IMG/VR virus record: IMGVR_UViG_3300046167_000825
Location: 1 to 64,000 of that record
Direction: 5' to 3' (one strand)
Source of the DNA: a virus
Length of the DNA: 64,000 bases
Positions within the stretch are counted from its first letter, which is position 1. Each line of letters opens with the position of its first letter. A program made the position numbers and the translations under genes. Positions 1 through 64,000 of this stretch are shown one piece after another. The notes under the pieces were generated by a model. That model was given only the letters and a program-made list of their open reading frames with translations, did no database searches and was not told where the DNA came from.

Positions 1-2291
1 CTCAATGGATCTCTCGTCATCAAACGAAAGCCGACCTTGATGCTGAGGCTCTTCAGTTGAAGACAGATATTTTCCGTGTCAATCGTTGCCCCGTGACACA
101 AGACCTTGTTGTTGGGGGTGATTGTGAGGTATCCACTCGTTCATTAAATATGCCTAACATGGGTAATACCTTTGTGTATTCTCCTCTTGGTTTGGATTAT
201 GGCTTCTGGCAAGACACGAAAGACCACGATTACAAAACCATCACCTTATATAACTCAGCCACAATGAACACTTACGATGTCGAACCCTTGAAAAATCCTA
301 CAAGGTACGACCTCCAACCGATTGCTCGTGAAAAGATTGTTGCCGTCAATCCTAGTTCTGCTCAGAGTAACACCCTAATGCAGATGAGTCCTAAGATAGC
401 CATTGAATCCATTGAGTATTTTGTGGATAGCACGGCTGCTCGTGTCGAAAAACATTATGTAATCACTTGTGCTGGAACAGTGGCGAGTGGGGATTTTTTC
501 CCCCCGAAAGACATGCTCTCTGTTGGAACACCAATAATCTTCCGAGATACGGGGGTTGCTAACTTGGATGGCAGAGTTGGTTATGTCGTTGGTTTTGAGG
601 ACATTCAGTTGTTTGACAATGCTGCTGCCTCTAGTTTATACAACAAGGTTCGTGTGAAAGTCTACACACCCCTTTTCAATATCGCCATAACAAACCCAAC
701 GCCATTGGCTAATGGCTATGTGGCTGTGACAGAAGGACTTCGACCATTGTCGGTCAATGGTATAGACCTTTCAAAACCCTTCAAACTACGATCTAGTTCT
801 GATTTGATGGCTGGTTCATTGGTCACAGAACATTTAACGAACTACGCAATAGTTGGGGCAAGTGAATACCAATGGACTCCTTCTTCTCAGTGGTGGGAAG
901 TTCAAGTTCCTTACGCTCATTTGGGTTGGGATGCCGATAGAGGTATCAATAGAAAAGCACAAGACACCACTACCCCGTCAATTCTTCGCTTTGATTTGAC
1001 AGAGGCATACACGCAAGCACAACAAAGTGGTTCTGGTATTGGTTCTAACATTGAAGAAAAACGCCCTACGGGTGTTCGTTTGAACCGTATCTGGGTGAAC
1101 TTCGGTGTGTGGGGTAACCCCTCTCAAATCGGCACAATCCCAAAATCTGATTGGACAGCAACACCAGCAGTTCGTTTCAAGTCGGGGGCTACTTCAGATT
1201 CGGTTCAATCCGTGACTTTCAACTTGAAGGTGGAGATACCATCTAAGGCAAAGTCTGGTGACCCTCGTTACGGAGGTGGTTTACTTCCCTTTGGTGGTCG
1301 TGCTCCAACTGTTTCGGGTCACCAAATAGCCCCTAATAAAGATGTTATTATAGCGACACCTCAGATTTTTGACATCCCTCTATATGTCAACAGAGAGGCT
1401 GGAGAGATATCCCCTAATGTCACGGATCGCTTCCGTTCAAAGGGTCTTGATAATACCTCAAAAGATTGGTTAGTGGGAGATTCCGAAAATGGTTTGGGTA
1501 TTGGGTCGACTGCCGACCCTAGTACTTTCTATGACATCACTACCGTCCCAGCGGGAACTGGGCTCACTATCCCCAATGCTTCTACGGTTGCTATTTGGGG
1601 TGGTCTGGACTCTTTCGCTTTCGGTGATGGTACTTCGGGCGATCCTATGAATAGCCTTGTTCAATGTTCTCTCTCCCCACGAGGATCTATGTTGGGTGTC
1701 AATCCTTTCGTAGGCTCACAAGGTGTATCTCCTAGTCTTAACTGGAGTGAGTTTGATGATGATGCCGCTAAAGAACTAGAGAGGTCTTTGCATAAGAACT
1801 CTCTCACGGGAATTACTATCGCACACATTGCCTCTTACACAGCACCTCCCGCTTTGGCGAGTTCGGACACAACAAACATTTGTCCTCACTCTTTCACAAT
1901 TGCTCTCACTCCAATAGGGGATGAGTTTGAAGTGGATAAGACTCTTGACTACGGTGCGGGACAGTTTTTGGATTCTAATACTGATGTTGGTAGTTTGGGG
2001 TACAACTTGAAGCCAGATAATAACAGAAGATTCAAAGTAGGGAACTGGTTGGATGCTATTGTGGCACGGTATGGCTTAGATATGTCGGGTTCAATGCTTC
2101 CAGAAGGTGCGAAAGTTTGGTTGGAAGTCACTGTCCCACAAGTCGTCCGAACTTACGGTACGGGAATAGATACTCCGACAGAGCGAACTGCAAATGGTAC
2201 ATGGGTTGGTCAAGTGCTTTGTTCCTTTGAAGTCGAAACTGGTGACGGAACGGCTATCACGAAAGATGTCAATCTGTTGTCTGACGAATAA
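1..2291 (+). CDS. Large virion structural protein, 5' end outside the window
   Basis: The reading frame is open from base 3 with no stop or credible start before it, so the first residues lie upstream of the window; the TTG at 57 is only the first possible start codon in view. About 760 residues are visible. The protein is rich in Gly, Ser, Thr and beta-type segments (for example VRLNRIWVNFGVWG near the middle), has no signal peptide or catalytic motif that I recognise, and ends in a short acidic tail. That composition, together with the flanking virion genes, suggests a capsid-decoration, fibre or other exterior structural protein. It is followed after 36 bases by the next + gene. I do not recognise the family; a structural role is an inference from composition and position. 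Confidence 0.8.
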   Translation, partial: QWISRHQTKADLDAEALQLKTDIFRVNRCPVTQDLVVGGDCEVSTRSLNMPNMGNTFVYSPLGLDYGFWQDTKDHDYKTITLYNSATMNTYDVEPLKNPTRYDLQPIAREKIVAVNPSSAQSNTLMQMSPKIAIESIEYFVDSTAARVEKHYVITCAGTVASGDFFPPKDMLSVGTPIIFRDTGVANLDGRVGYVVGFEDIQLFDNAAASSLYNKVRVKVYTPLFNIAITNPTPLANGYVAVTEGLRPLSVNGIDLSKPFKLRSSSDLMAGSLVTEHLTNYAIVGASEYQWTPSSQWWEVQVPYAHLGWDADRGINRKAQDTTTPSILRFDLTEAYTQAQQSGSGIGSNIEEKRPTGVRLNRIWVNFGVWGNPSQIGTIPKSDWTATPAVRFKSGATSDSVQSVTFNLKVEIPSKAKSGDPRYGGGLLPFGGRAPTVSGHQIAPNKDVIIATPQIFDIPLYVNREAGEISPNVTDRFRSKGLDNTSKDWLVGDSENGLGIGSTADPSTFYDITTVPAGTGLTIPNASTVAIWGGLDSFAFGDGTSGDPMNSLVQCSLSPRGSMLGVNPFVGSQGVSPSLNWSEFDDDAAKELERSLHKNSLTGITIAHIASYTAPPALASSDTTNICPHSFTIALTPIGDEFEVDKTLDYGAGQFLDSNTDVGSLGYNLKPDNNRRFKVGNWLDAIVARYGLDMSGSMLPEGAKVWLEVTVPQVVRTYGTGIDTPTERTANGTWVGQVLCSFEVETGDGTAITKDVNLLSDE

Positions 2292-2297
2292 TCATTT

Positions 2298-2305
2298 TAT
2301 AAAGA
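2298..2305 (+). promoter_or_regulatory. TATAAA element, possible T4-type late promoter
   Basis: TATAAAGA lies 23 bases before the start of the 2328 gene, in the only gap of this stretch. Similar TATAAA octamers precede several other virion genes here (13318, 19786, 21874, 22817, 40787). T4 late promoters are a lone TATAAATA -10 element; assignment here is inference. Confidence 0.3.
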
Positions 2306-2327
2306 AAGAATACAAAAAGGAGGAGTG

Positions 2328-3143
2328 ATGAATAATCTTATTAAACGAGTGGCAGACCGTCACGAGAAGACGGCTAGAATACCAGAGATAGAGGGGAAAT
2401 GGAAAAGGGTTTCCCCCCTCATTGGAACTTGGTTTGAGAACTTGATAACCAAATTGGGTTCTCTTCAAGATAGCATGGCTTATGCCGAGAAGATTGCCGA
2501 CAAAGAGTTCAAGAGAATAGAGAATCTCGTGAAGCGAAAGTATGGGAAAACCGATAATTGGGAAGATGACGAGTACGAAGATCCTTTAGTTCAAGCCTAT
2601 TATTGGATAGACGATTTCTGGGGTCAAGTGAGATCGGGGAGATATGCAGAACTCAACAAGTTTCAACGAAAAATCGAAGAAGCGAAGACAGCCCTTGAAG
2701 AGACAATCTATGATGTCAATAGTTGGGGTTCGCACGCTACTCGACTAGCAAGTGAGACGAAAGAGGCAGCAATTTACCGAGATAACGCATTAAAGAATCT
2801 TGTGTCTTTTCTTGTGAAAGCATACACAAGAAACAAACCCTCTCGACCCGAATATCAACAGATAGGCAACTCGGAAGGGTACGGACTCACCATCGGAAGA
2901 GATGCAGATAAAGAGGCGAAGCGTATCGCTAATGTTTTCTTGAAAGTTCTTAAACGGATAGGCGACAAGGATTTCTTCCAAGACAAGACCTATTCGGATG
3001 ATTACGAAACCTCTATTATCTTCACAAAGAAACCCAATGAGAATGGTCAAGGCATGAAAGTTCAGATCATTCTTGACAATAGAAAAAATGACATGGGTGA
3101 GTTTCTCAAAGACCGCTTCCAAGTTTATATCTGGGAAGAGTAA
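2328..3143 (+). CDS. Conserved-looking phage protein with N-terminal RVAxRH tag
   Basis: A 271-residue soluble, highly charged, mostly helical protein. A strong AAGGAGGAG Shine-Dalgarno at 2317-2325 precedes the ATG at 2328; a GTG at 2325 is possible but overlaps the SD. Residues 7-16 read RVADRHEKTA, a tag also seen in the genes at 11014, 40819 and 46368. A helical central part (about residues 90-150) and an acidic, beta-rich C-terminal third (ending VYIWEE) follow. It ends just before a strong terminator, so it is probably the last gene of the upstream structural transcript. I do not recognise a family. The shared tag and its place next to virion genes make a virion-associated role plausible, but this is inference. 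Confidence 0.75.
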   Translation: MNNLIKRVADRHEKTARIPEIEGKWKRVSPLIGTWFENLITKLGSLQDSMAYAEKIADKEFKRIENLVKRKYGKTDNWEDDEYEDPLVQAYYWIDDFWGQVRSGRYAELNKFQRKIEEAKTALEETIYDVNSWGSHATRLASETKEAAIYRDNALKNLVSFLVKAYTRNKPSRPEYQQIGNSEGYGLTIGRDADKEAKRIANVFLKVLKRIGDKDFFQDKTYSDDYETSIIFTKKPNENGQGMKVQIILDNRKNDMGEFLKDRFQVYIWEE

Positions 3144-3150
3144 TCTCTGA

Positions 3151-3190
3151 AAAATCTTCCTTTCCAGTTCTGGGAAGGAAGATTTTTTTT
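3151..3190 (+). terminator. Rho-independent terminator
   Basis: AATCTTCCTT pairs perfectly with AAGGAAGATT across a short loop and is followed by a run of eight T. It starts 8 bases after the stop of the 2328 gene and should end the upstream transcript. Confidence 0.9.
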
Positions 3191-3222
3191 GGCTTGGATG
3201 TGTAGTTACAACCCTTTAGTTC

Positions 3223-3292
3223 GTTATCCTAGTTCGCTAGGATTTTTTTGTGCTTAAAAACCCTAGAAAAATCAAGGGGTTATCCTAGTTCG
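3223..3292 (+). repeat. 14-bp direct repeat GTTATCCTAGTTCG, two copies
   Basis: The same 14 bases occur at 3223-3236 and 3279-3292. The first copy forms the left arm and loop of a terminator hairpin; the second ends in a copy of the TAGTTCG heptamer that is frequent throughout this window. Confidence 0.75.
3226..3249 (+). terminator. TTCG-tetraloop terminator
   Basis: ATCCTAG and CTAGGAT form a perfect 7-bp stem closed by a TTCG loop, followed by seven T. This is a second terminator only about 40 bases after the one at 3151, so readthrough into the downstream cassette is doubly blocked. Confidence 0.8.
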
Positions 3293-3303
3293 GTTTTCAA
3301 AGA

Positions 3304-3319
3304 AACCCCTTTTGGGGTT
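3304..3319 (+). other. Short hairpin upstream of the DUF5131 gene
   Basis: AACCCC-TTTT-GGGGTT is a perfect 6-bp hairpin; its left arm can alternatively pair with AAGGGGTT at 3274-3281. There is no T-run after it, so it may be a remnant terminator or an upstream promoter boundary. Confidence 0.4.
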
Positions 3320-3345
3320 GTATGCCTTTTGAGTTTTCGTATACT
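3318..3345 (+). promoter_or_regulatory. Candidate sigma70-type promoter for the DUF5131 gene
   Basis: TTGTAT at 3318-3323 and TATACT at 3340-3345 are separated by 16 bases, the same spacing as in the three accessory-island promoters. It lies after two terminators and 30 bases before the start at 3375. Confidence 0.45.
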
Positions 3346-3374
3346 TCCCACACAATACATAGGAGGTATTACTT

Positions 3375-4118
3375 ATGACTACAAATCAATCAGAGCCAAT
3401 CGTTACGGATAAGGGTATTGCTTGGACTAGCAAGACTTGGAATCCGATGACGGGTTGTTCCAAGATATCCCCAGCATGCAAGAACTGTTATGCTAAAACC
3501 CTTGCAGATCGAATGAAACTTCATCCGAACGCTAAAGTGGCAGATAGATACCGTCACGGCTTCACTCCAACTCTCCAAGCCGATAAACTCGGTGAGCCAT
3601 ACAAGTGGCGTGGTTCTCACTGGGTGTTCGTAAACTCAATGAGTGATATCTTCCATGAGGACTTTTCTTTGGCTTATATCCAAGCCGTATTCGATGTCAT
3701 GAACCGTACTCCCCAACACAACTACCAAGTCCTCACAAAGAGGTCAGAGCGTATGCTGGAACTGTCAAAGCATCTCACTTGGTCAGACAATATTTGGATG
3801 GGTGTTTCTGTTGAAGATCAGAAGCGACAGTATCGTATCGAACATCTTCGTCAGATGCCCACAGAGAACCGTTTCTTGTCTATTGAGCCTCTCCTAGAGC
3901 CTTTACCCTTCCTAGACCTCACGGGCATTGGCTGGGTTATTGTAGGGGGCGAGAGTGGCAAAGGACATAGACCTATCAAAGAGAGTTGGGTGACACCTAT
4001 CCGTGATTACTGTTTGCGTGAGAGTATTCCGTTCTTTTTCAAGCAGTGGGGTGGAGCGAGATCAAAATCTAATGGTAAGGAACTTCAAGGGCAACAATGG
4101 TGCGAGATGCCAGCCTAG
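3375..4118 (+). CDS. DUF5131 (phage Gp37/Gp68) family protein
   Basis: A 247-residue protein with the hallmarks of the DUF5131 family: the opening GIAWTSKTWNPMTGCSK, the cysteine cluster C28-x6-C35-x2-C38, an FVNSMSDIFHEDF block near residue 80, QVLTKR near 120, WMGVSVEDQ near 140 and the VGGESG and FFKQWGG blocks in the last third. The family is common in phages and mobile elements and has been related to radical-SAM-type folds because of the cysteines and a TIM-barrel-like pattern; its substrate is not established. The AGGAGG SD sits 8 bases upstream of the ATG. It is bracketed by terminators, so it is its own transcription unit or heads a small cassette with the next two genes. It probably acts on nucleic acid or a nucleotide derivative, but that is a guess. 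Confidence 0.9.
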   Translation: MTTNQSEPIVTDKGIAWTSKTWNPMTGCSKISPACKNCYAKTLADRMKLHPNAKVADRYRHGFTPTLQADKLGEPYKWRGSHWVFVNSMSDIFHEDFSLAYIQAVFDVMNRTPQHNYQVLTKRSERMLELSKHLTWSDNIWMGVSVEDQKRQYRIEHLRQMPTENRFLSIEPLLEPLPFLDLTGIGWVIVGGESGKGHRPIKESWVTPIRDYCLRESIPFFFKQWGGARSKSNGKELQGQQWCEMPA

Positions 4119-4141
4119 TCTGTTTTTTAAGCATGATCTTG

Positions 4142-4186
4142 CCTAGAGTTTTTCGGTGTTTACTCGAAAAACTCTAGGTTTTCTTT
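4142..4186 (+). terminator. Strong Rho-independent terminator
   Basis: CCTAGAGTTTTTCG and CGAAAAACTCTAGG make a perfect 14-bp stem with a 9-base loop, followed by TTTTCTTTC. It ends the DUF5131 transcript. Confidence 0.9.
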
Positions 4187-4219
4187 CTATTCTCTTCCTT
4201 AATAATTAGGAGGTGTGGG

Positions 4220-4342
4220 ATGAATTGGGAAGAAATACTTGAGAAGAGTTCAGAAATGAGTGAGGAGCAGTTGCGTAAGTTGGCGAAGATGAATCCAAAC
4301 TGGCGTGAGGAGATCCTCGCTTTGATTGATAAAAAAACCTAA
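4220..4342 (+). CDS. 40-aa protein made almost entirely of a recurrent phage motif
   Basis: The ATG at 4220 follows a strong TAGGAGGTG SD and opens a 40-residue frame. It is acidic and helical: MNWEEILEK, then LRKLAKMNPNWREEILALI. That second segment follows the same pattern as the segments at both ends of the 565-residue protein at 44263 (LIRMAYEKPEMRSKILPLI and LIRLAYEKPELRSKILPLL): Leu-x-Arg/Lys-hydrophobic-Ala, a central Pro, an Arg three residues later and an I/L-L-x-L-I/L end. Here the motif has almost no other domain attached. The start, SD and motif all argue that it is a real gene. Function is unknown; a tag-binding or tag-mimicking role is speculation. Confidence 0.7.
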   Translation: MNWEEILEKSSEMSEEQLRKLAKMNPNWREEILALIDKKT

Positions 4343-4396
4343 TTGGGGTCGCTTCTTTGATATCTTTCCGTATAGGGGACACACAAGGAGCAACCA

Positions 4397-4672
4397 ATGA
4401 TTGAAGTTTATATCTATCCCGTCACGGGAAAACCTTACATGAAACAAATCTCTGACAGTCTTGAAGGGCTACAACAAGTCGTGGGGGGTTATATTGAAGT
4501 GGCGAGACATCCCGCCACCGAAGTCGTGTCTTTCGCTTTCAATGACAAGAACCCCCCGAGAGTCTTACTCATCGTCAATGAGAATGGCTTGTTGGAAAAA
4601 CTCCCCCCTAACGAGAATATCGGTGGCATTGTGGGTCAGTGTTTCTTTATTCGTGACACCGATTTCAAGTAG
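4397..4672 (+). CDS. DUF3846 family protein
   Basis: A 91-residue protein with the layout of DUF3846: a beta-rich N-terminus (IEVYIYPVTGKP), LEGLQQVVGGYIEV near residues 24-37, LLIVNENGLLEKLPPNEN near 57-74, and GGIVGQCFFI at the end. The family is widespread in phages and plasmids and is functionally undefined. AAGGAG lies 9 bases before the ATG. It follows the 40-aa gene by 54 bases and is closed by a terminator that overlaps the next gene's ribosome-binding region. Confidence 0.85.
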   Translation: MIEVYIYPVTGKPYMKQISDSLEGLQQVVGGYIEVARHPATEVVSFAFNDKNPPRVLLIVNENGLLEKLPPNENIGGIVGQCFFIRDTDFK

Positions 4673-4700
4673 ACATCTCGCCTCAATAACTCGGCTATAC

Positions 4701-4734
4701 AAAACCCTTTCATATACAATGAGAGGGTTTTTTT
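4701..4734 (+). terminator. Terminator that doubles as the next gene's ribosome-binding site
   Basis: AAAACCCT pairs with AGGGTTTT across a 15-base loop and is followed by a T-run to 4734. The next ATG is at 4735, and the only SD-like sequence for it (GAGAGGG at 4721-4727) lies in the loop and descending arm. Confidence 0.75.
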
Positions 4735-6132
4735 ATGAGTGGACACAACTGGACATCAGCCAATGAGTACCCACATTCTCCCGTCAATGCCACAGTAATG
4801 ACTGGTTTTGAAGTGGGGATTGTGGATCTACGGTGGGATGACCCCTCCATTCTTCAAACAGCCCCCACTGCTTATGGTGGGAAGACCAATGCTGGTTGGG
4901 ATATCGTTGGGTGTAATGTCTATCGGAGTGACGATGGTGATAGAGGCCCTTTCAAGAGATTGAATCAGCACCCCGTTTCCTCTTTGTTCTGGCGTGATTT
5001 CACGGAGAATATCTGGATCGAGCAAGAGAAGGTCGATTTGTCTGATTGGGTTTCGAGAGGTTATGGTGAACTGGGTGCGTGGCAGTTCAAACTAAAGAAT
5101 CCTCCCATTGTTAAGAAGGGTGGTCAGAAGATTCTTGCAAATGCTCCCAATGATGTGGTTCTTCGGATTAACGGTCAGATTGTTCCTATCCATAGTGTGG
5201 ATGGTGCAAGTGGTCTCGTGACATTGATAGACCAAAAAACTTATGATATCGCTAGAGAGAAACATATTGATCCCATACTCCCTAGCGAAACAGACTCCGT
5301 AGAGATTTCTTATTGGAGGAATGTCAATGTGGTTCGTCACAACTTAGATTACAAACATAAGGTGTGGTATCGAATAACAACAGTCGCCAAGAGTGAGGAC
5401 ACCCCTTCTGGTTTGGTTGAAACTCCCTTGAGTTTTTGTGAGCCAGTGTCTATGGTTCAGAAAGAGCCTTTGGACTACATTTGGAAAGAAGCCCTCAGAC
5501 GAAATAACTGGATACTAGAGCAAGGTGGGGAACGAGTGAAACTGTTCGTGAGGAAACGGTCGGGTATCACTTGTCATTGTGATTATGATGAAACCCTCAT
5601 GGAAATGTCCAAACAACCCTCCAATAGGTGTGAGCGTTGCTTCGGCACGGGCTTTGTGGGTGGTTACGAAGGCCCCTACGAGGTCATTGTGTGTCCAGAC
5701 GATGGTGAAGTGAATATTGTTCAGACAGATAGGGGTCGAAATAAAGAACACACTTACGAGTGTTGGATAGGCCCCACACCGAGTGTTTCTCAGAAGGATT
5801 TCATCTTGAAACAAGACGGAGATAGATACTCCATTGGGGCAGTTCGCAGACCTTCAAACAGAGGGAATCTATTGAATCAGTTCTTCACTATCGGATACCT
5901 TGATGAGGCAGATATTCGATACCGAGTTCCGATTACGGGTATCAGTGAGAATACTTTCCCCGAAACTAGATACCCCACCGAACTACAATATGAGGAACAC
6001 AATAAAGAAGTCCCTTATCCAGTTGGTGCAGACAATCCTCAGTCGAATCCTCAGATCACCCAAAAAGAAAACATTCCAGATGAGCGAGAGAAAAGAGGTC
6101 GCACGCCCGTTTGGGAAAACCAGAATTATTGA
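4735..6132 (+). CDS. Virion protein with fibronectin-III-like start and zinc-finger-like insert
   Basis: A 465-residue protein. The first part (residues about 15-60) reads like a fibronectin III strand set, with WDIVGCNVYRSDDGDRGPFK and later the YKHKVWYRITTVA strand. Residues about 130-200 contain a beta module with the pattern VDGASGLVTLID seen in other virion proteins of this window. Around residues 278-310 a C-x-C pair and an R-C-x2-C-FGTGF block resemble a DnaJ-type zinc site. The C-terminal tail is polar, Pro- and Glu-rich. The 4735 ATG directly follows a terminator T-run, so its transcription must come from readthrough or from the SD-containing hairpin region. It heads a tightly coupled run of genes to 9526. 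A neck or tail-completion role is likely from the context but not proven. Confidence 0.8.
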   Translation: MSGHNWTSANEYPHSPVNATVMTGFEVGIVDLRWDDPSILQTAPTAYGGKTNAGWDIVGCNVYRSDDGDRGPFKRLNQHPVSSLFWRDFTENIWIEQEKVDLSDWVSRGYGELGAWQFKLKNPPIVKKGGQKILANAPNDVVLRINGQIVPIHSVDGASGLVTLIDQKTYDIAREKHIDPILPSETDSVEISYWRNVNVVRHNLDYKHKVWYRITTVAKSEDTPSGLVETPLSFCEPVSMVQKEPLDYIWKEALRRNNWILEQGGERVKLFVRKRSGITCHCDYDETLMEMSKQPSNRCERCFGTGFVGGYEGPYEVIVCPDDGEVNIVQTDRGRNKEHTYECWIGPTPSVSQKDFILKQDGDRYSIGAVRRPSNRGNLLNQFFTIGYLDEADIRYRVPITGISENTFPETRYPTELQYEEHNKEVPYPVGADNPQSNPQITQKENIPDEREKRGRTPVWENQNY

Positions 6133-6134
6133 TT

Positions 6135-6569
6135 ATGCCAAGTGTTTTAATTGAAATACCCTTTAAGGAATATGCCGAACTGTTTTCATTGAAGTCTGAC
6201 GATTTCATGAAGGTTTACGCAGAGGTTAAACGAGATTTGTTGTTTGAAACTCGAAGAGAGTTCGACAATTATCGGGTTCGTGCTGGCGTGACACACAAGG
6301 GCTTCATCAAAACCATTTATATATCAGATCAGATGCACACGCTCCGAGTCATGATTCCCGATGACATCCCCTCCCCCTCAAACAAGAAGATTATAACGCT
6401 AACCAAGTTCGGTTCGCCTATGGTAGTCACAATGCCTCTCACAACAGACAAAATGTGGATATCCAATGGTATCACGAAGAACACTTTCTTAACTCGCATA
6501 GAAACAAAATACACGGCTATTTTAATCGGGGAACTCTATAGGGAGAAAGTTCGGAGGACATTCCTATGA
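6135..6569 (+). CDS. Small coupled virion or assembly protein, unknown
   Basis: 144 residues from the ATG at 6135, which is 3 bases after the TGA of the preceding gene; the frame opens further back at a TTG (6111) inside that gene, but no SD supports it. Starts MPSVLIEIPFKEYAEL, is mixed alpha/beta and basic at the C-terminus (REKVRRTFL). No SD is apparent, so translation probably depends on coupling to the upstream gene. It overlaps the next gene by ATGA. I do not recognise the family; the size and position fit a tail-completion or neck component. Confidence 0.7.
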   Translation: MPSVLIEIPFKEYAELFSLKSDDFMKVYAEVKRDLLFETRREFDNYRVRAGVTHKGFIKTIYISDQMHTLRVMIPDDIPSPSNKKIITLTKFGSPMVVTMPLTTDKMWISNGITKNTFLTRIETKYTAILIGELYREKVRRTFL

Positions 6570-7201
6570 GAATCGCTAGAGTAAAATGTTTGAGAGGTCG
6601 TCTTTCAATTCCTTCGTTGGGTATCACCCTTTTGAAAGGGCAAGAGCATGAGTTCACCTCAACTCAGTTCGCTCAAAGTGTAGAGTTACAGAAGGCATCT
6701 CAAGTCAATCAAATCACCGTACAATGGAGAACATCAATGTCTAAGAAACAAGTTCGCCCCCGACATGTGTCGGCATCTAGGGGAGTCAAAGCGAATCCTC
6801 AAAAAAGAGCCACCCCACCAGCAACCTCAAACGAGGCATTGAAGCAAACAATCCAACGAGAAGTCGCCCAGATGAAGAATGAACTGGTAGGGGAAATAGC
6901 CAAGATGCTAGGGGGGATGACGGGTGGTGTTAATGCCGAACAGATGGCTACCATGATAAACCAAGCCGTTGCCTCCAACATGCCCTCAACCATTACCACT
7001 TCGGGGAAACCCCAAGAATCTTCGGAATCTTCCATGATTGATGATTCCGAACCGTTATACATCCCCTCTGGTTTAACAAACACGGGTAATATACAAGGTG
7101 GTTCTGTGTCTGTGTCTTCTGTTAGTTCGGAGGATACCTCTTTAGAGGATGCTGCTTCAGCACTCCGTGCCATGAAGAAAAACCGAAGAAAAAACAAATA
7201 A
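6566..7201 (+). CDS. Protein with folded N-terminus and disordered Ser/Met-rich tail
   Basis: 211 residues, starting at the ATG that overlaps the previous stop, with a CGGAGGAC SD. Residues 1-55 form a small beta-type domain (RIARVKCLRGRLSIPSLG). Residues about 60-90 are basic and Pro/Ala-rich, about 92-135 a helix with Met repeats (MKNELVGEIAKMLGGMTGG), and about 140-200 a Ser/Thr/Gly-rich disordered segment, ending in a basic KKNRRKNK. This looks like a linker, scaffold or assembly protein. It is followed 15 bases later by the actin-like gene. Family not recognised. Confidence 0.75.
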   Translation: MRIARVKCLRGRLSIPSLGITLLKGQEHEFTSTQFAQSVELQKASQVNQITVQWRTSMSKKQVRPRHVSASRGVKANPQKRATPPATSNEALKQTIQREVAQMKNELVGEIAKMLGGMTGGVNAEQMATMINQAVASNMPSTITTSGKPQESSESSMIDDSEPLYIPSGLTNTGNIQGGSVSVSSVSSEDTSLEDAASALRAMKKNRRKNK

Positions 7202-7216
7202 TAAGGAGAACTAATT

Positions 7217-8221
7217 ATGTCGAAAAAACAACTAGGTGTCGGTCTTGATATCGGAACAATGAACATTGTGTCTGCCCGTCAAGGCGATAGTAAAAAAACC
7301 CTCATCTCTCGTATCCGAGATGCCTTCCTTGACCTCGATCTCTCAGCAAAGAAGATGTTGAAACTCTCTGGTGTGGATTTCATCGAACGAGAAGATGAGA
7401 TTCTTATTATTGGAGATGCCGCTCTCGAAACAGCCAATGTCTTTGGTCAAGAAGCAAGACGACCTTTATCACAAGGTTTGATCAGTGCTGGTGAGATTGA
7501 TGCCATTGAAGTACTTGGTATTCTCATCAAGCATGTGTTGGGCGAACCAGCAGAAGAAAATGAGGTTTGCTATTTCAGTATTCCCGCTGCCCCCGTTGAT
7601 GACCTTAGCCGTGATGTTATCTACCACGAGGGAGTCTTTGAGAGAATCGTTTCTGAGTGTGGTTACGAGGCTGTGGCTAGTAATGAGGCGATGGCTATTA
7701 TCTTCTCCGAATGTGCCAAAGAAGGTTTCAGTGGATTGAGTATTTCTTTTGGTGCTGGTATGTGTAACATTGCCCTTGCTGTTAACACCATCGAAGGTCT
7801 TTGCTTTTCGGTGGCACGGGGTGGTGATTGGATTGACGCTGGGTCAGCCAGAGCAACTGGTTCGACACGCTCGAAGATTGTGACCGTGAAGGAAAGTGGG
7901 ATTGATCTTCTTAATCCCAAGACTCGTGAGGAAGAAGCCCTTGCTGTCTATTACAAATCCCTCATTGAGTACTGCTTGAAGAATGTAGCAAACGAGTTCA
8001 AGAAGATTAAAGGGCGTTTCAGTTTGCCAAAGCCCATCCCTTTGGTGATTAGTGGGGGAACTAGCAAGGCTGGTGGTTTCGTGGAGTTCTTCCAACAAGT
8101 CTTTGAGAAGCAACGCAAACGCTTCCCTATCGAAGTGTCCGAAATCCGTCACGCCAAAGACCCTCTCAATGCCGTTGCTCTAGGTCTTTGTATCCAAGCC
8201 CAAACTGAATACGATGAATAA
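7217..8221 (+). CDS. Actin-fold ATPase (ParM/MreB/Alp-like)
   Basis: 334 residues with the signatures of the actin/Hsp70/ParM superfamily. The phosphate-1 loop is GVGLDIGTMN at residues 8-17, with Asp11 and the DIGT core. The phosphate-2 region is SISFGAGMCNIALAV near 175-190, and the adenosine motif is VISGGTSKAGG near 277-287. The AAGGAGA SD is 8 bases upstream. The length and pattern are closest to prokaryotic actin homologues such as ParM/StbA and phage or plasmid Alp filaments rather than to Hsp70. Actin-like filaments in phages and plasmids segregate or position DNA or virions in the cytoplasm; here the gene lies within virion genes rather than near a parR-like partner, and the next gene is a 38-aa acidic protein. 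Function as a filament is inferred; the ATPase fold is clear. Confidence 0.85.
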   Translation: MSKKQLGVGLDIGTMNIVSARQGDSKKTLISRIRDAFLDLDLSAKKMLKLSGVDFIEREDEILIIGDAALETANVFGQEARRPLSQGLISAGEIDAIEVLGILIKHVLGEPAEENEVCYFSIPAAPVDDLSRDVIYHEGVFERIVSECGYEAVASNEAMAIIFSECAKEGFSGLSISFGAGMCNIALAVNTIEGLCFSVARGGDWIDAGSARATGSTRSKIVTVKESGIDLLNPKTREEEALAVYYKSLIEYCLKNVANEFKKIKGRFSLPKPIPLVISGGTSKAGGFVEFFQQVFEKQRKRFPIEVSEIRHAKDPLNAVALGLCIQAQTEYDE

Positions 8222-8222
8222 A

Positions 8223-8339
8223 ATGACGGATGAACAAATAAAAAAAATAGATGCCCGAGTCAAAAAAGGCGAGGCAACCGAAGAAGACATTGAGATTCTT
8301 ACGGATTACTTCAAACTATTTATGGATGAACTAGGCTGA
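8223..8339 (+). CDS. 38-aa acidic helical protein next to the actin-like gene
   Basis: The frame runs from ATG at 8223 (or ATG at 8214, overlapping the previous stop) to TGA at 8337-8339, and its stop overlaps the next start as TGATG. The product is acidic and helical: MTDEQIKKIDARVKKGEATEE followed by DIEILTDYF and a short end. No SD stands out, so coupling to the actin-like gene is likely. Its tight coupling to that gene makes it a candidate filament partner, but this is only positional. Confidence 0.6.
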   Translation: MTDEQIKKIDARVKKGEATEEDIEILTDYFKLFMDELG

Positions 8340-9526
8340 TGTATTACCAACTGACCAGTGCCATCAAGAGAAGAATGATTCTCGAACTACGGAGATATTG
8401 GGCTTCACACCCCAAGTTTTCTGACCTTGTAGATAACATACAAGGGAAGTACTCTTTTAGAGAACGACCTCAACATGGGATTATCGTTAAGACGGGTTCA
8501 GCCACGAAGGTGAATCTGTCTGCCGATAACTTTCAAGGCACGGTTTGGGCACATTGCACCCTCACTTTGATTGATAACTATGCTGGGACAGCCATTGAAT
8601 GGGTGAGGGAAGACCCTTTCGCCATTAAGAAGCACGGCAAGTTCCCCTCAAAGGCTGGTGTCTATTATATCGAACTAACAGCAGACAATGAGTTCTATGT
8701 CGATCCTCTCCTTGATATTTATCGTGAGCGACTAGATCAGTTGTCCTCAACACAGTTCTCATTACAGAACACACCCCTTGACGGAACTTTAAGAATCTAC
8801 GAGATGCCTAGCAATCTCGTGATGTATGAAACAACGAACTACACCTTTGATAAAGCAACCAACATTGTCACTCTAACCAAACCCCTCCCAGAAGGTTTGT
8901 CTCTGTCTGCTGATTATCGTTACCCCCTTGAATCGAGAGGCCCCTTCCCGATTAAGGCGAACTATTCCAATCGAACTGCCATTGAAGGGGTCATCATTGC
9001 TTTTGGGAGAAGATGCACGAAGGGTGACCGAATGGCGATAATGATTTCCCCTTACCGTGAACCCGTTGCTTTGGAATACGGTGGTCGATGGGAACTGTCA
9101 TTGGACTTCGATATTATCGCTAGAGATGTTTTCGCTCAACAAGAGATATCGGATTCGACTGTCATGTATCTGTGGGCTGTCTCAAGGTCATACCTCGTTA
9201 ATGAAGGTATCAATGTCACGGATGTTTCTCTCGGAGGGGAAAGCGAGGAGGCATACGACCAAACGGGTGACGACTACTATTATATGTCGAACTTCAGTAT
9301 GACAGTCGAAACCGATTGGGCAGTCTATGTTCCCCTCACAGCAAGAATCCGTAGGGTTCTTCCAGAAGACCTCTCTGAAAATCGGAAATCGGCTGGGATG
9401 ACAGACGAAGAATTAGCCACTGAAACCCTAGAAACTCGTTTGAAAGTCGTGGAAGAACTTGGTCTCCGAGAACTGTCTGATCCCTACTTCAAAGGGAAGG
9501 GTGTCAACTTTGAAACCATCAAATAA
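8339..9526 (+). CDS. Neck or tail-completion type virion protein
   Basis: 395 residues beginning MYYQLTSAIKRRMILELRRYW, a helical N-terminus reminiscent of head-tail connector or sheath-stabiliser proteins, followed by a beta-rich body. Residues about 150-200 hold the beta module seen in other virion proteins here (LRIYEMPSNLVMYE ... VTLTKPLPEGLSLSADYRY). Around 215-330 there is a second domain containing FDIIARDVFAQQEISDSTVMYLWAV. The start codon overlaps the stop of the 38-aa gene. It is the last gene before a promoter, so it ends the first structural cluster. A role joining head and tail is inferred from composition and neighbours. Confidence 0.75.
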   Translation: MYYQLTSAIKRRMILELRRYWASHPKFSDLVDNIQGKYSFRERPQHGIIVKTGSATKVNLSADNFQGTVWAHCTLTLIDNYAGTAIEWVREDPFAIKKHGKFPSKAGVYYIELTADNEFYVDPLLDIYRERLDQLSSTQFSLQNTPLDGTLRIYEMPSNLVMYETTNYTFDKATNIVTLTKPLPEGLSLSADYRYPLESRGPFPIKANYSNRTAIEGVIIAFGRRCTKGDRMAIMISPYREPVALEYGGRWELSLDFDIIARDVFAQQEISDSTVMYLWAVSRSYLVNEGINVTDVSLGGESEEAYDQTGDDYYYMSNFSMTVETDWAVYVPLTARIRRVLPEDLSENRKSAGMTDEELATETLETRLKVVEELGLRELSDPYFKGKGVNFETIK

Positions 9527-9536
9527 ACGGTTGCGG

Positions 9537-9564
9537 TTGTAGTTTTAAGAGAGATCCGTATAGG
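9537..9564 (+). promoter_or_regulatory. Accessory-island promoter, copy 1
   Basis: TTGTAG (-35) and TATAGG (-10) are separated by 16 bases (TTTTAAGAGAGATCCG). The block from GTTGCGGTTG to the leader AATCAACATT is shared with copies at 10712 and, on the - strand, 12197. It drives the 9598 gene. Confidence 0.75.
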
Positions 9565-9597
9565 TGTTGCAATCAACATTTATATTCGGAGGCTATT

Positions 9598-10002
9598 ATG
9601 ACTACTTTACAACAACTTGACCAAGCGACACTCCAACGCATTGACGAGGTTATGACTCGTCACTGCTTGGAGATGGCTACCAAGATGGCATCCCCTACTT
9701 GGGAGCGACATATCTATTGGGTGATGACTCTTCAACACTTCTGTGAGTGGGAAGACATCGACAATAACTTTGGTCGCAATCAGTCGATTCTCGGATACCC
9801 AGAGAACATCTATTTTCATCATCAAGGGTGGCTTCACTTTGTGGGTGAGAACAGTTCCCACAAGTTCTTTGCTCAGAAACGGGCGAAGGGGTGGGTTCTC
9901 TTCTCTTTGTGTTGCGACAATGACGAGGTGGGTTTTCATCAAATCACAAGCCCCTCAGCCTATACTGGGAAACTAGGTTGGGATATCGACATCCAAGCCT
10001 AG
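9598..10002 (+). CDS. 134-aa accessory-island protein, unknown
   Basis: Starts at ATG 9598 with a CGGAGG SD and the promoter copy just upstream. The N-terminal half is helical with several His/Met/Trp (RHCLEMATKMASPTWERHIYW), the C-terminal half is beta-type (WVLFSLCCDNDEVGF). The product has no transmembrane segment or recognisable catalytic motif. It sits between late virion genes but with its own sigma70-type promoter, so it is probably expressed at a different time. I do not recognise the family. Confidence 0.75.
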   Translation: MTTLQQLDQATLQRIDEVMTRHCLEMATKMASPTWERHIYWVMTLQHFCEWEDIDNNFGRNQSILGYPENIYFHHQGWLHFVGENSSHKFFAQKRAKGWVLFSLCCDNDEVGFHQITSPSAYTGKLGWDIDIQA

Positions 10003-10015
10003 ACTCATTCTGAGT

Positions 10016-10218
10016 GTGTGAAACCAATTATCCAATCTGCAACTTTTTGAACATTTATGCAAAAAACCAAACAATTTCTGCAAGAAAAATACATAAATCC
10101 GTATTTTTCTGCAAGAAAATGAAAAAAACTGCAAAAATCCGTCAAAAGTTGCAGAAAAATCCATATTTCTGCAAAAAAACCTAAAAAGTTGCAGATCGGA
10201 TTTGGGATTGTTTCACAC
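10016..10218. repeat. Nested, A-rich palindromic region with reiterated CTGCAA units
   Basis: The outer arms (about 10016-10048 and 10183-10218) share GTGTGAAAC and ATCTGCAACTTTTT in inverted orientation. Inside are further inverted pairs: TGCAAGAAAAATAC with GTATTTTTCTGCA, TTGCAGAAA with a matching TTTCTGCAA, and CTGCAA with TTGCAG. CTGCAA or its complement recurs about eight times with A/T tracts between. It contains no open reading frame of note and lies upstream of the 10254 gene. Such architecture fits an origin, a structured RNA or a protein-binding array; which one cannot be told from sequence alone. Confidence 0.7.
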
Positions 10219-10253
10219 CAAAAGTTCTGTATATTTTTCATAAGGAGTTTAAT

Positions 10254-10706
10254 ATGAAAATAGTTAATCACTGTGACAGATGTTCTCGTGAACTCTGTAC
10301 ATGGCAAATGAGCCGTTTCAATACGCAAGACTGTTGCTTTCGCTGTATCGATCTTGAGAAGAAGCACCCTCGTTATCAAGAGGCGTATGAGGCTGAACTT
10401 GCAGAGGTGACTCGTGGGAATCACAACTACAAGGGCATAGGTCTTCCTCGTGACCTTGAAATCCAATCAAAGGTCACTCTCAGCCCCCAGTTCTACTTGG
10501 AGTCCAATGAGCAACTCTTGTTTCTCGGGAACTATTCGGGGGTTGATGCTTATTTTAATCCCGACAAAGGGGAACTTGTCCATAGAGTTCACTCTAGGAC
10601 TCGAACAATTTCTTTGTCTGTTGTTAAAGCCTTGCCGACAGACTCCAACCAATACATCTATTGGGAAGACACCCTACACCTCTTGAAATTATGTGATCTA
10701 GACTAG
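10254..10706 (+). CDS. Zinc-ribbon-like phage protein
   Basis: 150 residues from ATG 10254 with a TAAGGAG SD. The N-terminus has a four-cysteine layout: C-D-R-C at about 8-11, C-T-W-Q-M-S-R-F-N-T, then C-C-F-R-C. It is followed by EKKHPRYQEAYEAE and GNHNYKGIGLPRDL, an order typical of a small phage zinc-ribbon family that I have seen across myoviruses but cannot name. The remaining 100 residues are beta-rich. It lies between the palindromic region and a second copy of the island promoter. A nucleic-acid-binding or regulatory role is plausible, not shown. Confidence 0.8.
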   Translation: MKIVNHCDRCSRELCTWQMSRFNTQDCCFRCIDLEKKHPRYQEAYEAELAEVTRGNHNYKGIGLPRDLEIQSKVTLSPQFYLESNEQLLFLGNYSGVDAYFNPDKGELVHRVHSRTRTISLSVVKALPTDSNQYIYWEDTLHLLKLCDLD

Positions 10707-10711
10707 TGCGG

Positions 10712-10739
10712 TTGCACTTTTAAGAAAGACCCGTATAAG
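10712..10739 (+). promoter_or_regulatory. Accessory-island promoter, copy 2
   Basis: TTGCAC and TATAAG are 16 bases apart (TTTTAAGAAAGACCCG), followed by a leader with AATCAACATT shared with copy 1. It drives the 52-aa gene at 10775. Confidence 0.8.
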
Positions 10740-10774
10740 AAGTGTAAGCAATCAACATTGACTGGGAGGTCATT

Positions 10775-10933
10775 ATGTCTAAGACTGTAAAGCACTATTC
10801 AGAAGCCAAAACCACACGAAGGGAACGAAAGTTCCTCGTGGGCTTTAATCGCTACCACAAGAACTGTGTCAGACGCTTCAACCGTTCTGACCGTCAATCC
10901 ACCAAAGCAACTCTCAAAGCCCTTGTCGGCTGA
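10775..10933 (+). CDS. 52-aa strongly basic protein
   Basis: ATG at 10775 has a GGGAGG SD 7 bases upstream and its own promoter. The product starts MSKTVKHYSEAKTTRRERKF and includes YHKNCVRRFNRSDRQ, with about one third Lys, Arg and His. Such a small basic protein may bind nucleic acid or an acidic host protein; no family is recognised. Confidence 0.75.
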   Translation: MSKTVKHYSEAKTTRRERKFLVGFNRYHKNCVRRFNRSDRQSTKATLKALVG

Positions 10934-10957
10934 GGGGGTTGCCTCTGGTTGGAGGGG

Positions 10958-10983
10958 TAAACAGATTCTTGATAATCTGTTTA
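10958..10983 (+). other. Perfect 10-bp hairpin between the 52-aa and 180-aa genes
   Basis: TAAACAGATT and AATCTGTTTA pair perfectly around a CTTGAT loop. There is no poly-T after it, only TAATAATG. It may be a weak terminator or a stabiliser of the 52-aa transcript. Confidence 0.5.
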
Positions 10984-11013
10984 TAATAATGAGAGAAAGA
11001 AAGGAGCATGACA

Positions 11014-11556
11014 ATGAAACGACATTTACTGGCTTTGTTAAACCGAACTCGTGGGGGACACATGTTCCACGAGGTGCAGAAGCGAATCAACGGAACTCAA
11101 GACTCTGCTGAAATGAGTGCTCAAGAAATGGAACAATGGTATCGGTTCGTGACCAATGCCGTAGAAGATGCCAAGATGTCAGCACAGAATAATCCTCGTG
11201 GTTTTGGTCGATATGCCCAACGAGTTGCTACTCGATATCTTGAAGCGAGAATTGATATGGATGGCACTTTGAAAGATGCCCCTAACAGTCAAGATTGGTG
11301 GGATGGTGTGAGCAATCTTCTGGCTCAGTACGTTTCAAGAAAAAGGGGTCAGAGAGTTACTGATGTGATTCGTGTAGTTCAACCCAATGGTTTCACACAC
11401 AACTGGGGTGGGGTAGAAATCACACTGATCGAGAATAATGGTCGGGTGGATTTTCTTGTTAATGGGAAGAGCCACGGCACATCTAGGCTAAACGATTCTT
11501 ACACCACCAAGAGAATGGTTACAGTTCTTAAAAAGACCTACAAGATATTTAATTGA
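11014..11556 (+). CDS. Accessory protein carrying an internal RVAxRY motif
   Basis: The ATG at 11014 has an AAGGAG SD at normal spacing; the ATG at 11008 is too close to it. 180 residues. Residues 70-78 read RVATRYLEA, matching the tag at the N-termini of the genes at 2328, 40819 and 46368, but here it is internal. Residues about 80-105 contain DAPNSQDWWDGVSNLLAQYV and the C-terminal third is a beta sheet ending TVLKKTYKIFN. The gene is the last + gene of the island and faces three minus-strand genes. I do not recognise a family. Confidence 0.75.
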   Translation: MKRHLLALLNRTRGGHMFHEVQKRINGTQDSAEMSAQEMEQWYRFVTNAVEDAKMSAQNNPRGFGRYAQRVATRYLEARIDMDGTLKDAPNSQDWWDGVSNLLAQYVSRKRGQRVTDVIRVVQPNGFTHNWGGVEITLIENNGRVDFLVNGKSHGTSRLNDSYTTKRMVTVLKKTYKIFN

Positions 11557-11600
11557 AAGAGGGCATCGAACTAATTCGCTTTTCAAGAATCTAAATGACC

Positions 11601-11629
11601 CCCGAAAGGGCTGTGGGTTATGCCCACAG
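11601..11629. other. Hairpins in the convergent gap
   Basis: CTGTGGG-TTATG-CCCACAG is a perfect 7-bp hairpin, preceded by CCC-GAAA-GGG. They lie between the convergent 11014 and 11618 genes; there is no T-run on either strand, so termination may be Rho-dependent or weak. Confidence 0.4.
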
Positions 11630-11803
11630 TGATTCATCCAGCCCGTAGGTCTTATAGATTTCCTCTCCGATTGCCGTTGGTTTCCCCTCAGCATCTGCCC
11701 AACACAGTTCCAAATACAGTGCTTTTTCAAAAGGTGTTAGTTCAGCAGTTGACATGGTCATATATTCGCACCAGTCAATAATGATATTTTTCATTGCAGC
11801 CAT
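11618..11803 (-). CDS. 61-aa accessory protein, unknown
   Basis: Starts at ATG 11803 on the - strand with an AGGAG SD and 6-base spacing. Residues read MAAMKNIIIDWCEYMTM, then PFEKALYLELCWADAEGKP. It is acidic and helical with no membrane segment. It is the third gene in the - operon driven by the promoter near 12197; no family recognised. Confidence 0.65.
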   Translation of the reverse strand: MAAMKNIIIDWCEYMTMSTAELTPFEKALYLELCWADAEGKPTAIGEEIYKTYGLDESLWA

Positions 11804-11812
11804 GATAATCTC

Positions 11813-11932
11813 CTATGGGCATCCGTGTATGCCGAATAAATGTGTGATAGTGTGGAAAAAGAAGTGGATGACACCACCAATGACGGGCAGAGAAGCCAGC
11901 CATAGGTAGTATCGAGTGAGTAGTTCTTTCAT
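11813..11932 (-). CDS. 39-aa single-pass membrane protein
   Basis: Read on the - strand from ATG 11932 to TAG 11813-11815, four bases after the stop of the 67-aa gene. The product is MKELLTRYYLWLAS followed by LPVIGGVIHFFFHTI, a plausible transmembrane helix with several His residues, and ends FGIHGCP. The frame sits neatly between two SD-led genes in the same operon, which supports it being real, though its SD is weak (GGGG). Confidence 0.6.
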   Translation of the reverse strand: MKELLTRYYLWLASLPVIGGVIHFFFHTITHLFGIHGCP

Positions 11933-11935
11933 TGG

Positions 11936-12139
11936 TTACCCCCAGTAGTGATGGTCTGTGTCGCCACAAACATATTGATTTGCAAAGCGTTCTTCCAACT
12001 CAGCCAAGTACGCCTCATCACGAGCCTTGTCCTCAGCGAGTTGTTGTTGATATTGTTCGATGTCACGGTCGATTGCCTCTTGAGCATCGACATCGACATT
12101 GTGAATGGTTGGAATGGTTGGAATGGTTTGAACTGTCAT
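11936..12139 (-). CDS. 67-aa coiled-coil accessory protein
   Basis: Starts at ATG 12139 with a TAGGAG SD. The N-terminus is TIPTIPTIHNVDVDAQEAI, then a Glu/Gln-rich helical stretch (IEQYQQQLAEDKARDEAYL) and FANQYVCGDTDHHYWG at the end. First gene of a - operon whose promoter is the third copy of the island promoter. No family recognised. Confidence 0.7.
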   Translation of the reverse strand: MTVQTIPTIPTIHNVDVDAQEAIDRDIEQYQQQLAEDKARDEAYLAELEERFANQYVCGDTDHHYWG

Positions 12140-12169
12140 GATATTCTCCTATGAATGTGATTGACACTA

Positions 12170-12197
12170 TCTATACGGGTCTTTCTTAAAAGTGCAA
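12170..12197 (-). promoter_or_regulatory. Accessory-island promoter, copy 3 (- strand)
   Basis: Read on the - strand, TTGCAC and TATAGA flank a 16-base spacer TTTTAAGAAAGACCCG, which is identical to copy 2 across the spacer. It drives the 11936-12139, 11813-11932 and 11618-11803 genes. Confidence 0.8.
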
Positions 12198-12234
12198 CCG
12201 CAACAGCCATCAACCTAGAATCTGTTCAGAGGAC

Positions 12235-12260
12235 AAAAAAAATGGGAGGCGAACCTCCCA
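12235..12260 (-). terminator. TTCG-loop terminator (- strand)
   Basis: On the - strand GGGAGG-TTCG-CCTCCC is followed by ATTTTTTTT. It ends the transcript carrying the 12281 and 12460 genes, before the next - promoter. Confidence 0.9.
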
Positions 12261-12280
12261 CTCAAACTCTTTCAATATAT

Positions 12281-12463
12281 CTAAGCGATACGGAACATGT
12301 GTCTTTCAGCAAACGACTTGGCATCCTTGAGCGATTTCGCTTTGTGGATGGCAGACCTATCCCCTCTCTTAAAGAACACCACCCACTTGCTAGAAACCTT
12401 TTCAATCTCATATCTACCACAAGTGACACAGAGGTGGATATCCCGTGTTTTCAGCCAAATCAT
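12281..12463 (-). CDS. 60-aa basic protein with CxxC
   Basis: Starts at ATG 12463, overlapping the stop of the 94-aa gene as ATGA. It reads MIWLKTRDIHLCVTCGRYE and then an SSKWVVFFKRGDRS segment, with a Lys/Arg-rich end. The C-V-T-C pair could bind metal. It looks like a small companion of the upstream gene; no family recognised. Confidence 0.65.
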   Translation of the reverse strand: MIWLKTRDIHLCVTCGRYEIEKVSSKWVVFFKRGDRSAIHKAKSLKDAKSFAERHMFRIA

Positions 12464-12744
12464 ACACGACCCCCTTGAGAATCCAAGATGGTCTTCTCGG
12501 TGTTGTTGAGAACGGCTCTACCACTCTCTCGCACTTTATTACGAACTTCACGGTAGGTGGGGGCTTTGAGATTGAGGGTGTTATCTCCCTCTGGCGTGTG
12601 GATAACGCACTGTGTTGCGAGACCCTTCTGGGTGAAGGTCATAGACCAACCATCACCATTGACGGTGATGTACTCTTGGGTTGTTTCAATATTGACCGTT
12701 TCTCGGTCATTTGTCTTGTTAATTAAAATATGCTCTAGTTTCAT
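12460..12744 (-). CDS. 94-aa accessory protein
   Basis: Starts at ATG 12744 with an AAGGAG SD. Beta-rich N-terminal two-thirds (LEHILINKTNDRETVNIET, then YITVNGDGWSMTFT) and a basic C-terminal helix. It heads a two-gene - operon; a TATAAA at about 12778-12783 (- strand) lies about 40 bases upstream. Family not recognised. Confidence 0.7.
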   Translation of the reverse strand: MKLEHILINKTNDRETVNIETTQEYITVNGDGWSMTFTQKGLATQCVIHTPEGDNTLNLKAPTYREVRNKVRESGRAVLNNTEKTILDSQGGRV

Positions 12745-12853
12745 GGGTAATACTCCTTATGGGGGGGTGACATCTTTTATACGCAAAGCCAAACATAAAA
12801 CGATCCCTCTTTTGAATAATCCCCTTATATATTCTTTGATGTAGGAGAACCTA

Positions 12854-13288
12854 ATGCCCCAATACGAGTTTCAATGTGATGAATGTGGTTTGTTATTCAT
12901 GAAAAAGATGAGTTACGGCAAAGCCAAGTCCATAGATTTCACAGTGGCATGTCAGTGTGGAGTGTCGGTCAGACGGAAGATGACTGCACCCAATTATCAG
13001 TTTTCCCTTACCCCCACCTCCACCGATCCACAAAACACGGGCGTGTATTCATTTGATACAAATGTCGACCGAGTTATTGGAAAGGACTCAGAGGAAAAGT
13101 GGAAAAAAATTGAAAAAAGACAAAAAGAAAAACATTCTCTTTTACGAGACAACCCTAACAAGACTGGCTTTGATATCAGAAGACGACTTGATAACCACTA
13201 CGAAATTGCACCAAGCCAAGAACGCACCGCCTATGAAAAAGGCATGAAGGTTGTGGCTGAGACAAAGAGTAAGGGGAAGAAAATATGA
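12854..13288 (+). CDS. FmdB-type zinc-ribbon phage protein
   Basis: 144 residues starting MPQYEFQCDECGLLF, the classic opening of the FmdB/Zn-ribbon_8 family: C-x2-C at about 8-11 and C-x-C around 33-35. After residue 60 a basic, coiled segment follows (EEKWKKIEKRQKEKH) and then EKGMKVVAETKSKGKKI. The AGGAG SD precedes the ATG at 12854. It lies immediately upstream of the sheath gene. These ribbons usually act as small regulators or assembly factors; its position suggests the latter, inferred only. Confidence 0.8.
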   Translation: MPQYEFQCDECGLLFMKKMSYGKAKSIDFTVACQCGVSVRRKMTAPNYQFSLTPTSTDPQNTGVYSFDTNVDRVIGKDSEEKWKKIEKRQKEKHSLLRDNPNKTGFDIRRRLDNHYEIAPSQERTAYEKGMKVVAETKSKGKKI

Positions 13289-13317
13289 AGTCGATTTCTG
13301 CGTGTCGATAATCGGTC

Positions 13318-13325
13318 TATAAAGT
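13318..13325 (+). promoter_or_regulatory. TATAAA element before the sheath gene
   Basis: TATAAAGT ends 36 bases before the start of the sheath gene at 13362; it resembles the other TATAAA octamers found before virion genes. Possible late promoter by analogy with T4, not confirmed. Confidence 0.3.
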
Positions 13326-13361
13326 AACCATTTCTGACAGAATACATTATGCGAGGTAAAT

Positions 13362-16300
13362 ATGGCATTCCCAAGTTCAATCTATGCACCCCCAAGTGTT
13401 TACACCAAAACCAATTTTGATTCACCTTTGAGTGGAGCATTGGCTGGTGTGAAGATTCCAGTTCTCATTGGAACGGGTAGCGAAATCTTATCACAACCCG
13501 ATCTTGAGTTAGTTCGAGGTTCTAGTTCTAGTGTCGACCAACAAATTGTCCAAGAAGACATGTCGGGTCGCATTGTGGCTTCTGAGTTGGCTTCGGGAGA
13601 AGTCGTTCTCGGTTCTTATGACGGAACAACAAACCAAGTTCAAGTTCGCAACTTCCCGATAGTCACTGGGGATGGTTCTGGAACAACTACCACCAAACCA
13701 AGCGATGTCAGTGTTTCTCTAAATGGAGAACCCGTTGTTGTTTTGGCTATTGATGGAGCGAAGGGATTATTGACACTTTCTGAATCACCGAAAATGGGAG
13801 ATTCTTTGAAGGTGACCTACTTCTTCAATCGAACTGACACTTTGACAACCGATGAGGTTTCTGCTCAAGTTTCTGAGGATTCTGCTTTGGTTTATCTAGC
13901 GAAGGCTGGAAACTATAAAGTATTCCCATCTTCTTCTGATACTCTCCTTCTGACTGTTGATGGGGTTTCCCTCGTAATAACTCTCGTTGGGGATGCTTCA
14001 AATGAAATCACAGCGGCTTCTCTCGTCACTCAGATTAAGTCTGGTGCTGGGGTGACTTCTCTTGATGCCACAACATACACCAACAACGAAGGGAACACTT
14101 CTGTGGCTCTCTCTGCTGATAAAGAGATTGTTGTTGGTAGTGGTTCTGCAAACTCTTCTCTTGGGTTGTCTGCTGGAACATCGACTGGTCGTAACAAGAC
14201 TTTTTATGTCTTCAATGGCCCTATCGTAGATGGTTCTAACGGCGGTGTTACAACTACTGATGTTGCTGATGTGACTGTCAAGGTAGATGGGGTTCAAGTT
14301 ATTCCGTCTAGCGTTGATGGGTTCTCTCGTGCTGTGACTTTATCTGTGCCACCCGCTAATGGAAGCACTGTCACTATCCAATACTATTTCAACACTTGGC
14401 AAGATACCTTTGATTATCTCGCACACACGGGTATCACTGAAGTGACTCTTGCTGGCTTCTCGGCTGGGAAAGGTGATTTCATTCAAGGTGTTGATTTCAT
14501 TCTTAAAGATGACAAGATTCTTTGGGGAACGGGTGTTATCGTTGAAACTTCTGTTTCATCTCAAGGATATTCTCTGTTTGGTGAGAACCAAATCACAGCG
14601 AACTTGGTTGATAACAAAGGATACCTTGAGCCTTGTTCTGCTGTTGTTGATACTTCCGTATCTCCAGCGAAAGAAAGCAAGACCGAGTTCAGACTTCCTT
14701 TCGTACCAACCACTGGAAATGGTCGTGGAACTCCAATCGGGATTTCATTGTTCCAAACAGTATCTAATGGTCGTATTGATCTCCCAACAAATCGCCCCGA
14801 CCTTGTGAAAGCATATTGGGGATTCTCTATTCAAGACGCTCTTGATCGTGGGGAAGTTTCAGTTCTGTCTGTTGATCATGCAAGTGCTTCTATCACTCTC
14901 CGTGACCCAGTTCCTACTGGTGCTATGGTTTGGGCTACACAGTATTACAATGTCATTCAAGATTCTGAGTACTCTGTTGTTTGTGAAACTGCTGGTGTTT
15001 CTGGTGTGGGGACATACTCCATCTCAGACAAGAGTGGTTCTGGACTTGTTATTCCTCAGTTCGTTGCAAAGAGTGCTGGATTATCTACTGTCACTATCGA
15101 GTTCCCAAGTGGGTCTGAATTGTTGAGTGATGTTCGTTATGAAACACCACACAACACCAAGTCCTTCAGTGGTGCAGTCGAAGAAGAAATCACGGTTACT
15201 TTTTCTGACAAAGCAGCAACTCCAGCGGCACATACTTTCAGTTCGACTGGCGAGTTCGCTTTCATTGACGGACAAAGTGATAGCATTGAGATTACAGTTG
15301 ATGGCGTACCCGCTTCTTCTGCTCTTTCTGCTGTGGCACACCAAGCACACATCACTGGTGCAGAACTCGTTTATGGCGATCCCTCTGCTCAAACAATGAA
15401 TGTTTCTGCTGGTCTCGATGATTCTCTCATTCTCACCGTTGATGGTTTGCAAGTTGATGTCACATTGACCTCTGGTGCTACAGTTGCTATCGGTGATTTG
15501 ATTGACGATATCAATATGGCAGTTGATGGTCAGATTCCTCGATTGACTGGTGCGAGCAAGTTCGTGAGTGCTTACGAGATTACGGCAGACAATAGCGATT
15601 TTACAATCAATGTCGATGCTACTCCTCATGCTATCTCCATTGATCTTGGCTCTTACCCTACGGCTTCTGCTCTTGTGACTAACATCCAATCCAAGATCGA
15701 TGCAATTCCCGCTATCGATAGTGGTGCTGGTACAGATGTCAAAGTTGTTGCGGCAGTTGATTCTTCTGGACATATCTACTTTACTTTTGAGCGAGTGGGT
15801 AATGTTGAGAAAGCGAAACTGACTAGTGCAACTCAATGGTTGAAGCAGTTCGGATTCGATGAGAGCGAACTGTTCATCGGTAATGGTCTTGGTGGTTGGT
15901 TCGCTTGTGCGACATTGGACTCAATGCCAACTGTCGGTGGTGACTCGTACTATGACCGTATCATTCTCCGAAACCGTATTCTCCCAGCAGATAAACTAGG
16001 GGAAGCCCAAGCAAGTATTCAGATTGATGTGACGACAGCCCAAGATATTCTAGGGTTATCTATGGCTCAGTATGGTGAGGCACACGCTACCACTACTGTC
16101 AAACCAGCCTCTCTTGTAGGAGAAATCGGTTTAACTGGCTCACAAGCAACTGGTGATGGTGCATACCCACAAGTGACCTTGTATCCAAGTGGTTCTACCA
16201 ATCCTCAGAACAACATCCTTCTTCTGACTATTGATGGAACAACACACGAGGTTGTCTTCACACAGAAAGACGGAACTGCTTTGACTGAATCTGGTCATGA

Positions 16301-18119
16301 TGTTCCTTTGTCTGACACGGGTCTAAACGAGGGTATCGTTGAGCAAATCAATACTCAAGTTGGTTCTTCCGTTGCTACTGTTGAAGGGTTTGGAATCCGT
16401 ATTTCTTCTCTGTCACAAGGCACAGAATCTTCTGTTATTGTTGGTCAAGGCTCATCGAACTCTATTCTCGGTCTGTTGGATAATCAATCTGCCGAGAGAG
16501 AACTGGTTTCTGTTGGTTGTCTTGCTTCGGCTCTTATTCAGACACCGATAACAGCACATTTCGCTGTTATCACAGACAGTGCTGGGACTGAGTACTTGTA
16601 TATGCAATCAAAGACTTTGGGTGTTTCCTCTAACATCTCTTATTCTGATGGAACATTGAGTCGCATCGGAACGGGTTTCACTGATTCAATCGGTGATGGT
16701 GGTGTTGGTGAAAGTGGTAAGAGTGGTTTTTATGTCACATCCAATATCTCTAATGGTTCTGGTTCGGTTGCTACTTCTTTGTTGAGTGGAACTGGAGTTG
16801 GGCAAGACGGTGTTGTTGGACAAACTTATCGTGACCTCGCAACGGGATTGACATTCACTGTCCTCCCACGGGCGACTGGCGTGAATTACCCCGCTGGTAC
16901 TTTGACTTTCAAAGCGAGCAAAATCGTTACAACTGATGCCAATCTTCCAGTTTCTACTGTGAAGGGTGTGTCTTTGATTGTAGCGAATACCGAAAGCCTT
17001 AACGCTGGGGATTCTGCTTCCGTTGAAACATTCCAACGAAGTGGTGAGCAACCAGAAGTTGGGGACACTTACTACTCGTCTTACAAGTACGCCAAGCAAG
17101 ACTTCACTCCTCGTTTATACACCAAGTTCAATGCAGTTGAGGCTGCCTTCGGTGAACTAGACCCAACAAATCCTCTGACTTTGGCTTGCTATCTAGCGAT
17201 GACCAACGGTTCTATCCTTGTAGGATTGAAACAAGTCAAGAAAGATGAGTTGGTGGTCAATGGTGAATATACACAAGCAAGTGTTGTCGCTTACCGTGAT
17301 GCCATTGATGAAATGGGTGGAACATTCGCTAGTGGAACAACACCAGACATCCTAGTTCCCCTTCGTGGAGATTCTTTGGAACTGTACCAGTACATGGCTC
17401 GTCATGCTAACATCCAATCTTCTATCCGATACAAGTCCGAGCGAACTGTAATCGCTGGGGTTGGTGCTGGAACGAAGCGTAAAGATGTCCAAGCGTGGGC
17501 AACAGCAATCAAGGAAACTCGTTTCCGTTTGTTGTACCCAGATATGGCTTACCTCACCATCACAGATGCTTTCGGGAAAGACCAACGACACCTAGTTGAT
17601 GGAACATTCGTTGCTGCTGCTTGGGCGGGGGCAGTTGTTGCACCCACAAAAGATGTAGCGACACCGTGGACTAACTCAAGAGTCTTCGGATTCGATTCTT
17701 TGGCTCGAACTAGCGATGCCGTTCAGAAGAACCAACTTGCTGTTGCTGGGATTACTGTCCTTGAAGACATCCCAAATGCTCTTAAAGTTCGTCACGGTCT
17801 CACCACTGACATGAGTAACATTGTAACCAAAACACCGACAGTCATTCAGATTGCCGATGAGGTACAACAACTCGCTCGCACTGCTCTCGATTCATTCGTG
17901 GGCGTGAAGTTCCTCCCAAGTATCACTTCTCAAATCGAAGGGAAGTTGGCTATGGTTCTGAAAGAACTTGTCCGTAAAGACATCATCGCTGGTTACACTG
18001 GTATCACTGCCAATGTCAATCCCGATGACCCAACAGTTGCAGAGGTGCAAGCGGCATACCAACCAGTATTCCCATTGTTATACCTCGTAGTGACATTCAA
18101 CCTAAGAGCAAGCCTTTGA
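13362..18119 (+). CDS. Giant contractile-tail sheath protein with inserted repeat domains
   Basis: 1585 residues, more than twice the usual 500-700 of contractile-tail sheaths. The N-terminus MAFPSSIYAPPSVYT and the C-terminal third are sheath-like: RFRLLYPDMAYLTITDAFG, then GTFVAAAWAGAVV, NALKVRHGLTTDM and a conserved FLPSITSQIEGKL block ending PLLYLVVTFNLRASL. The long middle contains repeated beta modules. The first type (VSVSLNG ... VTYFFN, near residues 114-160, 303-350 and 496-530) ends in a YYFN or YYN motif. The second type starts xLLLTVDG (near 193, 686 and 950) and two copies end in a GSxNSxLGL block (near 265 and 1030), with a related unit near 745. The fold of the second type recalls flagellin-IN-like insertions. 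The SD GCGAGGT precedes the ATG. The sheath polymerises around the tube and contracts during DNA delivery; the inserts probably decorate its outer surface. Confidence 0.93.
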   Translation: MAFPSSIYAPPSVYTKTNFDSPLSGALAGVKIPVLIGTGSEILSQPDLELVRGSSSSVDQQIVQEDMSGRIVASELASGEVVLGSYDGTTNQVQVRNFPIVTGDGSGTTTTKPSDVSVSLNGEPVVVLAIDGAKGLLTLSESPKMGDSLKVTYFFNRTDTLTTDEVSAQVSEDSALVYLAKAGNYKVFPSSSDTLLLTVDGVSLVITLVGDASNEITAASLVTQIKSGAGVTSLDATTYTNNEGNTSVALSADKEIVVGSGSANSSLGLSAGTSTGRNKTFYVFNGPIVDGSNGGVTTTDVADVTVKVDGVQVIPSSVDGFSRAVTLSVPPANGSTVTIQYYFNTWQDTFDYLAHTGITEVTLAGFSAGKGDFIQGVDFILKDDKILWGTGVIVETSVSSQGYSLFGENQITANLVDNKGYLEPCSAVVDTSVSPAKESKTEFRLPFVPTTGNGRGTPIGISLFQTVSNGRIDLPTNRPDLVKAYWGFSIQDALDRGEVSVLSVDHASASITLRDPVPTGAMVWATQYYNVIQDSEYSVVCETAGVSGVGTYSISDKSGSGLVIPQFVAKSAGLSTVTIEFPSGSELLSDVRYETPHNTKSFSGAVEEEITVTFSDKAATPAAHTFSSTGEFAFIDGQSDSIEITVDGVPASSALSAVAHQAHITGAELVYGDPSAQTMNVSAGLDDSLILTVDGLQVDVTLTSGATVAIGDLIDDINMAVDGQIPRLTGASKFVSAYEITADNSDFTINVDATPHAISIDLGSYPTASALVTNIQSKIDAIPAIDSGAGTDVKVVAAVDSSGHIYFTFERVGNVEKAKLTSATQWLKQFGFDESELFIGNGLGGWFACATLDSMPTVGGDSYYDRIILRNRILPADKLGEAQASIQIDVTTAQDILGLSMAQYGEAHATTTVKPASLVGEIGLTGSQATGDGAYPQVTLYPSGSTNPQNNILLLTIDGTTHEVVFTQKDGTALTESGHDVPLSDTGLNEGIVEQINTQVGSSVATVEGFGIRISSLSQGTESSVIVGQGSSNSILGLLDNQSAERELVSVGCLASALIQTPITAHFAVITDSAGTEYLYMQSKTLGVSSNISYSDGTLSRIGTGFTDSIGDGGVGESGKSGFYVTSNISNGSGSVATSLLSGTGVGQDGVVGQTYRDLATGLTFTVLPRATGVNYPAGTLTFKASKIVTTDANLPVSTVKGVSLIVANTESLNAGDSASVETFQRSGEQPEVGDTYYSSYKYAKQDFTPRLYTKFNAVEAAFGELDPTNPLTLACYLAMTNGSILVGLKQVKKDELVVNGEYTQASVVAYRDAIDEMGGTFASGTTPDILVPLRGDSLELYQYMARHANIQSSIRYKSERTVIAGVGAGTKRKDVQAWATAIKETRFRLLYPDMAYLTITDAFGKDQRHLVDGTFVAAAWAGAVVAPTKDVATPWTNSRVFGFDSLARTSDAVQKNQLAVAGITVLEDIPNALKVRHGLTTDMSNIVTKTPTVIQIADEVQQLARTALDSFVGVKFLPSITSQIEGKLAMVLKELVRKDIIAGYTGITANVNPDDPTVAEVQAAYQPVFPLLYLVVTFNLRASL

Positions 18120-18144
18120 CGCTCTGTCGATAAGGTAGGTTCTT

Positions 18145-18181
18145 CCTAACTTAAACCTTACTTTTCAAGGTTTAAGTTGGG
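18145..18181 (+). other. Long stable hairpin after the sheath gene
   Basis: AACTTAAACCTT and AAGGTTTAAGTT make a perfect 12-bp stem around a 7-base loop, extended by CC/GG with one G-U pair. No T-run follows. It may terminate or protect the abundant sheath transcript, or separate it from the endonuclease gene. Confidence 0.65.
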
Positions 18182-18206
18182 GGTTGGTATGCAAGTTCAA
18201 CTCAAA

Positions 18207-18216
18207 ATGGTATAAT
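18207..18216 (+). promoter_or_regulatory. Extended -10 promoter for the endonuclease gene
   Basis: A perfect TATAAT at 18211-18216 is preceded by TGG, giving a TGnTATAAT extended -10. No good -35 at 16-18 bases. It argues that translation starts at 18242, not at the ATG 18215 that overlaps it. Confidence 0.6.
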
Positions 18217-18241
18217 GCTCAAAACTTCGGTGGAGGGTGTT

Positions 18242-19756
18242 ATGCCATTTTTGTGTTCGGTTTGTGATTTTGAGGTGGTGAATAAGAGGGGTTTGGCGAG
18301 TCATTTCCGTCATAACAAGGATACTCACCCTCCTTACAAGGAATACCAAGTATCTCTTAAATGGTCTGGAAAGGTTGAGGGTGTTGATTTCATTAAGTGT
18401 TTGGAGTGTGGTTATCGTGGGAAGGCACTAGCCCCCCATCTCAAAGCACATGGTTTGACGGGTGCTGAATATCGAGCCAAGCACGGCAAGCATCTCCCTC
18501 TTCGTTGTGAGAAATCCTCTCAGATACGGATTGCTGCCATTAAGAAATCGAGGAGCAGTAAATGTTACGGGGGTAAGAAGTCCGTCCTCTGTGTGGATTG
18601 TGGCGTTTCCTACGAGGTGCATAAACTAGCGAGGGCGACTCGGTGTTCTTCTTGTAAGGAGCAAGCCCAGTGGGGAGGGAAGGTAGCGAACGAGGATTAT
18701 GTTGTTTGTTTGGATTGTGGTCATAAGGCAGAGAACTTGACGAGTCATTATATGAGTGTTCATCCCGATTATCGGGAGAGGCATCCAGATGCTTTAATTG
18801 TGGCATTGGGTTCAGTGATGAGGGACAAGGCTTATTTGCGAGGTCGAACATTGAGTGAGGAAACCAAGCAGAAGATGCGTGACAATGCTGGTCGTTGGAA
18901 CAAGGGGTTGACGAAAGAGGATCATCCGAGCATTATGGCAATCAGTGAGAAGTGTTTGGGTAGGGATTCTTGGAGTAGGGGCTTGACGATGGATCAAGAT
19001 GAGAGGCTTCAGCGAACTAGCGAATCTTTGTTGGCTTGGAATCGTGAGAATGACCGTGACTGGGAATCCTCCTTGAAGAAGAACTATCTCTTGTCGGATT
19101 TTGATCTTTATATGGAAAAGGATGGCAGTCTTGATCATGTGAGAGCGATGGAGGGTCTGGGTACGAGTTTCGTGACATTGAAAAAGTACGCCACCGAACT
19201 GGGATTGGTTTTTACCAATAAGTATGTGGAGGAGAGGTACGAACAACAGATAGTTCGCCTCCCAAAAAAGGCTTTCCAACCTTTTCTAACGAACACTGGT
19301 CGAGTGGATCACTATAAGGCAAAAGAGGTTTTGGTTGTTGGGTGGGAAACACTTCGGAGAGAAATGAAACGACACGGCTTGAAGATCAATCGAGTGTTGA
19401 TTAAGCAGTACCTCTGCCTAGATGCGGTATCAGAGGCATTGGGTGGCATACCTTATATGGAAGAATGGCAACACAAAGATTTCATCAACCCCGACACCAA
19501 TTATAGATATCGCTACGATGGTTATTTCAAGGAGATAGGTTTGGTGGTTGAGTTTCATGGTCACCAGCACTATGAGTATCCCAATGCGTTCCATAAGAGT
19601 GAGGAGCAGCACAAGGCGATGGTTGAGAGGGACAATCAGAAGCAAGCCTACATTGAGAACGCCCCTCATTTGGTGTATCTCTGTGTGCGAGCAGATGAGC
19701 CGTATGATGACATTGGGTATCTGAAGGGCAGATTATTTCAGATGGGTTTGGTGTGA
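18242..19756 (+). CDS. Free-standing homing-endonuclease-like protein (zinc fingers, NUMOD3, PD-(D/E)xK-like domain)
   Basis: 504 residues from ATG 18242, which has a GGAGG SD; an upstream in-frame ATG at 18215 overlaps the TATAAT box and is unlikely. The N-terminal 200 residues hold repeated C-x2-C...H-x(3-4)-H units, as in MPFLCSVCDF ... LASHFRH, FIKCLECG ... APHLKAHG and YVVCLDCG ... TSHYMSVH. Around 204-222 is a NUMOD3-like segment (SEETKQKMRDNAGRWNKG), a DNA-binding module of homing endonucleases. The C-terminal domain (about 420-500) has DGYFKEIGLVVEFHGHQHY and ERDNQKQ, resembling DUF559/Vsr-type or EDxHD endonuclease cores. The gene sits alone between sheath and tail genes with its own promoter, as mobile endonucleases do. 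Precise nuclease class is uncertain. Confidence 0.85.
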   Translation: MPFLCSVCDFEVVNKRGLASHFRHNKDTHPPYKEYQVSLKWSGKVEGVDFIKCLECGYRGKALAPHLKAHGLTGAEYRAKHGKHLPLRCEKSSQIRIAAIKKSRSSKCYGGKKSVLCVDCGVSYEVHKLARATRCSSCKEQAQWGGKVANEDYVVCLDCGHKAENLTSHYMSVHPDYRERHPDALIVALGSVMRDKAYLRGRTLSEETKQKMRDNAGRWNKGLTKEDHPSIMAISEKCLGRDSWSRGLTMDQDERLQRTSESLLAWNRENDRDWESSLKKNYLLSDFDLYMEKDGSLDHVRAMEGLGTSFVTLKKYATELGLVFTNKYVEERYEQQIVRLPKKAFQPFLTNTGRVDHYKAKEVLVVGWETLRREMKRHGLKINRVLIKQYLCLDAVSEALGGIPYMEEWQHKDFINPDTNYRYRYDGYFKEIGLVVEFHGHQHYEYPNAFHKSEEQHKAMVERDNQKQAYIENAPHLVYLCVRADEPYDDIGYLKGRLFQMGLV

Positions 19757-19785
19757 TTTCCTTTTTTGGGGAAGAACTCTGTATA

Positions 19786-19793
19786 TATAAATG
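19786..19793 (+). promoter_or_regulatory. TATAAA element before the 69-aa gene
   Basis: TATAAATG within GTATATATAAATG, 22 bases before the ATG at 19816. One of the possible late promoter elements. Confidence 0.35.
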
Positions 19794-19815
19794 AACATCT
19801 AACAAAGGAGTGTCT

Positions 19816-20025
19816 ATGTTCATTTTATTATCGGTCTGTTTCTTATTTCTCTTGTGGAGATATCGTCTTGTATCTCAGAAGTTGTCGCAAACCGAAGTGG
19901 CATTAAAAAAATCCAAGTTGCGTGTCCTAGATTACAAACAATCGCTTCATGAGGAACGCTTGTGGTCATTGGGTATTGGTTTGAACCGAAAACCCGATAC
20001 CTCTCCTATATCTACAGATAGGTGA
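19816..20025 (+). CDS. 69-aa single-pass membrane protein with coiled tail
   Basis: ATG at 19816 has an AAAGGAG SD; a GTG at 19810 overlaps the SD. Residues 1-15 form a hydrophobic helix (MFILLSVCFLFLLW), followed by a basic, Gln/Ser-rich helical segment and a polar C-terminus. This is the layout of small N-terminally anchored phage proteins such as spanin-like or tail-assembly membrane factors, but no diagnostic motif decides. A terminator follows. Confidence 0.65.
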   Translation: MFILLSVCFLFLLWRYRLVSQKLSQTEVALKKSKLRVLDYKQSLHEERLWSLGIGLNRKPDTSPISTDR

Positions 20026-20061
20026 CTACTTGTCATAATTTCTCCAGTGAATGAGTGTTTG

Positions 20062-20096
20062 CCGATCTTTTTCTTTTGAAAGGGGTCGGTTTTTTT
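20062..20096 (+). terminator. Rho-independent terminator
   Basis: CCGATCTTTTTC and GAAAGGGGTCGG pair over 12 positions (three G-U), with a TTTT loop and a 7-T tract. Confidence 0.85.
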
Positions 20097-20141
20097 ATGT
20101 GTTTCCGTGTAGTATTTTGAACCCCAATGATGGAGAACGAA

Positions 20142-21245
20142 ATGTACACAATAAACACAAGAAAACCCAATTTGCCAGAGGGTGAAGAAGATCAGTACCG
20201 TTACTGCTGGATTCAATTCAAACGGGCAGAAAGCATTAAGAGGGATTGGGATTTCTATTTTTATATGGGGGGTCAATTAACCCGCATGTCAAACAAACAG
20301 TATGGGAGGTCTGGTTGTAGGACGGCATTTCAAAATGAATATGTTCGTACCGCCCTTTATTATGAACATGTGTATCGTTGTCTGATGTTTCTGATGAAGG
20401 AAAAGGATTTTGATTTTGAAAAGGTTATTTTCTACACCGATGACAAAAAGATTTTTTTTGCTCTCAATGAGTATAACTTTAACTTTGATGTTTATGAGCA
20501 GTGTTCCTACGACAAAGGGAAACCTCTATGGGAACTCCAAAAGAAGAAATGTCATGTTATCTACAACCCCGAACCCAGTAAAGAATGGGAGAAGATCAAC
20601 TCTGTTGAGGATGTTCTTTCTTTGAACACTTTGAAAGCACCTCAGCCCAATTTCGCCACCCAAGCGTTTTCTATACCAAAATCTCCACCCAAAAGAGACC
20701 CTCAGATATCTCCTCTGTTGGTAGCAAAAGCCAAGTTGAACTTTTTCAAAAATAGGGGTCAGATCCGTATGAAGGAAGAAACAGCAGAACCCGAATACTG
20801 TTGGATATTATCGAGGACGGTGTCCCGATCGACTAGGACTTATTATCACCACAAAGGTGAAACCCACGAATGGGAGGAAAATAATGTTCATGACTCAAAA
20901 GCCAAAATAGAGCGAGATTTATTAGCACATTTAAGCCAGAGATTGGAATCCACAACCTTTGTGACCACCTACCCCCACACAGCACATACCGTGAATGGTG
21001 TGGTGAGGGTGAAGACGGGGGAGCAAGAACTTGTTTTCATTCGAGAAAACCTTTCTGAGAGGGGGAATAGCCTCGTGGCGTTATCGAATCTCAGTTCCTC
21101 TTTTGACAAGAAGGGTTATGCTCAAATGATTCGGGATATTGACCAAATGTCTGAAGTATCCCAACCCAATCTGAGTGTCTTCGCACACGAAGAAATTGAT
21201 TTAGATGAAGTCCGAGCCGAAATAAGAAGAGAAGAACGGCATTAA
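20142..21245 (+). CDS. Unknown protein with an internally duplicated YCWI domain
   Basis: 367 residues from ATG 20142, which has GGAG 6 bases upstream; two ATGs at 20127 and 20130 lie before that SD. The two halves share an opening: YRYCWIQFKRAESIKRD near residue 18 and PEYCWILSRTVSRSTRT near 215, each followed by a Tyr/Phe-rich and charged segment. Between them is a linker with KSPPKRDPQ. The C-terminus is acidic (EEIDLDEVRAEIRREER). No catalytic motif is recognised. It lies between the membrane gene and the histone-like genes and is followed by a promoter. Internal duplication is my reading from the two YCWI openings. Confidence 0.75.
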   Translation: MYTINTRKPNLPEGEEDQYRYCWIQFKRAESIKRDWDFYFYMGGQLTRMSNKQYGRSGCRTAFQNEYVRTALYYEHVYRCLMFLMKEKDFDFEKVIFYTDDKKIFFALNEYNFNFDVYEQCSYDKGKPLWELQKKKCHVIYNPEPSKEWEKINSVEDVLSLNTLKAPQPNFATQAFSIPKSPPKRDPQISPLLVAKAKLNFFKNRGQIRMKEETAEPEYCWILSRTVSRSTRTYYHHKGETHEWEENNVHDSKAKIERDLLAHLSQRLESTTFVTTYPHTAHTVNGVVRVKTGEQELVFIRENLSERGNSLVALSNLSSSFDKKGYAQMIRDIDQMSEVSQPNLSVFAHEEIDLDEVRAEIRREERH

Positions 21246-21249
21246 TTTC

Positions 21250-21279
21250 TTGCCAAGATCCTACAAATGTGGGTATGAT
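21250..21279 (+). promoter_or_regulatory. Sigma70-type promoter for the first histone-like gene
   Basis: TTGCCA at 21250-21255 (five of six consensus positions) and TATGAT at 21274-21279 have an 18-base spacer and a TGGG before the -10. Confidence 0.5.
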
Positions 21280-21337
21280 GCTCTGAGAGGCATTTCAACC
21301 TCACTTACACACACTAAAAACCAATGGAGAAACAACC

Positions 21338-21529
21338 ATGTCTGACAAGTCCGTAAAAGATAATGTTCAAGAACTACTGACAACCCTCACCTCTGCTCTC
21401 GAAGAAGCCGAAAAGTTTTCTGAGAAGGGAAATAAAGCGGCTGGAACTCGTGTCCGTAAAGCCCTCCTTGATGTGAGCAAGGGATGTAAAGATATCCGTC
21501 AGCAAGTCACCAATGAGAAGAACGCTTAA
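21338..21529 (+). CDS. Histone H1-like (Hc1-type) protein
   Basis: 63 residues with an acidic, helical N-terminus (LLTTLTSALEEAEKFS) and the signature KGNKAAGTRVRKALLDV at about 30-46, then CKDIRQQVTNEKNA. This combination is typical of Hc1-type histone H1-like proteins, which are small helical DNA-associated proteins in some bacteria and phages. SD TGGAGA lies upstream. A second shorter relative follows at 21600. It may compact the phage genome or act as a DNA-bound regulator. The match is to the pattern; DNA binding is not demonstrated. Confidence 0.8.
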   Translation: MSDKSVKDNVQELLTTLTSALEEAEKFSEKGNKAAGTRVRKALLDVSKGCKDIRQQVTNEKNA

Positions 21530-21554
21530 AATCCTTTTTGTATGATTGTTTTGA

Positions 21555-21583
21555 GGGTATGTTGTGATGACATACCCTTTTTT
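21555..21583 (+). terminator. Terminator between the two histone-like genes
   Basis: GGGTATGT and ACATACCC make a perfect 8-bp stem followed by six T. It lies between the stop of the first gene and the start of the second, and rules out a start near 21564. Confidence 0.85.
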
Positions 21584-21599
21584 AATGGAGAAGATTCTT

Positions 21600-21815
21600 A
21601 TGATGTGTGAAGCGACAATACTAGCCATGATTGACACTATGAAAGACATGGCAGAAGATGCTCGTAAGTTTGAGGACAAGCGATTGATGAATGAATCTGC
21701 TGGGACTCGTGTTCGTGTCAAGATAGAGCCTCTGAGGCAACAACTGAAGGAACTACGAAAGATGATGTTGGCTATCCGAAAGAATAGAGTTGAGAGTGGT
21801 GTCCGAACTAGGTGA
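21600..21815 (+). CDS. Second Hc1-like protein
   Basis: 71 residues from ATG 21600, with GGAG 9 bases upstream and past the terminator hairpin. The N-terminus is helical (MCEATILAMIDTMKDMAED), and residues about 33-55 read SAGTRVRVKIEPLRQQL, matching the KAAGTRVRKALLDV core of the previous gene. A more basic C-terminus follows (AIRKNRVESGVRTR). The two genes are tandem, diverged paralogues with a terminator between them; expression of this one therefore needs readthrough or its own promoter. Confidence 0.7.
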   Translation: MMCEATILAMIDTMKDMAEDARKFEDKRLMNESAGTRVRVKIEPLRQQLKELRKMMLAIRKNRVESGVRTR

Positions 21816-21853
21816 TTTTCAATAAATACTTTATATCTCTGTATCATTAAGGT

Positions 21854-21881
21854 GGGGAGTTTATTCTCCCCTCTATAAAAC
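21854..21881 (+). promoter_or_regulatory. Leader hairpin and TATAAA before the tube gene
   Basis: GGGGAG-TTTATT-CTCCCC at 21854-21871 is a perfect hairpin. It is followed by TATAAAAC at 21874-21881, and an AAAGAGG SD precedes the ATG at 21900. Confidence 0.4.
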
Positions 21882-21899
21882 AATCAAAGAGGTGTAATA

Positions 21900-22688
21900 A
21901 TGGCTAATCAAGATATGAACCCACAAAATGGCGTTCAAGGTTCTTCGTATTTGTACCAGTATGGCACAACCCCCAACACTCGTATCGTTATGAGTCAGAA
22001 GGTACGCCTTTTGACACCAGCATACGGTGGTGGCGATCAGTTGTACCAAATTGGTCTCGTATCAGATTTTTCTGGTGTTTCTCAAAGTAAATCACATGAG
22101 GTTGCTCGTGGTATTGGTTTCGGTGACCATATCGCAGAAATCGTCCCTGGTGTAACTTCCGAAGTGGGGATTTCGATAACTCGTGCGTTGATGTACTTGT
22201 CTAATATTTGGCAAGCGACTGGTTATGCTGGTGGAGTCGATGGTGCAGTTCGCTCATTGAAGCATCACAGATGGCCCTTCGATTTGGAATACCAATTGGT
22301 TTTCTCTACTTTGGCAGATGCAGACCTTTCGGGGTCATTCGCAACAGCAAATGACACTAGTACAAAAGCAAAGTCAAGCGAGCCTTTTCATGGTGGGCAT
22401 AAGAACTTGACCTACCCACAAGTTTCTGGTGGAGTTCAAGACACCACGCACAGTGTTTTAATCACAATGTACGAAGCGTGTTGGTGGACTTCTTGGGATC
22501 AAGCCAATATGACAGCAGACGGTGGGATGGTGACAGAGAGTGGTGATGCTCAAGTGACAGATGTTCACGATTATTCATCCACTTACGGTGAGTTCCTTGC
22601 TAGTGGTAATGACCCATCAATCGGTCAGAGAGCATCTATTCGTTATGGAACAACACCAAAAGGCGTTTCAGCACCAACACTTGGGTAA
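21900..22688 (+). CDS. Tail tube protein
   Basis: 262 residues, the size and position expected for a tail tube subunit, which stacks in hexameric rings inside the sheath. The sequence is beta-rich with few charged runs; it includes GSSYLYQYGTTPNT at the start, IGFGDHIAEIVPGVTSEVGISITRALMYLSNIW near 60-100 (split here into its strands and helix), and HRWPFDLEYQLVFST near 125. It lies before the two tail-assembly genes and the tape measure gene, the canonical order. No paralogue is visible. The remote nature of tube sequences means the call rests on gene order plus fold-like composition. Confidence 0.75.
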   Translation: MANQDMNPQNGVQGSSYLYQYGTTPNTRIVMSQKVRLLTPAYGGGDQLYQIGLVSDFSGVSQSKSHEVARGIGFGDHIAEIVPGVTSEVGISITRALMYLSNIWQATGYAGGVDGAVRSLKHHRWPFDLEYQLVFSTLADADLSGSFATANDTSTKAKSSEPFHGGHKNLTYPQVSGGVQDTTHSVLITMYEACWWTSWDQANMTADGGMVTESGDAQVTDVHDYSSTYGEFLASGNDPSIGQRASIRYGTTPKGVSAPTLG

Positions 22689-22713
22689 GATTAAGGGTAT
22701 ATTTTCACGGGTC

Positions 22714-22847
22714 ATCGACCTTGTACAATACTAGATATAGATATCAAGACATACAGATAAGCCAACACTTTCTTTGCCTCCCTTCGGGGATGGAAAACAC
22801 ACATTTTATACATACATATAAATATCTATTTTTTGTTCAAGGTTGAT
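22714..22847 (+). other. Long-range inverted pair in the gap after the tube gene
   Basis: ATCGACCTTG at 22714 can pair with CAAGGTTGAT at 22838 (one G-U), bracketing an A/T-rich interior. It may form an mRNA structure between the tube and tail-assembly genes. No reading frame of note is in this 189-base gap. Confidence 0.35.
22817..22824 (+). promoter_or_regulatory. Exact TATAAATA, T4 late promoter consensus
   Basis: TATAAATA stands 53 bases before the start of the 22878 gene. It matches the T4 late promoter core exactly; use of a T4-like late sigma is inference. Confidence 0.45.
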
Positions 22848-22877
22848 CCTCGTTTTATCACTAACGGAGATTAACAA

Positions 22878-23924
22878 ATGCTACTAGAACAACTCAAACA
22901 AGCCCTCCAACCCCTAGTCGAATTATCCCGTGCCGAGTCCATCGTTGATGTGATGGGCACGGAGATACATCTTCGTCTTCTTTCACCCGATGAGGAACTT
23001 GCTTGTCAGCAAGAAGCCCAGCAGTTTATCTCGGAGTTTTCTGAGGAAGACGAAGTGGAAGATTTATCCCGCACGAAAGCCATAAGATTCTTGGATGGAT
23101 TCCGTCTGGCGATTTTGTCTAGGGCTATCGTTCAGATAAACGAACTGGACTTACGGGATTTATTTTATCTCGAAACGGGAGAGGAACTCAAAAACGGTGT
23201 CAAAGTAAAGATTCTCAAGACACAAGCGGTTCGTGAAATCGTCACTCAGTTCCCTCGCAGCATTCAAGTTCACATTATGCAGAAGTTCCACATTCTGACA
23301 GAGAGTGTCAATGTTGTCGTGGAAAATAATATCGACACTGACTTTTCTGACGAGGATGCAGAAGTCCAAGCGATGGAAGAAGAACTCCAACGGAAGAAAA
23401 ATGCTGTAACGAATAAGAAGCAGCAAACTGAAGAAAACGATGTCCGTAAACTAATGCGAACTACAGCAAACCAAACGGAATCTTTTGTGTCCGAGAGAAC
23501 AAACACGGCACAAGACATCGAGAACAAATCTAAGGAAGCGTTTCAAAAACAAGAGGAAATGGTTGAAGAACCCGAACCTCAGCAAGTTGCTCCCCCAGAA
23601 GAACCAATTGAGAACATACCTCAAGTGCGAACTCCGATAACACCAGTTTCGGCAACGCCCCCTTCAGTGGGTCAGCCTCCTCCCCCTCCGAGAGAAGCAA
23701 ACCCCGAAGATTCTTTGGTGGTTGCCCCCATGAAACCAGCAACGAACTCAAATATCTTCCAAGAGCAAGAGTTGCCCCCTAGAAAAGTAGAGCCTTCTGG
23801 GATGCAGAATGGACTAGAAGTTTATAGACTCCCCACTCAAGAAATAGGGGAACACACCACTAACCAAACAACAGACACTACCATCAACTCACGCAATCCT
23901 AGATTCCGACACCCCAACAAATAA
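22878..23924 (+). CDS. Tail assembly protein 1 (chaperone-like)
   Basis: 348 residues. The N-terminal 160 residues are helical with VDVMGTEIHLRLLSPDEEL near 25-45, a phrase typical of tail-assembly chaperones that recognise the tape measure. The rest is low complexity: acidic and Gln-rich helices, then a Pro-rich segment (QQVAPPEEPIENIPQ). It lies between tube and tape measure, where contractile-tail phages keep a pair of chaperone genes often linked by frameshift. Here the next gene is in the same frame, separated by one TAA and 12 bases. Chaperone role is inferred from position and the N-terminal pattern. Confidence 0.7.
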   Translation: MLLEQLKQALQPLVELSRAESIVDVMGTEIHLRLLSPDEELACQQEAQQFISEFSEEDEVEDLSRTKAIRFLDGFRLAILSRAIVQINELDLRDLFYLETGEELKNGVKVKILKTQAVREIVTQFPRSIQVHIMQKFHILTESVNVVVENNIDTDFSDEDAEVQAMEEELQRKKNAVTNKKQQTEENDVRKLMRTTANQTESFVSERTNTAQDIENKSKEAFQKQEEMVEEPEPQQVAPPEEPIENIPQVRTPITPVSATPPSVGQPPPPPREANPEDSLVVAPMKPATNSNIFQEQELPPRKVEPSGMQNGLEVYRLPTQEIGEHTTNQTTDTTINSRNPRFRHPNK

Positions 23925-23936
23925 TGGGGGTTGGCT

Positions 23937-24962
23937 ATGAACCAGCATTCTCTCGACAGAAGACACCATTACAAAGATGTCGAACTTCTTATTGATCAAG
24001 GCTTCATTCTTCATCACACTTCTGTCTTGGGAGTGTCTTTAACTCTCCGTTCTTTGTTCCCTAGAGAGATACGGGAAGTGACAGCCCAAACACACGATAA
24101 GGGTGTTTTCTTTTATCGTTTGTGGGTGGTGGTTCGTTCTCTCTACTCCGTCAATGGGTGGTTGATCGATGACCCCCTTGAACTGTATTCCTTTGTCAGA
24201 CAATTCCCCAAAAAACTCATCCACCGTCTGTTCTATCAAACACTCGGTCTGATGAATAGATATCAACGATCAATGGAAATTGCACAAGCGTATGCTTACG
24301 AACCCTACGGTCGCCACACATGGTTCACCTACGGGCGTGACATCCCTCAGAACGGCTTTGGGCTTGTTAATGGGATACAAACCCTTTGGCAGTTCGTAAA
24401 CATCATAGAGGACAGATTTGAGGACTCCGAGATGCACTGGAATCATGCCAAGTTCATTGCTTCAGCGATGTCACCGAAAGGCGTGAAGAAGCAGAATAGC
24501 AAGGATGAGCAAGCGAAGAAGAAACGAGAGTCTGATAGGGAGCAATACATTCTGAAGGCATTGAAGTTTCAAGTGATGGAAGGTGATAGTGAAACCCCCA
24601 TTTTGGTCAATGCCAAAACAGATGAAGAATTGATGGCAGAGTACAAGCGTTGGGTTGCTGGCGAGCAAGATAATCATGACTTGATCGTTCAGAACTACAA
24701 GGAAAGTATCCGTGCTGGAATGGAACAGAGGGATGAAGAAGCGAGAGCGAGAGTGGCAGAACTGGTGGGTGATGGTGAGCGTGGGGTCTTTTCAGCCACG
24801 ACACTTATGGGTGAGGAAACCATTAAGGAAGCCTTTAAGAGCAGTGTTCGTAGCATAGAACATGAAGGATCGCAAAAGCGTCTATATAAACGCTTCTTAG
24901 GAAGGGAAGAAGTTGGGGGCGATTTCTTCGTTGACGAAAATGGGAGTGTTAAAAGACGATGA
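23937..24962 (+). CDS. Tail assembly protein 2
   Basis: 341 residues from ATG 23937 (a TTG at 23931 is also open); GGGGG lies 6 bases upstream. The first 230 residues are mixed, with RDIPQNGFGLVNG near 135-145; from about 185 a long charged helix carries KKQNSKDEQAKKKRESDREQ, and the C-terminus is acidic/basic coiled. Its stop overlaps the tape measure start as ATGA. It is in the same frame as the preceding gene. It probably chaperones the tape measure or caps the tube; the family is not recognised. Confidence 0.65.
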   Translation: MNQHSLDRRHHYKDVELLIDQGFILHHTSVLGVSLTLRSLFPREIREVTAQTHDKGVFFYRLWVVVRSLYSVNGWLIDDPLELYSFVRQFPKKLIHRLFYQTLGLMNRYQRSMEIAQAYAYEPYGRHTWFTYGRDIPQNGFGLVNGIQTLWQFVNIIEDRFEDSEMHWNHAKFIASAMSPKGVKKQNSKDEQAKKKRESDREQYILKALKFQVMEGDSETPILVNAKTDEELMAEYKRWVAGEQDNHDLIVQNYKESIRAGMEQRDEEARARVAELVGDGERGVFSATTLMGEETIKEAFKSSVRSIEHEGSQKRLYKRFLGREEVGGDFFVDENGSVKRR

Positions 24963-27900
24963 ACAATAAAGAAATGACGAAAGCCATACGGGATGCCACG
25001 AAGGATTTTGAGCGATTAGCCGAAACACAAATCCGAAATGCCGATGAGTTCAATGCTCACTTCAGTGGATCAGTGGGGTTGATGAAATCCTTTGGGGATC
25101 AGTTGGGGGAGGCTTCCAAATTAATCCAACAGAACACGACCTCCCAAGCGAAGTCCGTGAAGCACCAACAGAAGTTAGCGAAGGAAACAAAGAAGCACTA
25201 CGATGAGATTAAAGAACAAGAAGCCGCGATTCTCGCACTCAGAACCGAAATGGAAGGCAGAGTCACAGCAGCAAGAAAAAAAGAAATAGAAGAAGAGATA
25301 GAAGCAGCGAACTATCTAATGGCAGCAGAGATGAAACACGCCAAAAAACTCTCTGATTTCCGTACATCAAAACTGGCAGAAGAAGATCAAGAGAGAGAAA
25401 CTCGCTACAAAGAATACATGGCTCTCACCAATAACCATAAGAAAAATATGCAGAAGATGGGTGCGTTTGGGAAGAATATGGGTGGCATGGCACAAGGGGG
25501 TGATATCGGTGGTATGGCGACTGGTGGTCTTGAGGGTGTCGGCTCAATCTTGAAACAACTCAGTGGTGTCGGTGGGAAACTAGGGATGGTTGCTGGTGCT
25601 CTAGGTGCTACTGTTGGTGTTCTAGGGGTGTTTGTGGGGCTTATGTTCCAAGCAGATAAGAAAGCCAAAGACATGAACAAGAACTTTATGGCTGGTGCAA
25701 GTGGTCTTGACCTTATGGGTAAGGCATTCGAGAAAGGCAAGATGACCGATAGGCTTTTTGATATGCGTGAGATGGCTTTCGATGTCGGGATGCAGTTCCG
25801 TATGTCGTCTGATGAGGTTGCAACATTGGCGAGTTCATTCAACCAGTTCGGCTTACGCTATGACGAAATGGCTAATATGGTTGGGAGTACGGGTGACCCC
25901 GTTAAAGCCCTTGAGGCAAATCTTCAAGTCGCTATCACCAAATCGAAAATGCTCGGTGTGGAAGCCAACACGGTCGCAGAGCAAATCGCTTCAATGAATG
26001 AGAACTTTGCGATGGATCTATCTCAGATCGATGATGCTTTCAGTGCCATATACATGTCGGCACAGACAACGGGTGTCGCCACACAGAAGTTCTTCTCTAT
26101 GATCACTCAAGTGACGGGTGGTATGTCCCTCTTGAATGTCGATTTCGCACAGACGGCAGCCATCGCTGGGGAACTTGTAGAGTCTTTGGGGGAAGCCGCT
26201 GGGTCTAAGTTCCTTCAAGACCTCTCCAATCGAGGACGAAGCAAATCGTACCAAGAGCGTTTCAAATCGGCTCTCTTGTCGGGTGGGAAAACCTCAAGGA
26301 TCGGGAAGAAGGGTGTCAAGAGTCGAGCAGCCGCATTGGAGCAAAGTTCTGGCTTCAGAACCCTTACGAATAGTGATGATTTTAAGAACACCCTCCAATC
26401 TTTAGGTGTGGATAATTTTGATTCTAGTGACATCATCGGGTCATTTAAGAATATGACCATGAAGCAACAACGGAACTTGATTGCTTCTTCGGGGAACACC
26501 TCTATTGGTGGTTCAGCCGAGATAGAACGACAACTGCGTGCTTTACAACAACTCAACATCTCTAGCCAACAAGGCGGTATTACGGGATCAGCCGTTCAGC
26601 AAGGGCAGTTCAATACTGGTGAGAATATGGCTCAGTTCTTGGCAGAGTCTGGGGCTTTCGCAGACCTCTCGAAAGGACAGTCACTCGGTGGGATGTCAAG
26701 GGCAGTCCTTGAACAGATATCGGGGAGATCGGGTATGGAGGTCGATCAGATGGTGACGATGGTCGATAAAATGAACTCCAATATGGGTGTCGTTCAAACC
26801 TACTCCGAGAGAATGGACAAAATGATGAAGGAGGAGGGGATGACGGGTCAAGCAGCCCTTGCTAAACTCGCCCAAGAGAAGAATATGGAGACTGGGGAGT
26901 TCCAAAAGATGCTTGAAGAGCAGTACAAACTCACTTTAGGTGCAGATGGGAAAGTTATGTCGTCTGTCACTGGGACAGAGGTCAAGGATCTTGAAGGCTA
27001 TATGATCAATATGGGTGATTCCATGAAAAGCAGTGTAGAGCAAGCCATGTCTATGGAGGACGCTATGACATCCGAGATTGTTAAGAACACTGCTTCAGCA
27101 TCGGCAGTGTTAGAGAATGTGATTGGGAAATATCTCAATAAAATATCGGGTTTTGTAGAGGGGATTTACGAATGGCTATTTGATAGTAAAGATAAGGAAG
27201 CAGATCAGCAGAAAGCCAAAGACATGGTGACGATACTTTCTGACGAGATGGATAAACTTTACAAAAAAAGAGAGGATTTGGAGGCAGTTCAGTCTGATCT
27301 TGGTGCAAAGGTGAAATCGGGCAAAGCAACTGCGAAGGAGAAAAGCATTTATGAGACAAATGAGCAAGCCCGTGAATTGCTTGATATCGAACTAGATGTA
27401 AAGTCAAGACAAAGAACTGCTTATCAAAGGTCTGGTTCTTACAGTGGTGCGAGAGGTGAGGTTGGTGAGATTCAACGAAGGGTCACCGATAAAAAAATGG
27501 AGATTATGGGTTCAAACTCCTTCCAACAGATTGAAGAGGGCTTGATTCGAGCACGCAATACTATGATCGATGACTATGAAACCTATGCTCGTAATGCGAT
27601 GGGACGAGAAGAGGGGGATATAGTCACACACGATAGAGGGTTGTTAATGTCAGAAGCCGACTTAAAGGAGGACACGATGGGGTACATCCAACCTCTCCTT
27701 GATCAAGGCTTCTCTATTGATGAGATCAAGCAAGTGATGGGGTTGCAACCTACCCCATCATTGAAGGATCACAGTGGGAATTACAGTGAGGATGGTCTTG
27801 TCTCTCTCGCTTTATTTGATCTACAAAACGCAGCGACAAATGGGAGGGGGGCTAATGCTTCTTCAATTACCCCCACCCTTTTGAGTTCGGAGGCATCTGG

Positions 27901-28603
27901 TGATGTAATAGGTCAAAAAATCGCAGAAGGGGAGGTCTTGGCTGAACTGACCGAGAAACAAATAACCATTCAAGGTGAGATGGAGAAACAAGGAAAGCAT
28001 GCACAAGATTCACTAGATTCTATGGTTACTTCTTTTGAATCATTGGGAGCAGACACCGATGAGATGAAGAAGTTCCAAGAGAAGGGGCTACCACCAGCCA
28101 TCGGTAAAGAAGTCATGAAGGCTATGGTTGCCGAGAAACTCTTTGATGTCGCTTCGGCTGCGGGCATGAGTTTGGACAAAGTTATGGAAGCGTATTCCTC
28201 TCAACAAGATCCTAGTAAGAAGAACAGTTATGTGAAAGATGACCTCGACAGACAATTGAAGGCGGGGAAGATAAAAGAAGAGGAGTACAATAAACAAATA
28301 GGTGTGATCAAAACTCTCGGATTGCAAGATGGGTATTTTGATGGTCAGACAATGACACCTATGGGTGCTGGTGCTTTAATCTTCACACCAGATGGTCAAG
28401 CGTATCATACACGAGGTGACGATGAGATGCTCGTTGGTACAAATCTCAGTGGTGGTGGTGGTTCGGGTGGTTCTGGCGATGGTGGTATCCATATCGGTAC
28501 AGTAGTGGTGAAATCAGATGACCCCGAAACATTCAGGAGAAAACTCAAAGCCGTTGCCAAGACCAAATCTGGTCGAAACGCTATGAACGGGAGGAGTAGA
28601 TAA
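24959..28603 (+). CDS. Tape measure protein
   Basis: 1214 residues, the longest protein between tube and baseplate genes, as expected for the tape measure that sets tail length and crosses the membrane at injection. It begins with about 160 residues of charged coil (NTTSQAKSVKHQQKLAKETK). A Gly-rich hydrophobic segment near 205-230 (LGMVAGALGATVGVLGVFVG) is a likely membrane helix. Long helical parts with many Met, Gln and Ala follow, and the C-terminus has a Gly-rich linker and GIHIGTVVVKSDDPETFRRK. At about 0.15 nm per residue it predicts a tail of roughly 180 nm. No lysozyme or peptidase motif is visible. It overlaps its neighbours at both ends. Confidence 0.85.
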   Translation: MNNKEMTKAIRDATKDFERLAETQIRNADEFNAHFSGSVGLMKSFGDQLGEASKLIQQNTTSQAKSVKHQQKLAKETKKHYDEIKEQEAAILALRTEMEGRVTAARKKEIEEEIEAANYLMAAEMKHAKKLSDFRTSKLAEEDQERETRYKEYMALTNNHKKNMQKMGAFGKNMGGMAQGGDIGGMATGGLEGVGSILKQLSGVGGKLGMVAGALGATVGVLGVFVGLMFQADKKAKDMNKNFMAGASGLDLMGKAFEKGKMTDRLFDMREMAFDVGMQFRMSSDEVATLASSFNQFGLRYDEMANMVGSTGDPVKALEANLQVAITKSKMLGVEANTVAEQIASMNENFAMDLSQIDDAFSAIYMSAQTTGVATQKFFSMITQVTGGMSLLNVDFAQTAAIAGELVESLGEAAGSKFLQDLSNRGRSKSYQERFKSALLSGGKTSRIGKKGVKSRAAALEQSSGFRTLTNSDDFKNTLQSLGVDNFDSSDIIGSFKNMTMKQQRNLIASSGNTSIGGSAEIERQLRALQQLNISSQQGGITGSAVQQGQFNTGENMAQFLAESGAFADLSKGQSLGGMSRAVLEQISGRSGMEVDQMVTMVDKMNSNMGVVQTYSERMDKMMKEEGMTGQAALAKLAQEKNMETGEFQKMLEEQYKLTLGADGKVMSSVTGTEVKDLEGYMINMGDSMKSSVEQAMSMEDAMTSEIVKNTASASAVLENVIGKYLNKISGFVEGIYEWLFDSKDKEADQQKAKDMVTILSDEMDKLYKKREDLEAVQSDLGAKVKSGKATAKEKSIYETNEQARELLDIELDVKSRQRTAYQRSGSYSGARGEVGEIQRRVTDKKMEIMGSNSFQQIEEGLIRARNTMIDDYETYARNAMGREEGDIVTHDRGLLMSEADLKEDTMGYIQPLLDQGFSIDEIKQVMGLQPTPSLKDHSGNYSEDGLVSLALFDLQNAATNGRGANASSITPTLLSSEASGDVIGQKIAEGEVLAELTEKQITIQGEMEKQGKHAQDSLDSMVTSFESLGADTDEMKKFQEKGLPPAIGKEVMKAMVAEKLFDVASAAGMSLDKVMEAYSSQQDPSKKNSYVKDDLDRQLKAGKIKEEEYNKQIGVIKTLGLQDGYFDGQTMTPMGAGALIFTPDGQAYHTRGDDEMLVGTNLSGGGGSGGSGDGGIHIGTVVVKSDDPETFRRKLKAVAKTKSGRNAMNGRSR

Positions 28604-29202
28604 TGACTAGAGCAAGAATACCGAGTGCTTTTTATAAGCCCGATGACGAATACAACGGAATGGGACGAAAACCCGTAGTTCTTGATGTGCTTGGTTCAGA
28701 TTGGGAAACGAGTGTCCTCCCCGACAACGCCAAGTTCGTCTTCCATGTCAACCCTAGTTCGCTCGATATCAACTACGGAAAGACAGTCTCCCGAATACAA
28801 ACAATGGGTGGCTATATCGAACAAGTGTGGGGACACGACACCACCGAGATATCTATGTCGATCAAGACGGGGGCATTTATCCGAATCAACTCTGGATTGA
28901 GTGCCGTCACCAATCCAGATATGGGAGGTACTAGAAGGGATTCTATCGCCTACGACAAGTACCAAGACCTCCTAGCCCTATTCCATAGCAACGGGGCTTT
29001 ATATGGCGAAAATGGGCAGATTGTGAGGCACGGGATTATCTCGTTGTACTTCGACCAAGTGACCTATCTCGGATGGTTCACGACATTCACGGTGGCAGAG
29101 AGTGCCGAAAAACCCTATTCCTTTGATCTGACAGCCAACTTCACTGTCCATAAGGAGAAGCATATTGGCTTGCTCCCCTCCGAAAAACTAGGGAGAGGTT
29201 GA
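28603..29202 (+). CDS. Baseplate hub protein (short paralogue)
   Basis: 199 residues, SD GGGAGGAG, overlapping the tape measure stop by one base. It contains VFHVNPSSLDINYGKTVSRIQT, then GGYIEQVWGHDTTEISMSIKTGAF, a layout shared with contractile-tail hub or tube-initiator proteins that follow the tape measure. The 368-residue gene downstream repeats these blocks (INPNSMSITYTKI, then WGEDQPKITFSAQTGGF), so the two are paralogues. It likely links tube and baseplate. Confidence 0.75.
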   Translation: MTRARIPSAFYKPDDEYNGMGRKPVVLDVLGSDWETSVLPDNAKFVFHVNPSSLDINYGKTVSRIQTMGGYIEQVWGHDTTEISMSIKTGAFIRINSGLSAVTNPDMGGTRRDSIAYDKYQDLLALFHSNGALYGENGQIVRHGIISLYFDQVTYLGWFTTFTVAESAEKPYSFDLTANFTVHKEKHIGLLPSEKLGRG

Positions 29203-29203
29203 T

Positions 29204-30310
29204 ATGGCGAAGAGAACCAACAGTAACTTAAACGGGGTGACCGAAACAGACACCACTGCTTATGAGGCTTCTGAAATTGACGACATACCCACCCTTGTGG
29301 TGGGAGCAAGCAAAAGCATCACTTCTGTGGGATCAAGCCCGTTGCCTTACATCCCAACGGGTCGAAGATTCGATTTGAAATATGAACCATCAAGTGGGGT
29401 GGCTCTTGATGGTGGTGACCCTTTAGTTCGGATGTATTCCCCTTTTGTTCTTCAGTATTTACCCCCCGCTGATGCCCAAGTGTATATCGGTGACATGAAG
29501 AAATCCCGAACTACCGATTTATCCAAGAATCTTAATACCTTTGCAGATGCTCTTGTCAATAACTTCGATGTCACTTCGTCATACGATGGTGCAGTAACAA
29601 CATCCTCGTACAATTCATTGGAAGCCCTCGCTCAACAGCAAGCCTACCGAAATCTCTCCTCTTCTGAAAATGGCACAGCCGAGAGTTCCTTCGTGGGGTC
29701 AGCCCAGACTTTATCATATATTTCACAACTCTTTGCCTTGATGAATCTCCCTCCTTTGCAGTTTTTAATTAACCCCAACTCAATGAGTATCACTTACACG
29801 AAGATACAAGACTTCTCAGCCCGAACTAGGAAGAACCGAGTCTTCAAAGCGTGGGGTGAAGATCAACCCAAGATCACTTTTTCAGCCCAAACGGGGGGCT
29901 TCGTTGCTCAATCGGGTGCTGGGAACGAGAGCCTAAATAACTTTTTCACTTTGATGAACACAGCGAACTCAAAGGGGCCGAGTGGAATGCAGTATGCCTC
30001 AAAGCGACAGTCGTTGGCTTTCCAACATTTCATGGAAATCCTTCAGATGTATCAGAACGCTTGCCTTATCTACGACAAGATTTTTGATACAGAGGCACAT
30101 TTAGGGGTAGGGTCATTCTTGATACATTACGACCAAATGACATACGAGGGGCTAATTGAATCTTTTGATTATTCCTACCAAGAGGATACCCCGAATGGTC
30201 TATCCTTCAACTTTGATTTCACGGTGTCAAAGATGTACGATTGGAACTCTCAACAAGGAAGCCCTCAAAGAATCCAACCCCCTTCTTTTGATGCTGACAG
30301 TAGGAAATAA
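29204..30310 (+). CDS. Baseplate hub protein (long paralogue)
   Basis: 368 residues. An N-terminal 170-residue region unique to this copy (YIPTGRRFDLKYEPS) precedes a C-terminal domain homologous to the 199-residue neighbour: LINPNSMSITYTKIQDFSAR, KAWGEDQPKITFSAQTGGF, then HYDQMTYEGLIESFDYSY and FNFDFTVSKMYDW at the end. The two genes are adjacent and 1 base apart. A tail-hub function is inferred from position next to the gp27-like gene. Confidence 0.75.
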   Translation: MAKRTNSNLNGVTETDTTAYEASEIDDIPTLVVGASKSITSVGSSPLPYIPTGRRFDLKYEPSSGVALDGGDPLVRMYSPFVLQYLPPADAQVYIGDMKKSRTTDLSKNLNTFADALVNNFDVTSSYDGAVTTSSYNSLEALAQQQAYRNLSSSENGTAESSFVGSAQTLSYISQLFALMNLPPLQFLINPNSMSITYTKIQDFSARTRKNRVFKAWGEDQPKITFSAQTGGFVAQSGAGNESLNNFFTLMNTANSKGPSGMQYASKRQSLAFQHFMEILQMYQNACLIYDKIFDTEAHLGVGSFLIHYDQMTYEGLIESFDYSYQEDTPNGLSFNFDFTVSKMYDWNSQQGSPQRIQPPSFDADSRK

Positions 30311-30313
30311 ATA

Positions 30314-33300
30314 ATGGCAAACGCAGAAAACAGACCCTTCAGTGGGACTTGGACATACAACAACAAGAAAAGCAGACGGCATGTACCCGATTGTATCGTG
30401 ACCTTCAATGGGGAAACGGCTATGCCCTCTTGTACTGGTTGTATGGGTCAGATAGACCTCCAAGACTTGATAACTTCTGTGTCGGTGTCGAACTCCACCG
30501 ACACCTCTCCCTCCTCTGTTTCTATCGGCATGGATTTGCCCACCAACAGAAGGTCATGTTTCTTTAGGGATAATAAGTTCATCCTACACCCTGGCATAGA
30601 AATCCATGTGTATATGCGTGGGTATTTCACGCACACCGAACTAGGGGGTCAGACAGAGGATGACAATTACAATTTGAACAACGCCACAATGAAGCCCTAT
30701 TACCAAGTGTTCAACGGTGTCATCACTGAGGTTTCTCACGGGTTCAGTGGTGGTTTCTATTCAGTGTCGATGAGTGCCTCAGATTTCCTTCATTTTTGGC
30801 AGTATCAGTCTATCAATACCAACCCCTCTGCTTTTGCGTCAAAGGCAGATGGTAACAAAACCAACATCAACTTCACGGGTCACTCCTACACAAGGAAAAA
30901 CCCCTTCTCGGTGGTACACGAATTGTTTTCCTCTGGGCATGGTGATGCTGGTGGTCACGAATGGGTGCTTTCTGACTTCGCAAATATTGGAATTAAGTCG
31001 GATTTGTTCCAAGCGAGTTTCTGGGAGGTCACGGGATATTATTGGCAACAAAGATTCCAACAACCGATGGGCAAACTGAAAATGTATGGGACAGACGGAA
31101 GACTCTTTAATTCCTTCGAGCAGTTCCTCCTTAGTTCAGACCTCATTGGCACGGGGGAGGCAAATATATCCTCCGATAATTGGGCAGCACTAGAAAACAA
31201 AAATACAGACAAAAAGCGTTTAGGGGGAATCGACAACTACATGGATTCTCTTTTGATGGTTTTGAGACACAGTTCCTCCAAAGACGGTGAGGTGAACAAG
31301 CAGCAGTATGCTTTCCCTTCTAGTTCGCTTTTCTATGTGGAGAACACAACATGGGGTGTCGACACGGCTAAAGGCAAGGGAACACGGGGTTATAATGTCG
31401 CTGGTGTGACGGCTTTCGCTCTTGATATCAACTCGCTGGGTCAAGTGAATCTATTTGAGAGCCAGATGCAGACCAAAATGGACATCGCCTCTCAAGTATC
31501 TCTCGAAATTGGCTTTGAGTTTTTCATTGATTTCAATGGGGATTATGTTTTTAAGCCCCCCTTCTATAATCTGGACACATCTGACTCAAGGGTGTATGTC
31601 GTGAAGGACATCGACCTCATCTCTTTCAACTCATCAGAGAAGGAAGCCGAATGTACTGTCATGAAAGGAACGGGGGGATACTTCAGCAATATGGCTTCTC
31701 TGTTTGGGAAGGAGTTCGAGAATAGAGGTATGTTCGTTGACTGGAAAGGGGTTGCTAAATATGGTTGGAGGGAAGCCTCGTTTGAAACAACCTTTCTGAA
31801 TGACCCCAAATCCATTTACTATGCCGCTATGAACCGTATGGCACTCGCCAATAAAGATGTTCAAAGTGGGGATTGTTCTATCCCTCTCAGACCAGAGATG
31901 AAATTGGGTTTCCCAGTGTATATCGAACCCTTTGATGTGTTCTATTATGTGACGGGTATCTCCCACACCTTTGGGTACGGGAGTGATTGCACAACCTCTC
32001 TGACACTGACAGCCAAACGAGCGAAGTTCTTCCCCCCCATGAATAAGATGGGGCGTTTCCCCAAGATTGAAGAAGTGGATTTCAAGAACATCTACCGACC
32101 CAATCACGCTCTGTTCACAAGAAATGGTGTCGGACAACCGAAATATATGGGTTTCCCTTGTGTGGTGTTGGCTTCAGACCCCCACGAGATTAACCCCCTT
32201 TGGTTTGGATTGGGTGAGATAACGAACTTTTTAGTGAATCTCACGAACAACACAACGGGTGAATCTGTTGGTGGTAATCACTACGAGGGAATCCTCACGT
32301 TAGTTCGTGCTATGAATGAAGTTGATAAACGAGTTCGGTACGAGTTGCTAGGAGGTGCTGCCAAAAACAACAAAATCTGCGTGAAGAATGCCGAGGGAAC
32401 TGACTTAAAGTTCACCTTCTATACTTTGGCGGAGGCGGCGGGGCAACTGAGAACCGATATTGATAATCGAACAGATGCGAAGGAATGGACACAGTATGAG
32501 AAGAATGATGCGTTCGTTTCGGATTCTTTTAAGGAAAAAATTACGAGTTATCACAAGAATGATGGCACAGCCCTCCTCATATTTTTTAAGATTCTTGATG
32601 AGGTACGGGCAGAACAAGGGAAGTTCATAAAGGCTGGGACAAACATGGAGAACTATCTCGCTAGTTTGAAGTTCATGAAATCGAACTTCCGACCCGATGA
32701 CCAACAGCCAGGGATGTATCGGTACTACTCGTCAGCCTTCCCCAACGACTTGTCGAACTCAGCCACTTTTCAAGGTATGGGCGATAGGCAACAAGTGAAT
32801 GTTGCTTCCTACAACCAAGATTCTATGGTTGTCCAAGAGGTGCTTCTCCCTCATGAGATACCCTCCCCCAAAAGCACTGTCAAAGTGATTGATTTACATG
32901 ATGGGACATACGATATTGTCAACCCCAATGCTGATGACCAAGCAGAAAAAGTGGCGAGGGCTGGAGGTGACTCGGTGTTCATCACGAAATATGGCTTACC
33001 CATACGCTCATTCGTTTACAGTGCTGGTGAGACCGTTAATGAGTTCACTTACAATGTCATGGCGACAGAAGACATCAAGAAAATCTGTTTCGCTGTCCAG
33101 TTCATTGGTCGCAGACAACAAATATCCTTCAAGATCAATGCCTCCATCAAGTTCGATAAGAAGAAAAAGAACTTTTCTCTCGCTCTCCCCCGATACCAAA
33201 ACGACCCCTTCCCAGATGGTATCTCTGTGGGGGAAGTTTACGACCCTTTCATAGACAATCACATTGAAGCCATCAAAGTTCTTGTGAAGAATGTGAAATC

Positions 33301-33634
33301 AACCCTTGCAAGCAACAATCAGAAAGTTCGGTCGGAGTCTTTTCAAAAGTTCCTTGATGGGCTAGTTCCCAAATATGATAAGATAAAAACTCGTTATAAT
33401 CATAGGACTTATTCTAGGCGTAGAAAGGGTTATTTTCAAGGGGCCTATAAGAAAATCCGTTCGGCAATGGAATCCGATTTACATGAAGCCGTCAAGTTTG
33501 TGAACATAGCAGAAACATTGGCGATATCCGATCAGTTATCCCCTTATTTCAACAGTGAGAGTACTTCGTTTGAGGTGTCAGCCAAAATACCTAGTGGGAA
33601 CAAATTATTACAAGGGTACGAGTGTTCCGAGTGA
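30314..33634 (+). CDS. Baseplate hub protein (gp27-like), 3' end possibly frameshifted
   Basis: 1106 residues. The N-terminal half has features of gp27/GpD-type hubs: VPDCIVTFNGETAMPSCTG, GIEIHVYMRGYF, VFNGVITEVSHGF, FWEVTGYYWQQRFQQPMG and then DIASQVSLEIGFEFFIDFNG and FDVFYYVTGISHTFGYGSD followed by TTSLTLTAKRAKF. The C-terminal 450 residues are an extra domain of unknown type. The annotated stop at 33632-33634 (TGA) comes right where the next frame opens, and the sequence after it reads sensibly only in the +1 frame. Either a frameshift joins the two or the next gene begins separately downstream; see the linked finding. Confidence 0.85.
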   Translation: MANAENRPFSGTWTYNNKKSRRHVPDCIVTFNGETAMPSCTGCMGQIDLQDLITSVSVSNSTDTSPSSVSIGMDLPTNRRSCFFRDNKFILHPGIEIHVYMRGYFTHTELGGQTEDDNYNLNNATMKPYYQVFNGVITEVSHGFSGGFYSVSMSASDFLHFWQYQSINTNPSAFASKADGNKTNINFTGHSYTRKNPFSVVHELFSSGHGDAGGHEWVLSDFANIGIKSDLFQASFWEVTGYYWQQRFQQPMGKLKMYGTDGRLFNSFEQFLLSSDLIGTGEANISSDNWAALENKNTDKKRLGGIDNYMDSLLMVLRHSSSKDGEVNKQQYAFPSSSLFYVENTTWGVDTAKGKGTRGYNVAGVTAFALDINSLGQVNLFESQMQTKMDIASQVSLEIGFEFFIDFNGDYVFKPPFYNLDTSDSRVYVVKDIDLISFNSSEKEAECTVMKGTGGYFSNMASLFGKEFENRGMFVDWKGVAKYGWREASFETTFLNDPKSIYYAAMNRMALANKDVQSGDCSIPLRPEMKLGFPVYIEPFDVFYYVTGISHTFGYGSDCTTSLTLTAKRAKFFPPMNKMGRFPKIEEVDFKNIYRPNHALFTRNGVGQPKYMGFPCVVLASDPHEINPLWFGLGEITNFLVNLTNNTTGESVGGNHYEGILTLVRAMNEVDKRVRYELLGGAAKNNKICVKNAEGTDLKFTFYTLAEAAGQLRTDIDNRTDAKEWTQYEKNDAFVSDSFKEKITSYHKNDGTALLIFFKILDEVRAEQGKFIKAGTNMENYLASLKFMKSNFRPDDQQPGMYRYYSSAFPNDLSNSATFQGMGDRQQVNVASYNQDSMVVQEVLLPHEIPSPKSTVKVIDLHDGTYDIVNPNADDQAEKVARAGGDSVFITKYGLPIRSFVYSAGETVNEFTYNVMATEDIKKICFAVQFIGRRQQISFKINASIKFDKKKKNFSLALPRYQNDPFPDGISVGEVYDPFIDNHIEAIKVLVKNVKSTLASNNQKVRSESFQKFLDGLVPKYDKIKTRYNHRTYSRRRKGYFQGAYKKIRSAMESDLHEAVKFVNIAETLAISDQLSPYFNSESTSFEVSAKIPSGNKLLQGYECSE
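33615..33634 (+). other. Possible +1 frameshift site in the hub gene
   Basis: The 0-frame ends CAA GGG TAC GAG TGT TCC GAG TGA. The +1 frame runs ACG AGT GTT CCG AGT GAA and stays open to 34889. GGG followed by T lets a P-site tRNA-Gly re-pair one base on, so a programmed shift is mechanistically possible. A one-base assembly error would look the same. Confidence 0.35.
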
Positions 33635-33692
33635 AACCGTCATTGGGGAAGATTTGAAACTGCTAGACGGTGTTTCCGACAAGGTGATTCAA

Positions 33693-34889
33693 ATGGTTTC
33701 TATTCTAAGAAAAACCACTGACACACGAAAGCCTCAAGACTCGTACGAATATGGTTTTTTAAGTTCGTGGGATGGACACCCTCTTTATAATGGAGCAACA
33801 GACACTAGGAAGGCAGAACTACAAGAGTGTCTCCAAGAAAACTCTGCAAGTTATTTCCAAGAATCAATGGTGAAAACACCCCAAAATGGCAACTACACTT
33901 TCCGTGCTCCTAAAGAAGAACCTTATTACTCACCCGTTTTTCCCGTGAGTGACGAGAAGGGCTTTGAGCATTTTGGAACATACGCTTACGGGAGGGGGAT
34001 GACACTCAAATCCCTCGCACAGATCATCGACACAGCCCCAGAATTATGGGGGGACTTATCCCCTCTCGACCTCAATCGTCTTTACGGGGCAATTGCTGTG
34101 GGCAAAAATAGAAAACTCTTGTCAGTCAAGGAAGCAGAAAGTGGTTCATCCCTCCAAAGTAATTACCGAGCGTTCGATAACAACTATCGAACTACTCTCA
34201 ATGAGAGTATCGCAAACTACATCACTACGAGGGGTCAAGAAGAAGTTTTATCTCAAGATATCATCACTGCTATGACCACTGCTGGAGTGGATTTTTCTTC
34301 TACAGATTCAGTGTTCCAACATCTCAAAACATGGACAACAACGGGTCAAGAAGAAGTTGTTGGTGGTGATGCTGGGATAAACATCGCTTCAAAAATCTTT
34401 GAACAAGCCTTCGTTGGGAATATCATCACGACCAACCAACAATATGGTCAGAAGATTGCTGCTGGTAATGTTCCCATCGAACTAGCCCGACTGGATCAGT
34501 TCTATTCCCCCACCACTTGTAACGGAGGAGCAGCCAACGCCCTCTCGACCTCAGATGCTTTCAGTCTTGAATCCGATCAGTATTCCTTCGCTTACAACTC
34601 CAACACGGGGGACTTCAATGAAACAGCGTGGCAACAGATGTTAGCCGAGAATCGCCTCATTGATTGGTTCTCTCACCAAGAGGCATTGAGGGGGGAGATA
34701 CAAGAGCCGACCATCACGATCCAAGATTTCCAAGATGATGCCAATGCTATTGGGGAGGCTTTTTCAACTTTGTCCTCTGACATCCAACAGACACCAGATG
34801 TCTTCGGTCAGATAGTTCTAGGGAAATCCCCCGAAAACACCCAATCGACTTCGTTACCACCCCCAACAATAAATGAAGAAGATGAGTAA
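33693..34889 (+). CDS. Baseplate-associated protein, possibly the C-terminal part of the hub
   Basis: 398 residues from ATG 33693, preceded by an SD-like AAGGTG at 6-base spacing; the frame is open back to 33555 without a credible start and reads coherently there (SVPSETVIGEDLKLLDG), which is why a fusion with the previous gene is suspected. Contents: KPQDSYEYGFLSSWDGHP near the start, HFGTYAYGRGMTLKSLAQI near 105-125, then helical, Gln/Thr-rich segments and a TINEEDE tail. No enzymatic motif is seen. It lies between the hub and the gp25-like gene, so a baseplate role is likely. Confidence 0.65.
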   Translation: MVSILRKTTDTRKPQDSYEYGFLSSWDGHPLYNGATDTRKAELQECLQENSASYFQESMVKTPQNGNYTFRAPKEEPYYSPVFPVSDEKGFEHFGTYAYGRGMTLKSLAQIIDTAPELWGDLSPLDLNRLYGAIAVGKNRKLLSVKEAESGSSLQSNYRAFDNNYRTTLNESIANYITTRGQEEVLSQDIITAMTTAGVDFSSTDSVFQHLKTWTTTGQEEVVGGDAGINIASKIFEQAFVGNIITTNQQYGQKIAAGNVPIELARLDQFYSPTTCNGGAANALSTSDAFSLESDQYSFAYNSNTGDFNETAWQQMLAENRLIDWFSHQEALRGEIQEPTITIQDFQDDANAIGEAFSTLSSDIQQTPDVFGQIVLGKSPENTQSTSLPPPTINEEDE

Positions 34890-34915
34890 TGGTTTTATAT
34901 TCGTAGGGAGGTATT

Positions 34916-36013
34916 ATGAGTTTTGATTTTCAGATAGGGTTTCCTTGCCCACATTATATTGTTGAAGAACATGTCGAACTGTCTGCTGATAGGAGAGGCA
35001 TCGTCACCCGTTATCCCATTGCTGCTAAGGGGACAGTGTCCATTCTTATCAATGACGAGTTCTTTGTTCCCCAAAGGGGATTGGCTTCGAGAGCCGTTTT
35101 GAGGGGAGGGCAGAGTGGCCCCTATCGTGTAGGGAAGCACGAGGATGAACTGACGGTTTCCAATCAAGACAGTTCATTCACGGTCAAAATCCCACATGGA
35201 CTCCGTATCCCCACTGATGACCTCGTGGTTTTATTCAATAAGGCTTTCAAGTCGAAGGGTGAACAGTTCATTTTTGCGACCAATGTGTCGGGTTTCCTCA
35301 TTTTTTATGATGTGGCTAGTTCGGGTGGGAAGTCAAGGATTCTCGTGACGGGTTCGGCTGTTAATACATTGGGTTTCAAACAGAGGGGTATGAAGGGTCG
35401 TCTTTTATATCCAGCGTGGGTGTTGGAGAAGCAGTTGTCTTCTGATGGTGAGTTCTACGGAAGATTCTTGAGATTCACGAAGCCTCTCAAGAACAACCCC
35501 CTCATTAAAGTGTCCTATACCACCCCAGCAGAACAATGTGTTCGTTGTCGTTCCACTTATGTCGAGAATGATTACAGATATGACAGCAAGGGTGATATGA
35601 AACTCATAACGAATGAGGATCTCCTTTACCAAGCCTCCTTGAAAGCCCTCTTGACCATCAAGGGGAGTAACCCTTATTACAGATGGTACGGCACGAACTT
35701 GTTGAACGCCATTGGGAAGAAGGCTGTTCTAGGGCTACAAAACGCCATCAAACAAGAGATATCATCAGCCCTCCAGACATTTCAGCAAGGGCAGTTGGCA
35801 CAAGCCAAGTATCAAACGGTATCATCTAAGGAGAGATTATTCTCTTTGAGCAGTGTGGAGGTTTATCCACACGAGACAGACCCAACGGCATTTCTTGCTG
35901 AGGTGGTCATTGTCAATGCTTCCCAAGAACCCATTTCGCTTTCTGTTATATATACTGCCCCAAGTGCAATCGCTTTGGCGGGGTCGAATGGAAAGTCGCT
36001 AGGAATACGATGA
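34916..36013 (+). CDS. Baseplate wedge protein, gp25-like
   Basis: 365 residues with a strong AGGGAGG SD. The C-terminal part (about 230-270) reads TNEDLLYQASLKALLTIKG and then YYRWYGTNLLNAIGKK, the layout of gp25-like baseplate proteins, which initiate sheath assembly. The preceding 200 residues are beta-rich, including IPHGLRIPTDDLVVLFNKAF, and are not part of classical gp25 (about 130 aa), so this is an enlarged version. A CVRC pair near 207-210 could bind metal. It precedes the baseplate J-like gene, the expected order. Confidence 0.8.
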   Translation: MSFDFQIGFPCPHYIVEEHVELSADRRGIVTRYPIAAKGTVSILINDEFFVPQRGLASRAVLRGGQSGPYRVGKHEDELTVSNQDSSFTVKIPHGLRIPTDDLVVLFNKAFKSKGEQFIFATNVSGFLIFYDVASSGGKSRILVTGSAVNTLGFKQRGMKGRLLYPAWVLEKQLSSDGEFYGRFLRFTKPLKNNPLIKVSYTTPAEQCVRCRSTYVENDYRYDSKGDMKLITNEDLLYQASLKALLTIKGSNPYYRWYGTNLLNAIGKKAVLGLQNAIKQEISSALQTFQQGQLAQAKYQTVSSKERLFSLSSVEVYPHETDPTAFLAEVVIVNASQEPISLSVIYTAPSAIALAGSNGKSLGIR

Positions 36014-36020
36014 GGATATT

Positions 36021-39000
36021 ATGAGAAAACCACAAGTATATAAGCCCGATGGCGAACTAACTGACCAGTTCACATACAAGACGACAATCCCAGAGAAGTT
36101 CTTCTCTGGTTTGCTGCCTCCCAACACAGTCGATGTTCAAATCTCTATTCGTGGTGGGGCTTTTGTGTCCAATCCCGATCTCATTGTTTTTGAAGATAGA
36201 GCGTGGTCAGCCCCCAATCCCGAAGTCTACCCCAATGGGTTGGAGTTAATCGCGGGGGAGAACCACATCCAAATCAGAACAATCGGAACGAGAGGTGATA
36301 CCTCTGAGATTCTTGATATCAAAGTCACGCTCATCCAAGATGATTCTATTTATGCCCTCTCAAAACCACCCACCAATCTATCACTATCTCGTGAGAGAGA
36401 TACCGTCACAGTCACTTGTGAAGGTGTGGTTGACCCCAATGTCATAGGATACAACTTCTATGCTGCCACAGAGCAAGGTGGGGGTGGTGTGGGCTATTCT
36501 CGTATCAATCTCAATACCATCCGTTCGGGGGAAACCATTGAGGATTTCGTGGAACTCCAAGACATCTCTTTCTTAGAAGATGTGGCTACCCAAGATTCGG
36601 GTGACCCCTATTCCGACCCTCAGTATATTTCTGTCATCACGGAACAAAAAGATATTCTCGGGAATGTCTTCCAGAAGAAAGAAAGAGGGATAAAAGAAAT
36701 ACCAGAAGGCACGGAACAACTGAGAATTGCTTACAAGGTTAGTTCAGTTCGCACGACTTCCATGTATTCTTTCAAGCACAATAGATTATTCTCGGAGAAC
36801 TCAAACCCTCCTACAATCTTCAGTTCTGAGTTCACGTCAATCAGCCGTGAAGACTCCTTGTTCTATGTGGCAACGGCTTTGTTTTTCGATGACATCAACA
36901 GCATTGAGTACGAGAGTGTTTTTTCAGTGGAAGTTATTGGGAGTCCCTTATTGGTATCCCTTGTGGGGAGCAATCTCCCTCAAGTATCCCGAAATCAAAT
37001 CAGAGAGGATTTCATTTCGTCCGTGTATCGTTCCAATCCCCAACTCCGAGTCGATCCCACATCTGTTCTTTCAGACACCGTCATTGAACCCTTCTCATCA
37101 GAGATGGAGAGGATGCGATTCCTATTGGATTTCTTCAATAAAAGTTCATCCCTCGCTGGGTTATTGCAGATAGACGATCCCAATAACACGGGGCAGTCGG
37201 CTGACATCACAGCCTCTAATTATAAGCGTGCCATTCAGATTGCTTTCCGTATCGACAACTATGCAGACACCCAAGCCTTCATAGATTCGATCATTGAAGC
37301 GAGGGCAATGAACTTCGGTGTGACACGGAGAACCTCCACTCGTTCAAGTGGGGAGATAACTTTTTACGTCACGAAACAACCGACCTCTTCGGTGCAGATA
37401 CCATTGGGGACAGAAGTTTCTGGTGGGGGAGGCACATTCACTACGCTCCAACGGGGCGTTATAAATGTATCGAATATTGCCTCCTATTACAATCCAGCCT
37501 TGAAACGGTGGGAAGTGTCTATTCCAGTCCAAGCCAGCATTGGTGGTTCAAATGGTAATGTCGCACAAGGGCTAGTTCGGTCATCGAACTTGACGGGAGT
37601 TCAACTCACCAACAATGCTGCTTTCTTTGGGGGAGCAGACAGAGAAACCAACAGAGAGTTCATCACGAGAGCCATGAACGCTTTGGCGAGTCATGATGTC
37701 GGAACAGAAAGGGGCTTTCTTCAGTTAGCCGCTGACATCGTGGGAGTACAGAATCTTAAAGTGGTGGCATCGGGACACAATCTCATGCAACGAGATAAGG
37801 ATACTTCTGGTAACCATCGTGGTGGTAAAGTAGATATCTGGGTGCGTTCAGACAACCCCGCCATCGTGACGGATTCCTTTGCTTTCTCTTATTCTTTAGG
37901 GAAAGATGTGACTTTTGAGGTGGTTGGATCACCCACTGACTTAATCTTCAAGGCGATTGATTCTTCCTTGACGGAGGATGCCCCCATTCTGAGATTGCTC
38001 TCAGAAACCGATAGATTTGGTTTCCGTAATGGCTCGACTGGACAATCCTTTGATATCACGGGTGCAAAGGTCATTCAATACAACATGATACAACTCTCCA
38101 CTGAGATCAATCAACCCGATGTTTCTTACGGGGATGTCATTTTTGGGGACTATTATCGACAAGATGGCAATGACCATCTATTCACGAGGCAACCCGTTGA
38201 GTCCATCGTGACCGTAGAGGGAACAATTAGTGGTGTTCTCCCCACAACGGCATACGAGTTGGTCAATCCGAGTGTTCCTCTCGAAACGGGATTCTCTCTT
38301 AACGAAGGTTCTTATCTTCGCATTAAGGGTTTCACAGACGATGGTTCTCGTGTCCCTTCTGGTGATTCTTTGAGTGCCACTGACGAAACACATGTCATCT
38401 TATCGAACTACCCCGAATATCTCAATAATCTAGGGGCTGACCCTCTCACGGTCACGGTCACCAATCTTGAGAAGACTATCACTTATCGTTCTCCGAGTGA
38501 CCCAAGTGGTATATCGGATTTCACTGTCCAAGAGAGAGAGGGCTTTCCTTTGGCTGTTTTCTTGACGGACAACTCTGAGATACGCTCTGGACAAGAGATT
38601 TTGATTTCGTATTCTTACGGGGAGAACTTCACTGTAACCTACGGGATTTCATCTTCTATTTCCACGACACAGAACATCATCGACCTCAATAAACCTCTCA
38701 CGGCAGATGTCCTAGTGAAGAAAGCGTTGGCTGTTCCAGTGGATGTTGAGGCTACGATTGTTTTGAGCGTGGGGGCTAGTTCGGGAGTGGTTGACAACAA
38801 TATCCGAACGACTCTAGCAAACTTCTTTGCGACACTGACACTAGGCGACCCCGTTCGTCAAAGTGACCTCGTTGAAATAATGGACTCTACTCGTGGTGTT
38901 TCTTATGTCATTCTCCCTATAACAAGAATGACACGCCAAGAGGCAGCAATGGTTCTCCGTGAATCTTTAGTTGTGGGTTCTTTGTCTGATTACACCCCTC

Positions 39001-39512
39001 TCCCAAATGTGAGTGGTGTGGCAGATGTTTATCTCCTTCAAAATCAATTGGATTTCGTAGCCCAAGAGGGTGGTGGTTCAGAAGAAGATTTCAGAGGGGT
39101 TTTCCAAGATCAAGTCCTCCTCGAAACCTTATCACAACCCAACAACTATTATATCGGTTCTGGTGTGGGGAGAGCGTACATCATCGGTGACGGGGGCTTG
39201 TCTATTCAAGGGTTCAGTGATGACTTAACTCTTTCCAATGAAGGCTTCACACCCAATGAGTACGCCACAGTTCGGAAAGAGCGAACTGGGAATAGGGTTA
39301 TGATTTCCACACCCAAGAACAAATTACCAACAGAGTGTTCTTATTCTGTGACCTATTATGTGGGTTATGACAAGGCAGTCAAAAACATCGACCCCATTGA
39401 TGCTGAGTATCTAACTCTCGGAAATATCTCTCTCACATACGAAGAAGATTCGGCACAAGTCCGAACACTCCAGACGGGTTCTTCTTTGCGTAGTGGTGGG
39501 GGGTCGTACTGA
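36021..39512 (+). CDS. Baseplate J-like wedge protein (gp6-type)
   Basis: 1163 residues. The core near 390-560 is typical of baseplate J/gp47: YKRAIQIAFRIDNYADTQAF, RRTSTRSSGEITFYVTKQP, then QASIGGSNGNVAQGLVRSSN and FFGGADRETNREFITRAMNAL. Around it are N-terminal beta domains and a C-terminal extension with further beta strands (DPLTVTVTNLEKTITYRSP). It forms the wedges that ring the baseplate hub. The length is about twice T4 gp6 (660). The stop overlaps the start of the next gene as TGATG. Confidence 0.88.
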   Translation: MRKPQVYKPDGELTDQFTYKTTIPEKFFSGLLPPNTVDVQISIRGGAFVSNPDLIVFEDRAWSAPNPEVYPNGLELIAGENHIQIRTIGTRGDTSEILDIKVTLIQDDSIYALSKPPTNLSLSRERDTVTVTCEGVVDPNVIGYNFYAATEQGGGGVGYSRINLNTIRSGETIEDFVELQDISFLEDVATQDSGDPYSDPQYISVITEQKDILGNVFQKKERGIKEIPEGTEQLRIAYKVSSVRTTSMYSFKHNRLFSENSNPPTIFSSEFTSISREDSLFYVATALFFDDINSIEYESVFSVEVIGSPLLVSLVGSNLPQVSRNQIREDFISSVYRSNPQLRVDPTSVLSDTVIEPFSSEMERMRFLLDFFNKSSSLAGLLQIDDPNNTGQSADITASNYKRAIQIAFRIDNYADTQAFIDSIIEARAMNFGVTRRTSTRSSGEITFYVTKQPTSSVQIPLGTEVSGGGGTFTTLQRGVINVSNIASYYNPALKRWEVSIPVQASIGGSNGNVAQGLVRSSNLTGVQLTNNAAFFGGADRETNREFITRAMNALASHDVGTERGFLQLAADIVGVQNLKVVASGHNLMQRDKDTSGNHRGGKVDIWVRSDNPAIVTDSFAFSYSLGKDVTFEVVGSPTDLIFKAIDSSLTEDAPILRLLSETDRFGFRNGSTGQSFDITGAKVIQYNMIQLSTEINQPDVSYGDVIFGDYYRQDGNDHLFTRQPVESIVTVEGTISGVLPTTAYELVNPSVPLETGFSLNEGSYLRIKGFTDDGSRVPSGDSLSATDETHVILSNYPEYLNNLGADPLTVTVTNLEKTITYRSPSDPSGISDFTVQEREGFPLAVFLTDNSEIRSGQEILISYSYGENFTVTYGISSSISTTQNIIDLNKPLTADVLVKKALAVPVDVEATIVLSVGASSGVVDNNIRTTLANFFATLTLGDPVRQSDLVEIMDSTRGVSYVILPITRMTRQEAAMVLRESLVVGSLSDYTPLPNVSGVADVYLLQNQLDFVAQEGGGSEEDFRGVFQDQVLLETLSQPNNYYIGSGVGRAYIIGDGGLSIQGFSDDLTLSNEGFTPNEYATVRKERTGNRVMISTPKNKLPTECSYSVTYYVGYDKAVKNIDPIDAEYLTLGNISLTYEEDSAQVRTLQTGSSLRSGGGSY

Positions 39513-40777
39513 TGTCAAAGAAACTGTTCCCTCAAAGTGTGACCCAAAACCCTTCTTCTCTCAAAGAACAAGGGCAAGAGTATCAAGTTCAAGTTCGTGA
39601 GCAAGTCGAACTCATCTTGAAGCAGTTCCTAGCAGTCCTCCCTTCTAACTATGTGTCTCAAACGACAGCACCTTTTTATACTGTCCAGTTCCAAGCAATG
39701 GCAGAGGCAGTAGCCCGACTCCAATTAGGACTCCAAGAATCCTTGAAAGATTCACTCTATGAGTTCACGAGGTCGGAGTTCCTTTGGCAGATGTTGGGGG
39801 TGATGGTCTTCCCGAAAGTCTACCACAACAAGATGCAGATACCCCTCATAGACAAGGACACTGATTACCGTGACTTCTTACGGGCAATGGTAGTTCTCCT
39901 CCTCAAAGGAACAAAGCATGCCCCTATCCAAGAGGGTACGAACCTTCTGACGGATGCTACGGTCACTCTCATAGAGAAAGCCCTCACAGCAAATCAAGAG
40001 GGTTCAGCGTGGGGTTATGACGATTTACACACCTTTGAGGTAAATGTCGAAAAGGATGGGGGGACTTCTTTTCCAGACCGACCTTTTGATTTGGAATACA
40101 ACATTTCGGTTATCCTTGATGCGTTGAAGCCAGCCTATACAATATATGAATACCGTCATGTTTTTCGTGAAACATTTGGGCATATCTTTCAAGATGAAAT
40201 GTTTGCGAACTTAGATATGTACGAGTATGATGACCTCCGTAAATACTGTGGGGGAGCGAAAAGAATACATGGGGAAGGGGAAGTTCTATCGGGCAGATTT
40301 CTGTTGTCGGATTCAGACCGTTTTTTTGATAATATCGGAACACCAGCGTATCTGATTGTTGAGGACAAACGCTATGAAGTTTCAGAAATACTTTCTTTTC
40401 CTATGGGTGATGACCCTACTCCCCGTCATTACACAACCAGTTCGGGGTTGGAGGGATATGCAACCATCGAGGGGGATACCCTCACCGACAAATGTCAAAA
40501 CTGGGTATTGGCAAAGGAAGGTGAGAAAATCACTTTCCACGAAGGGGCGAACACGGGAGTCTATCGTCTGAAAGATGTTCTAGGCTCGGATGGTGGGAGT
40601 GTTGGTTTCGTCACGGGATCAAGCACTCAAGTTCGGGTGGGGAAATCTATCGTTCGGACAACCACTCGTTTACCCGTTGGGGTATCTTTCCCCTACGAAC
40701 TGTCTGTTGATAGACTAGGTGTTCAAATAGAAAGAACCCGCACACAAGAAAATCTCACACTCCAATGTGTCCTTTGA
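39512..40777 (+). CDS. Baseplate wedge or tail-fibre-connecting protein
   Basis: 421 residues starting MSKKLFPQSVTQNPSSLKEQ, then a long helix (QVREQVELILKQFLAVL) and a compact domain with EFLWQMLGVMVFPKVY and KDTDYRDFLRAMVVLLLKG. The C-terminal 150 residues are beta-rich (GVYRLKDVLGSDGGSVGFV). It follows baseplate J as the gp7 or gpI-type wedge does. No specific family is recognised. Confidence 0.7.
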   Translation: MSKKLFPQSVTQNPSSLKEQGQEYQVQVREQVELILKQFLAVLPSNYVSQTTAPFYTVQFQAMAEAVARLQLGLQESLKDSLYEFTRSEFLWQMLGVMVFPKVYHNKMQIPLIDKDTDYRDFLRAMVVLLLKGTKHAPIQEGTNLLTDATVTLIEKALTANQEGSAWGYDDLHTFEVNVEKDGGTSFPDRPFDLEYNISVILDALKPAYTIYEYRHVFRETFGHIFQDEMFANLDMYEYDDLRKYCGGAKRIHGEGEVLSGRFLLSDSDRFFDNIGTPAYLIVEDKRYEVSEILSFPMGDDPTPRHYTTSSGLEGYATIEGDTLTDKCQNWVLAKEGEKITFHEGANTGVYRLKDVLGSDGGSVGFVTGSSTQVRVGKSIVRTTTRLPVGVSFPYELSVDRLGVQIERTRTQENLTLQCVL

Positions 40778-40786
40778 TAATTTATT

Positions 40787-40794
40787 TATAAAGT
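40787..40794 (+). promoter_or_regulatory. TATAAA element before the 314-aa gene
   Basis: TATAAAGT (identical to that before the sheath), 24 bases before the ATG at 40819 in a 41-base gap. Confidence 0.3.
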
Positions 40795-40818
40795 GTTTTG
40801 TAGAAACTGGAGAAGACA

Positions 40819-41763
40819 ATGAAACTGGAAGAACGTGTAGCCCAAAGACACTTGATAAAAACATCATGTGAAGAAGTGGCTAGGGGGATATCTAAAAGCC
40901 GAGTGGCTAGTTCGCAAAGAACTGTTCGAGATGAACTGGGGAATCCAGTGATCCTAGCCTCGTTTTTTGACCCCAATGTTCGGGTGTCTTCGAGAGGCAT
41001 CCTAACGAAAGCGAAAGAGTTGTGGAAGGCTTTCAAAACAGCCCCCGATAAATGGGAGGAGTTCAAAGAGAAACTCGGATTGGCTGGCGTGAGTACTCTC
41101 GCTCTCATGAAAGAGTTCCCTAAAAAGATGAAAGAGTTCTGGGGCAAAGCCAACGAACTAATCAAAAAAACCTTCGCAAAGGCTGGTGCTGCTCTTATCA
41201 AGAAGTTCCCCCAGTTGGAAATCTACTTTAAGGTCACTCAGAAACTCCCTTCTGTGACATCGTTTTTCAAGAATCTTCTAAATAAGTTCCCCAAACTGAA
41301 ACGGATGCTCGATGCTGTGGCAAGTAAAGCATCAACGCTCGCCAATACTGTCGATGGCTTTTTTCAAAAGAACTCTTTGTTGAAGCCCGCGAATTGGTTC
41401 GCTCGTGGTGCGTTCTTCACTTATATTTGGATGAATGTCGCTGAAATATCGTGGAATGTTCCCGAAATAATGAGAGGGATGCTCGGAGGTATGTCTTGGG
41501 CTGAGATTTTATCTTCTCTCCCAGAGAGTGGTTTGGGATTGGTGGTTTCTTTGTTGTTCGGTGCTTTCATACCATTCCCTTTCGGAGGAGCATTTGCCTC
41601 TAAAATCGGACTAAATGCTTTATTGCCTATGGCACTTGCCTTTCAGATATGGTTTCTCGTGTCGAAAGGGTATGCTTACATCAAAAGGGGTGTGTTGTAC
41701 TTCACAGATAAAGTGAAGACCTTTGGGATTGATATCATCACTGATATTGCCCTCCCCCTTTGA
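40819..41763 (+). CDS. Membrane-associated protein with N-terminal RVAxRH tag
   Basis: 314 residues, SD GGAG. Residues 6-15 read RVAQRHLIKT, matching the tag in the 2328 and 46368 genes. The middle is Lys- and Phe-rich amphipathic helices with a repeated K/N-F-P-K/Q pattern (KKFPQL, NKFPKL, KEFPKK). The last 90 residues contain two hydrophobic helices (SGLGLVVSLLFGAFIPFPFG and GLNALLPMALAFQIWF). The gene is the first after the baseplate cluster. A membrane-targeting role is likely; family not recognised. Confidence 0.75.
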   Translation: MKLEERVAQRHLIKTSCEEVARGISKSRVASSQRTVRDELGNPVILASFFDPNVRVSSRGILTKAKELWKAFKTAPDKWEEFKEKLGLAGVSTLALMKEFPKKMKEFWGKANELIKKTFAKAGAALIKKFPQLEIYFKVTQKLPSVTSFFKNLLNKFPKLKRMLDAVASKASTLANTVDGFFQKNSLLKPANWFARGAFFTYIWMNVAEISWNVPEIMRGMLGGMSWAEILSSLPESGLGLVVSLLFGAFIPFPFGGAFASKIGLNALLPMALAFQIWFLVSKGYAYIKRGVLYFTDKVKTFGIDIITDIALPL

Positions 41764-41812
41764 ACCAATAACTAGACTATATTTCTATTGAAAATGAATG
41801 TGAGGTGATTCT

Positions 41813-43093
41813 ATGGCTGAAATGATTTATAACTTGTACTCAGACAAGACAAAAGAGATGTTTGACAAGACCACTCTGAAAGACAGTGTCTTCTCTAAAA
41901 TCACGGCACTCAATGGGTACTGCGATGCTTTTATTGAAGGGTTTGACGAGAGTTCTTCAAGCACTTGGATGGGTTTGATGAAGCCACCTACTGAGATAGA
42001 AAAGACTTACCTCATTGAGAATCCCCAAGCATCGAAATGGATGAAGGCATATGCGAAAGACCAAGCAAGGATTAAAGCCGAATACGAGAGTCTTGTCGGT
42101 GGTCTCAAAGATGAGAACGCAAAACTGAAAGAAGCCTACGAGAAGAACCAAGCGGCATCTAAGCCCAAGCGTGGTGTCAAAGCCCCTTTATCGCCTCTCG
42201 CTCTTCGACAGAAGATACAACAAGAGATCAATAAGAACAAGAAACTCCGAAACTGGGTTTCCAACCCCATCGAAGAAAGAGAAATCCCAGCGAACTATTC
42301 TCGTTATATGGAAGGTCAAAGTATTCGATTGAGTGAAACACAAGCCGCTCAAGACTTGACCAATCTAGGAACATCTCTTGACGATTTACATTCTGGAATT
42401 ATCTCTTTGAAGGGTTCATTCGATCCACAAGCGAACTTCGATTTTCTGTTTGCTGGCTTATTGGGTTCGGATACTTTAGCCCTCATTGACACAATCAAAG
42501 CAGCCATCACGGTGTGTGATTCGGGCTGGGCTGATGTTTTAAGCACTCTCGTGTCGGGCAATGGTCTTTCTCAGAAAGAAGCAAGAAGATTGGTGTCTGG
42601 TTGGATAAGAACCCTCAGAGTTCTTAGAAATAAGTGTCAGACATTGCTTCAAAAAATCAATGGGGCTGTGGGATTCCTTGTGAAAAGTAAGGGTGCTATT
42701 CGAGGACACCTTTTATCGAATAGCCGTCAAGGAACTAGGGATTTAACACACCGAGAGTTCTTTGTGTGGGCTGGTCTTCATTTCAAGGACTCTGGATTAC
42801 ATCTTCTCGCAAATGCTTATGCTGCCAACGGTTACGAACAAACTGTATGGGCTGATGATTACAATTACAAAACCACTGAGAACGCCCCTTTCATCACGAG
42901 AGCAGACAAATTAGATTTGGATAGATGGTTTGCTCACATTGGTTGGAACTATTCCCATGTGTCGGATATCGACCTTGAGGACTTACATTTGTCTAGTGTG
43001 GATACTCCCGCTAAGAACAAACTCTTTGGCATTGCTTTGGATTATATCCAAAGACCTCAAAGTAAAGCACACACGCTAGAAGGCGAAGAATAG
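41813..43093 (+). CDS. Helical protein, unknown
   Basis: 426 residues, SD GTGAGGTG. Largely helical: an N-terminal 120 residues with KDQARIKAEYESLVGGLKD, a basic coil near 125-155 (KPKRGVKAPLSPLALRQKI), and a C-terminal domain with TRDLTHREFFVWAGLHF and RWFAHIGWNYSHVSD. No catalytic motif is recognised. It lies between membrane genes; virion or assembly role inferred. Confidence 0.75.
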   Translation: MAEMIYNLYSDKTKEMFDKTTLKDSVFSKITALNGYCDAFIEGFDESSSSTWMGLMKPPTEIEKTYLIENPQASKWMKAYAKDQARIKAEYESLVGGLKDENAKLKEAYEKNQAASKPKRGVKAPLSPLALRQKIQQEINKNKKLRNWVSNPIEEREIPANYSRYMEGQSIRLSETQAAQDLTNLGTSLDDLHSGIISLKGSFDPQANFDFLFAGLLGSDTLALIDTIKAAITVCDSGWADVLSTLVSGNGLSQKEARRLVSGWIRTLRVLRNKCQTLLQKINGAVGFLVKSKGAIRGHLLSNSRQGTRDLTHREFFVWAGLHFKDSGLHLLANAYAANGYEQTVWADDYNYKTTENAPFITRADKLDLDRWFAHIGWNYSHVSDIDLEDLHLSSVDTPAKNKLFGIALDYIQRPQSKAHTLEGEE

Positions 43094-43122
43094 TGGTAAC
43101 CGAAATAATTAAGGAGAAGATA

Positions 43123-43584
43123 ATGGAGCCCCTAACAATCGGAATAATTTGCTTTCTAGGTGGTGGTTTGATCACTGGTGGCACTATTTTTGGTGTTCAG
43201 AAAGCCAATGAGAATAAAATCCAAGAAACCACAGAACTAGTGGCTGCCATTGGTTCTTTGAAAGACCAACTAGGAGAAGGTCAGAAGCAAGTGATGATTA
43301 ACTTGACTGACCAAGACCTTCTCAAAGAGGCTTGTTCCGTGGCTTATCTGAAAGAACAAGGAGACTCTCTTTGTAGAGAAATGTTCTGCCGTATGCAGAG
43401 CAGAGGTCTTGATAAAGGTGCAACCACAACCGAATGTGAGAATATTTCCCACATCACAAACTCGAAAGCACGCCTAGAGACTTGTATGCCCTACTGGGGC
43501 GAAGACACCATCCTCGATGATGGTGGTTTCAATAAGAACTCAAAGTATGCAATATGTATGACTATTTTTAAGGAGAGAGAATAA
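43123..43584 (+). CDS. Membrane-anchored, cysteine-rich protein
   Basis: 153 residues from ATG 43123 with an AAGGAG SD (the earlier GTG at 43093 lacks one). Residues 4-25 form a membrane helix (LTIGIICFLGGGLITGGTIF), followed by a charged coil and then a region with paired cysteines: EACSVAY, SLCREMFC, TTTECEN, LETCMPYW and YAICMTIF. Seven or more Cys after one anchor suggest disulphides in an extracytoplasmic domain. Overlaps the next gene as an ATA-ATG junction. Spanin-like or tail-associated roles are possible but undecided. Confidence 0.7.
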   Translation: MEPLTIGIICFLGGGLITGGTIFGVQKANENKIQETTELVAAIGSLKDQLGEGQKQVMINLTDQDLLKEACSVAYLKEQGDSLCREMFCRMQSRGLDKGATTTECENISHITNSKARLETCMPYWGEDTILDDGGFNKNSKYAICMTIFKERE

Positions 43585-44249
43585 TGTCTTCCCCAAGATC
43601 ACAAGAAGAACGAGATATGGTAGAGCGTATCATTCTTTATGCAATGAATGACCGAGCCGTTTTGAAAGATGTAGGGCGGGCTGTCAACAATGCCTATCAA
43701 GAGTATATGAAAGAACTTATCAGTGAAGCGAAAAATGATTTCAAAGCCTTTGAAAAATACATTGTGGCTGAAATCAATAAGCGTAGAGCACCAGTCCCAG
43801 AGCGAAGTGTCCGTGACTACATGCCTCACGATGGTTTCCCTTTGGGTGACCCACGCTACCGAGAAGATGGTCGTTATGCTTCTTCTGTTAGTTCGATAGC
43901 CGATAGACACACAAATACAGTGACTGTAAAAAAACCCCGTGTCGCTTCAAAAAACGCTTTGGTTATTACCAACCAAAGATACAATAATAGAGTTTTTGAA
44001 CTAACACAACTAGGGAAGTCTTTGCCCGATTTTTTGAAAGCACCTTTGATGAAAGAAATAGAGAACACGGCTTGGTGGTACATCAATACTTACAGAGGTC
44101 AGATTAAGGGTAACTTTAAGTATGACAAGGGAGTCATTTTTTATCCAGACGATTTCAATGATCAATTGGAAGCCAAGAATCTTTGGAAACTAAACGACAA
44201 AGCCTTCGATATTTTAACTTCTGAGTCTTGGTTGCACTTTGACGACTAA
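43584..44249 (+). CDS. Basic protein, unknown
   Basis: 221 residues, overlapping the previous stop. An N-terminal helix (ERDMVERIILYAMNDRAVLKD), a helical middle, then a disordered, basic stretch with SSIADRHTNTVTVKKPR and a C-terminal domain with ENTAWWYINTYRGQIKG. The SIADRH phrase near residue 105 is faintly like the RVAxRH tag but not convincing. No family recognised. Confidence 0.7.
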   Translation: MSSPRSQEERDMVERIILYAMNDRAVLKDVGRAVNNAYQEYMKELISEAKNDFKAFEKYIVAEINKRRAPVPERSVRDYMPHDGFPLGDPRYREDGRYASSVSSIADRHTNTVTVKKPRVASKNALVITNQRYNNRVFELTQLGKSLPDFLKAPLMKEIENTAWWYINTYRGQIKGNFKYDKGVIFYPDDFNDQLEAKNLWKLNDKAFDILTSESWLHFDD

Positions 44250-44262
44250 AAGGTAGAATCCT

Positions 44263-45960
44263 ATGAAAAATCTTGATAAAAAAACATTGATTCGTATGGC
44301 GTATGAAAAACCCGAAATGCGTTCAAAAATCTTGCCTCTCATCAAGAAGATGGCTCAGTTTCGCTTCATTCAAGATGGCGAACTAGACGGTTTGTCTAAC
44401 GCAGACATCGTTGAAATGGCAGAAGCGAAGTTCGGGAAAGCCTTCGACAAAGTTGATGTTGCTAGTATTCGGAAAGTGAATGGGAAAGTTCGTATAACGG
44501 CTTCCGTTCAAGTTGATATCGGTGCTGGTTCAAATGAAGTAGCAGAAATCGCTCGTGAATACGGGATAGGGATACTTGCTCCAACGGGTGCTACTCCAGA
44601 GATCCAACCGACAGAACAGTCTGTCGACATGGAAACCGTCCGTGACACCCCGTTCCCAACTCGTGAAACAGTCCGTAATGTCGTTGTGGTTTCTCCGAAT
44701 AGTTCAAACGACAGTGCTTCCAGCCGAGAAGACGAAGTTTCAAGAGCCAGAGGTCAAGTTTCTCGTGCCAATATCAGCATTTCTCCGAGAACCCGTACCC
44801 AGTTCCGAAATAAAGCGAGGAGTTTAGGGAACATCGTAGATTCTGTGCATCGTGGCACAAGTCATCCGTCACCAACTCACAGTGGTATGATTGATGGTGT
44901 TAAGATTTCCATTACAGTCGTAGGGAATACCCCCGAAGAAAGAGCCGCAGATGCTTACAAGAAGTTCCTTGAACTGAAAGGAAACTTCCCTAACGCTTCG
45001 TTGGTAACAGACTTCTACATTCAAGGGGATACCTTGTTCATCATTATTGCAGATGCACAAGTTCCAGAGGACACCTCTGCTATCGCTGAAGCCCGTAGTT
45101 CTTTCAATGCCTTCCAAAACATGAGTGGTGGCAGTTCTTCCTATGAAGAAGAATACTCTGAGGAAGAATACTCCGAAGAAGATGAAGTCAGTGGGCAACG
45201 TGAACGAGAGAGCATTCGAGAAGAAGAGATACGCCTAGAAAACGAGCGAAACGAACGGCTTGACAGAGAACGCCAAGAGCGACAACGTGAAATGGCGAGA
45301 GAACGAGCAGAGAGAGACCAACGAGCAGTTGAAGTCGCTCAAATGATGGCAGAACGCCAAGAAGCCCAGCAAGCACAATCTCCAGCACCAGCGAAGGGTG
45401 ATTATGTGATGAAAGACGGGTCAGCCATTCCGAACTCTGTTTTCGTGGCTGGTTATCTGAAAGGTATTGAGTATGCAAGACGAAATCGGGCAGTTCAAGA
45501 AAGATACGGTTTTGATCGTAATGGCAACCCCATCCCAGCAAATCAAATATATAAGTGGAATCATGACACTGCTAGTGGTTGGTTAAGACGATTGGCACGA
45601 GAACCCGAACTAGAACTCTCAAAAGCACAAGCCAGCACAATGAACTCGACACTGGGTTATAAAAAACCTAAGTCTCAGCGTAGTGGTATTGCTTCTCCTC
45701 ATATCCTCAAGGGTGTTTATGAGGCTGTCCGTGAATACTCAGATGTTGACTCTCGTTCTATCCCAAGCAAGACTTGGTTCATAAAGAACTTTGGTTTCGC
45801 TGATGGGTATCAAGGTCAGAACTCCACAGAAGCATACGCTCATTCTAATATGCGACAAAGCAGACAAGCCAATGACGAAACTCGTGCGAAGTTGATTCGA
45901 TTGGCATACGAGAAACCAGAACTCCGTTCCAAGATTCTTCCTTTGTTGAAAGAAGACTGA
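44263..45960 (+). CDS. Charged coiled-coil protein with the LIRxAYEKPExR motif at both ends
   Basis: 565 residues. Residues about 9-27 read LIRMAYEKPEMRSKILPLI and the last 24 read AKLIRLAYEKPELRSKILPLL plus KED: the same motif at both termini. Between are a beta domain near 80-130, an Arg/Ser-rich linker, a second domain near 200-270, a highly acidic run (EEEYSEEEYSEEDE), a long charged coil (RERESIREEEIRLENERNER), and a C-terminal domain near 380-470. Ends like these are used in phages as packaging or processing signals, but none is proven for this motif. The protein could be a scaffold or internal virion protein; no family is recognised. Confidence 0.75.
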   Translation: MKNLDKKTLIRMAYEKPEMRSKILPLIKKMAQFRFIQDGELDGLSNADIVEMAEAKFGKAFDKVDVASIRKVNGKVRITASVQVDIGAGSNEVAEIAREYGIGILAPTGATPEIQPTEQSVDMETVRDTPFPTRETVRNVVVVSPNSSNDSASSREDEVSRARGQVSRANISISPRTRTQFRNKARSLGNIVDSVHRGTSHPSPTHSGMIDGVKISITVVGNTPEERAADAYKKFLELKGNFPNASLVTDFYIQGDTLFIIIADAQVPEDTSAIAEARSSFNAFQNMSGGSSSYEEEYSEEEYSEEDEVSGQRERESIREEEIRLENERNERLDRERQERQREMARERAERDQRAVEVAQMMAERQEAQQAQSPAPAKGDYVMKDGSAIPNSVFVAGYLKGIEYARRNRAVQERYGFDRNGNPIPANQIYKWNHDTASGWLRRLAREPELELSKAQASTMNSTLGYKKPKSQRSGIASPHILKGVYEAVREYSDVDSRSIPSKTWFIKNFGFADGYQGQNSTEAYAHSNMRQSRQANDETRAKLIRLAYEKPELRSKILPLLKED

Positions 45961-45961
45961 A

Positions 45962-46375
45962 ATGAAGAACTGGAAGCCCATATTCATTGAGAACTCACGG
46001 ATACCCGTTTGGTTGAGTAAATTGTCCCCTATCAATATAGGGGCAATCACTCTAGGTATCCTCGTGATATCCCGTGATGAGATGAGTGAGCAGACGAAGA
46101 ACCACGAAACGATACACTACCAACAGTATCTCGACTTGTTCTTCATTGGTTTCATTCCTCTCTATCTGTGGGATTGGGCTTTGGGTCTTTGGCATCACCG
46201 AAAGGGCAACATTGCTTACTACTCAATACGAGCAGAGCAAGAAGCCTATGTCAATGACACGAACATGAACTATCTCCAAGAACGGAAGAGATGGTCTTGG
46301 ATAAAGAACTACAAAGTGAAAACACCCCCCTATCTTGACACTTTGAAAGAAAACTTGGAGAAGAATAATGTCTAA
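45962..46375 (+). CDS. HExxH metallopeptidase-like membrane protein
   Basis: 137 residues. The motif NHETIHYQQ places HETIH at residues 48-52, followed by a hydrophobic helix (LFFIGFIPLYLWDWALGL) and a downstream EQEAYVND whose Glu is a plausible third zinc ligand. The combination HExIH, membrane helix and E-x-EAY is characteristic of a small bacterial family of uncharacterised Zn-peptidase-like proteins. It starts one base after the previous TGA and overlaps the next ATG. Activity is inferred; a role in cell-wall or membrane processing is possible. Confidence 0.7.
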   Translation: MKNWKPIFIENSRIPVWLSKLSPINIGAITLGILVISRDEMSEQTKNHETIHYQQYLDLFFIGFIPLYLWDWALGLWHHRKGNIAYYSIRAEQEAYVNDTNMNYLQERKRWSWIKNYKVKTPPYLDTLKENLEKNNV

Positions 46376-47024
46376 ATCTATACGAAATATTGCCGACCGA
46401 TATATGATGGCAGCCACGAAAGGCTACTTTATCCATCGATCACCGAATCCAAGAAAACAACCCTCGATTATCTACATATCAGACGGACGTAATGTCATCT
46501 ATTTGGAAACTGGTGGGAGATACAAAGGCAAGTTCGTACCCATTGAGAGTGCCAAGATGCCACCTTTGTCTGAAATGGATTCTTTGCCTATAGGAAAGAC
46601 ACACATGGGTATCATTATTGACGGCAATATCGTGTCTGAGATAGCCTCTGTGCTTGGTGACCCTTCTTATGAGGTGGTAGCCCCCTCATTGGGTTTGGTG
46701 CGAGATATAACCTACTCAGCCCCATTCAACCCAAAGCAAGAGTGGGATATGCTCATAGGTCAGCCCATAGCCTACGGTGAGCCTACTGGTATCCCAGAGA
46801 TAGATAAGAAGCATGGTTTGACCAACTATTCTGAGCATTACAGAGGTGATACTGTTGATGTGATAAGCGATATCCAAGCTGCTTGTGACAGAGCGAACTT
46901 GAAGTGTAAAGCATACGACAAGAAAATGTTTGGTTCATACATCCCTCACATTGAAATTATGGGCGATCCCTCTGCCATTTCAAAGGTGATGAGAAAGTTC
47001 AAGAGTGTGTCTGAGAAAGTATAA
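46368..47024 (+). CDS. Unknown protein with N-terminal RxIADRY tag
   Basis: 218 residues, GGAG SD. Residues 6-18 read RNIADRYMMAATK, matching the tag in other genes of this window. Three compact beta/alpha domains follow: IIYISDGRNVIYLETGGR near 32-50, then MGIIIDGNIVSEIASVLGD near 82-100, and a C-terminal part with HIEIMGDPSAISKVMRKF. It is the last + gene before a bidirectional terminator. No family recognised. Confidence 0.7.
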   Translation: MSKSIRNIADRYMMAATKGYFIHRSPNPRKQPSIIYISDGRNVIYLETGGRYKGKFVPIESAKMPPLSEMDSLPIGKTHMGIIIDGNIVSEIASVLGDPSYEVVAPSLGLVRDITYSAPFNPKQEWDMLIGQPIAYGEPTGIPEIDKKHGLTNYSEHYRGDTVDVISDIQAACDRANLKCKAYDKKMFGSYIPHIEIMGDPSAISKVMRKFKSVSEKV

Positions 47025-47041
47025 TCTCTAAACAAAAAGAA

Positions 47042-47117
47042 ACCCCAAGTCCTCCAAAGTTCTGAACCTTGACTGATTTGCAAGGTACGGAGAGGACTAG
47101 GGGCATTTTCTTTTGGG
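47042..47117. terminator. Bidirectional terminator between the convergent clusters
   Basis: CCCCAAGTCCTC and GAGGACTAGGGG pair around an inner ACCTTG/CAAGGT stem. The + side is followed by CATTTTCTTTT; the - side, read backwards, by TTTCTTTTTG. The right part of the region offers an alternative partner (see the 15-bp inverted repeat). Confidence 0.75.
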
Positions 47118-47164
47118 TGGGGTACGATCTCGCAAACGGGGAGTCGTCAAAGGTTCAGAACTTT
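47056..47164. repeat. 15-bp inverted repeat that competes with the terminator
   Basis: AAAGTTCTGAACCTT at 47056-47070 and AAGGTTCAGAACTTT at 47150-47164 are exact inverted copies 79 bases apart. The left copy overlaps one arm of the terminator, so the two structures cannot form together. Confidence 0.7.
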
Positions 47165-47186
47165 CCCTACCTCAAAGACTCCTTTG

Positions 47187-47369
47187 TTATCCTTTATTGG
47201 ATACGAAAGCGTTGAGTTTCTTGGCTTCACGGATAATGTCTTCGGTTGTATAACCTTTCCAGACTTTATCACCAGAAGCGGCAAACTCCATGTGAGCGTT
47301 GGTTTTAAGAATCTCCTCAGCCAAGTGGAGGAGAGATTGTCGGATTTCATAGGCTTTATTATCTGCCAT
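47187..47369 (-). CDS. 60-aa conserved small phage protein
   Basis: Start ATG 47369 has a GAGGT SD; the longer open frame begins in a low-complexity TCACACAC region. It reads MADNKAYEIRQSLLHLAEEI, then TTEDIIREAKKLNAFV. This is a small helical family found in T4-like and cyanophage genomes, unnamed but recurrent. It lies alone in the convergent region, downstream of the 47444 gene. Confidence 0.75.
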   Translation of the reverse strand: MADNKAYEIRQSLLHLAEEILKTNAHMEFAASGDKVWKGYTTEDIIREAKKLNAFVSNKG

Positions 47370-47443
47370 GATATACCTCGTGTGTGTTGTGTGTGTGTAT
47401 GAACTCATCTGAAAGACAAGTTCATTACACTATACCCCCCCAA

Positions 47444-48322
47444 CTACAAATCCGTGATTGGATACTCTTCCCCGTAAGTATCTTCCCAGAAGTTCATGTG
47501 GTGTGTGCGTGTTTGGATATCTTTACTGCTTGAGAGGTCTTCCCTCGTTTGATAAATGTCATCTTTCTTCAACAAGCGTGGTTCATCGGGGTCACCATTG
47601 ACACCATCTGTCTGCTTCCAGTAGATGACATCAACGAGATGGACGGGGTACTCAAGGGTTTGCTGGATGCTAAACTCTGTCCTTGCTTCAAGGGAGAAGG
47701 ATCTAGTCTTTTGTTCCAACAGTTCCCTTTCGTTCTCTAATTGTTCATACAAATCACACAACTTAATGATTTTCTCTTCAATCTTATTTCTCTTAGTTCG
47801 GATTTCCTTCTCAGTCCATGCTCTGGACTTCTTTATGGTCTTTATCGCCCACAACTGTTTTGACATAGGAATCTCGGCATTACCGATGTGCCACTTGGGG
47901 TCTTTATTCCAGTTGAGCCACCCACCCGTGTAGGTCTCTTCAGAGGGACTACCCGACAGAGGGGCAACGACACCACCCATTGTGGTGTTCTCATAATAGG
48001 TATTCCCATCGTTTTCGATTACTTCAATATCTTTTGGGGTGATGAACATAGAGATATTCAAGGGGTTTCCCCCCACTGAGATATAGACCTTCAAGAGTTT
48101 TTCTAGCGTGCTATTTCGTGTGACATAGAACCTCTTTCTTTTTTGGTTGGGTTTTTTGGTGTCTGTCGTTTTCTCATACTCCACGAACAATGTCCCAATG
48201 TGGTCTAGTTCGGCATCTATCGTTAAGATTCTTGAATCTAAATCACGCTTTTCTTCGAGAATGAACTTACGGAAAGACATCCACGAGCCTCTCCGAGTCA
48301 TTGCCAACCATCTAAAAGACAT
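47444..48322 (-). CDS. Tail-tip operon protein with coiled coil
   Basis: 292 residues from ATG 48322, with the SD GAGGAGG inside the end of the upstream gene. The first 60 residues form a coiled segment (EEKRDLDSRILTIDAELDH), followed by a beta domain with ISVGGNPLNISMFITPKD, a coiled stretch (IEEKIIKLCDLYEQLENER) and a C-terminal domain ending EDTYGEEYPITDL. Last gene of the minus-strand tail-tip operon. No family recognised; probable baseplate or fibre component. Confidence 0.75.
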   Translation of the reverse strand: MSFRWLAMTRRGSWMSFRKFILEEKRDLDSRILTIDAELDHIGTLFVEYEKTTDTKKPNQKRKRFYVTRNSTLEKLLKVYISVGGNPLNISMFITPKDIEVIENDGNTYYENTTMGGVVAPLSGSPSEETYTGGWLNWNKDPKWHIGNAEIPMSKQLWAIKTIKKSRAWTEKEIRTKRNKIEEKIIKLCDLYEQLENERELLEQKTRSFSLEARTEFSIQQTLEYPVHLVDVIYWKQTDGVNGDPDEPRLLKKDDIYQTREDLSSSKDIQTRTHHMNFWEDTYGEEYPITDL

Positions 48323-48323
48323 C

Positions 48324-50801
48324 TTATTCCTCCTCTGAAATGAGCATCTTCACTAGGAACTCCAATAATATAGAAGGCAAACCACCAGCGACAAGTAACA
48401 TCCCAGCAGCGTGCGTTTCATTGGTGTCCTCTGATATCGGTTTCAATCCCGAACTAAGCAGTTGTGTTACCAGTTCATCTGTGCCATTGGCAGTGTGTGC
48501 CAACGCATAAAGAGGAACACTCAACTCCAGTGTGAAACCCTTCAAGAGTTCAAGGAACATATTGATGAGATTTATGATTTGCTGTATTCTCTTAATCTTA
48601 TCCTCGATGGCATCAATCGCTTTCAGAATCTTCTTCCCGAAGGACTCTAGCGTTTCTTGGAGTGTTTCCATGAAGTTGATGGTCGAACCCATAATATCCT
48701 CTACAAACGGGATACCTTGTGGGAATAGTCGCAAGACCTCCCAATTAGAACTCCCATCTAGTTTTTTCGACCCAAAGAGTAGATTAAGGATGGCGAGGAT
48801 GAAGGCTTCTTCTTCTGGGTCAAACTCTCCCTTGTCATTGTCAGTACCCAAGACATTGTCGGTGTTCGGAGCACTATAAAACTTTGCCTTTTCCACGAGG
48901 TTTCTAGCCTCTTTAACTTCTGCCCTCTCGGAGAGACTGTCCTTTATTGTTTCCAACAGTAACGGGGCATCACTGCTTGCTGAGGTTTTCATGGCATTAA
49001 ACCGTGAGCGTATGTTATCCTCTTGTAGCAAGCGTTGTTTCCTATTAGCGAAGTGTTTCTTAAACGCTTGTGCTACTGTGCCATAAAGACTATCTATTTT
49101 CTCATCACTTGTGTAAAAGGTTTCTTTAATCTCTGCGATACCTTCTTTGACGGGGGTGATACTTTCCGCTGAATCTAGGAGGGTTTGTTGTAAGGTTTCA
49201 GTACAGCGAACTGTTTCAAAGGCTTTGTCTAACGCTCGGTTGACATTACGCTTCACTCTCCGACCAAACTCCTTACCGTTTTTATATCTGTCGGAGGTCT
49301 GCATCCCCATAACTTCCATATTGATGGTGGGCATGAGGGAAGCAATAGCGGGATTGACAAAAACCTCTTTATTCTCAACGGTTTTTTTCAAAATGTCATA
49401 GCCTCGTAGAATGGCTGTCATTACGGCATAGAAACACATATCACGGAAGTCCTCAGATATACCCGTGACATTGATTGTTATGGGCTGGGATGGTGGGGAA
49501 ACATCCTCCAAGTCTTTACCCCCAGTCTGTAAAGAGGCTCTCACCCCCCCAATGGGTACGGAGGTGAAGGCTGTTTTCTCTCCCTCTTCCGATAGGGAAT
49601 CCTCTGTGAATAGGGCATACTTCAAATCGAGTCCTTCGTGATATGCCTTCGGTGTCCGAAAAAGAGCCACACTCTGTTCTTCTATGGCAGAGTTGTCCAT
49701 GATCTTCTTACGGGCATCTACCCCGACTGTCCGAACTCTGATGGCTATTTTACCACGAGGGGCATCAGAACTTGTCTTTAAGTCATAGCCTTCTGGTAAA
49801 TCCTCGTATGGAATCTCCACCTTGAAGTTCTGGCTGTTATCCATCGACAAAGGATACATCGGAACAAAATAGGTTCGTTGGAGTTTCCCTTCAGCCAATT
49901 GAAACTTGGTAAGTGCGATGCCTTCCGAGTTGGGGTTGGGGATTACATTATATAAGACTTGGTCTGTTTCTGTAATACCTTGAAGACCCCCGAAGATTCT
50001 TAGATTGGTGTTGTCGTTGGTGTCCGTCACCAGTCCTCGAACTCGCTTCGCTTTCCCGTCTATGACGGTAGCCCCAGTTAGTTCGGCATCGTATGCCAAA
50101 TAATAACCCGATAGTTCGGTGGAGATTTCAATAATAAAACCCCCAACGGCATTTGCACCCGAATTGCTTGCCACTTGCCATTGGATTTCTACGGCATCCC
50201 CCGTTGGGTCACTGAAAAGACCCTCTCGGACTTTCACACCCCTCGCTGAGACATTGGTCACTTCAGCGACCTTCCTTGCCTTCTTCCTCACGAAGAAGTT
50301 GATGAACTTTTCGATATTCGCAATGATTTTAGAGATATTGACATTCCCAATAGATGTGTCACCATATATGTATAAGCCAAAGCAAGCACTTTGAGGTGAG
50401 AAGTTTGGTCGGTTGAGATCCTCCTCATTTGTGAGTCGTGCCAACATTCTTCTCTCAAAGGCTGGGAAACCCCCCAACAGTTGATCGACATCGTCAAACA
50501 ACGCCCTATCCGATGTGAAATAAAAGCCTATCTGTCGTAAATCCGACAAGAGGGCTTTCAGCAAGGCAATGATTCTCTTAACGATAGATAACAAAGGGTT
50601 GAGGAAGCCCCGAACAAAGGCTTTAATGAAGTCCAACACAAACAGAGAGAAGTCTAAGACAGCATTGATAGCCTCCAACAAGGACTGTAACGCCTCAATG
50701 GGGCGTTCAATGTTGATGGGGATCTCTAACCCCTTCACACTCATCCATTGGTTTTTATCCCAAGCCTCTTGGACAGTGGGCGTTAAATCTTTATCAGCCA
50801 T
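48324..50801 (-). CDS. Large tail-tip structural protein
   Basis: 825 residues. The N-terminus has a long amphipathic helix (LEAINAVLDFSLFVLDFIKA, then FLNPLLSIVKRIIALLKALL). A beta domain near 180-270 (EIQWQVASNSGANAVGGFI) and helical domains follow. The C-terminus mirrors the helical start (IKRIQQIINLINMFLELLKG) and ends in MLISEEE. Its start overlaps the 76-aa gene by 8 bases. I recall similar hydrophobic-helix proteins in large myovirus tail modules but cannot name the family. Confidence 0.75.
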   Translation of the reverse strand: MADKDLTPTVQEAWDKNQWMSVKGLEIPINIERPIEALQSLLEAINAVLDFSLFVLDFIKAFVRGFLNPLLSIVKRIIALLKALLSDLRQIGFYFTSDRALFDDVDQLLGGFPAFERRMLARLTNEEDLNRPNFSPQSACFGLYIYGDTSIGNVNISKIIANIEKFINFFVRKKARKVAEVTNVSARGVKVREGLFSDPTGDAVEIQWQVASNSGANAVGGFIIEISTELSGYYLAYDAELTGATVIDGKAKRVRGLVTDTNDNTNLRIFGGLQGITETDQVLYNVIPNPNSEGIALTKFQLAEGKLQRTYFVPMYPLSMDNSQNFKVEIPYEDLPEGYDLKTSSDAPRGKIAIRVRTVGVDARKKIMDNSAIEEQSVALFRTPKAYHEGLDLKYALFTEDSLSEEGEKTAFTSVPIGGVRASLQTGGKDLEDVSPPSQPITINVTGISEDFRDMCFYAVMTAILRGYDILKKTVENKEVFVNPAIASLMPTINMEVMGMQTSDRYKNGKEFGRRVKRNVNRALDKAFETVRCTETLQQTLLDSAESITPVKEGIAEIKETFYTSDEKIDSLYGTVAQAFKKHFANRKQRLLQEDNIRSRFNAMKTSASSDAPLLLETIKDSLSERAEVKEARNLVEKAKFYSAPNTDNVLGTDNDKGEFDPEEEAFILAILNLLFGSKKLDGSSNWEVLRLFPQGIPFVEDIMGSTINFMETLQETLESFGKKILKAIDAIEDKIKRIQQIINLINMFLELLKGFTLELSVPLYALAHTANGTDELVTQLLSSGLKPISEDTNETHAAGMLLVAGGLPSILLEFLVKMLISEEE

Positions 50802-51024
50802 TACAGCCCCCTTTCTCGGCTTTCATCATTTTCTCACGGAGAGCCACGATCTTGGCTTCTTCTTCAATGATTTCTTTTTCAAAGAGAGTCTTCATGTCAG
50901 TGAACAAGGTGATCAACTGTTTGGCTTGAGGGATTTCTAGTTCCCCCTTCTCTTTCATCTGGTGTGGAACACCTTCAGTGACACCAAGTCGTTCTAGTAT
51001 CTCTTTCATTTCATCTTTTGTCAT
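50794..51024 (-). CDS. 76-aa coiled-coil linker protein
   Basis: Starts at ATG 51024, overlapping the stop of the giant gene as ATGA. It reads MTKDEMKEILERLGVTEG and later FEKEIIEEEAKIVALREKM, an acidic helical coil with a GCNG end. Overlaps the next gene by 8 bases, so the operon is translationally coupled. Possibly an assembly chaperone for the giant protein; no family recognised. Confidence 0.7.
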   Translation of the reverse strand: MTKDEMKEILERLGVTEGVPHQMKEKGELEIPQAKQLITLFTDMKTLFEKEIIEEEAKIVALREKMMKAEKGGCNG

Positions 51025-54000
51025 AGGTTCTCCACACTCTTTTTAATGTTGATTAATTCTTGTTCATCCTTCAAGTCCTTTTCGAGAATACCTCTCGCTC
51101 GATTTGCTGAAGGCAATGTCCCATTTGATTTGTTCGTTCGGAATGAAATCCATGTGTATCTCAAGTTTCTCAAGCGATCTGACGAATCAAGGATATCATC
51201 AAGTCTATCCACGAGATGTGGTCGACCAGAACCAGTCACCAACACTGTACCGTCACGCTCAAAAGAAGCGAAGGGGGTCGTGAGGGCTGGATCAAGAGGT
51301 GTTTCGTAGTCTAAGTTGTATTCCCCACACCAATATCTTCTGTCTTGGACAGAAAGACAATCAGAGGTGTTTAAGAAGGGGGACACATTACGAATACCAC
51401 CCAATGACTCCATGAGAGCATTAGACACCAAGCCGTATCCCCTACTTGTATCTGTGGGGTCATCTATCTCTAGGATGTGATCTTCCAATTGAAAAATGTG
51501 ATAACTCCCCGCTTTGTTTTTACGGGAGGGTTCAAGAATCTCTTCCATCCACGAGAGGGTTCTTTCTCTCTGAGTCAGAACTAGATCAATCATTTCCTCT
51601 GAGAATAAACCAGTCGGTCTGATAATCTTATAAGAAAACGGCTCAAGGGAAGAATATCCTTCCCACTCGTTAACGAGATCATAGGGGGCAGTAGGTCGGA
51701 GATCATTCTGTCCTTCATCCTCACCATCGGGTGACGGAGTGCTGGTCGGGAATGTGCCATTCATTGTTGGGTAAATGGCATACTCTTGCCCCACACTCCC
51801 AAAAGTAACGGGGTTGTCTGAACTCCCAGCGAACTCATTGAGAGGATTCACTTTCAATGATGTGCTGTTGTTTTCTTCGACACGATAGAAGCCACGATTG
51901 TCGTCTAGTTCGGAGGGTAAACCCTCGACAAAACCCGTTCTCCCAAAGACACCTCTATCGCCCATCGGTCGATAGCCTTCTGCATGTGGGTCTATTATGA
52001 TTAAATCCCCTTCTTGAACACCAACGAAGTCAGCACCCACGAGATTGTTCCGAACTACACATTGACCATCGTTCCCAGTCTTAATGACCTTTTTTGTCAT
52101 GATATCCAATAACTCATCCCATGATTGTTCATGGGGAATCATGCCTTGTCGGAGATAGATTTCAAAAGTGTAGTTCGTGGGATTGATTGCTAGGTCTTCC
52201 GTTAGGAACTCATCTCTAATTGAAACTTTATTGGGGAAACTTGAAGCCCCAGAGAGAATGTGTTCCTCTATCAACAACCCATCTTTCAAGATTCTTAAAG
52301 TATCCCCTCGATTCACACCAGAGAGACCCAGTACCCCAAAGAGATAGACATCACTCAGTTCTAAGGATCTATCAGACACATAAGAAACCACGCTACCTTT
52401 CCGTTTGAAATAGATAGGGGGGAGTAAATGCAAAGGCTCATTCAATTTATCTTGTATCTCGTGCCATCTTCTCACTCGTCTGACAGAGAACTTGACCTTT
52501 TCATAGAAGGCAAGAGTGTCAGACCCATTGGGATATGCAGTACTAACAGTGAAGTCACCTATGCTTCTCATCCCAACATTGGTGTCATCCATAGAAAGAC
52601 TGTTTGTCACCACTCGTGGCTCGGCTTCACCCAAGTCTTGAACTGGGATTGGTGTCGTGGGTTCAATGAAGATACCAGCGAGGTCTTTCTGCGTTATATC
52701 AAAGGTGTTTCCGTCTTTGATATAACCCTCACCATTGATAGGTAGCACCTCTGAGATATCTATATGAGAAGGCACACCCTCTGTGAACACTCGGTTCTCG
52801 CTGAAAGTACCATGTGTCGTGTTGATAGGGGCTTCAAAGACACCTATCTTGTTGGCAGCCGTTGCGTTCGCATTGAACTCCCCACCAGCAAATGTATAGG
52901 TTTGGCTACCAGTGTCATTAGTGATGATCAGTTCTTCAAGCCCCATTAAGGTTGTGGGATCGACCTCTTCGTACCCCCGAAGCATTTCCATAAAGTCGAA
53001 TCGTGTTGCACCAAAGGATTTAAGATTGGTTATCCCAGAAACATCTCCCATTGTGGTGGGGTTGCCATCTAGGGTTACAGTAGAAATTGTGAAGATACAC
53101 GAACCAAAACCGTTTATCACTTCAATTTCTGCGATGCTTGTATAAACGAACTCATAGACCTCAGTTTCTTTCTCCACGAAGATTGACCCCGTTGAGGGGA
53201 AGCAAGTTCGATTGCCATCTCCCGTGTCAAAGAAATCTCTCACACGGATATTTTTCAGTGTTATCGAGGTGAGGTCATGTGTCTCCACTTTGGCGAAGCC
53301 AGAATCTAAGGTGTTTTGTGTTCCGAAACGAATACCAGTCTTTGTTCTTTGTTCCCCATACGGATTGAGTGGGTCAGAGGGAGCAACCACATTCTTAATT
53401 ACATAAGACCCAGAGGTCACAGCCGTTTTGGTCAGAGATTGGATAACAAGAACATCGCCTTCCACTATGTTTTCTATAACCCCGTTGATGAGAGTCAGTG
53501 GGATGGCTGTGTAGGGGTTAACCATTGTTGTGTCTTGGTTTCCAATGTCTGAGGTGATAGCAAGGAAGCCGTCAGAAACATACCCCTCACCGTCACAGAT
53601 TATTGAAGTGGTGTTCTCATCTGAACTAGCCATAGCCGAGAAGCGAACTCCATTGATGTTCAAGGGAGTATTCTGAACACCCTCCCAAGACGGGACAGTA
53701 AAATCCTCTGTGAGGAAAGTGAACGGTGTCGCACCATTGATTGAGTTCGTTCCGTTTATGTAGGTCATGGGATAACCATCGCCAATATCAGAACCGTACT
53801 CATGTTCCACACGACCAACATACAAAGAGGTTTCAAGGACTAGACTATTGTCATTCGGATGGACGGTATCTCTGACAGTAGAGGCACAACCCCCCAAGCC
53901 CAAGTCATACTTCAAACGATCTGCACCGACAGTAGTCAGAAAAGAACCCGTGTAGGCTTCTTCATTCAGTGGTGTTCCGATACCACCCCAACTATCATCA

Positions 54001-57000
54001 AAGGCGTTCAGCCCCAATGTGAAGTCGAAGAAAACGGTATCATCTCCACCAATAGGTGTTCCAATGAGGGCAAAGTCAAACCAACCAATTCCTTGAACAC
54101 CGAGAACAACATTTGGAGTAGGATATGTCACGGGATCAACTGTATTCATATCCACGATGTCAATAATGATAGATGGACTTGAGTTCTGGGCTATTTTTTT
54201 ATCTACTGATACACCAACATTGAGTGTGTGGTGTAGTTCTAGTTCGGAGAGGATTGCACCAGTGGGGTGATCGATAAGAAGAAGACGGGCAGCATTTCTG
54301 TTTCCTTCTGGCACAGCAGTATCGACTGTCTGATTGAACCAAGAGATAAAACCCTCCCACGAGAATGTCGTTTGGGAAGATAAATCGAAAGTGGTGTAGT
54401 TATTGATGGCATCTTCAAGAATGACCATTCCGTTTTCTGCGTTTCCTAGTCCATCCACGACAGTGGACACATGAGCCATAGCGTTATCAACGATGTATTT
54501 ATCAAGAAGACCACTTTGTTCGGATACAAGACGAGGCACGCCTATGGTATTGCTCCCGACACTCCCAACAGAGAGAATCCCTTGCCAAGATTGTTCATTG
54601 GAATTAATTGGTTCAACCAATAATAGGTCGTATGATCTTACATCTGCAAGTCCAGTTCGGAGAGAGTAAGAGCCATTGACGGGTAGGAAGTTAACCGAGT
54701 CTGTTAAGAGGGCTTCACTTGTTAAGACTCCGTTTCTGCCGACAACTTCATTGGGATAGACGGCATTGTTATTTGAGAGGGCATCTTGGTCGAACAAGAA
54801 ATCAAAGGCTTTCGCCATCTGCCCTAGAACGGCTAGTTCGGTCTCACCCGATTTGAGATAAGGGAGTGTGTAATCCCCGCTGTCGTTTTTCTCTTGTCCA
54901 AGCAAACAAGGGAGTTTGGCTGGTTGCGTGTCCCCATTGTAGAAGAAGGTCACCCCTTCAAGACACTCATAAGGTTCTGGTGGGTTTTGGCTGAGTATCT
55001 TCTGCCAATCGAAACGGTCATCATCTTTTGAGGGGAAGGATTTATCAATCATTTGCCCCGATTTTCTATCGAGAGCGAAATCCCACCAAGTCGAATAGGC
55101 ATCGGACTTACCTTTCAGTTCGGCTTGTTCATCTAGGTCGGGGTCAGAAGGGGCGTTGGGCATGTAGTCATCTGTTCCGATGAATAAAGAATCTCCGAAT
55201 GAGATATCAATCTCCTCGAAAGTAGTTCGTATGAAGTCAGCCACATCCATGATGGCGTTCCCATCCTCATCTTGGAAAGTCAGAACACACCCAGCGATTA
55301 CTTCCTCGATATAAACATAAGTCGGATATATAACCCCATTTGGGTATCCCACAAAGACTTTATCCCCTTTATTGAAAGGAGGCGTGTGGAGGTCATAATC
55401 CCCCGAAGAAGCATCGTATATTTCCCCACCACCGATGACCATACGAGATGTGTCGGGGATTCCCTTTGAATCAGTGGGGAATTGATTGAGGGCGACAACC
55501 GAGATAACAACGGCGGGTCTTTCCCCAATAGTGATACTGAGGGCAGATTCGATTTCGGGGAAACCCGTGGGAGAATAATCATAAACTCTCCCTCTCGCTA
55601 AACGCTTCTGGATATCTAGATCAGAGATATTCTCTATTGTCCCTTGAACGGGATTACTGATCGCTCCGATTTGAGAACCTTTCGTGGAGTACCATTCCTC
55701 ATCAATCTCTCGTCCGTTGGTGAAGACACCGTAAGGATTATCCCCATCAATCAATGTCCCAGCATATGTCCTCGTGAACATATTAGTTCGCTCTGGGAAC
55801 AAACGACTGACAGTGTGATTATCCCCCATTGGTTTGTAAACACCCTTCGTCCAAAAACCTCTAGCCCAATCAAAGGACAGACCCTTTCGCCCAACCAGCA
55901 CGATGTCATCTATGTCATTCCTCGTGTAGGATTTCTGCTCGTTGAGAAAACTCCGTATCTCAGACATGTTGAGATCATCACCCTTCAAAACATAGTCGTC
56001 ACGACTAGCCCCACCATCGGGTTGTACAATAGCATCCTCAATCGTTAAAGGAATCCGAGTCAAACTCAGTTCCTCAAGAGTGTCATTAAAGAACTCCTCC
56101 CACACATTACGAGGGTTTAGGATACCCGTGAAAGGGTTCTCGTGTCCTTTAGGTGTGAGGTCATTGTCACGACCAACAAAGAACTTGAACTTGCCATCAC
56201 GGTCACCTATGAAACCACCCGTCACTGTTTCTCGTACTTGTTCAAACCCAACGATAATACGGTTGTAGACTTCTATAAACATCCGAGCCGCTTGATCTTG
56301 GTTGAGTGTGTCTTTATAAATGCCTCTACTTCCGAGTGACCCCTTCAAGAAGTTCTTGGGTGTGGTTGAGAAGCCCGTTCCAGAACCATTAGTTCCGTTG
56401 GGGTTCATATTCTGAGAGAAATCCTTTGCGACTTCTGCTAGATAGGCATCATTTTTGACAACACGAGTGAAGAAAGCATCGGGTTGACTGTAAAAGTAAT
56501 TACCCTCAATGAACCCTTTTGGGGTTCGGAGAGTGGAGTGGAGATAGGAGGCTCTGACATAGGGGACAACCACTTGTCCGTTTTGAAAGAAGGGGCTTAA
56601 AGCAGAAAGTGCTGTGCGAGACACCCACAAGACATCTCCTTTTTTTAATCCTCTCTGGAACTTATCCAAGAATCTTATATCCCCTTCTTCTGGGCTGCCT
56701 TCGTAATGGACATCCTCAATGAGTGTTTTACCAATGCCCCCCTCTTCAAATAGAACCAACTCAAAATAAGTGTCGGGAACAGAATCTCCCAGTTCAAACT
56801 CAAGGTCATTCTCAGCAAAGATGGGTCGGACAGACACTTTCGGTGGGTGCGTGTCGGGCTTGTACCCATTGGCTAACGGGCTTTGAAGTTTCACGAGAGT
56901 GAAATCCCCTTCGTCTGAGAGTTCCGTGTCCCCCACCAAGAAGACATCATCTCCGAGTTGGATGATACTATTCGTTTCAATGACTTCCGTCAGATTGCCC

Positions 57001-60000
57001 TCAAAGGTCAGTTCGGTCATTCCTCTGTCTGCTGGGAGATAAGAAACGAGGATATCCAACCAAAAGTCTAAGTCTTCAAACAGAGATTCACCACTCACCA
57101 ACATCTCGGAATCATTGGCTGGAGAAAGAGAACCTATTTCTTTTTGTGGTGCTGGAGAAATAACTATTTCAGTGCTTGTTGAGTTGTAGTTCGCTGCTTC
57201 GATTTTCAAGAGGAAGCCATCAATCCAAATCACACCACCCACCACAAAGTCCTCAGTTCGGTCGCCCTCAAGAAGAAAAGTGTCTTGTTCTTCTCGGAGT
57301 CGGAAAGGAGGTCGATAAATGGGATTATTTGAAGTGGTGTAGGATTGCTCCCCACCATCTGCTTCATACACTTGATAACTCGCTTTGAAAACATCACTGT
57401 ATAAAGGATTCCCAACAATGAAAGCCGTTCTGCCATCAAACATCAACTTATTGGTGACGGGGTCAATCTCAAAGGTGTACTCGTCAGTTTGTATTCTAGC
57501 CCCCACCCACAATGTAACCTCGCCATCTGCAATGAGAGTGTCATCTTCTAGATCAATCTCTGCCTTGAAGAAACCCGTCAGAGGGTCTATCTCAGTCACG
57601 GTTAGGTTTTTCTGTCTACGGAACACGGGGAGTTGATCGAAAACTTGAGGTAAGACAACCCCTTCCTCTGTCAGTTTCTCCCCGTCATCGTCTGCTCTAT
57701 AATATCTCGCTTCTACCACTGTTCCTTTCTTCAAGGGCTTCGTGAAGTTCAATGCCCCACCGATGGGATTCGCTTGAACATCTTGACCGAGAATCGCCCT
57801 CTGCACGAGATAGACTTTCCCAACTTGAGTTGCTGGAACAAATACCTCCCTAGAAGAATAATAGAACTCAGCGTGACCCAAGAGAGTGACATCACTGATG
57901 TCTGGCACAGCGTATGCCCTCCCACCGAGATTGTTCAGTGCCTCGTCAGAGAAGCGAACTTCCCCTTGAATGGGAGAACCCCAAGCACCGATTTCGATGT
58001 AATCCCCCGTGTTAGAAGAGAACACATTCACAAAGTGACAGTTTCCGTTACCTTTGGAGTATGAAACCTCACCCCCACCGAAGGAGATTTGAATGAACTC
58101 CCTCTCTAATAAAGGACTATCAATGACATACACACCATTTCTAGGATTTCCTAATAATTGTGACCCTATCTTGGTGGGAGTATAATCATTACTGTCGTCT
58201 GTTAAATCCCCCACACGGAAAAAGATATCACGACCATATTTCTCAGCATCACCAACATCTATAAAGAAAGCCCCACCACTCACAGAAGTTTCAACCAGTT
58301 CGACCAGTCGGATTATAAAACTCTCAGAGGGGAGATGGGATGTTGGATAAAGAATCTTATCAGCGTGAATAGATTTTGAATGACTACCAGAGAATATCTG
58401 ATAGTTCAAGTTCGATAAGTCCTCAGCGAACTGGGGATACACTTTGATTTTAGAGTTCAAGACCTCTTGAACAATGTAACTTCCTTCGAGGCTACCCCCA
58501 AGAATCTTCACTCTGTCTTTTGGGGACACCAGAGAAATCTGATTTGGATCTAGGGTTAGTTCATCCCCAACACTCACGCCATTGAAACCCTCAGCGATTT
58601 GCTCTCCTAGTGGTTCTATAATAGCCACTGTCCCCGTTTGCCCCTCGTCTAGTATGAGATAGTCCTCATCTTTCACTAGGGCGTTGAAAGTCGAACCATT
58701 TGAAACCCAGATGCCCTTATTGAAATAAGAATTGAAAGAACTCTCCACGACCATGTTAGGGGAAAGACTAATGAAGGGTGTTTCCGTTAGGACTTCGTTG
58801 ACTTGTGTGGACTCATCCACCCACATAAAGCGATTGTCATCGAACTGATAGATGATATCGTCATAATGGTGGAGGTCAGTTTGATTCAGACCCTCTCTAT
58901 AATTAAAGAAAACACCTTCACTGAAGCCTTTCATATCTTTCAGTGGTGTTTGGTCTAAATGGTGGAAGAAGTCTTGTCGGACATCCCCAATAAAACCCTC
59001 AGTCTTTTGTGTGGAATAAAAGTCCAGTTCATCTCCATCGGATTCTAAATCTTTATTGTAGGGGCTACGGAACAAACCGAAAGCCATCCCACTATCATTC
59101 AAGAAGCAAATATCCTCAGTGGTATCAACCACCCACCCAGCATTAAAACCAAGAACAGCACAACCCGATAGGTCACGGCTCTTATAAGGAAGGAGAACAC
59201 TGCCGTATTCTTTACTCCCAAAACCAATCTTGATACTCCCCGTTTTATCGGCTGTTTCCAAATATAACCGACCGTTGTAAGCCTTGAACAAACCCAAGCC
59301 CGTATCTAAAAGAGTCTCGCCTAGACTAGAAAATGAATAGGTATTCATTTTTAGGGCTGCCTCTTTTGCTGTAAGTGTTTCAGTGTAGTTCAGTTCGCAT
59401 ACGAACTTTGTGGTGTTAATCTCGAAAGAAAACACCATAGCACTGATTTCATACGGTTCTGATTTCCTAGACGGAATGGAAGCCTCATTGATTGTTCTTG
59501 CTGGAGTCACAAAGCCTTGTCGGAAGAAAACCCCATCGCCACTTTCTAACAGATTCTTTCTGTCCTTCGTATTGAAGCGAACCTCCCCATTCTCCAAACA
59601 GACCATCACAGTCCCCTTCTTAATTCTCCAAGCCCATCTCAAGTCCTTTTCTGAGGCGACAACTTCAAGTTGTTTGGTGGCGAAGGAACTAGAGAAAAAG
59701 ACCTCATCACCCACTGTCTTAATCCTACGAACTAACCCACTGCTAGATGGGAAGGGTTCGGCTGTGAGAGCATTGGGCAACAGACCCGTTCCATCTGGCA
59801 CTCTCAGAAAGCCCGATTGAAAAAGACCATTTGGTGTGGTGCTGGCATCCCCAAGAAAATAATCCTCTCCTTGAAGTGTGAGTTCGGTTGCCTTTGGGAA
59901 AAGAATGGGTTGAGTGTTGTGTGAAACACCATCATAGATGATGGCATCCTCGTAATACAAAACATCGAATAGATTGCTATCGGGATTTGCTTTTTGTAGT

Positions 60001-61151
60001 AAATCATCGTGGAACTTCACTCGACCAGTGCTTTCAGCCCAAGCGAAGGTTTTCTCATTGGGAAGAACTAGAGCATTGAGTTCGGTTTCATTCCGACACG
60101 CTATCGCTGTGAGATGTGTTCTGCTGCCCATCCGTAGCATCGGTCGATCAGTGTATTCTGGGATGGGGGCAAGGAACACGGGTGTGTCGAGAGTCTTCAG
60201 AAGCGAAGCCATCGCACCATCTGTTTCTTCTTGGAAATCATCGTAGGAATACCAAATGAACTTCCCAATATTAACTACCACAAAGTTTGGGTCAAAGACC
60301 AACTTGTTCCCATTCACACCAACAACGGCATCGGGAGTGTCTAGGTCAGATAAGAAATCATACTCTTCAATACCATCGTCATCAACCACCTTCACTTTCA
60401 ATACAGTTGCTGCCTCCGTTGGGAGAACACCCAACCTCAAGGTCGCTTTCACAGTGGGGTCGGAAGGGTCACCTTTAAGAAAAGACCCAATGTCTAAACC
60501 AATCTTCGGTGTGAGTTCGTAGGTTTCATCGGCAATCAATCGACCCAAGTTAATGATATTTGAGCCTTTATAAGGAAGCCAAGTCTGTTTTTCCCCATTC
60601 CATCCAAAACGAGTTTTGGTGTCATTCTTGACCCAATAGAACCCCATCTCTTTGAGGTAAGACTGATGTGAGAGAAACTGATAGTCATTCGTGAGTAATG
60701 TTTGTCCAGTGGTATTGATGTGGGCGTATGTGCCATCCCAAGTGAAATGAATGTCCTTTTGTAGTTCGGTGATAACTCCCCCCACCAAAAACTGAATGAC
60801 TTCCACCGATTCTATTTCTCTGCCTCTGCGGTTTATTACAAGAATCTTATTAAGAACAGCCCCCTCTTTGAATAACTGCGATTCAACACCTTGAACTAAA
60901 GCATTGGATTGAGATATCCGACCATTGTTCCCAGCCCACAGAAGATATTCCTCTGAGTTTTGACCCCCCTCAATGAAAGCACAACGATACTGACTCCCAA
61001 AGAGTTCTGTTAAGACAGTTTGATCGGAGTTCGACCATTCGTCAAAATGACGGACGACTCCACTGGTCGCAGTGGCTGTTGTTTCTGAGTTGCCAACACC
61101 ACTTCTTGAGGGTCGTAGGACAAAGCCCGATAAAATGTTCTGTATATTCAT
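51021..61151 (-). CDS. Giant 3376-aa tail or fibre protein
   Basis: One uninterrupted frame of 10.1 kb. It is almost wholly beta-rich and acidic, with many segments of the pattern strand, DG or PL turn, G.V then strand. Examples are FEIDPVTNKLMFDGRTAFIV, then IGGALNFTKPLKKGTVVEARYY, EGDRTEDFVVGGVIWIDGF and QSYTTSNNPIYRPPFRL. Later parts are Ser/Thr/Gly-rich and long-range repeats are hard to align by eye. The C-terminus has SLEPFSYKIIRPTG and helical ends (LKDEQELINIKKSVENL). SD TGAGGA precedes ATG 61151. It sits between spike genes and small tail-tip genes, so it is likely a receptor-binding or baseplate-peripheral protein. No enzyme motif seen. Confidence 0.75.
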   Translation of the reverse strand: MNIQNILSGFVLRPSRSGVGNSETTATATSGVVRHFDEWSNSDQTVLTELFGSQYRCAFIEGGQNSEEYLLWAGNNGRISQSNALVQGVESQLFKEGAVLNKILVINRRGREIESVEVIQFLVGGVITELQKDIHFTWDGTYAHINTTGQTLLTNDYQFLSHQSYLKEMGFYWVKNDTKTRFGWNGEKQTWLPYKGSNIINLGRLIADETYELTPKIGLDIGSFLKGDPSDPTVKATLRLGVLPTEAATVLKVKVVDDDGIEEYDFLSDLDTPDAVVGVNGNKLVFDPNFVVVNIGKFIWYSYDDFQEETDGAMASLLKTLDTPVFLAPIPEYTDRPMLRMGSRTHLTAIACRNETELNALVLPNEKTFAWAESTGRVKFHDDLLQKANPDSNLFDVLYYEDAIIYDGVSHNTQPILFPKATELTLQGEDYFLGDASTTPNGLFQSGFLRVPDGTGLLPNALTAEPFPSSSGLVRRIKTVGDEVFFSSSFATKQLEVVASEKDLRWAWRIKKGTVMVCLENGEVRFNTKDRKNLLESGDGVFFRQGFVTPARTINEASIPSRKSEPYEISAMVFSFEINTTKFVCELNYTETLTAKEAALKMNTYSFSSLGETLLDTGLGLFKAYNGRLYLETADKTGSIKIGFGSKEYGSVLLPYKSRDLSGCAVLGFNAGWVVDTTEDICFLNDSGMAFGLFRSPYNKDLESDGDELDFYSTQKTEGFIGDVRQDFFHHLDQTPLKDMKGFSEGVFFNYREGLNQTDLHHYDDIIYQFDDNRFMWVDESTQVNEVLTETPFISLSPNMVVESSFNSYFNKGIWVSNGSTFNALVKDEDYLILDEGQTGTVAIIEPLGEQIAEGFNGVSVGDELTLDPNQISLVSPKDRVKILGGSLEGSYIVQEVLNSKIKVYPQFAEDLSNLNYQIFSGSHSKSIHADKILYPTSHLPSESFIIRLVELVETSVSGGAFFIDVGDAEKYGRDIFFRVGDLTDDSNDYTPTKIGSQLLGNPRNGVYVIDSPLLEREFIQISFGGGEVSYSKGNGNCHFVNVFSSNTGDYIEIGAWGSPIQGEVRFSDEALNNLGGRAYAVPDISDVTLLGHAEFYYSSREVFVPATQVGKVYLVQRAILGQDVQANPIGGALNFTKPLKKGTVVEARYYRADDDGEKLTEEGVVLPQVFDQLPVFRRQKNLTVTEIDPLTGFFKAEIDLEDDTLIADGEVTLWVGARIQTDEYTFEIDPVTNKLMFDGRTAFIVGNPLYSDVFKASYQVYEADGGEQSYTTSNNPIYRPPFRLREEQDTFLLEGDRTEDFVVGGVIWIDGFLLKIEAANYNSTSTEIVISPAPQKEIGSLSPANDSEMLVSGESLFEDLDFWLDILVSYLPADRGMTELTFEGNLTEVIETNSIIQLGDDVFLVGDTELSDEGDFTLVKLQSPLANGYKPDTHPPKVSVRPIFAENDLEFELGDSVPDTYFELVLFEEGGIGKTLIEDVHYEGSPEEGDIRFLDKFQRGLKKGDVLWVSRTALSALSPFFQNGQVVVPYVRASYLHSTLRTPKGFIEGNYFYSQPDAFFTRVVKNDAYLAEVAKDFSQNMNPNGTNGSGTGFSTTPKNFLKGSLGSRGIYKDTLNQDQAARMFIEVYNRIIVGFEQVRETVTGGFIGDRDGKFKFFVGRDNDLTPKGHENPFTGILNPRNVWEEFFNDTLEELSLTRIPLTIEDAIVQPDGGASRDDYVLKGDDLNMSEIRSFLNEQKSYTRNDIDDIVLVGRKGLSFDWARGFWTKGVYKPMGDNHTVSRLFPERTNMFTRTYAGTLIDGDNPYGVFTNGREIDEEWYSTKGSQIGAISNPVQGTIENISDLDIQKRLARGRVYDYSPTGFPEIESALSITIGERPAVVISVVALNQFPTDSKGIPDTSRMVIGGGEIYDASSGDYDLHTPPFNKGDKVFVGYPNGVIYPTYVYIEEVIAGCVLTFQDEDGNAIMDVADFIRTTFEEIDISFGDSLFIGTDDYMPNAPSDPDLDEQAELKGKSDAYSTWWDFALDRKSGQMIDKSFPSKDDDRFDWQKILSQNPPEPYECLEGVTFFYNGDTQPAKLPCLLGQEKNDSGDYTLPYLKSGETELAVLGQMAKAFDFLFDQDALSNNNAVYPNEVVGRNGVLTSEALLTDSVNFLPVNGSYSLRTGLADVRSYDLLLVEPINSNEQSWQGILSVGSVGSNTIGVPRLVSEQSGLLDKYIVDNAMAHVSTVVDGLGNAENGMVILEDAINNYTTFDLSSQTTFSWEGFISWFNQTVDTAVPEGNRNAARLLLIDHPTGAILSELELHHTLNVGVSVDKKIAQNSSPSIIIDIVDMNTVDPVTYPTPNVVLGVQGIGWFDFALIGTPIGGDDTVFFDFTLGLNAFDDSWGGIGTPLNEEAYTGSFLTTVGADRLKYDLGLGGCASTVRDTVHPNDNSLVLETSLYVGRVEHEYGSDIGDGYPMTYINGTNSINGATPFTFLTEDFTVPSWEGVQNTPLNINGVRFSAMASSDENTTSIICDGEGYVSDGFLAITSDIGNQDTTMVNPYTAIPLTLINGVIENIVEGDVLVIQSLTKTAVTSGSYVIKNVVAPSDPLNPYGEQRTKTGIRFGTQNTLDSGFAKVETHDLTSITLKNIRVRDFFDTGDGNRTCFPSTGSIFVEKETEVYEFVYTSIAEIEVINGFGSCIFTISTVTLDGNPTTMGDVSGITNLKSFGATRFDFMEMLRGYEEVDPTTLMGLEELIITNDTGSQTYTFAGGEFNANATAANKIGVFEAPINTTHGTFSENRVFTEGVPSHIDISEVLPINGEGYIKDGNTFDITQKDLAGIFIEPTTPIPVQDLGEAEPRVVTNSLSMDDTNVGMRSIGDFTVSTAYPNGSDTLAFYEKVKFSVRRVRRWHEIQDKLNEPLHLLPPIYFKRKGSVVSYVSDRSLELSDVYLFGVLGLSGVNRGDTLRILKDGLLIEEHILSGASSFPNKVSIRDEFLTEDLAINPTNYTFEIYLRQGMIPHEQSWDELLDIMTKKVIKTGNDGQCVVRNNLVGADFVGVQEGDLIIIDPHAEGYRPMGDRGVFGRTGFVEGLPSELDDNRGFYRVEENNSTSLKVNPLNEFAGSSDNPVTFGSVGQEYAIYPTMNGTFPTSTPSPDGEDEGQNDLRPTAPYDLVNEWEGYSSLEPFSYKIIRPTGLFSEEMIDLVLTQRERTLSWMEEILEPSRKNKAGSYHIFQLEDHILEIDDPTDTSRGYGLVSNALMESLGGIRNVSPFLNTSDCLSVQDRRYWCGEYNLDYETPLDPALTTPFASFERDGTVLVTGSGRPHLVDRLDDILDSSDRLRNLRYTWISFRTNKSNGTLPSANRARGILEKDLKDEQELINIKKSVENL

Positions 61152-61211
61152 AAGTCCTCATATATTAGTATTTGGTAGTAGTTTTGAGGTTAAATGTTCA
61201 AGTGTGAGCAG

Positions 61212-61793
61212 TTATCTCATAAAGAGAGTTGTGACTCCCCCACTAGGGATTGGACTCACTGTACCAGTGACACCACTTGTCCCTACACCCGTGAAAAGAA
61301 TAGAAGAAACACCGACACTGATGGCTCTCGATAACTTTATGGTGTCACTCCCCACTATACCTAACGAGGTGAAAGACCCCATGAGAATACCTTGAAGGGT
61401 TTTTTGATTGGCTCTTATCACCTTACAGACATCAACCCCCGTACCGACACCAGCCGAAGAACCATAGTATTCCCCCGTTGTGTTTATGGCACTTGACACC
61501 CCAGTAGCGATAGCCTTTGCTAAACGGAGAGCATCTACCCCTTTCAAGCCATTGGAGGCAAATGCCCCCACCATAGCACTGATTAAGGGAGCGACCACCA
61601 CCTTACCCGTTGGGATAACTCCCACACCGAGAACACCCGTTGCCACCCCTTGTAACTGAACATTGGCTGGTATCACCAACCATGTCTGTACGCCTTTGCC
61701 GATGGCAGACGAGAGTTTAAGCCAGTCCTTGCCTTTGAGATTGGGATCAGCCAATCTTATCTGTTGTGTGATTTGTGTTGCTGTCACAGCCAT
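61212..61793 (-). CDS. Tail-tip protein with three internal repeats
   Basis: 193 residues. Three copies of one unit can be aligned: WLKLSSAIGKGVQTWLVI, DALRLAKAIATGVSSAIN and DTIKLSRAISVGVSSILF, each followed by a Gly/Val-rich strand (GVATGVLGVGVIPTGKV, then GSSAGVGTG and GVGTSGVTGTVSP). Its start overlaps the stop of the spike gene by one base. Such threefold repeats fit a small trimer-like cap, but this is inference. Family not recognised by name. Confidence 0.75.
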   Translation of the reverse strand: MAVTATQITQQIRLADPNLKGKDWLKLSSAIGKGVQTWLVIPANVQLQGVATGVLGVGVIPTGKVVVAPLISAMVGAFASNGLKGVDALRLAKAIATGVSSAINTTGEYYGSSAGVGTGVDVCKVIRANQKTLQGILMGSFTSLGIVGSDTIKLSRAISVGVSSILFTGVGTSGVTGTVSPIPSGGVTTLFMR

Positions 61794-63064
61794 TATTTGA
61801 GCCTATGTGTTGGAGAACCTAGAAGACCAGATGCTGAGAAGGGTAACCCCGTCAGAGGATTGATTGACCCACTGCATAAGATGCCCCCCGTTGTACCACC
61901 AGTGGCTTTCAGTTGTACCACTGAGCCTTGTATCTTGGCGATCCCTCCCGATTTTATCGTCACCTTACCCGTTGCCGTCATCTTGATACTTGCCCCAGCC
62001 AACACTTTTAGGGTTTTGGGGACAGTGGTATTGAGATTGCTGTTATTTAGAGTCATATTGGAAGCACCCACTGTGTTTTTGATGCTCCCCGTTGTGACTG
62101 AGTTCGTGATTTTACCATTCCCTAAGATTCTTTGACGGAAAGACCCACCCGTCTTGATTGTTTTGGTTTGTCTCCCAGCGAGAATATTATATTCGTCTAT
62201 GTTGGCAGTGGGGGATGGGATAGTTGTCGTGAGAGATGTTTCACGGAGAGGATAGTTGCTCGGCAAACCGTCCTTTGGCCCACTGAAAGAGGTCTGCTCT
62301 TGTCCCGTCACAATCTTATTGACGGTCTTCGAGTTGACAGACACTTGGTCAGTGTTCACCTCGAAGGTGTCTTTAGGGGAAACAGCGAACTTGGAGAGTT
62401 CAGTGAAGACCACACCATTGGTCGCTGAGAAAACAATGGATTCATTACTAGAAATCCCTACATTTCTAGTGCCTTGTATTAGAACGGACAGTGGCAGATT
62501 GTCTGGATCATCGAACTGGGAGGGTTCATTGATAAGCCCCTCGCCTTTAATTTCGATTCCAGAATCTTGTGCAATGAGAGAAACCCCGACATTCTTTTCA
62601 CCATTGCCTCCCGCTTGCACTTGGAAAGCACCCTCACTCTTTGAGAGGAAAGACACTTTCTGAGAGTTGCTCCCTAGTTCGATTTGAATACCACTCCCAA
62701 AGCGAACTTCAGCAGCGAAGTCTTTATCGCCATTTCTTCGACCAGTGACATTGAGAAAGGCTCTCCCGTTTTTCCCTACTGCAAACATATACGGTGTGGG
62801 ATCGATATTGGGTTTTTCGATAGGGGGTGTAATCCTCGTCAAATAAGCGAGATGCTCTGATATATCCTTTTTGGAGGCATCTATAAGTGTGGGTTTCGGA
62901 AAGATTTTGGCTGTGAGAGGTTTCCCATAGAGGTCTGGGTCGCTCCTATCATTTGAGATGACCGTCCCCATAACTTGTTCAATGAAGGGCATTTCGGTTT
63001 CGGGATCAACGCCCACATCTGTCTGTTCTGACATTGGGAGTGTGCCATCACTCGTGTGAGTCAA
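61793..63064 (-). CDS. Tail spike, beta-helical
   Basis: 423 residues. The first 130 residues are a polar linker with EMPFIEQVMGTVISND. A central part (about 120-250) has long beta strands (AFLNVTGRRNGDKDFAAEVR, then GSGIQIELGSNSQKVSFLS), and the last 150 residues are a regular series of short strands (MTLNNSNLNTTVPKTLKVLA, then IKMTATGKVTIKSGGIAKIQ), as in intertwined beta-helix tips of baseplate spikes. The C-terminus SGLLGSPTHRLK may sit at the tip. It follows the OB-fold gene with an ATGA overlap. Classical role: membrane-puncturing spike. Confidence 0.75.
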   Translation of the reverse strand: MTHTSDGTLPMSEQTDVGVDPETEMPFIEQVMGTVISNDRSDPDLYGKPLTAKIFPKPTLIDASKKDISEHLAYLTRITPPIEKPNIDPTPYMFAVGKNGRAFLNVTGRRNGDKDFAAEVRFGSGIQIELGSNSQKVSFLSKSEGAFQVQAGGNGEKNVGVSLIAQDSGIEIKGEGLINEPSQFDDPDNLPLSVLIQGTRNVGISSNESIVFSATNGVVFTELSKFAVSPKDTFEVNTDQVSVNSKTVNKIVTGQEQTSFSGPKDGLPSNYPLRETSLTTTIPSPTANIDEYNILAGRQTKTIKTGGSFRQRILGNGKITNSVTTGSIKNTVGASNMTLNNSNLNTTVPKTLKVLAGASIKMTATGKVTIKSGGIAKIQGSVVQLKATGGTTGGILCSGSINPLTGLPFSASGLLGSPTHRLK

Positions 63065-64000
63065 TTCAATGCGATGTTCGGTGAGGTTTTCTTCCAGTTC
63101 GTTGTTGATTCGGTAAAAGATTTACCCCCATACACGGAAGGGTCATTATCGAAGGGATATACTTGGATGTAATCCTCATCAATCATCCCTAGACTTTGAA
63201 GGAACTTGAAGGGATTGAGATCCTCAGAGAACAAATCCGTGTTGAGATTCCCATCCCCATCAACTTCAAAGATGTCATTGGGAGTTAGAATCCCTAGTTC
63301 TGCCTCAGATTCTTGGAGAGCGAGAACTCTGAAGTCTGAGTCAAACAAACTGTACCCCGACCAATCATTACCATCAGAGAACATTTGAGTGGGGAGAGAG
63401 AAGGAATCCCTTTGGACAACACCACTGTAAGACCGAACCCCCGCTTGCACATTGAACAGATTGACACTTTGCGTGACAATACTTTGGTCGGCATCTCTTA
63501 TATGTATTTCATTGCCCCTTCTGTTTGTGAGAAGGACACTTTCGTCTAGGATTAAATCAGAACCAGAAGACGAACTAGCAAGGATATCCCCAGAGTTCAT
63601 AGAGCGTAGTTTATGGCGAACTCTGTTGTATGCCCCCTCAAAGAACTTAGCCCTCTCGTCATTCATGTCATATTGGTCTTGTTCAAAGGGTTGGGACATC
63701 ATCCAATCTTTCCCCATCGACAACCCAGCCCCAATCCAGTTCAGAACTACGGGTCTTTTTGAACCACCCTCCATTGTCCAACCAACGACAGCGAAGTCCC
63801 CAATCTGAGGCATACCCCCCAAAAACATCCTATTACCGATACAAGGGAAGGAGATGGGGATGGGTGTTCGATTAGACTCCGACCCGTTTTTAATACGGAG
63901 GAAGACATTCATATCCTCGTGGTTCACTTCAATCACTTCAGCAATTCGGATAGCCAAATAACCAATCGAATGGGGGTTTTCCGAATCATCTGCCGTTGGA
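63061..64000 (-). CDS. Spike base with OB-fold, 5' end outside the window
   Basis: The frame continues open to the right edge; the TTG at 63957 is not a real start because upstream residues PHSIGYLAIRIAEV read on without a stop. In view: ISFPCIGNRMFLGGMPQIGDFAVVGW near the start, an OB-fold pattern typical of gp5/VgrG-type spike bases, then a helical linker (YDMNDERAKFFEGAYNRVRH) and a beta-strand series with SDLILDESVLLTNRRGNEIH. No lysozyme domain is visible in this part. About 313 residues visible; it overlaps the spike gene by ATGA. It probably mounts the spike on the hub. Confidence 0.75.
   Translation of the reverse strand, partial: PTADDSENPHSIGYLAIRIAEVIEVNHEDMNVFLRIKNGSESNRTPIPISFPCIGNRMFLGGMPQIGDFAVVGWTMEGGSKRPVVLNWIGAGLSMGKDWMMSQPFEQDQYDMNDERAKFFEGAYNRVRHKLRSMNSGDILASSSSGSDLILDESVLLTNRRGNEIHIRDADQSIVTQSVNLFNVQAGVRSYSGVVQRDSFSLPTQMFSDGNDWSGYSLFDSDFRVLALQESEAELGILTPNDIFEVDGDGNLNTDLFSEDLNPFKFLQSLGMIDEDYIQVYPFDNDPSVYGGKSFTESTTNWKKTSPNIALN

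Follow-up and report, generated by a model that had tools for sequence, protein, structure and literature searches.

A helically phased array of TTGCAG-type units, present in three copies in a large tailed phage genome, as a probable protein-binding site with a possible role in replication

Results

Array A and its surroundings

The window analysed here is a stretch of 64,000 nucleotides, bases 1–64000 of a 289,014-base IMG/VR record from a large tailed phage. The phage encodes structural proteins (tail sheath, baseplate, major head and portal) together with DNA polymerase, primase, a DnaB-like helicase, a clamp loader, a UvsX-like recombinase, ribonucleotide reductase and many methyltransferases. 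The last and first frames of the record (the end of L115 and 1–2291 of the window) match adjacent parts of one protein in a relative (G006). They are in frame with each other across a single intervening codon and thus represent one gene, so that the nominally linear record amounts to a complete circular map. A minus-strand ORF of 3376 aa (51021–61151) is among the longest in the genome.

The segment 10016–10218 lies between two plus-strand genes (Table 1). The minus-strand ORFs that overlap it conflict with the downstream gene, which has a PHROG match, and the segment is therefore non-coding, as the first-pass annotation had it. That annotation also described a nested palindrome of about 200 nt, in which outer arms enclose further inverted pairs and about eight CTGCAA/TTGCAG units separated by A-tracts. 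The outer arms GTGTGAAAC/GTTTCACAC and ATCTGCAACTTTTT/AAAAAGTTGCAGAT are present, as are several further inverted pairs, and the units number seven exact copies plus one degenerate copy, with A/T tracts between them. Across the whole window the hexamer occurs 21 times against 28 expected, and seven of these occurrences fall within 160 bp, a clustering far beyond chance. The steps from unit to unit are 20, 21, 31, 20, 20, 20 and 20 bp. This spacing of 20 bp, or two helical turns, and the two further copies in the genome described below are additions to the earlier description.

The phage's own promoter class, G(G/A)T(T/C)G-N16-CCGTATA, has 40 exact examples in the record (e.g., at 9538, 10713, 151020, 159492 and 160339), and a GATTG-N16-CTGTATA variant overlaps the right end of array A. 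Several sigma-70-like proteins are encoded by the phage.

Table 1 Features of array A and its neighbourhood, and unit positions in arrays B and C
Feature	Position	Strand	Remarks
Upstream gene, 134 aa	9598–10002	+	No family match; own promoter at 9538 (GGTTG-N16-CCGTATA)
Left outer arm GTGTGAAAC	10016–10024	.	Array A only
Array A	10026–10204	.	Eight TTGCAG-type units in both orientations, with A/T tracts in between
Array A unit 1	10037–10042	−	TTGCAGA on the − strand, within end motif GAAACC..AATCTGCAACTTTTT
Array A unit 2	10057–10062	−	Degenerate, TTGCAT (ATGCAA at 10057)
Array A unit 3	10078–10083	−	
Array A central gap	10083–10110		Separates units 3 and 4 by three turns (31 bp); contains the perfect 10-bp inverted repeat AGAAAAATAC/GTATTTTTCT
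Array A unit 4	10109–10114	−	
Array A unit 5	10129–10134	−	
Array A unit 6	10149–10154	+	
Array A unit 7	10169–10174	−	
Array A unit 8	10189–10194	+	Within right-end motif common to arrays A, B and C
Predicted phage-class promoter GATTG-N16-CTGTATA	10206–10233	+	For gene 10254–10706; score 19.3, genome-wide rank 47
Right outer arm GTTTCACAC	10210–10218	.	Between −35 and −10 of the predicted promoter
Downstream gene, 150 aa	10254–10706	+	phrog_27033, function not known
Array B units (TGCA core positions)	151183, 151203, 151265, 151296, 151316		
Array C units (TGCA core positions)	159704, 159724, 159744, 159796, 159816, 159836, 159857		159704 degenerate

Two further arrays share the unit and its helical phase

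The first-pass annotation had suggested looking for other CTGCAA clusters, and searching the 289,014-base record with the element revealed related sequence at 151.2 kb (array B) and 159.8 kb (array C). When the full record was scanned blind for k-mer arrays, with five or more occurrences of a hexamer required and both orientations counted, arrays A, B and C came up along with two weak other loci. The unit consensus across the arrays is TTGCAGA with A/T tracts on both sides; exact AAAAGTTGCAGA sites number eight in the record, all of them inside the three arrays. The right ends of A, B and C all carry AAAAAGTTGCAGAT.GG.TTT, and the inverted ends of A and C, AAAC..AATC[TG]GCAACTTT, resemble each other; the left end is absent from B. 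Unit orientation is mixed in each array and the spacers between units allow no confident alignment, which leaves the spacing unexplained by simple tandem duplication. The genes flanking the three arrays are not paralogous to one another, indicating that the three do not derive from recent copying of a single segment, and a duplicated or mobile segment was accordingly rejected as their source.

Across all 20 sites of A, B and C, the best-fitting period is 10.2 bp (R = 0.968), a value attained by none of 5000 control sets in which the gaps were jittered by up to 5 bp (control maximum 0.76). The mid-array gaps differ (31 bp in A, 62 bp in B and 52 bp in C), yet the phase is kept across them, and this spacing fit places all units of an array on one face of the DNA. 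Runs of A or T within the arrays repeat with the same period as the units; A-tract periodicity gives arrays A, B and C the three highest places among 14,347 windows of the genome, and their AT content ranks 8, 11 and 53 of 14,335. Predicted curvature, from a dinucleotide wedge model and taken as supporting evidence only, is within the top 1.3% for A and C, while that of array B is not strong (rank 1799). After the arrays, the next most A-tract-periodic and curved stretch lies at 187640–187890 (G000:C1, L110) and contains no TTGCAG units.

Folding of the arrays largely follows from their units

One candidate put forward in the first-pass annotation was a structured phage RNA transcribed from 10016–10218. 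In its favor, the segment folds better than dinucleotide shuffles on both strands (z = −7.25 and −6.54), and weaker folds are found in array C (z = −3.75) and array B (z = −2.15). However, when the unit pieces of array A were randomised in order and orientation, 81 of 200 versions folded at least as well as the real sequence, and randomising orientation alone gave 109 of 200. The fold of array C is likewise no better than that of its unit-randomised versions; that of array B is somewhat better than its controls, of which 6/200 and 18/200 reach the real value. Conservation of the pairing, which had been named as a check, was judged among the three copies in this one genome, since genus-level relatives are absent from the collections: of the gap-free cells compared, 17 of 44 in B and 25 of 56 in C break a pair of array A (about 40–45%). 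An Rfam search with the element yielded no match at the gathering threshold, and the predicted promoter overlaps the right end of array A, so that a single transcript unit is not evident. A structured RNA is thus highly improbable here.

Since randomised units fold as well and the pairs are not kept in B and C, the nested palindrome arises mostly because near-palindromic sites are arrayed here in both orientations. What goes beyond this effect is only the pair of 9-bp outer arms, found in array A alone. The case shows that arrays of near-palindromic protein sites can mimic a large RNA palindrome.

Genome context and searches for an initiator

On the circular map, array A lies 141 kb from B, and C lies 139 kb from A, which places A almost opposite B and C; the chance probability of this antipodal layout is roughly 3%, and it is suggestive only. 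GC skew, proposed earlier as a check for an origin, shows no switch at A, B or C, and plus-strand genes in the two halves of the genome show no difference in third-position skew (p = 0.69). No match to the Rep_3 initiator, to ParB or to tubulin/TubZ was found in the 289-kb record, and none of the tested genes beside arrays A, B and C belongs to a recognisable initiator or partition family. An initiator of an unrecognised kind is possible.

The phage-class promoters nearest to arrays B and C are on the minus strand, near 151020 and 159492; each lies left of its array, by about 150 bp for B and 200 bp for C, and terminator-like hairpins lie between array B and its nearest promoter. A promoter subclass of the TGCGGTTGC type is enriched near the arrays (9.5–12.2 kb and 143–164 kb) and is also present elsewhere.

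The arrays in relatives and databases

The baseplate protein retrieves 70 IMG/VR loci, three of them fragments with 97–100% identity and the rest at 43% or less. The element was not seen in the three fragments, and its DNA has nothing comparable in the 50 records reached via the baseplate protein or in LR745208. The three flanking proteins, used as queries, likewise led to nothing comparable, and neither did scanning six relatives and 400 kb of LR745208 for k-mer arrays and A-tracts. The array was thus not found in the relatives examined at about 40% protein identity, which argues that, in its present form, it is not a conserved origin of the wider lineage. Two relatives carry repeats of their own: in one contig a 61-bp repeat occurs over 20 times next to the baseplate gene (L039, 6427–8300), and in another a 17-bp direct repeat is present six to seven times and may represent a different type of iteron (L131 in G012, 11824–11960).

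Exact-pattern scans of IMG/VR contigs gave no true relative among the matches listed, nor did a scan of GTDB contigs (84,980 genomes). The matches listed were coding repeats, unrelated plasmid-like iterons or chance occurrences, among them one in a Gammaproteobacteria contig that sits in a cellular gene. Three unrelated IMG/VR contigs carry TTGCAG/CTGCAA arrays with 21–22-bp spacing (L232, 290–440; L191, 945–1110; L251, 5475–5600), and these look like plasmid-type iteron origins.

Discussion

Taken together, the data indicate that the arrays very probably belong to the class of protein-binding DNA arrays, with their sites aligned on one helical face. Of the candidates in the first-pass annotation, an iteron origin and an operator array both fall within this class, which the evidence supports; the structured RNA is not supported. 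That the array mechanism serves replication or a closely linked process has slightly less than an even chance, and replication initiation itself is our first guess, though less likely than not. Transcription control and segregation or packaging are its close rivals.

Starting from the directly observed units, phasing, three copies, non-coding position, A/T-tract periodicity and AT-richness, we propose a plausible mechanism. Each site would consist of iteron-like, near-palindromic units (A/T tract, G/T, TTGCAG, A/T tract) set at whole helical turns, which would turn all units toward one side of the helix. The units may be bound cooperatively by a protein that acts as a dimer or oligomer and is most likely a phage product; either orientation of the unit would serve, since the TGCA core is self-complementary. 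The phased A/T tracts would favor bending or wrapping of the DNA into one nucleoprotein complex, which could then open the AT-rich DNA and load the phage helicase and primase, much as at iteron plasmid origins and lambda ori. With its own polymerase, DnaB-type helicase, primase and clamp loader, the phage has the machinery that an origin would feed. Against this reading stand the negative searches for a Rep_3 protein and for a recognised initiator beside any array, the skew profiles given above, the mixed orientation of the units, which is unusual for iterons, as these are typically direct repeats, and the predicted curvature of array B, which is not strong. A more specific version, in which a new kind of mixed-orientation phased initiator array makes A the origin, and B and C, flanking the opposite point, act through the same protein, either as secondary origins or in fork arrest or pairing, appears rather improbable.

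The same phased units could instead be bound upstream of promoters by a phage regulator that activates or silences them, in the manner of an upstream activating region or a silencer. Array A abuts and overlaps a phage-class promoter, arrays B and C also lie upstream of a minus-strand promoter, and TGCGGTTGC-type promoters cluster near the arrays, though they are not confined there. However, the distances between array and promoter vary widely (about 15, 150 and 200 bp), the hairpins separate B from its promoter, and nearly all of the roughly 40 places with this promoter class have no array; we regard transcriptional control as possible but somewhat unlikely. A centromere-like or pac-like site, serving segregation, genome anchoring or packaging through a ParR/TubR-type or small-terminase-type protein, is less likely again. 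Phased repeats on one DNA face are typical of such sites too, and the near-antipodal placement of A and B/C would suit them, although that layout carries little weight at its chance probability, ParB and tubulin/TubZ were not detected in the record, and one packaging start needs fewer than three sites. Finally, the three copies and the similar inverted ends of A and C might be read as the remnant of a MITE-like mobile inverted-repeat element, but the interiors cannot be aligned outside the units while helical phasing is kept, B has no left end and the flanks are not duplicated, making this origin of the arrays extremely doubtful.

To our knowledge, the start sites of replication, segregation or packaging are not known for most jumbo phages, and our searches of the open-access literature brought up no jumbo phage for which an iteron-like origin is described. 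Three compact, sharply bounded candidate sites and a defined 7-bp unit give a direct handle on the protein and the process involved.

Among known systems, type II plasmid centromeres (parC, bound by ParR) are phased repeat arrays that nucleate a protein superhelix. The arrays resemble them in their phased repeats, and differ in their mixed orientation and in having no adjacent ParR/ParM operon that we recognised. Lambda ori, with its O-protein iterons, is likewise a phage site in which bent A-tract iterons lie by AT-rich DNA, the iterons being intrinsically bent (PMC7466680); however, it holds four iterons inside the initiator gene O, whereas the present arrays are intergenic, with no O-like gene recognised beside them. 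The GACTTGCAGTTTTTACG repeat array of the unrelated IMG/VR contig 3300046642_000823 (L232) shares non-coding TTGCAG units in both orientations, at spacings of 21, 21, 41 and 53 bp, but is built of near-identical direct 21-bp repeats with inverted copies. Iteron plasmid origins (RK2, F, P1 and R6K, with their Rep initiators) are like the arrays in having several short units about two helical turns apart in AT-rich surroundings. Their iterons, of 17–22 bp, are bound cooperatively in a manner that depends on helical phase, such that a half-turn shift abolishes cooperativity (PMC4980987), and the units here are phased as well. Unlike these origins, the phage has three arrays, all of mixed orientation, and no Rep_3 or other cognate initiator emerged from the record-wide Rep_3 search or among the genes tested. 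As the units are not direct repeats and no cognate initiator was recognised, the arrays are not assignable to the iteron family, but they may well work like iterons.
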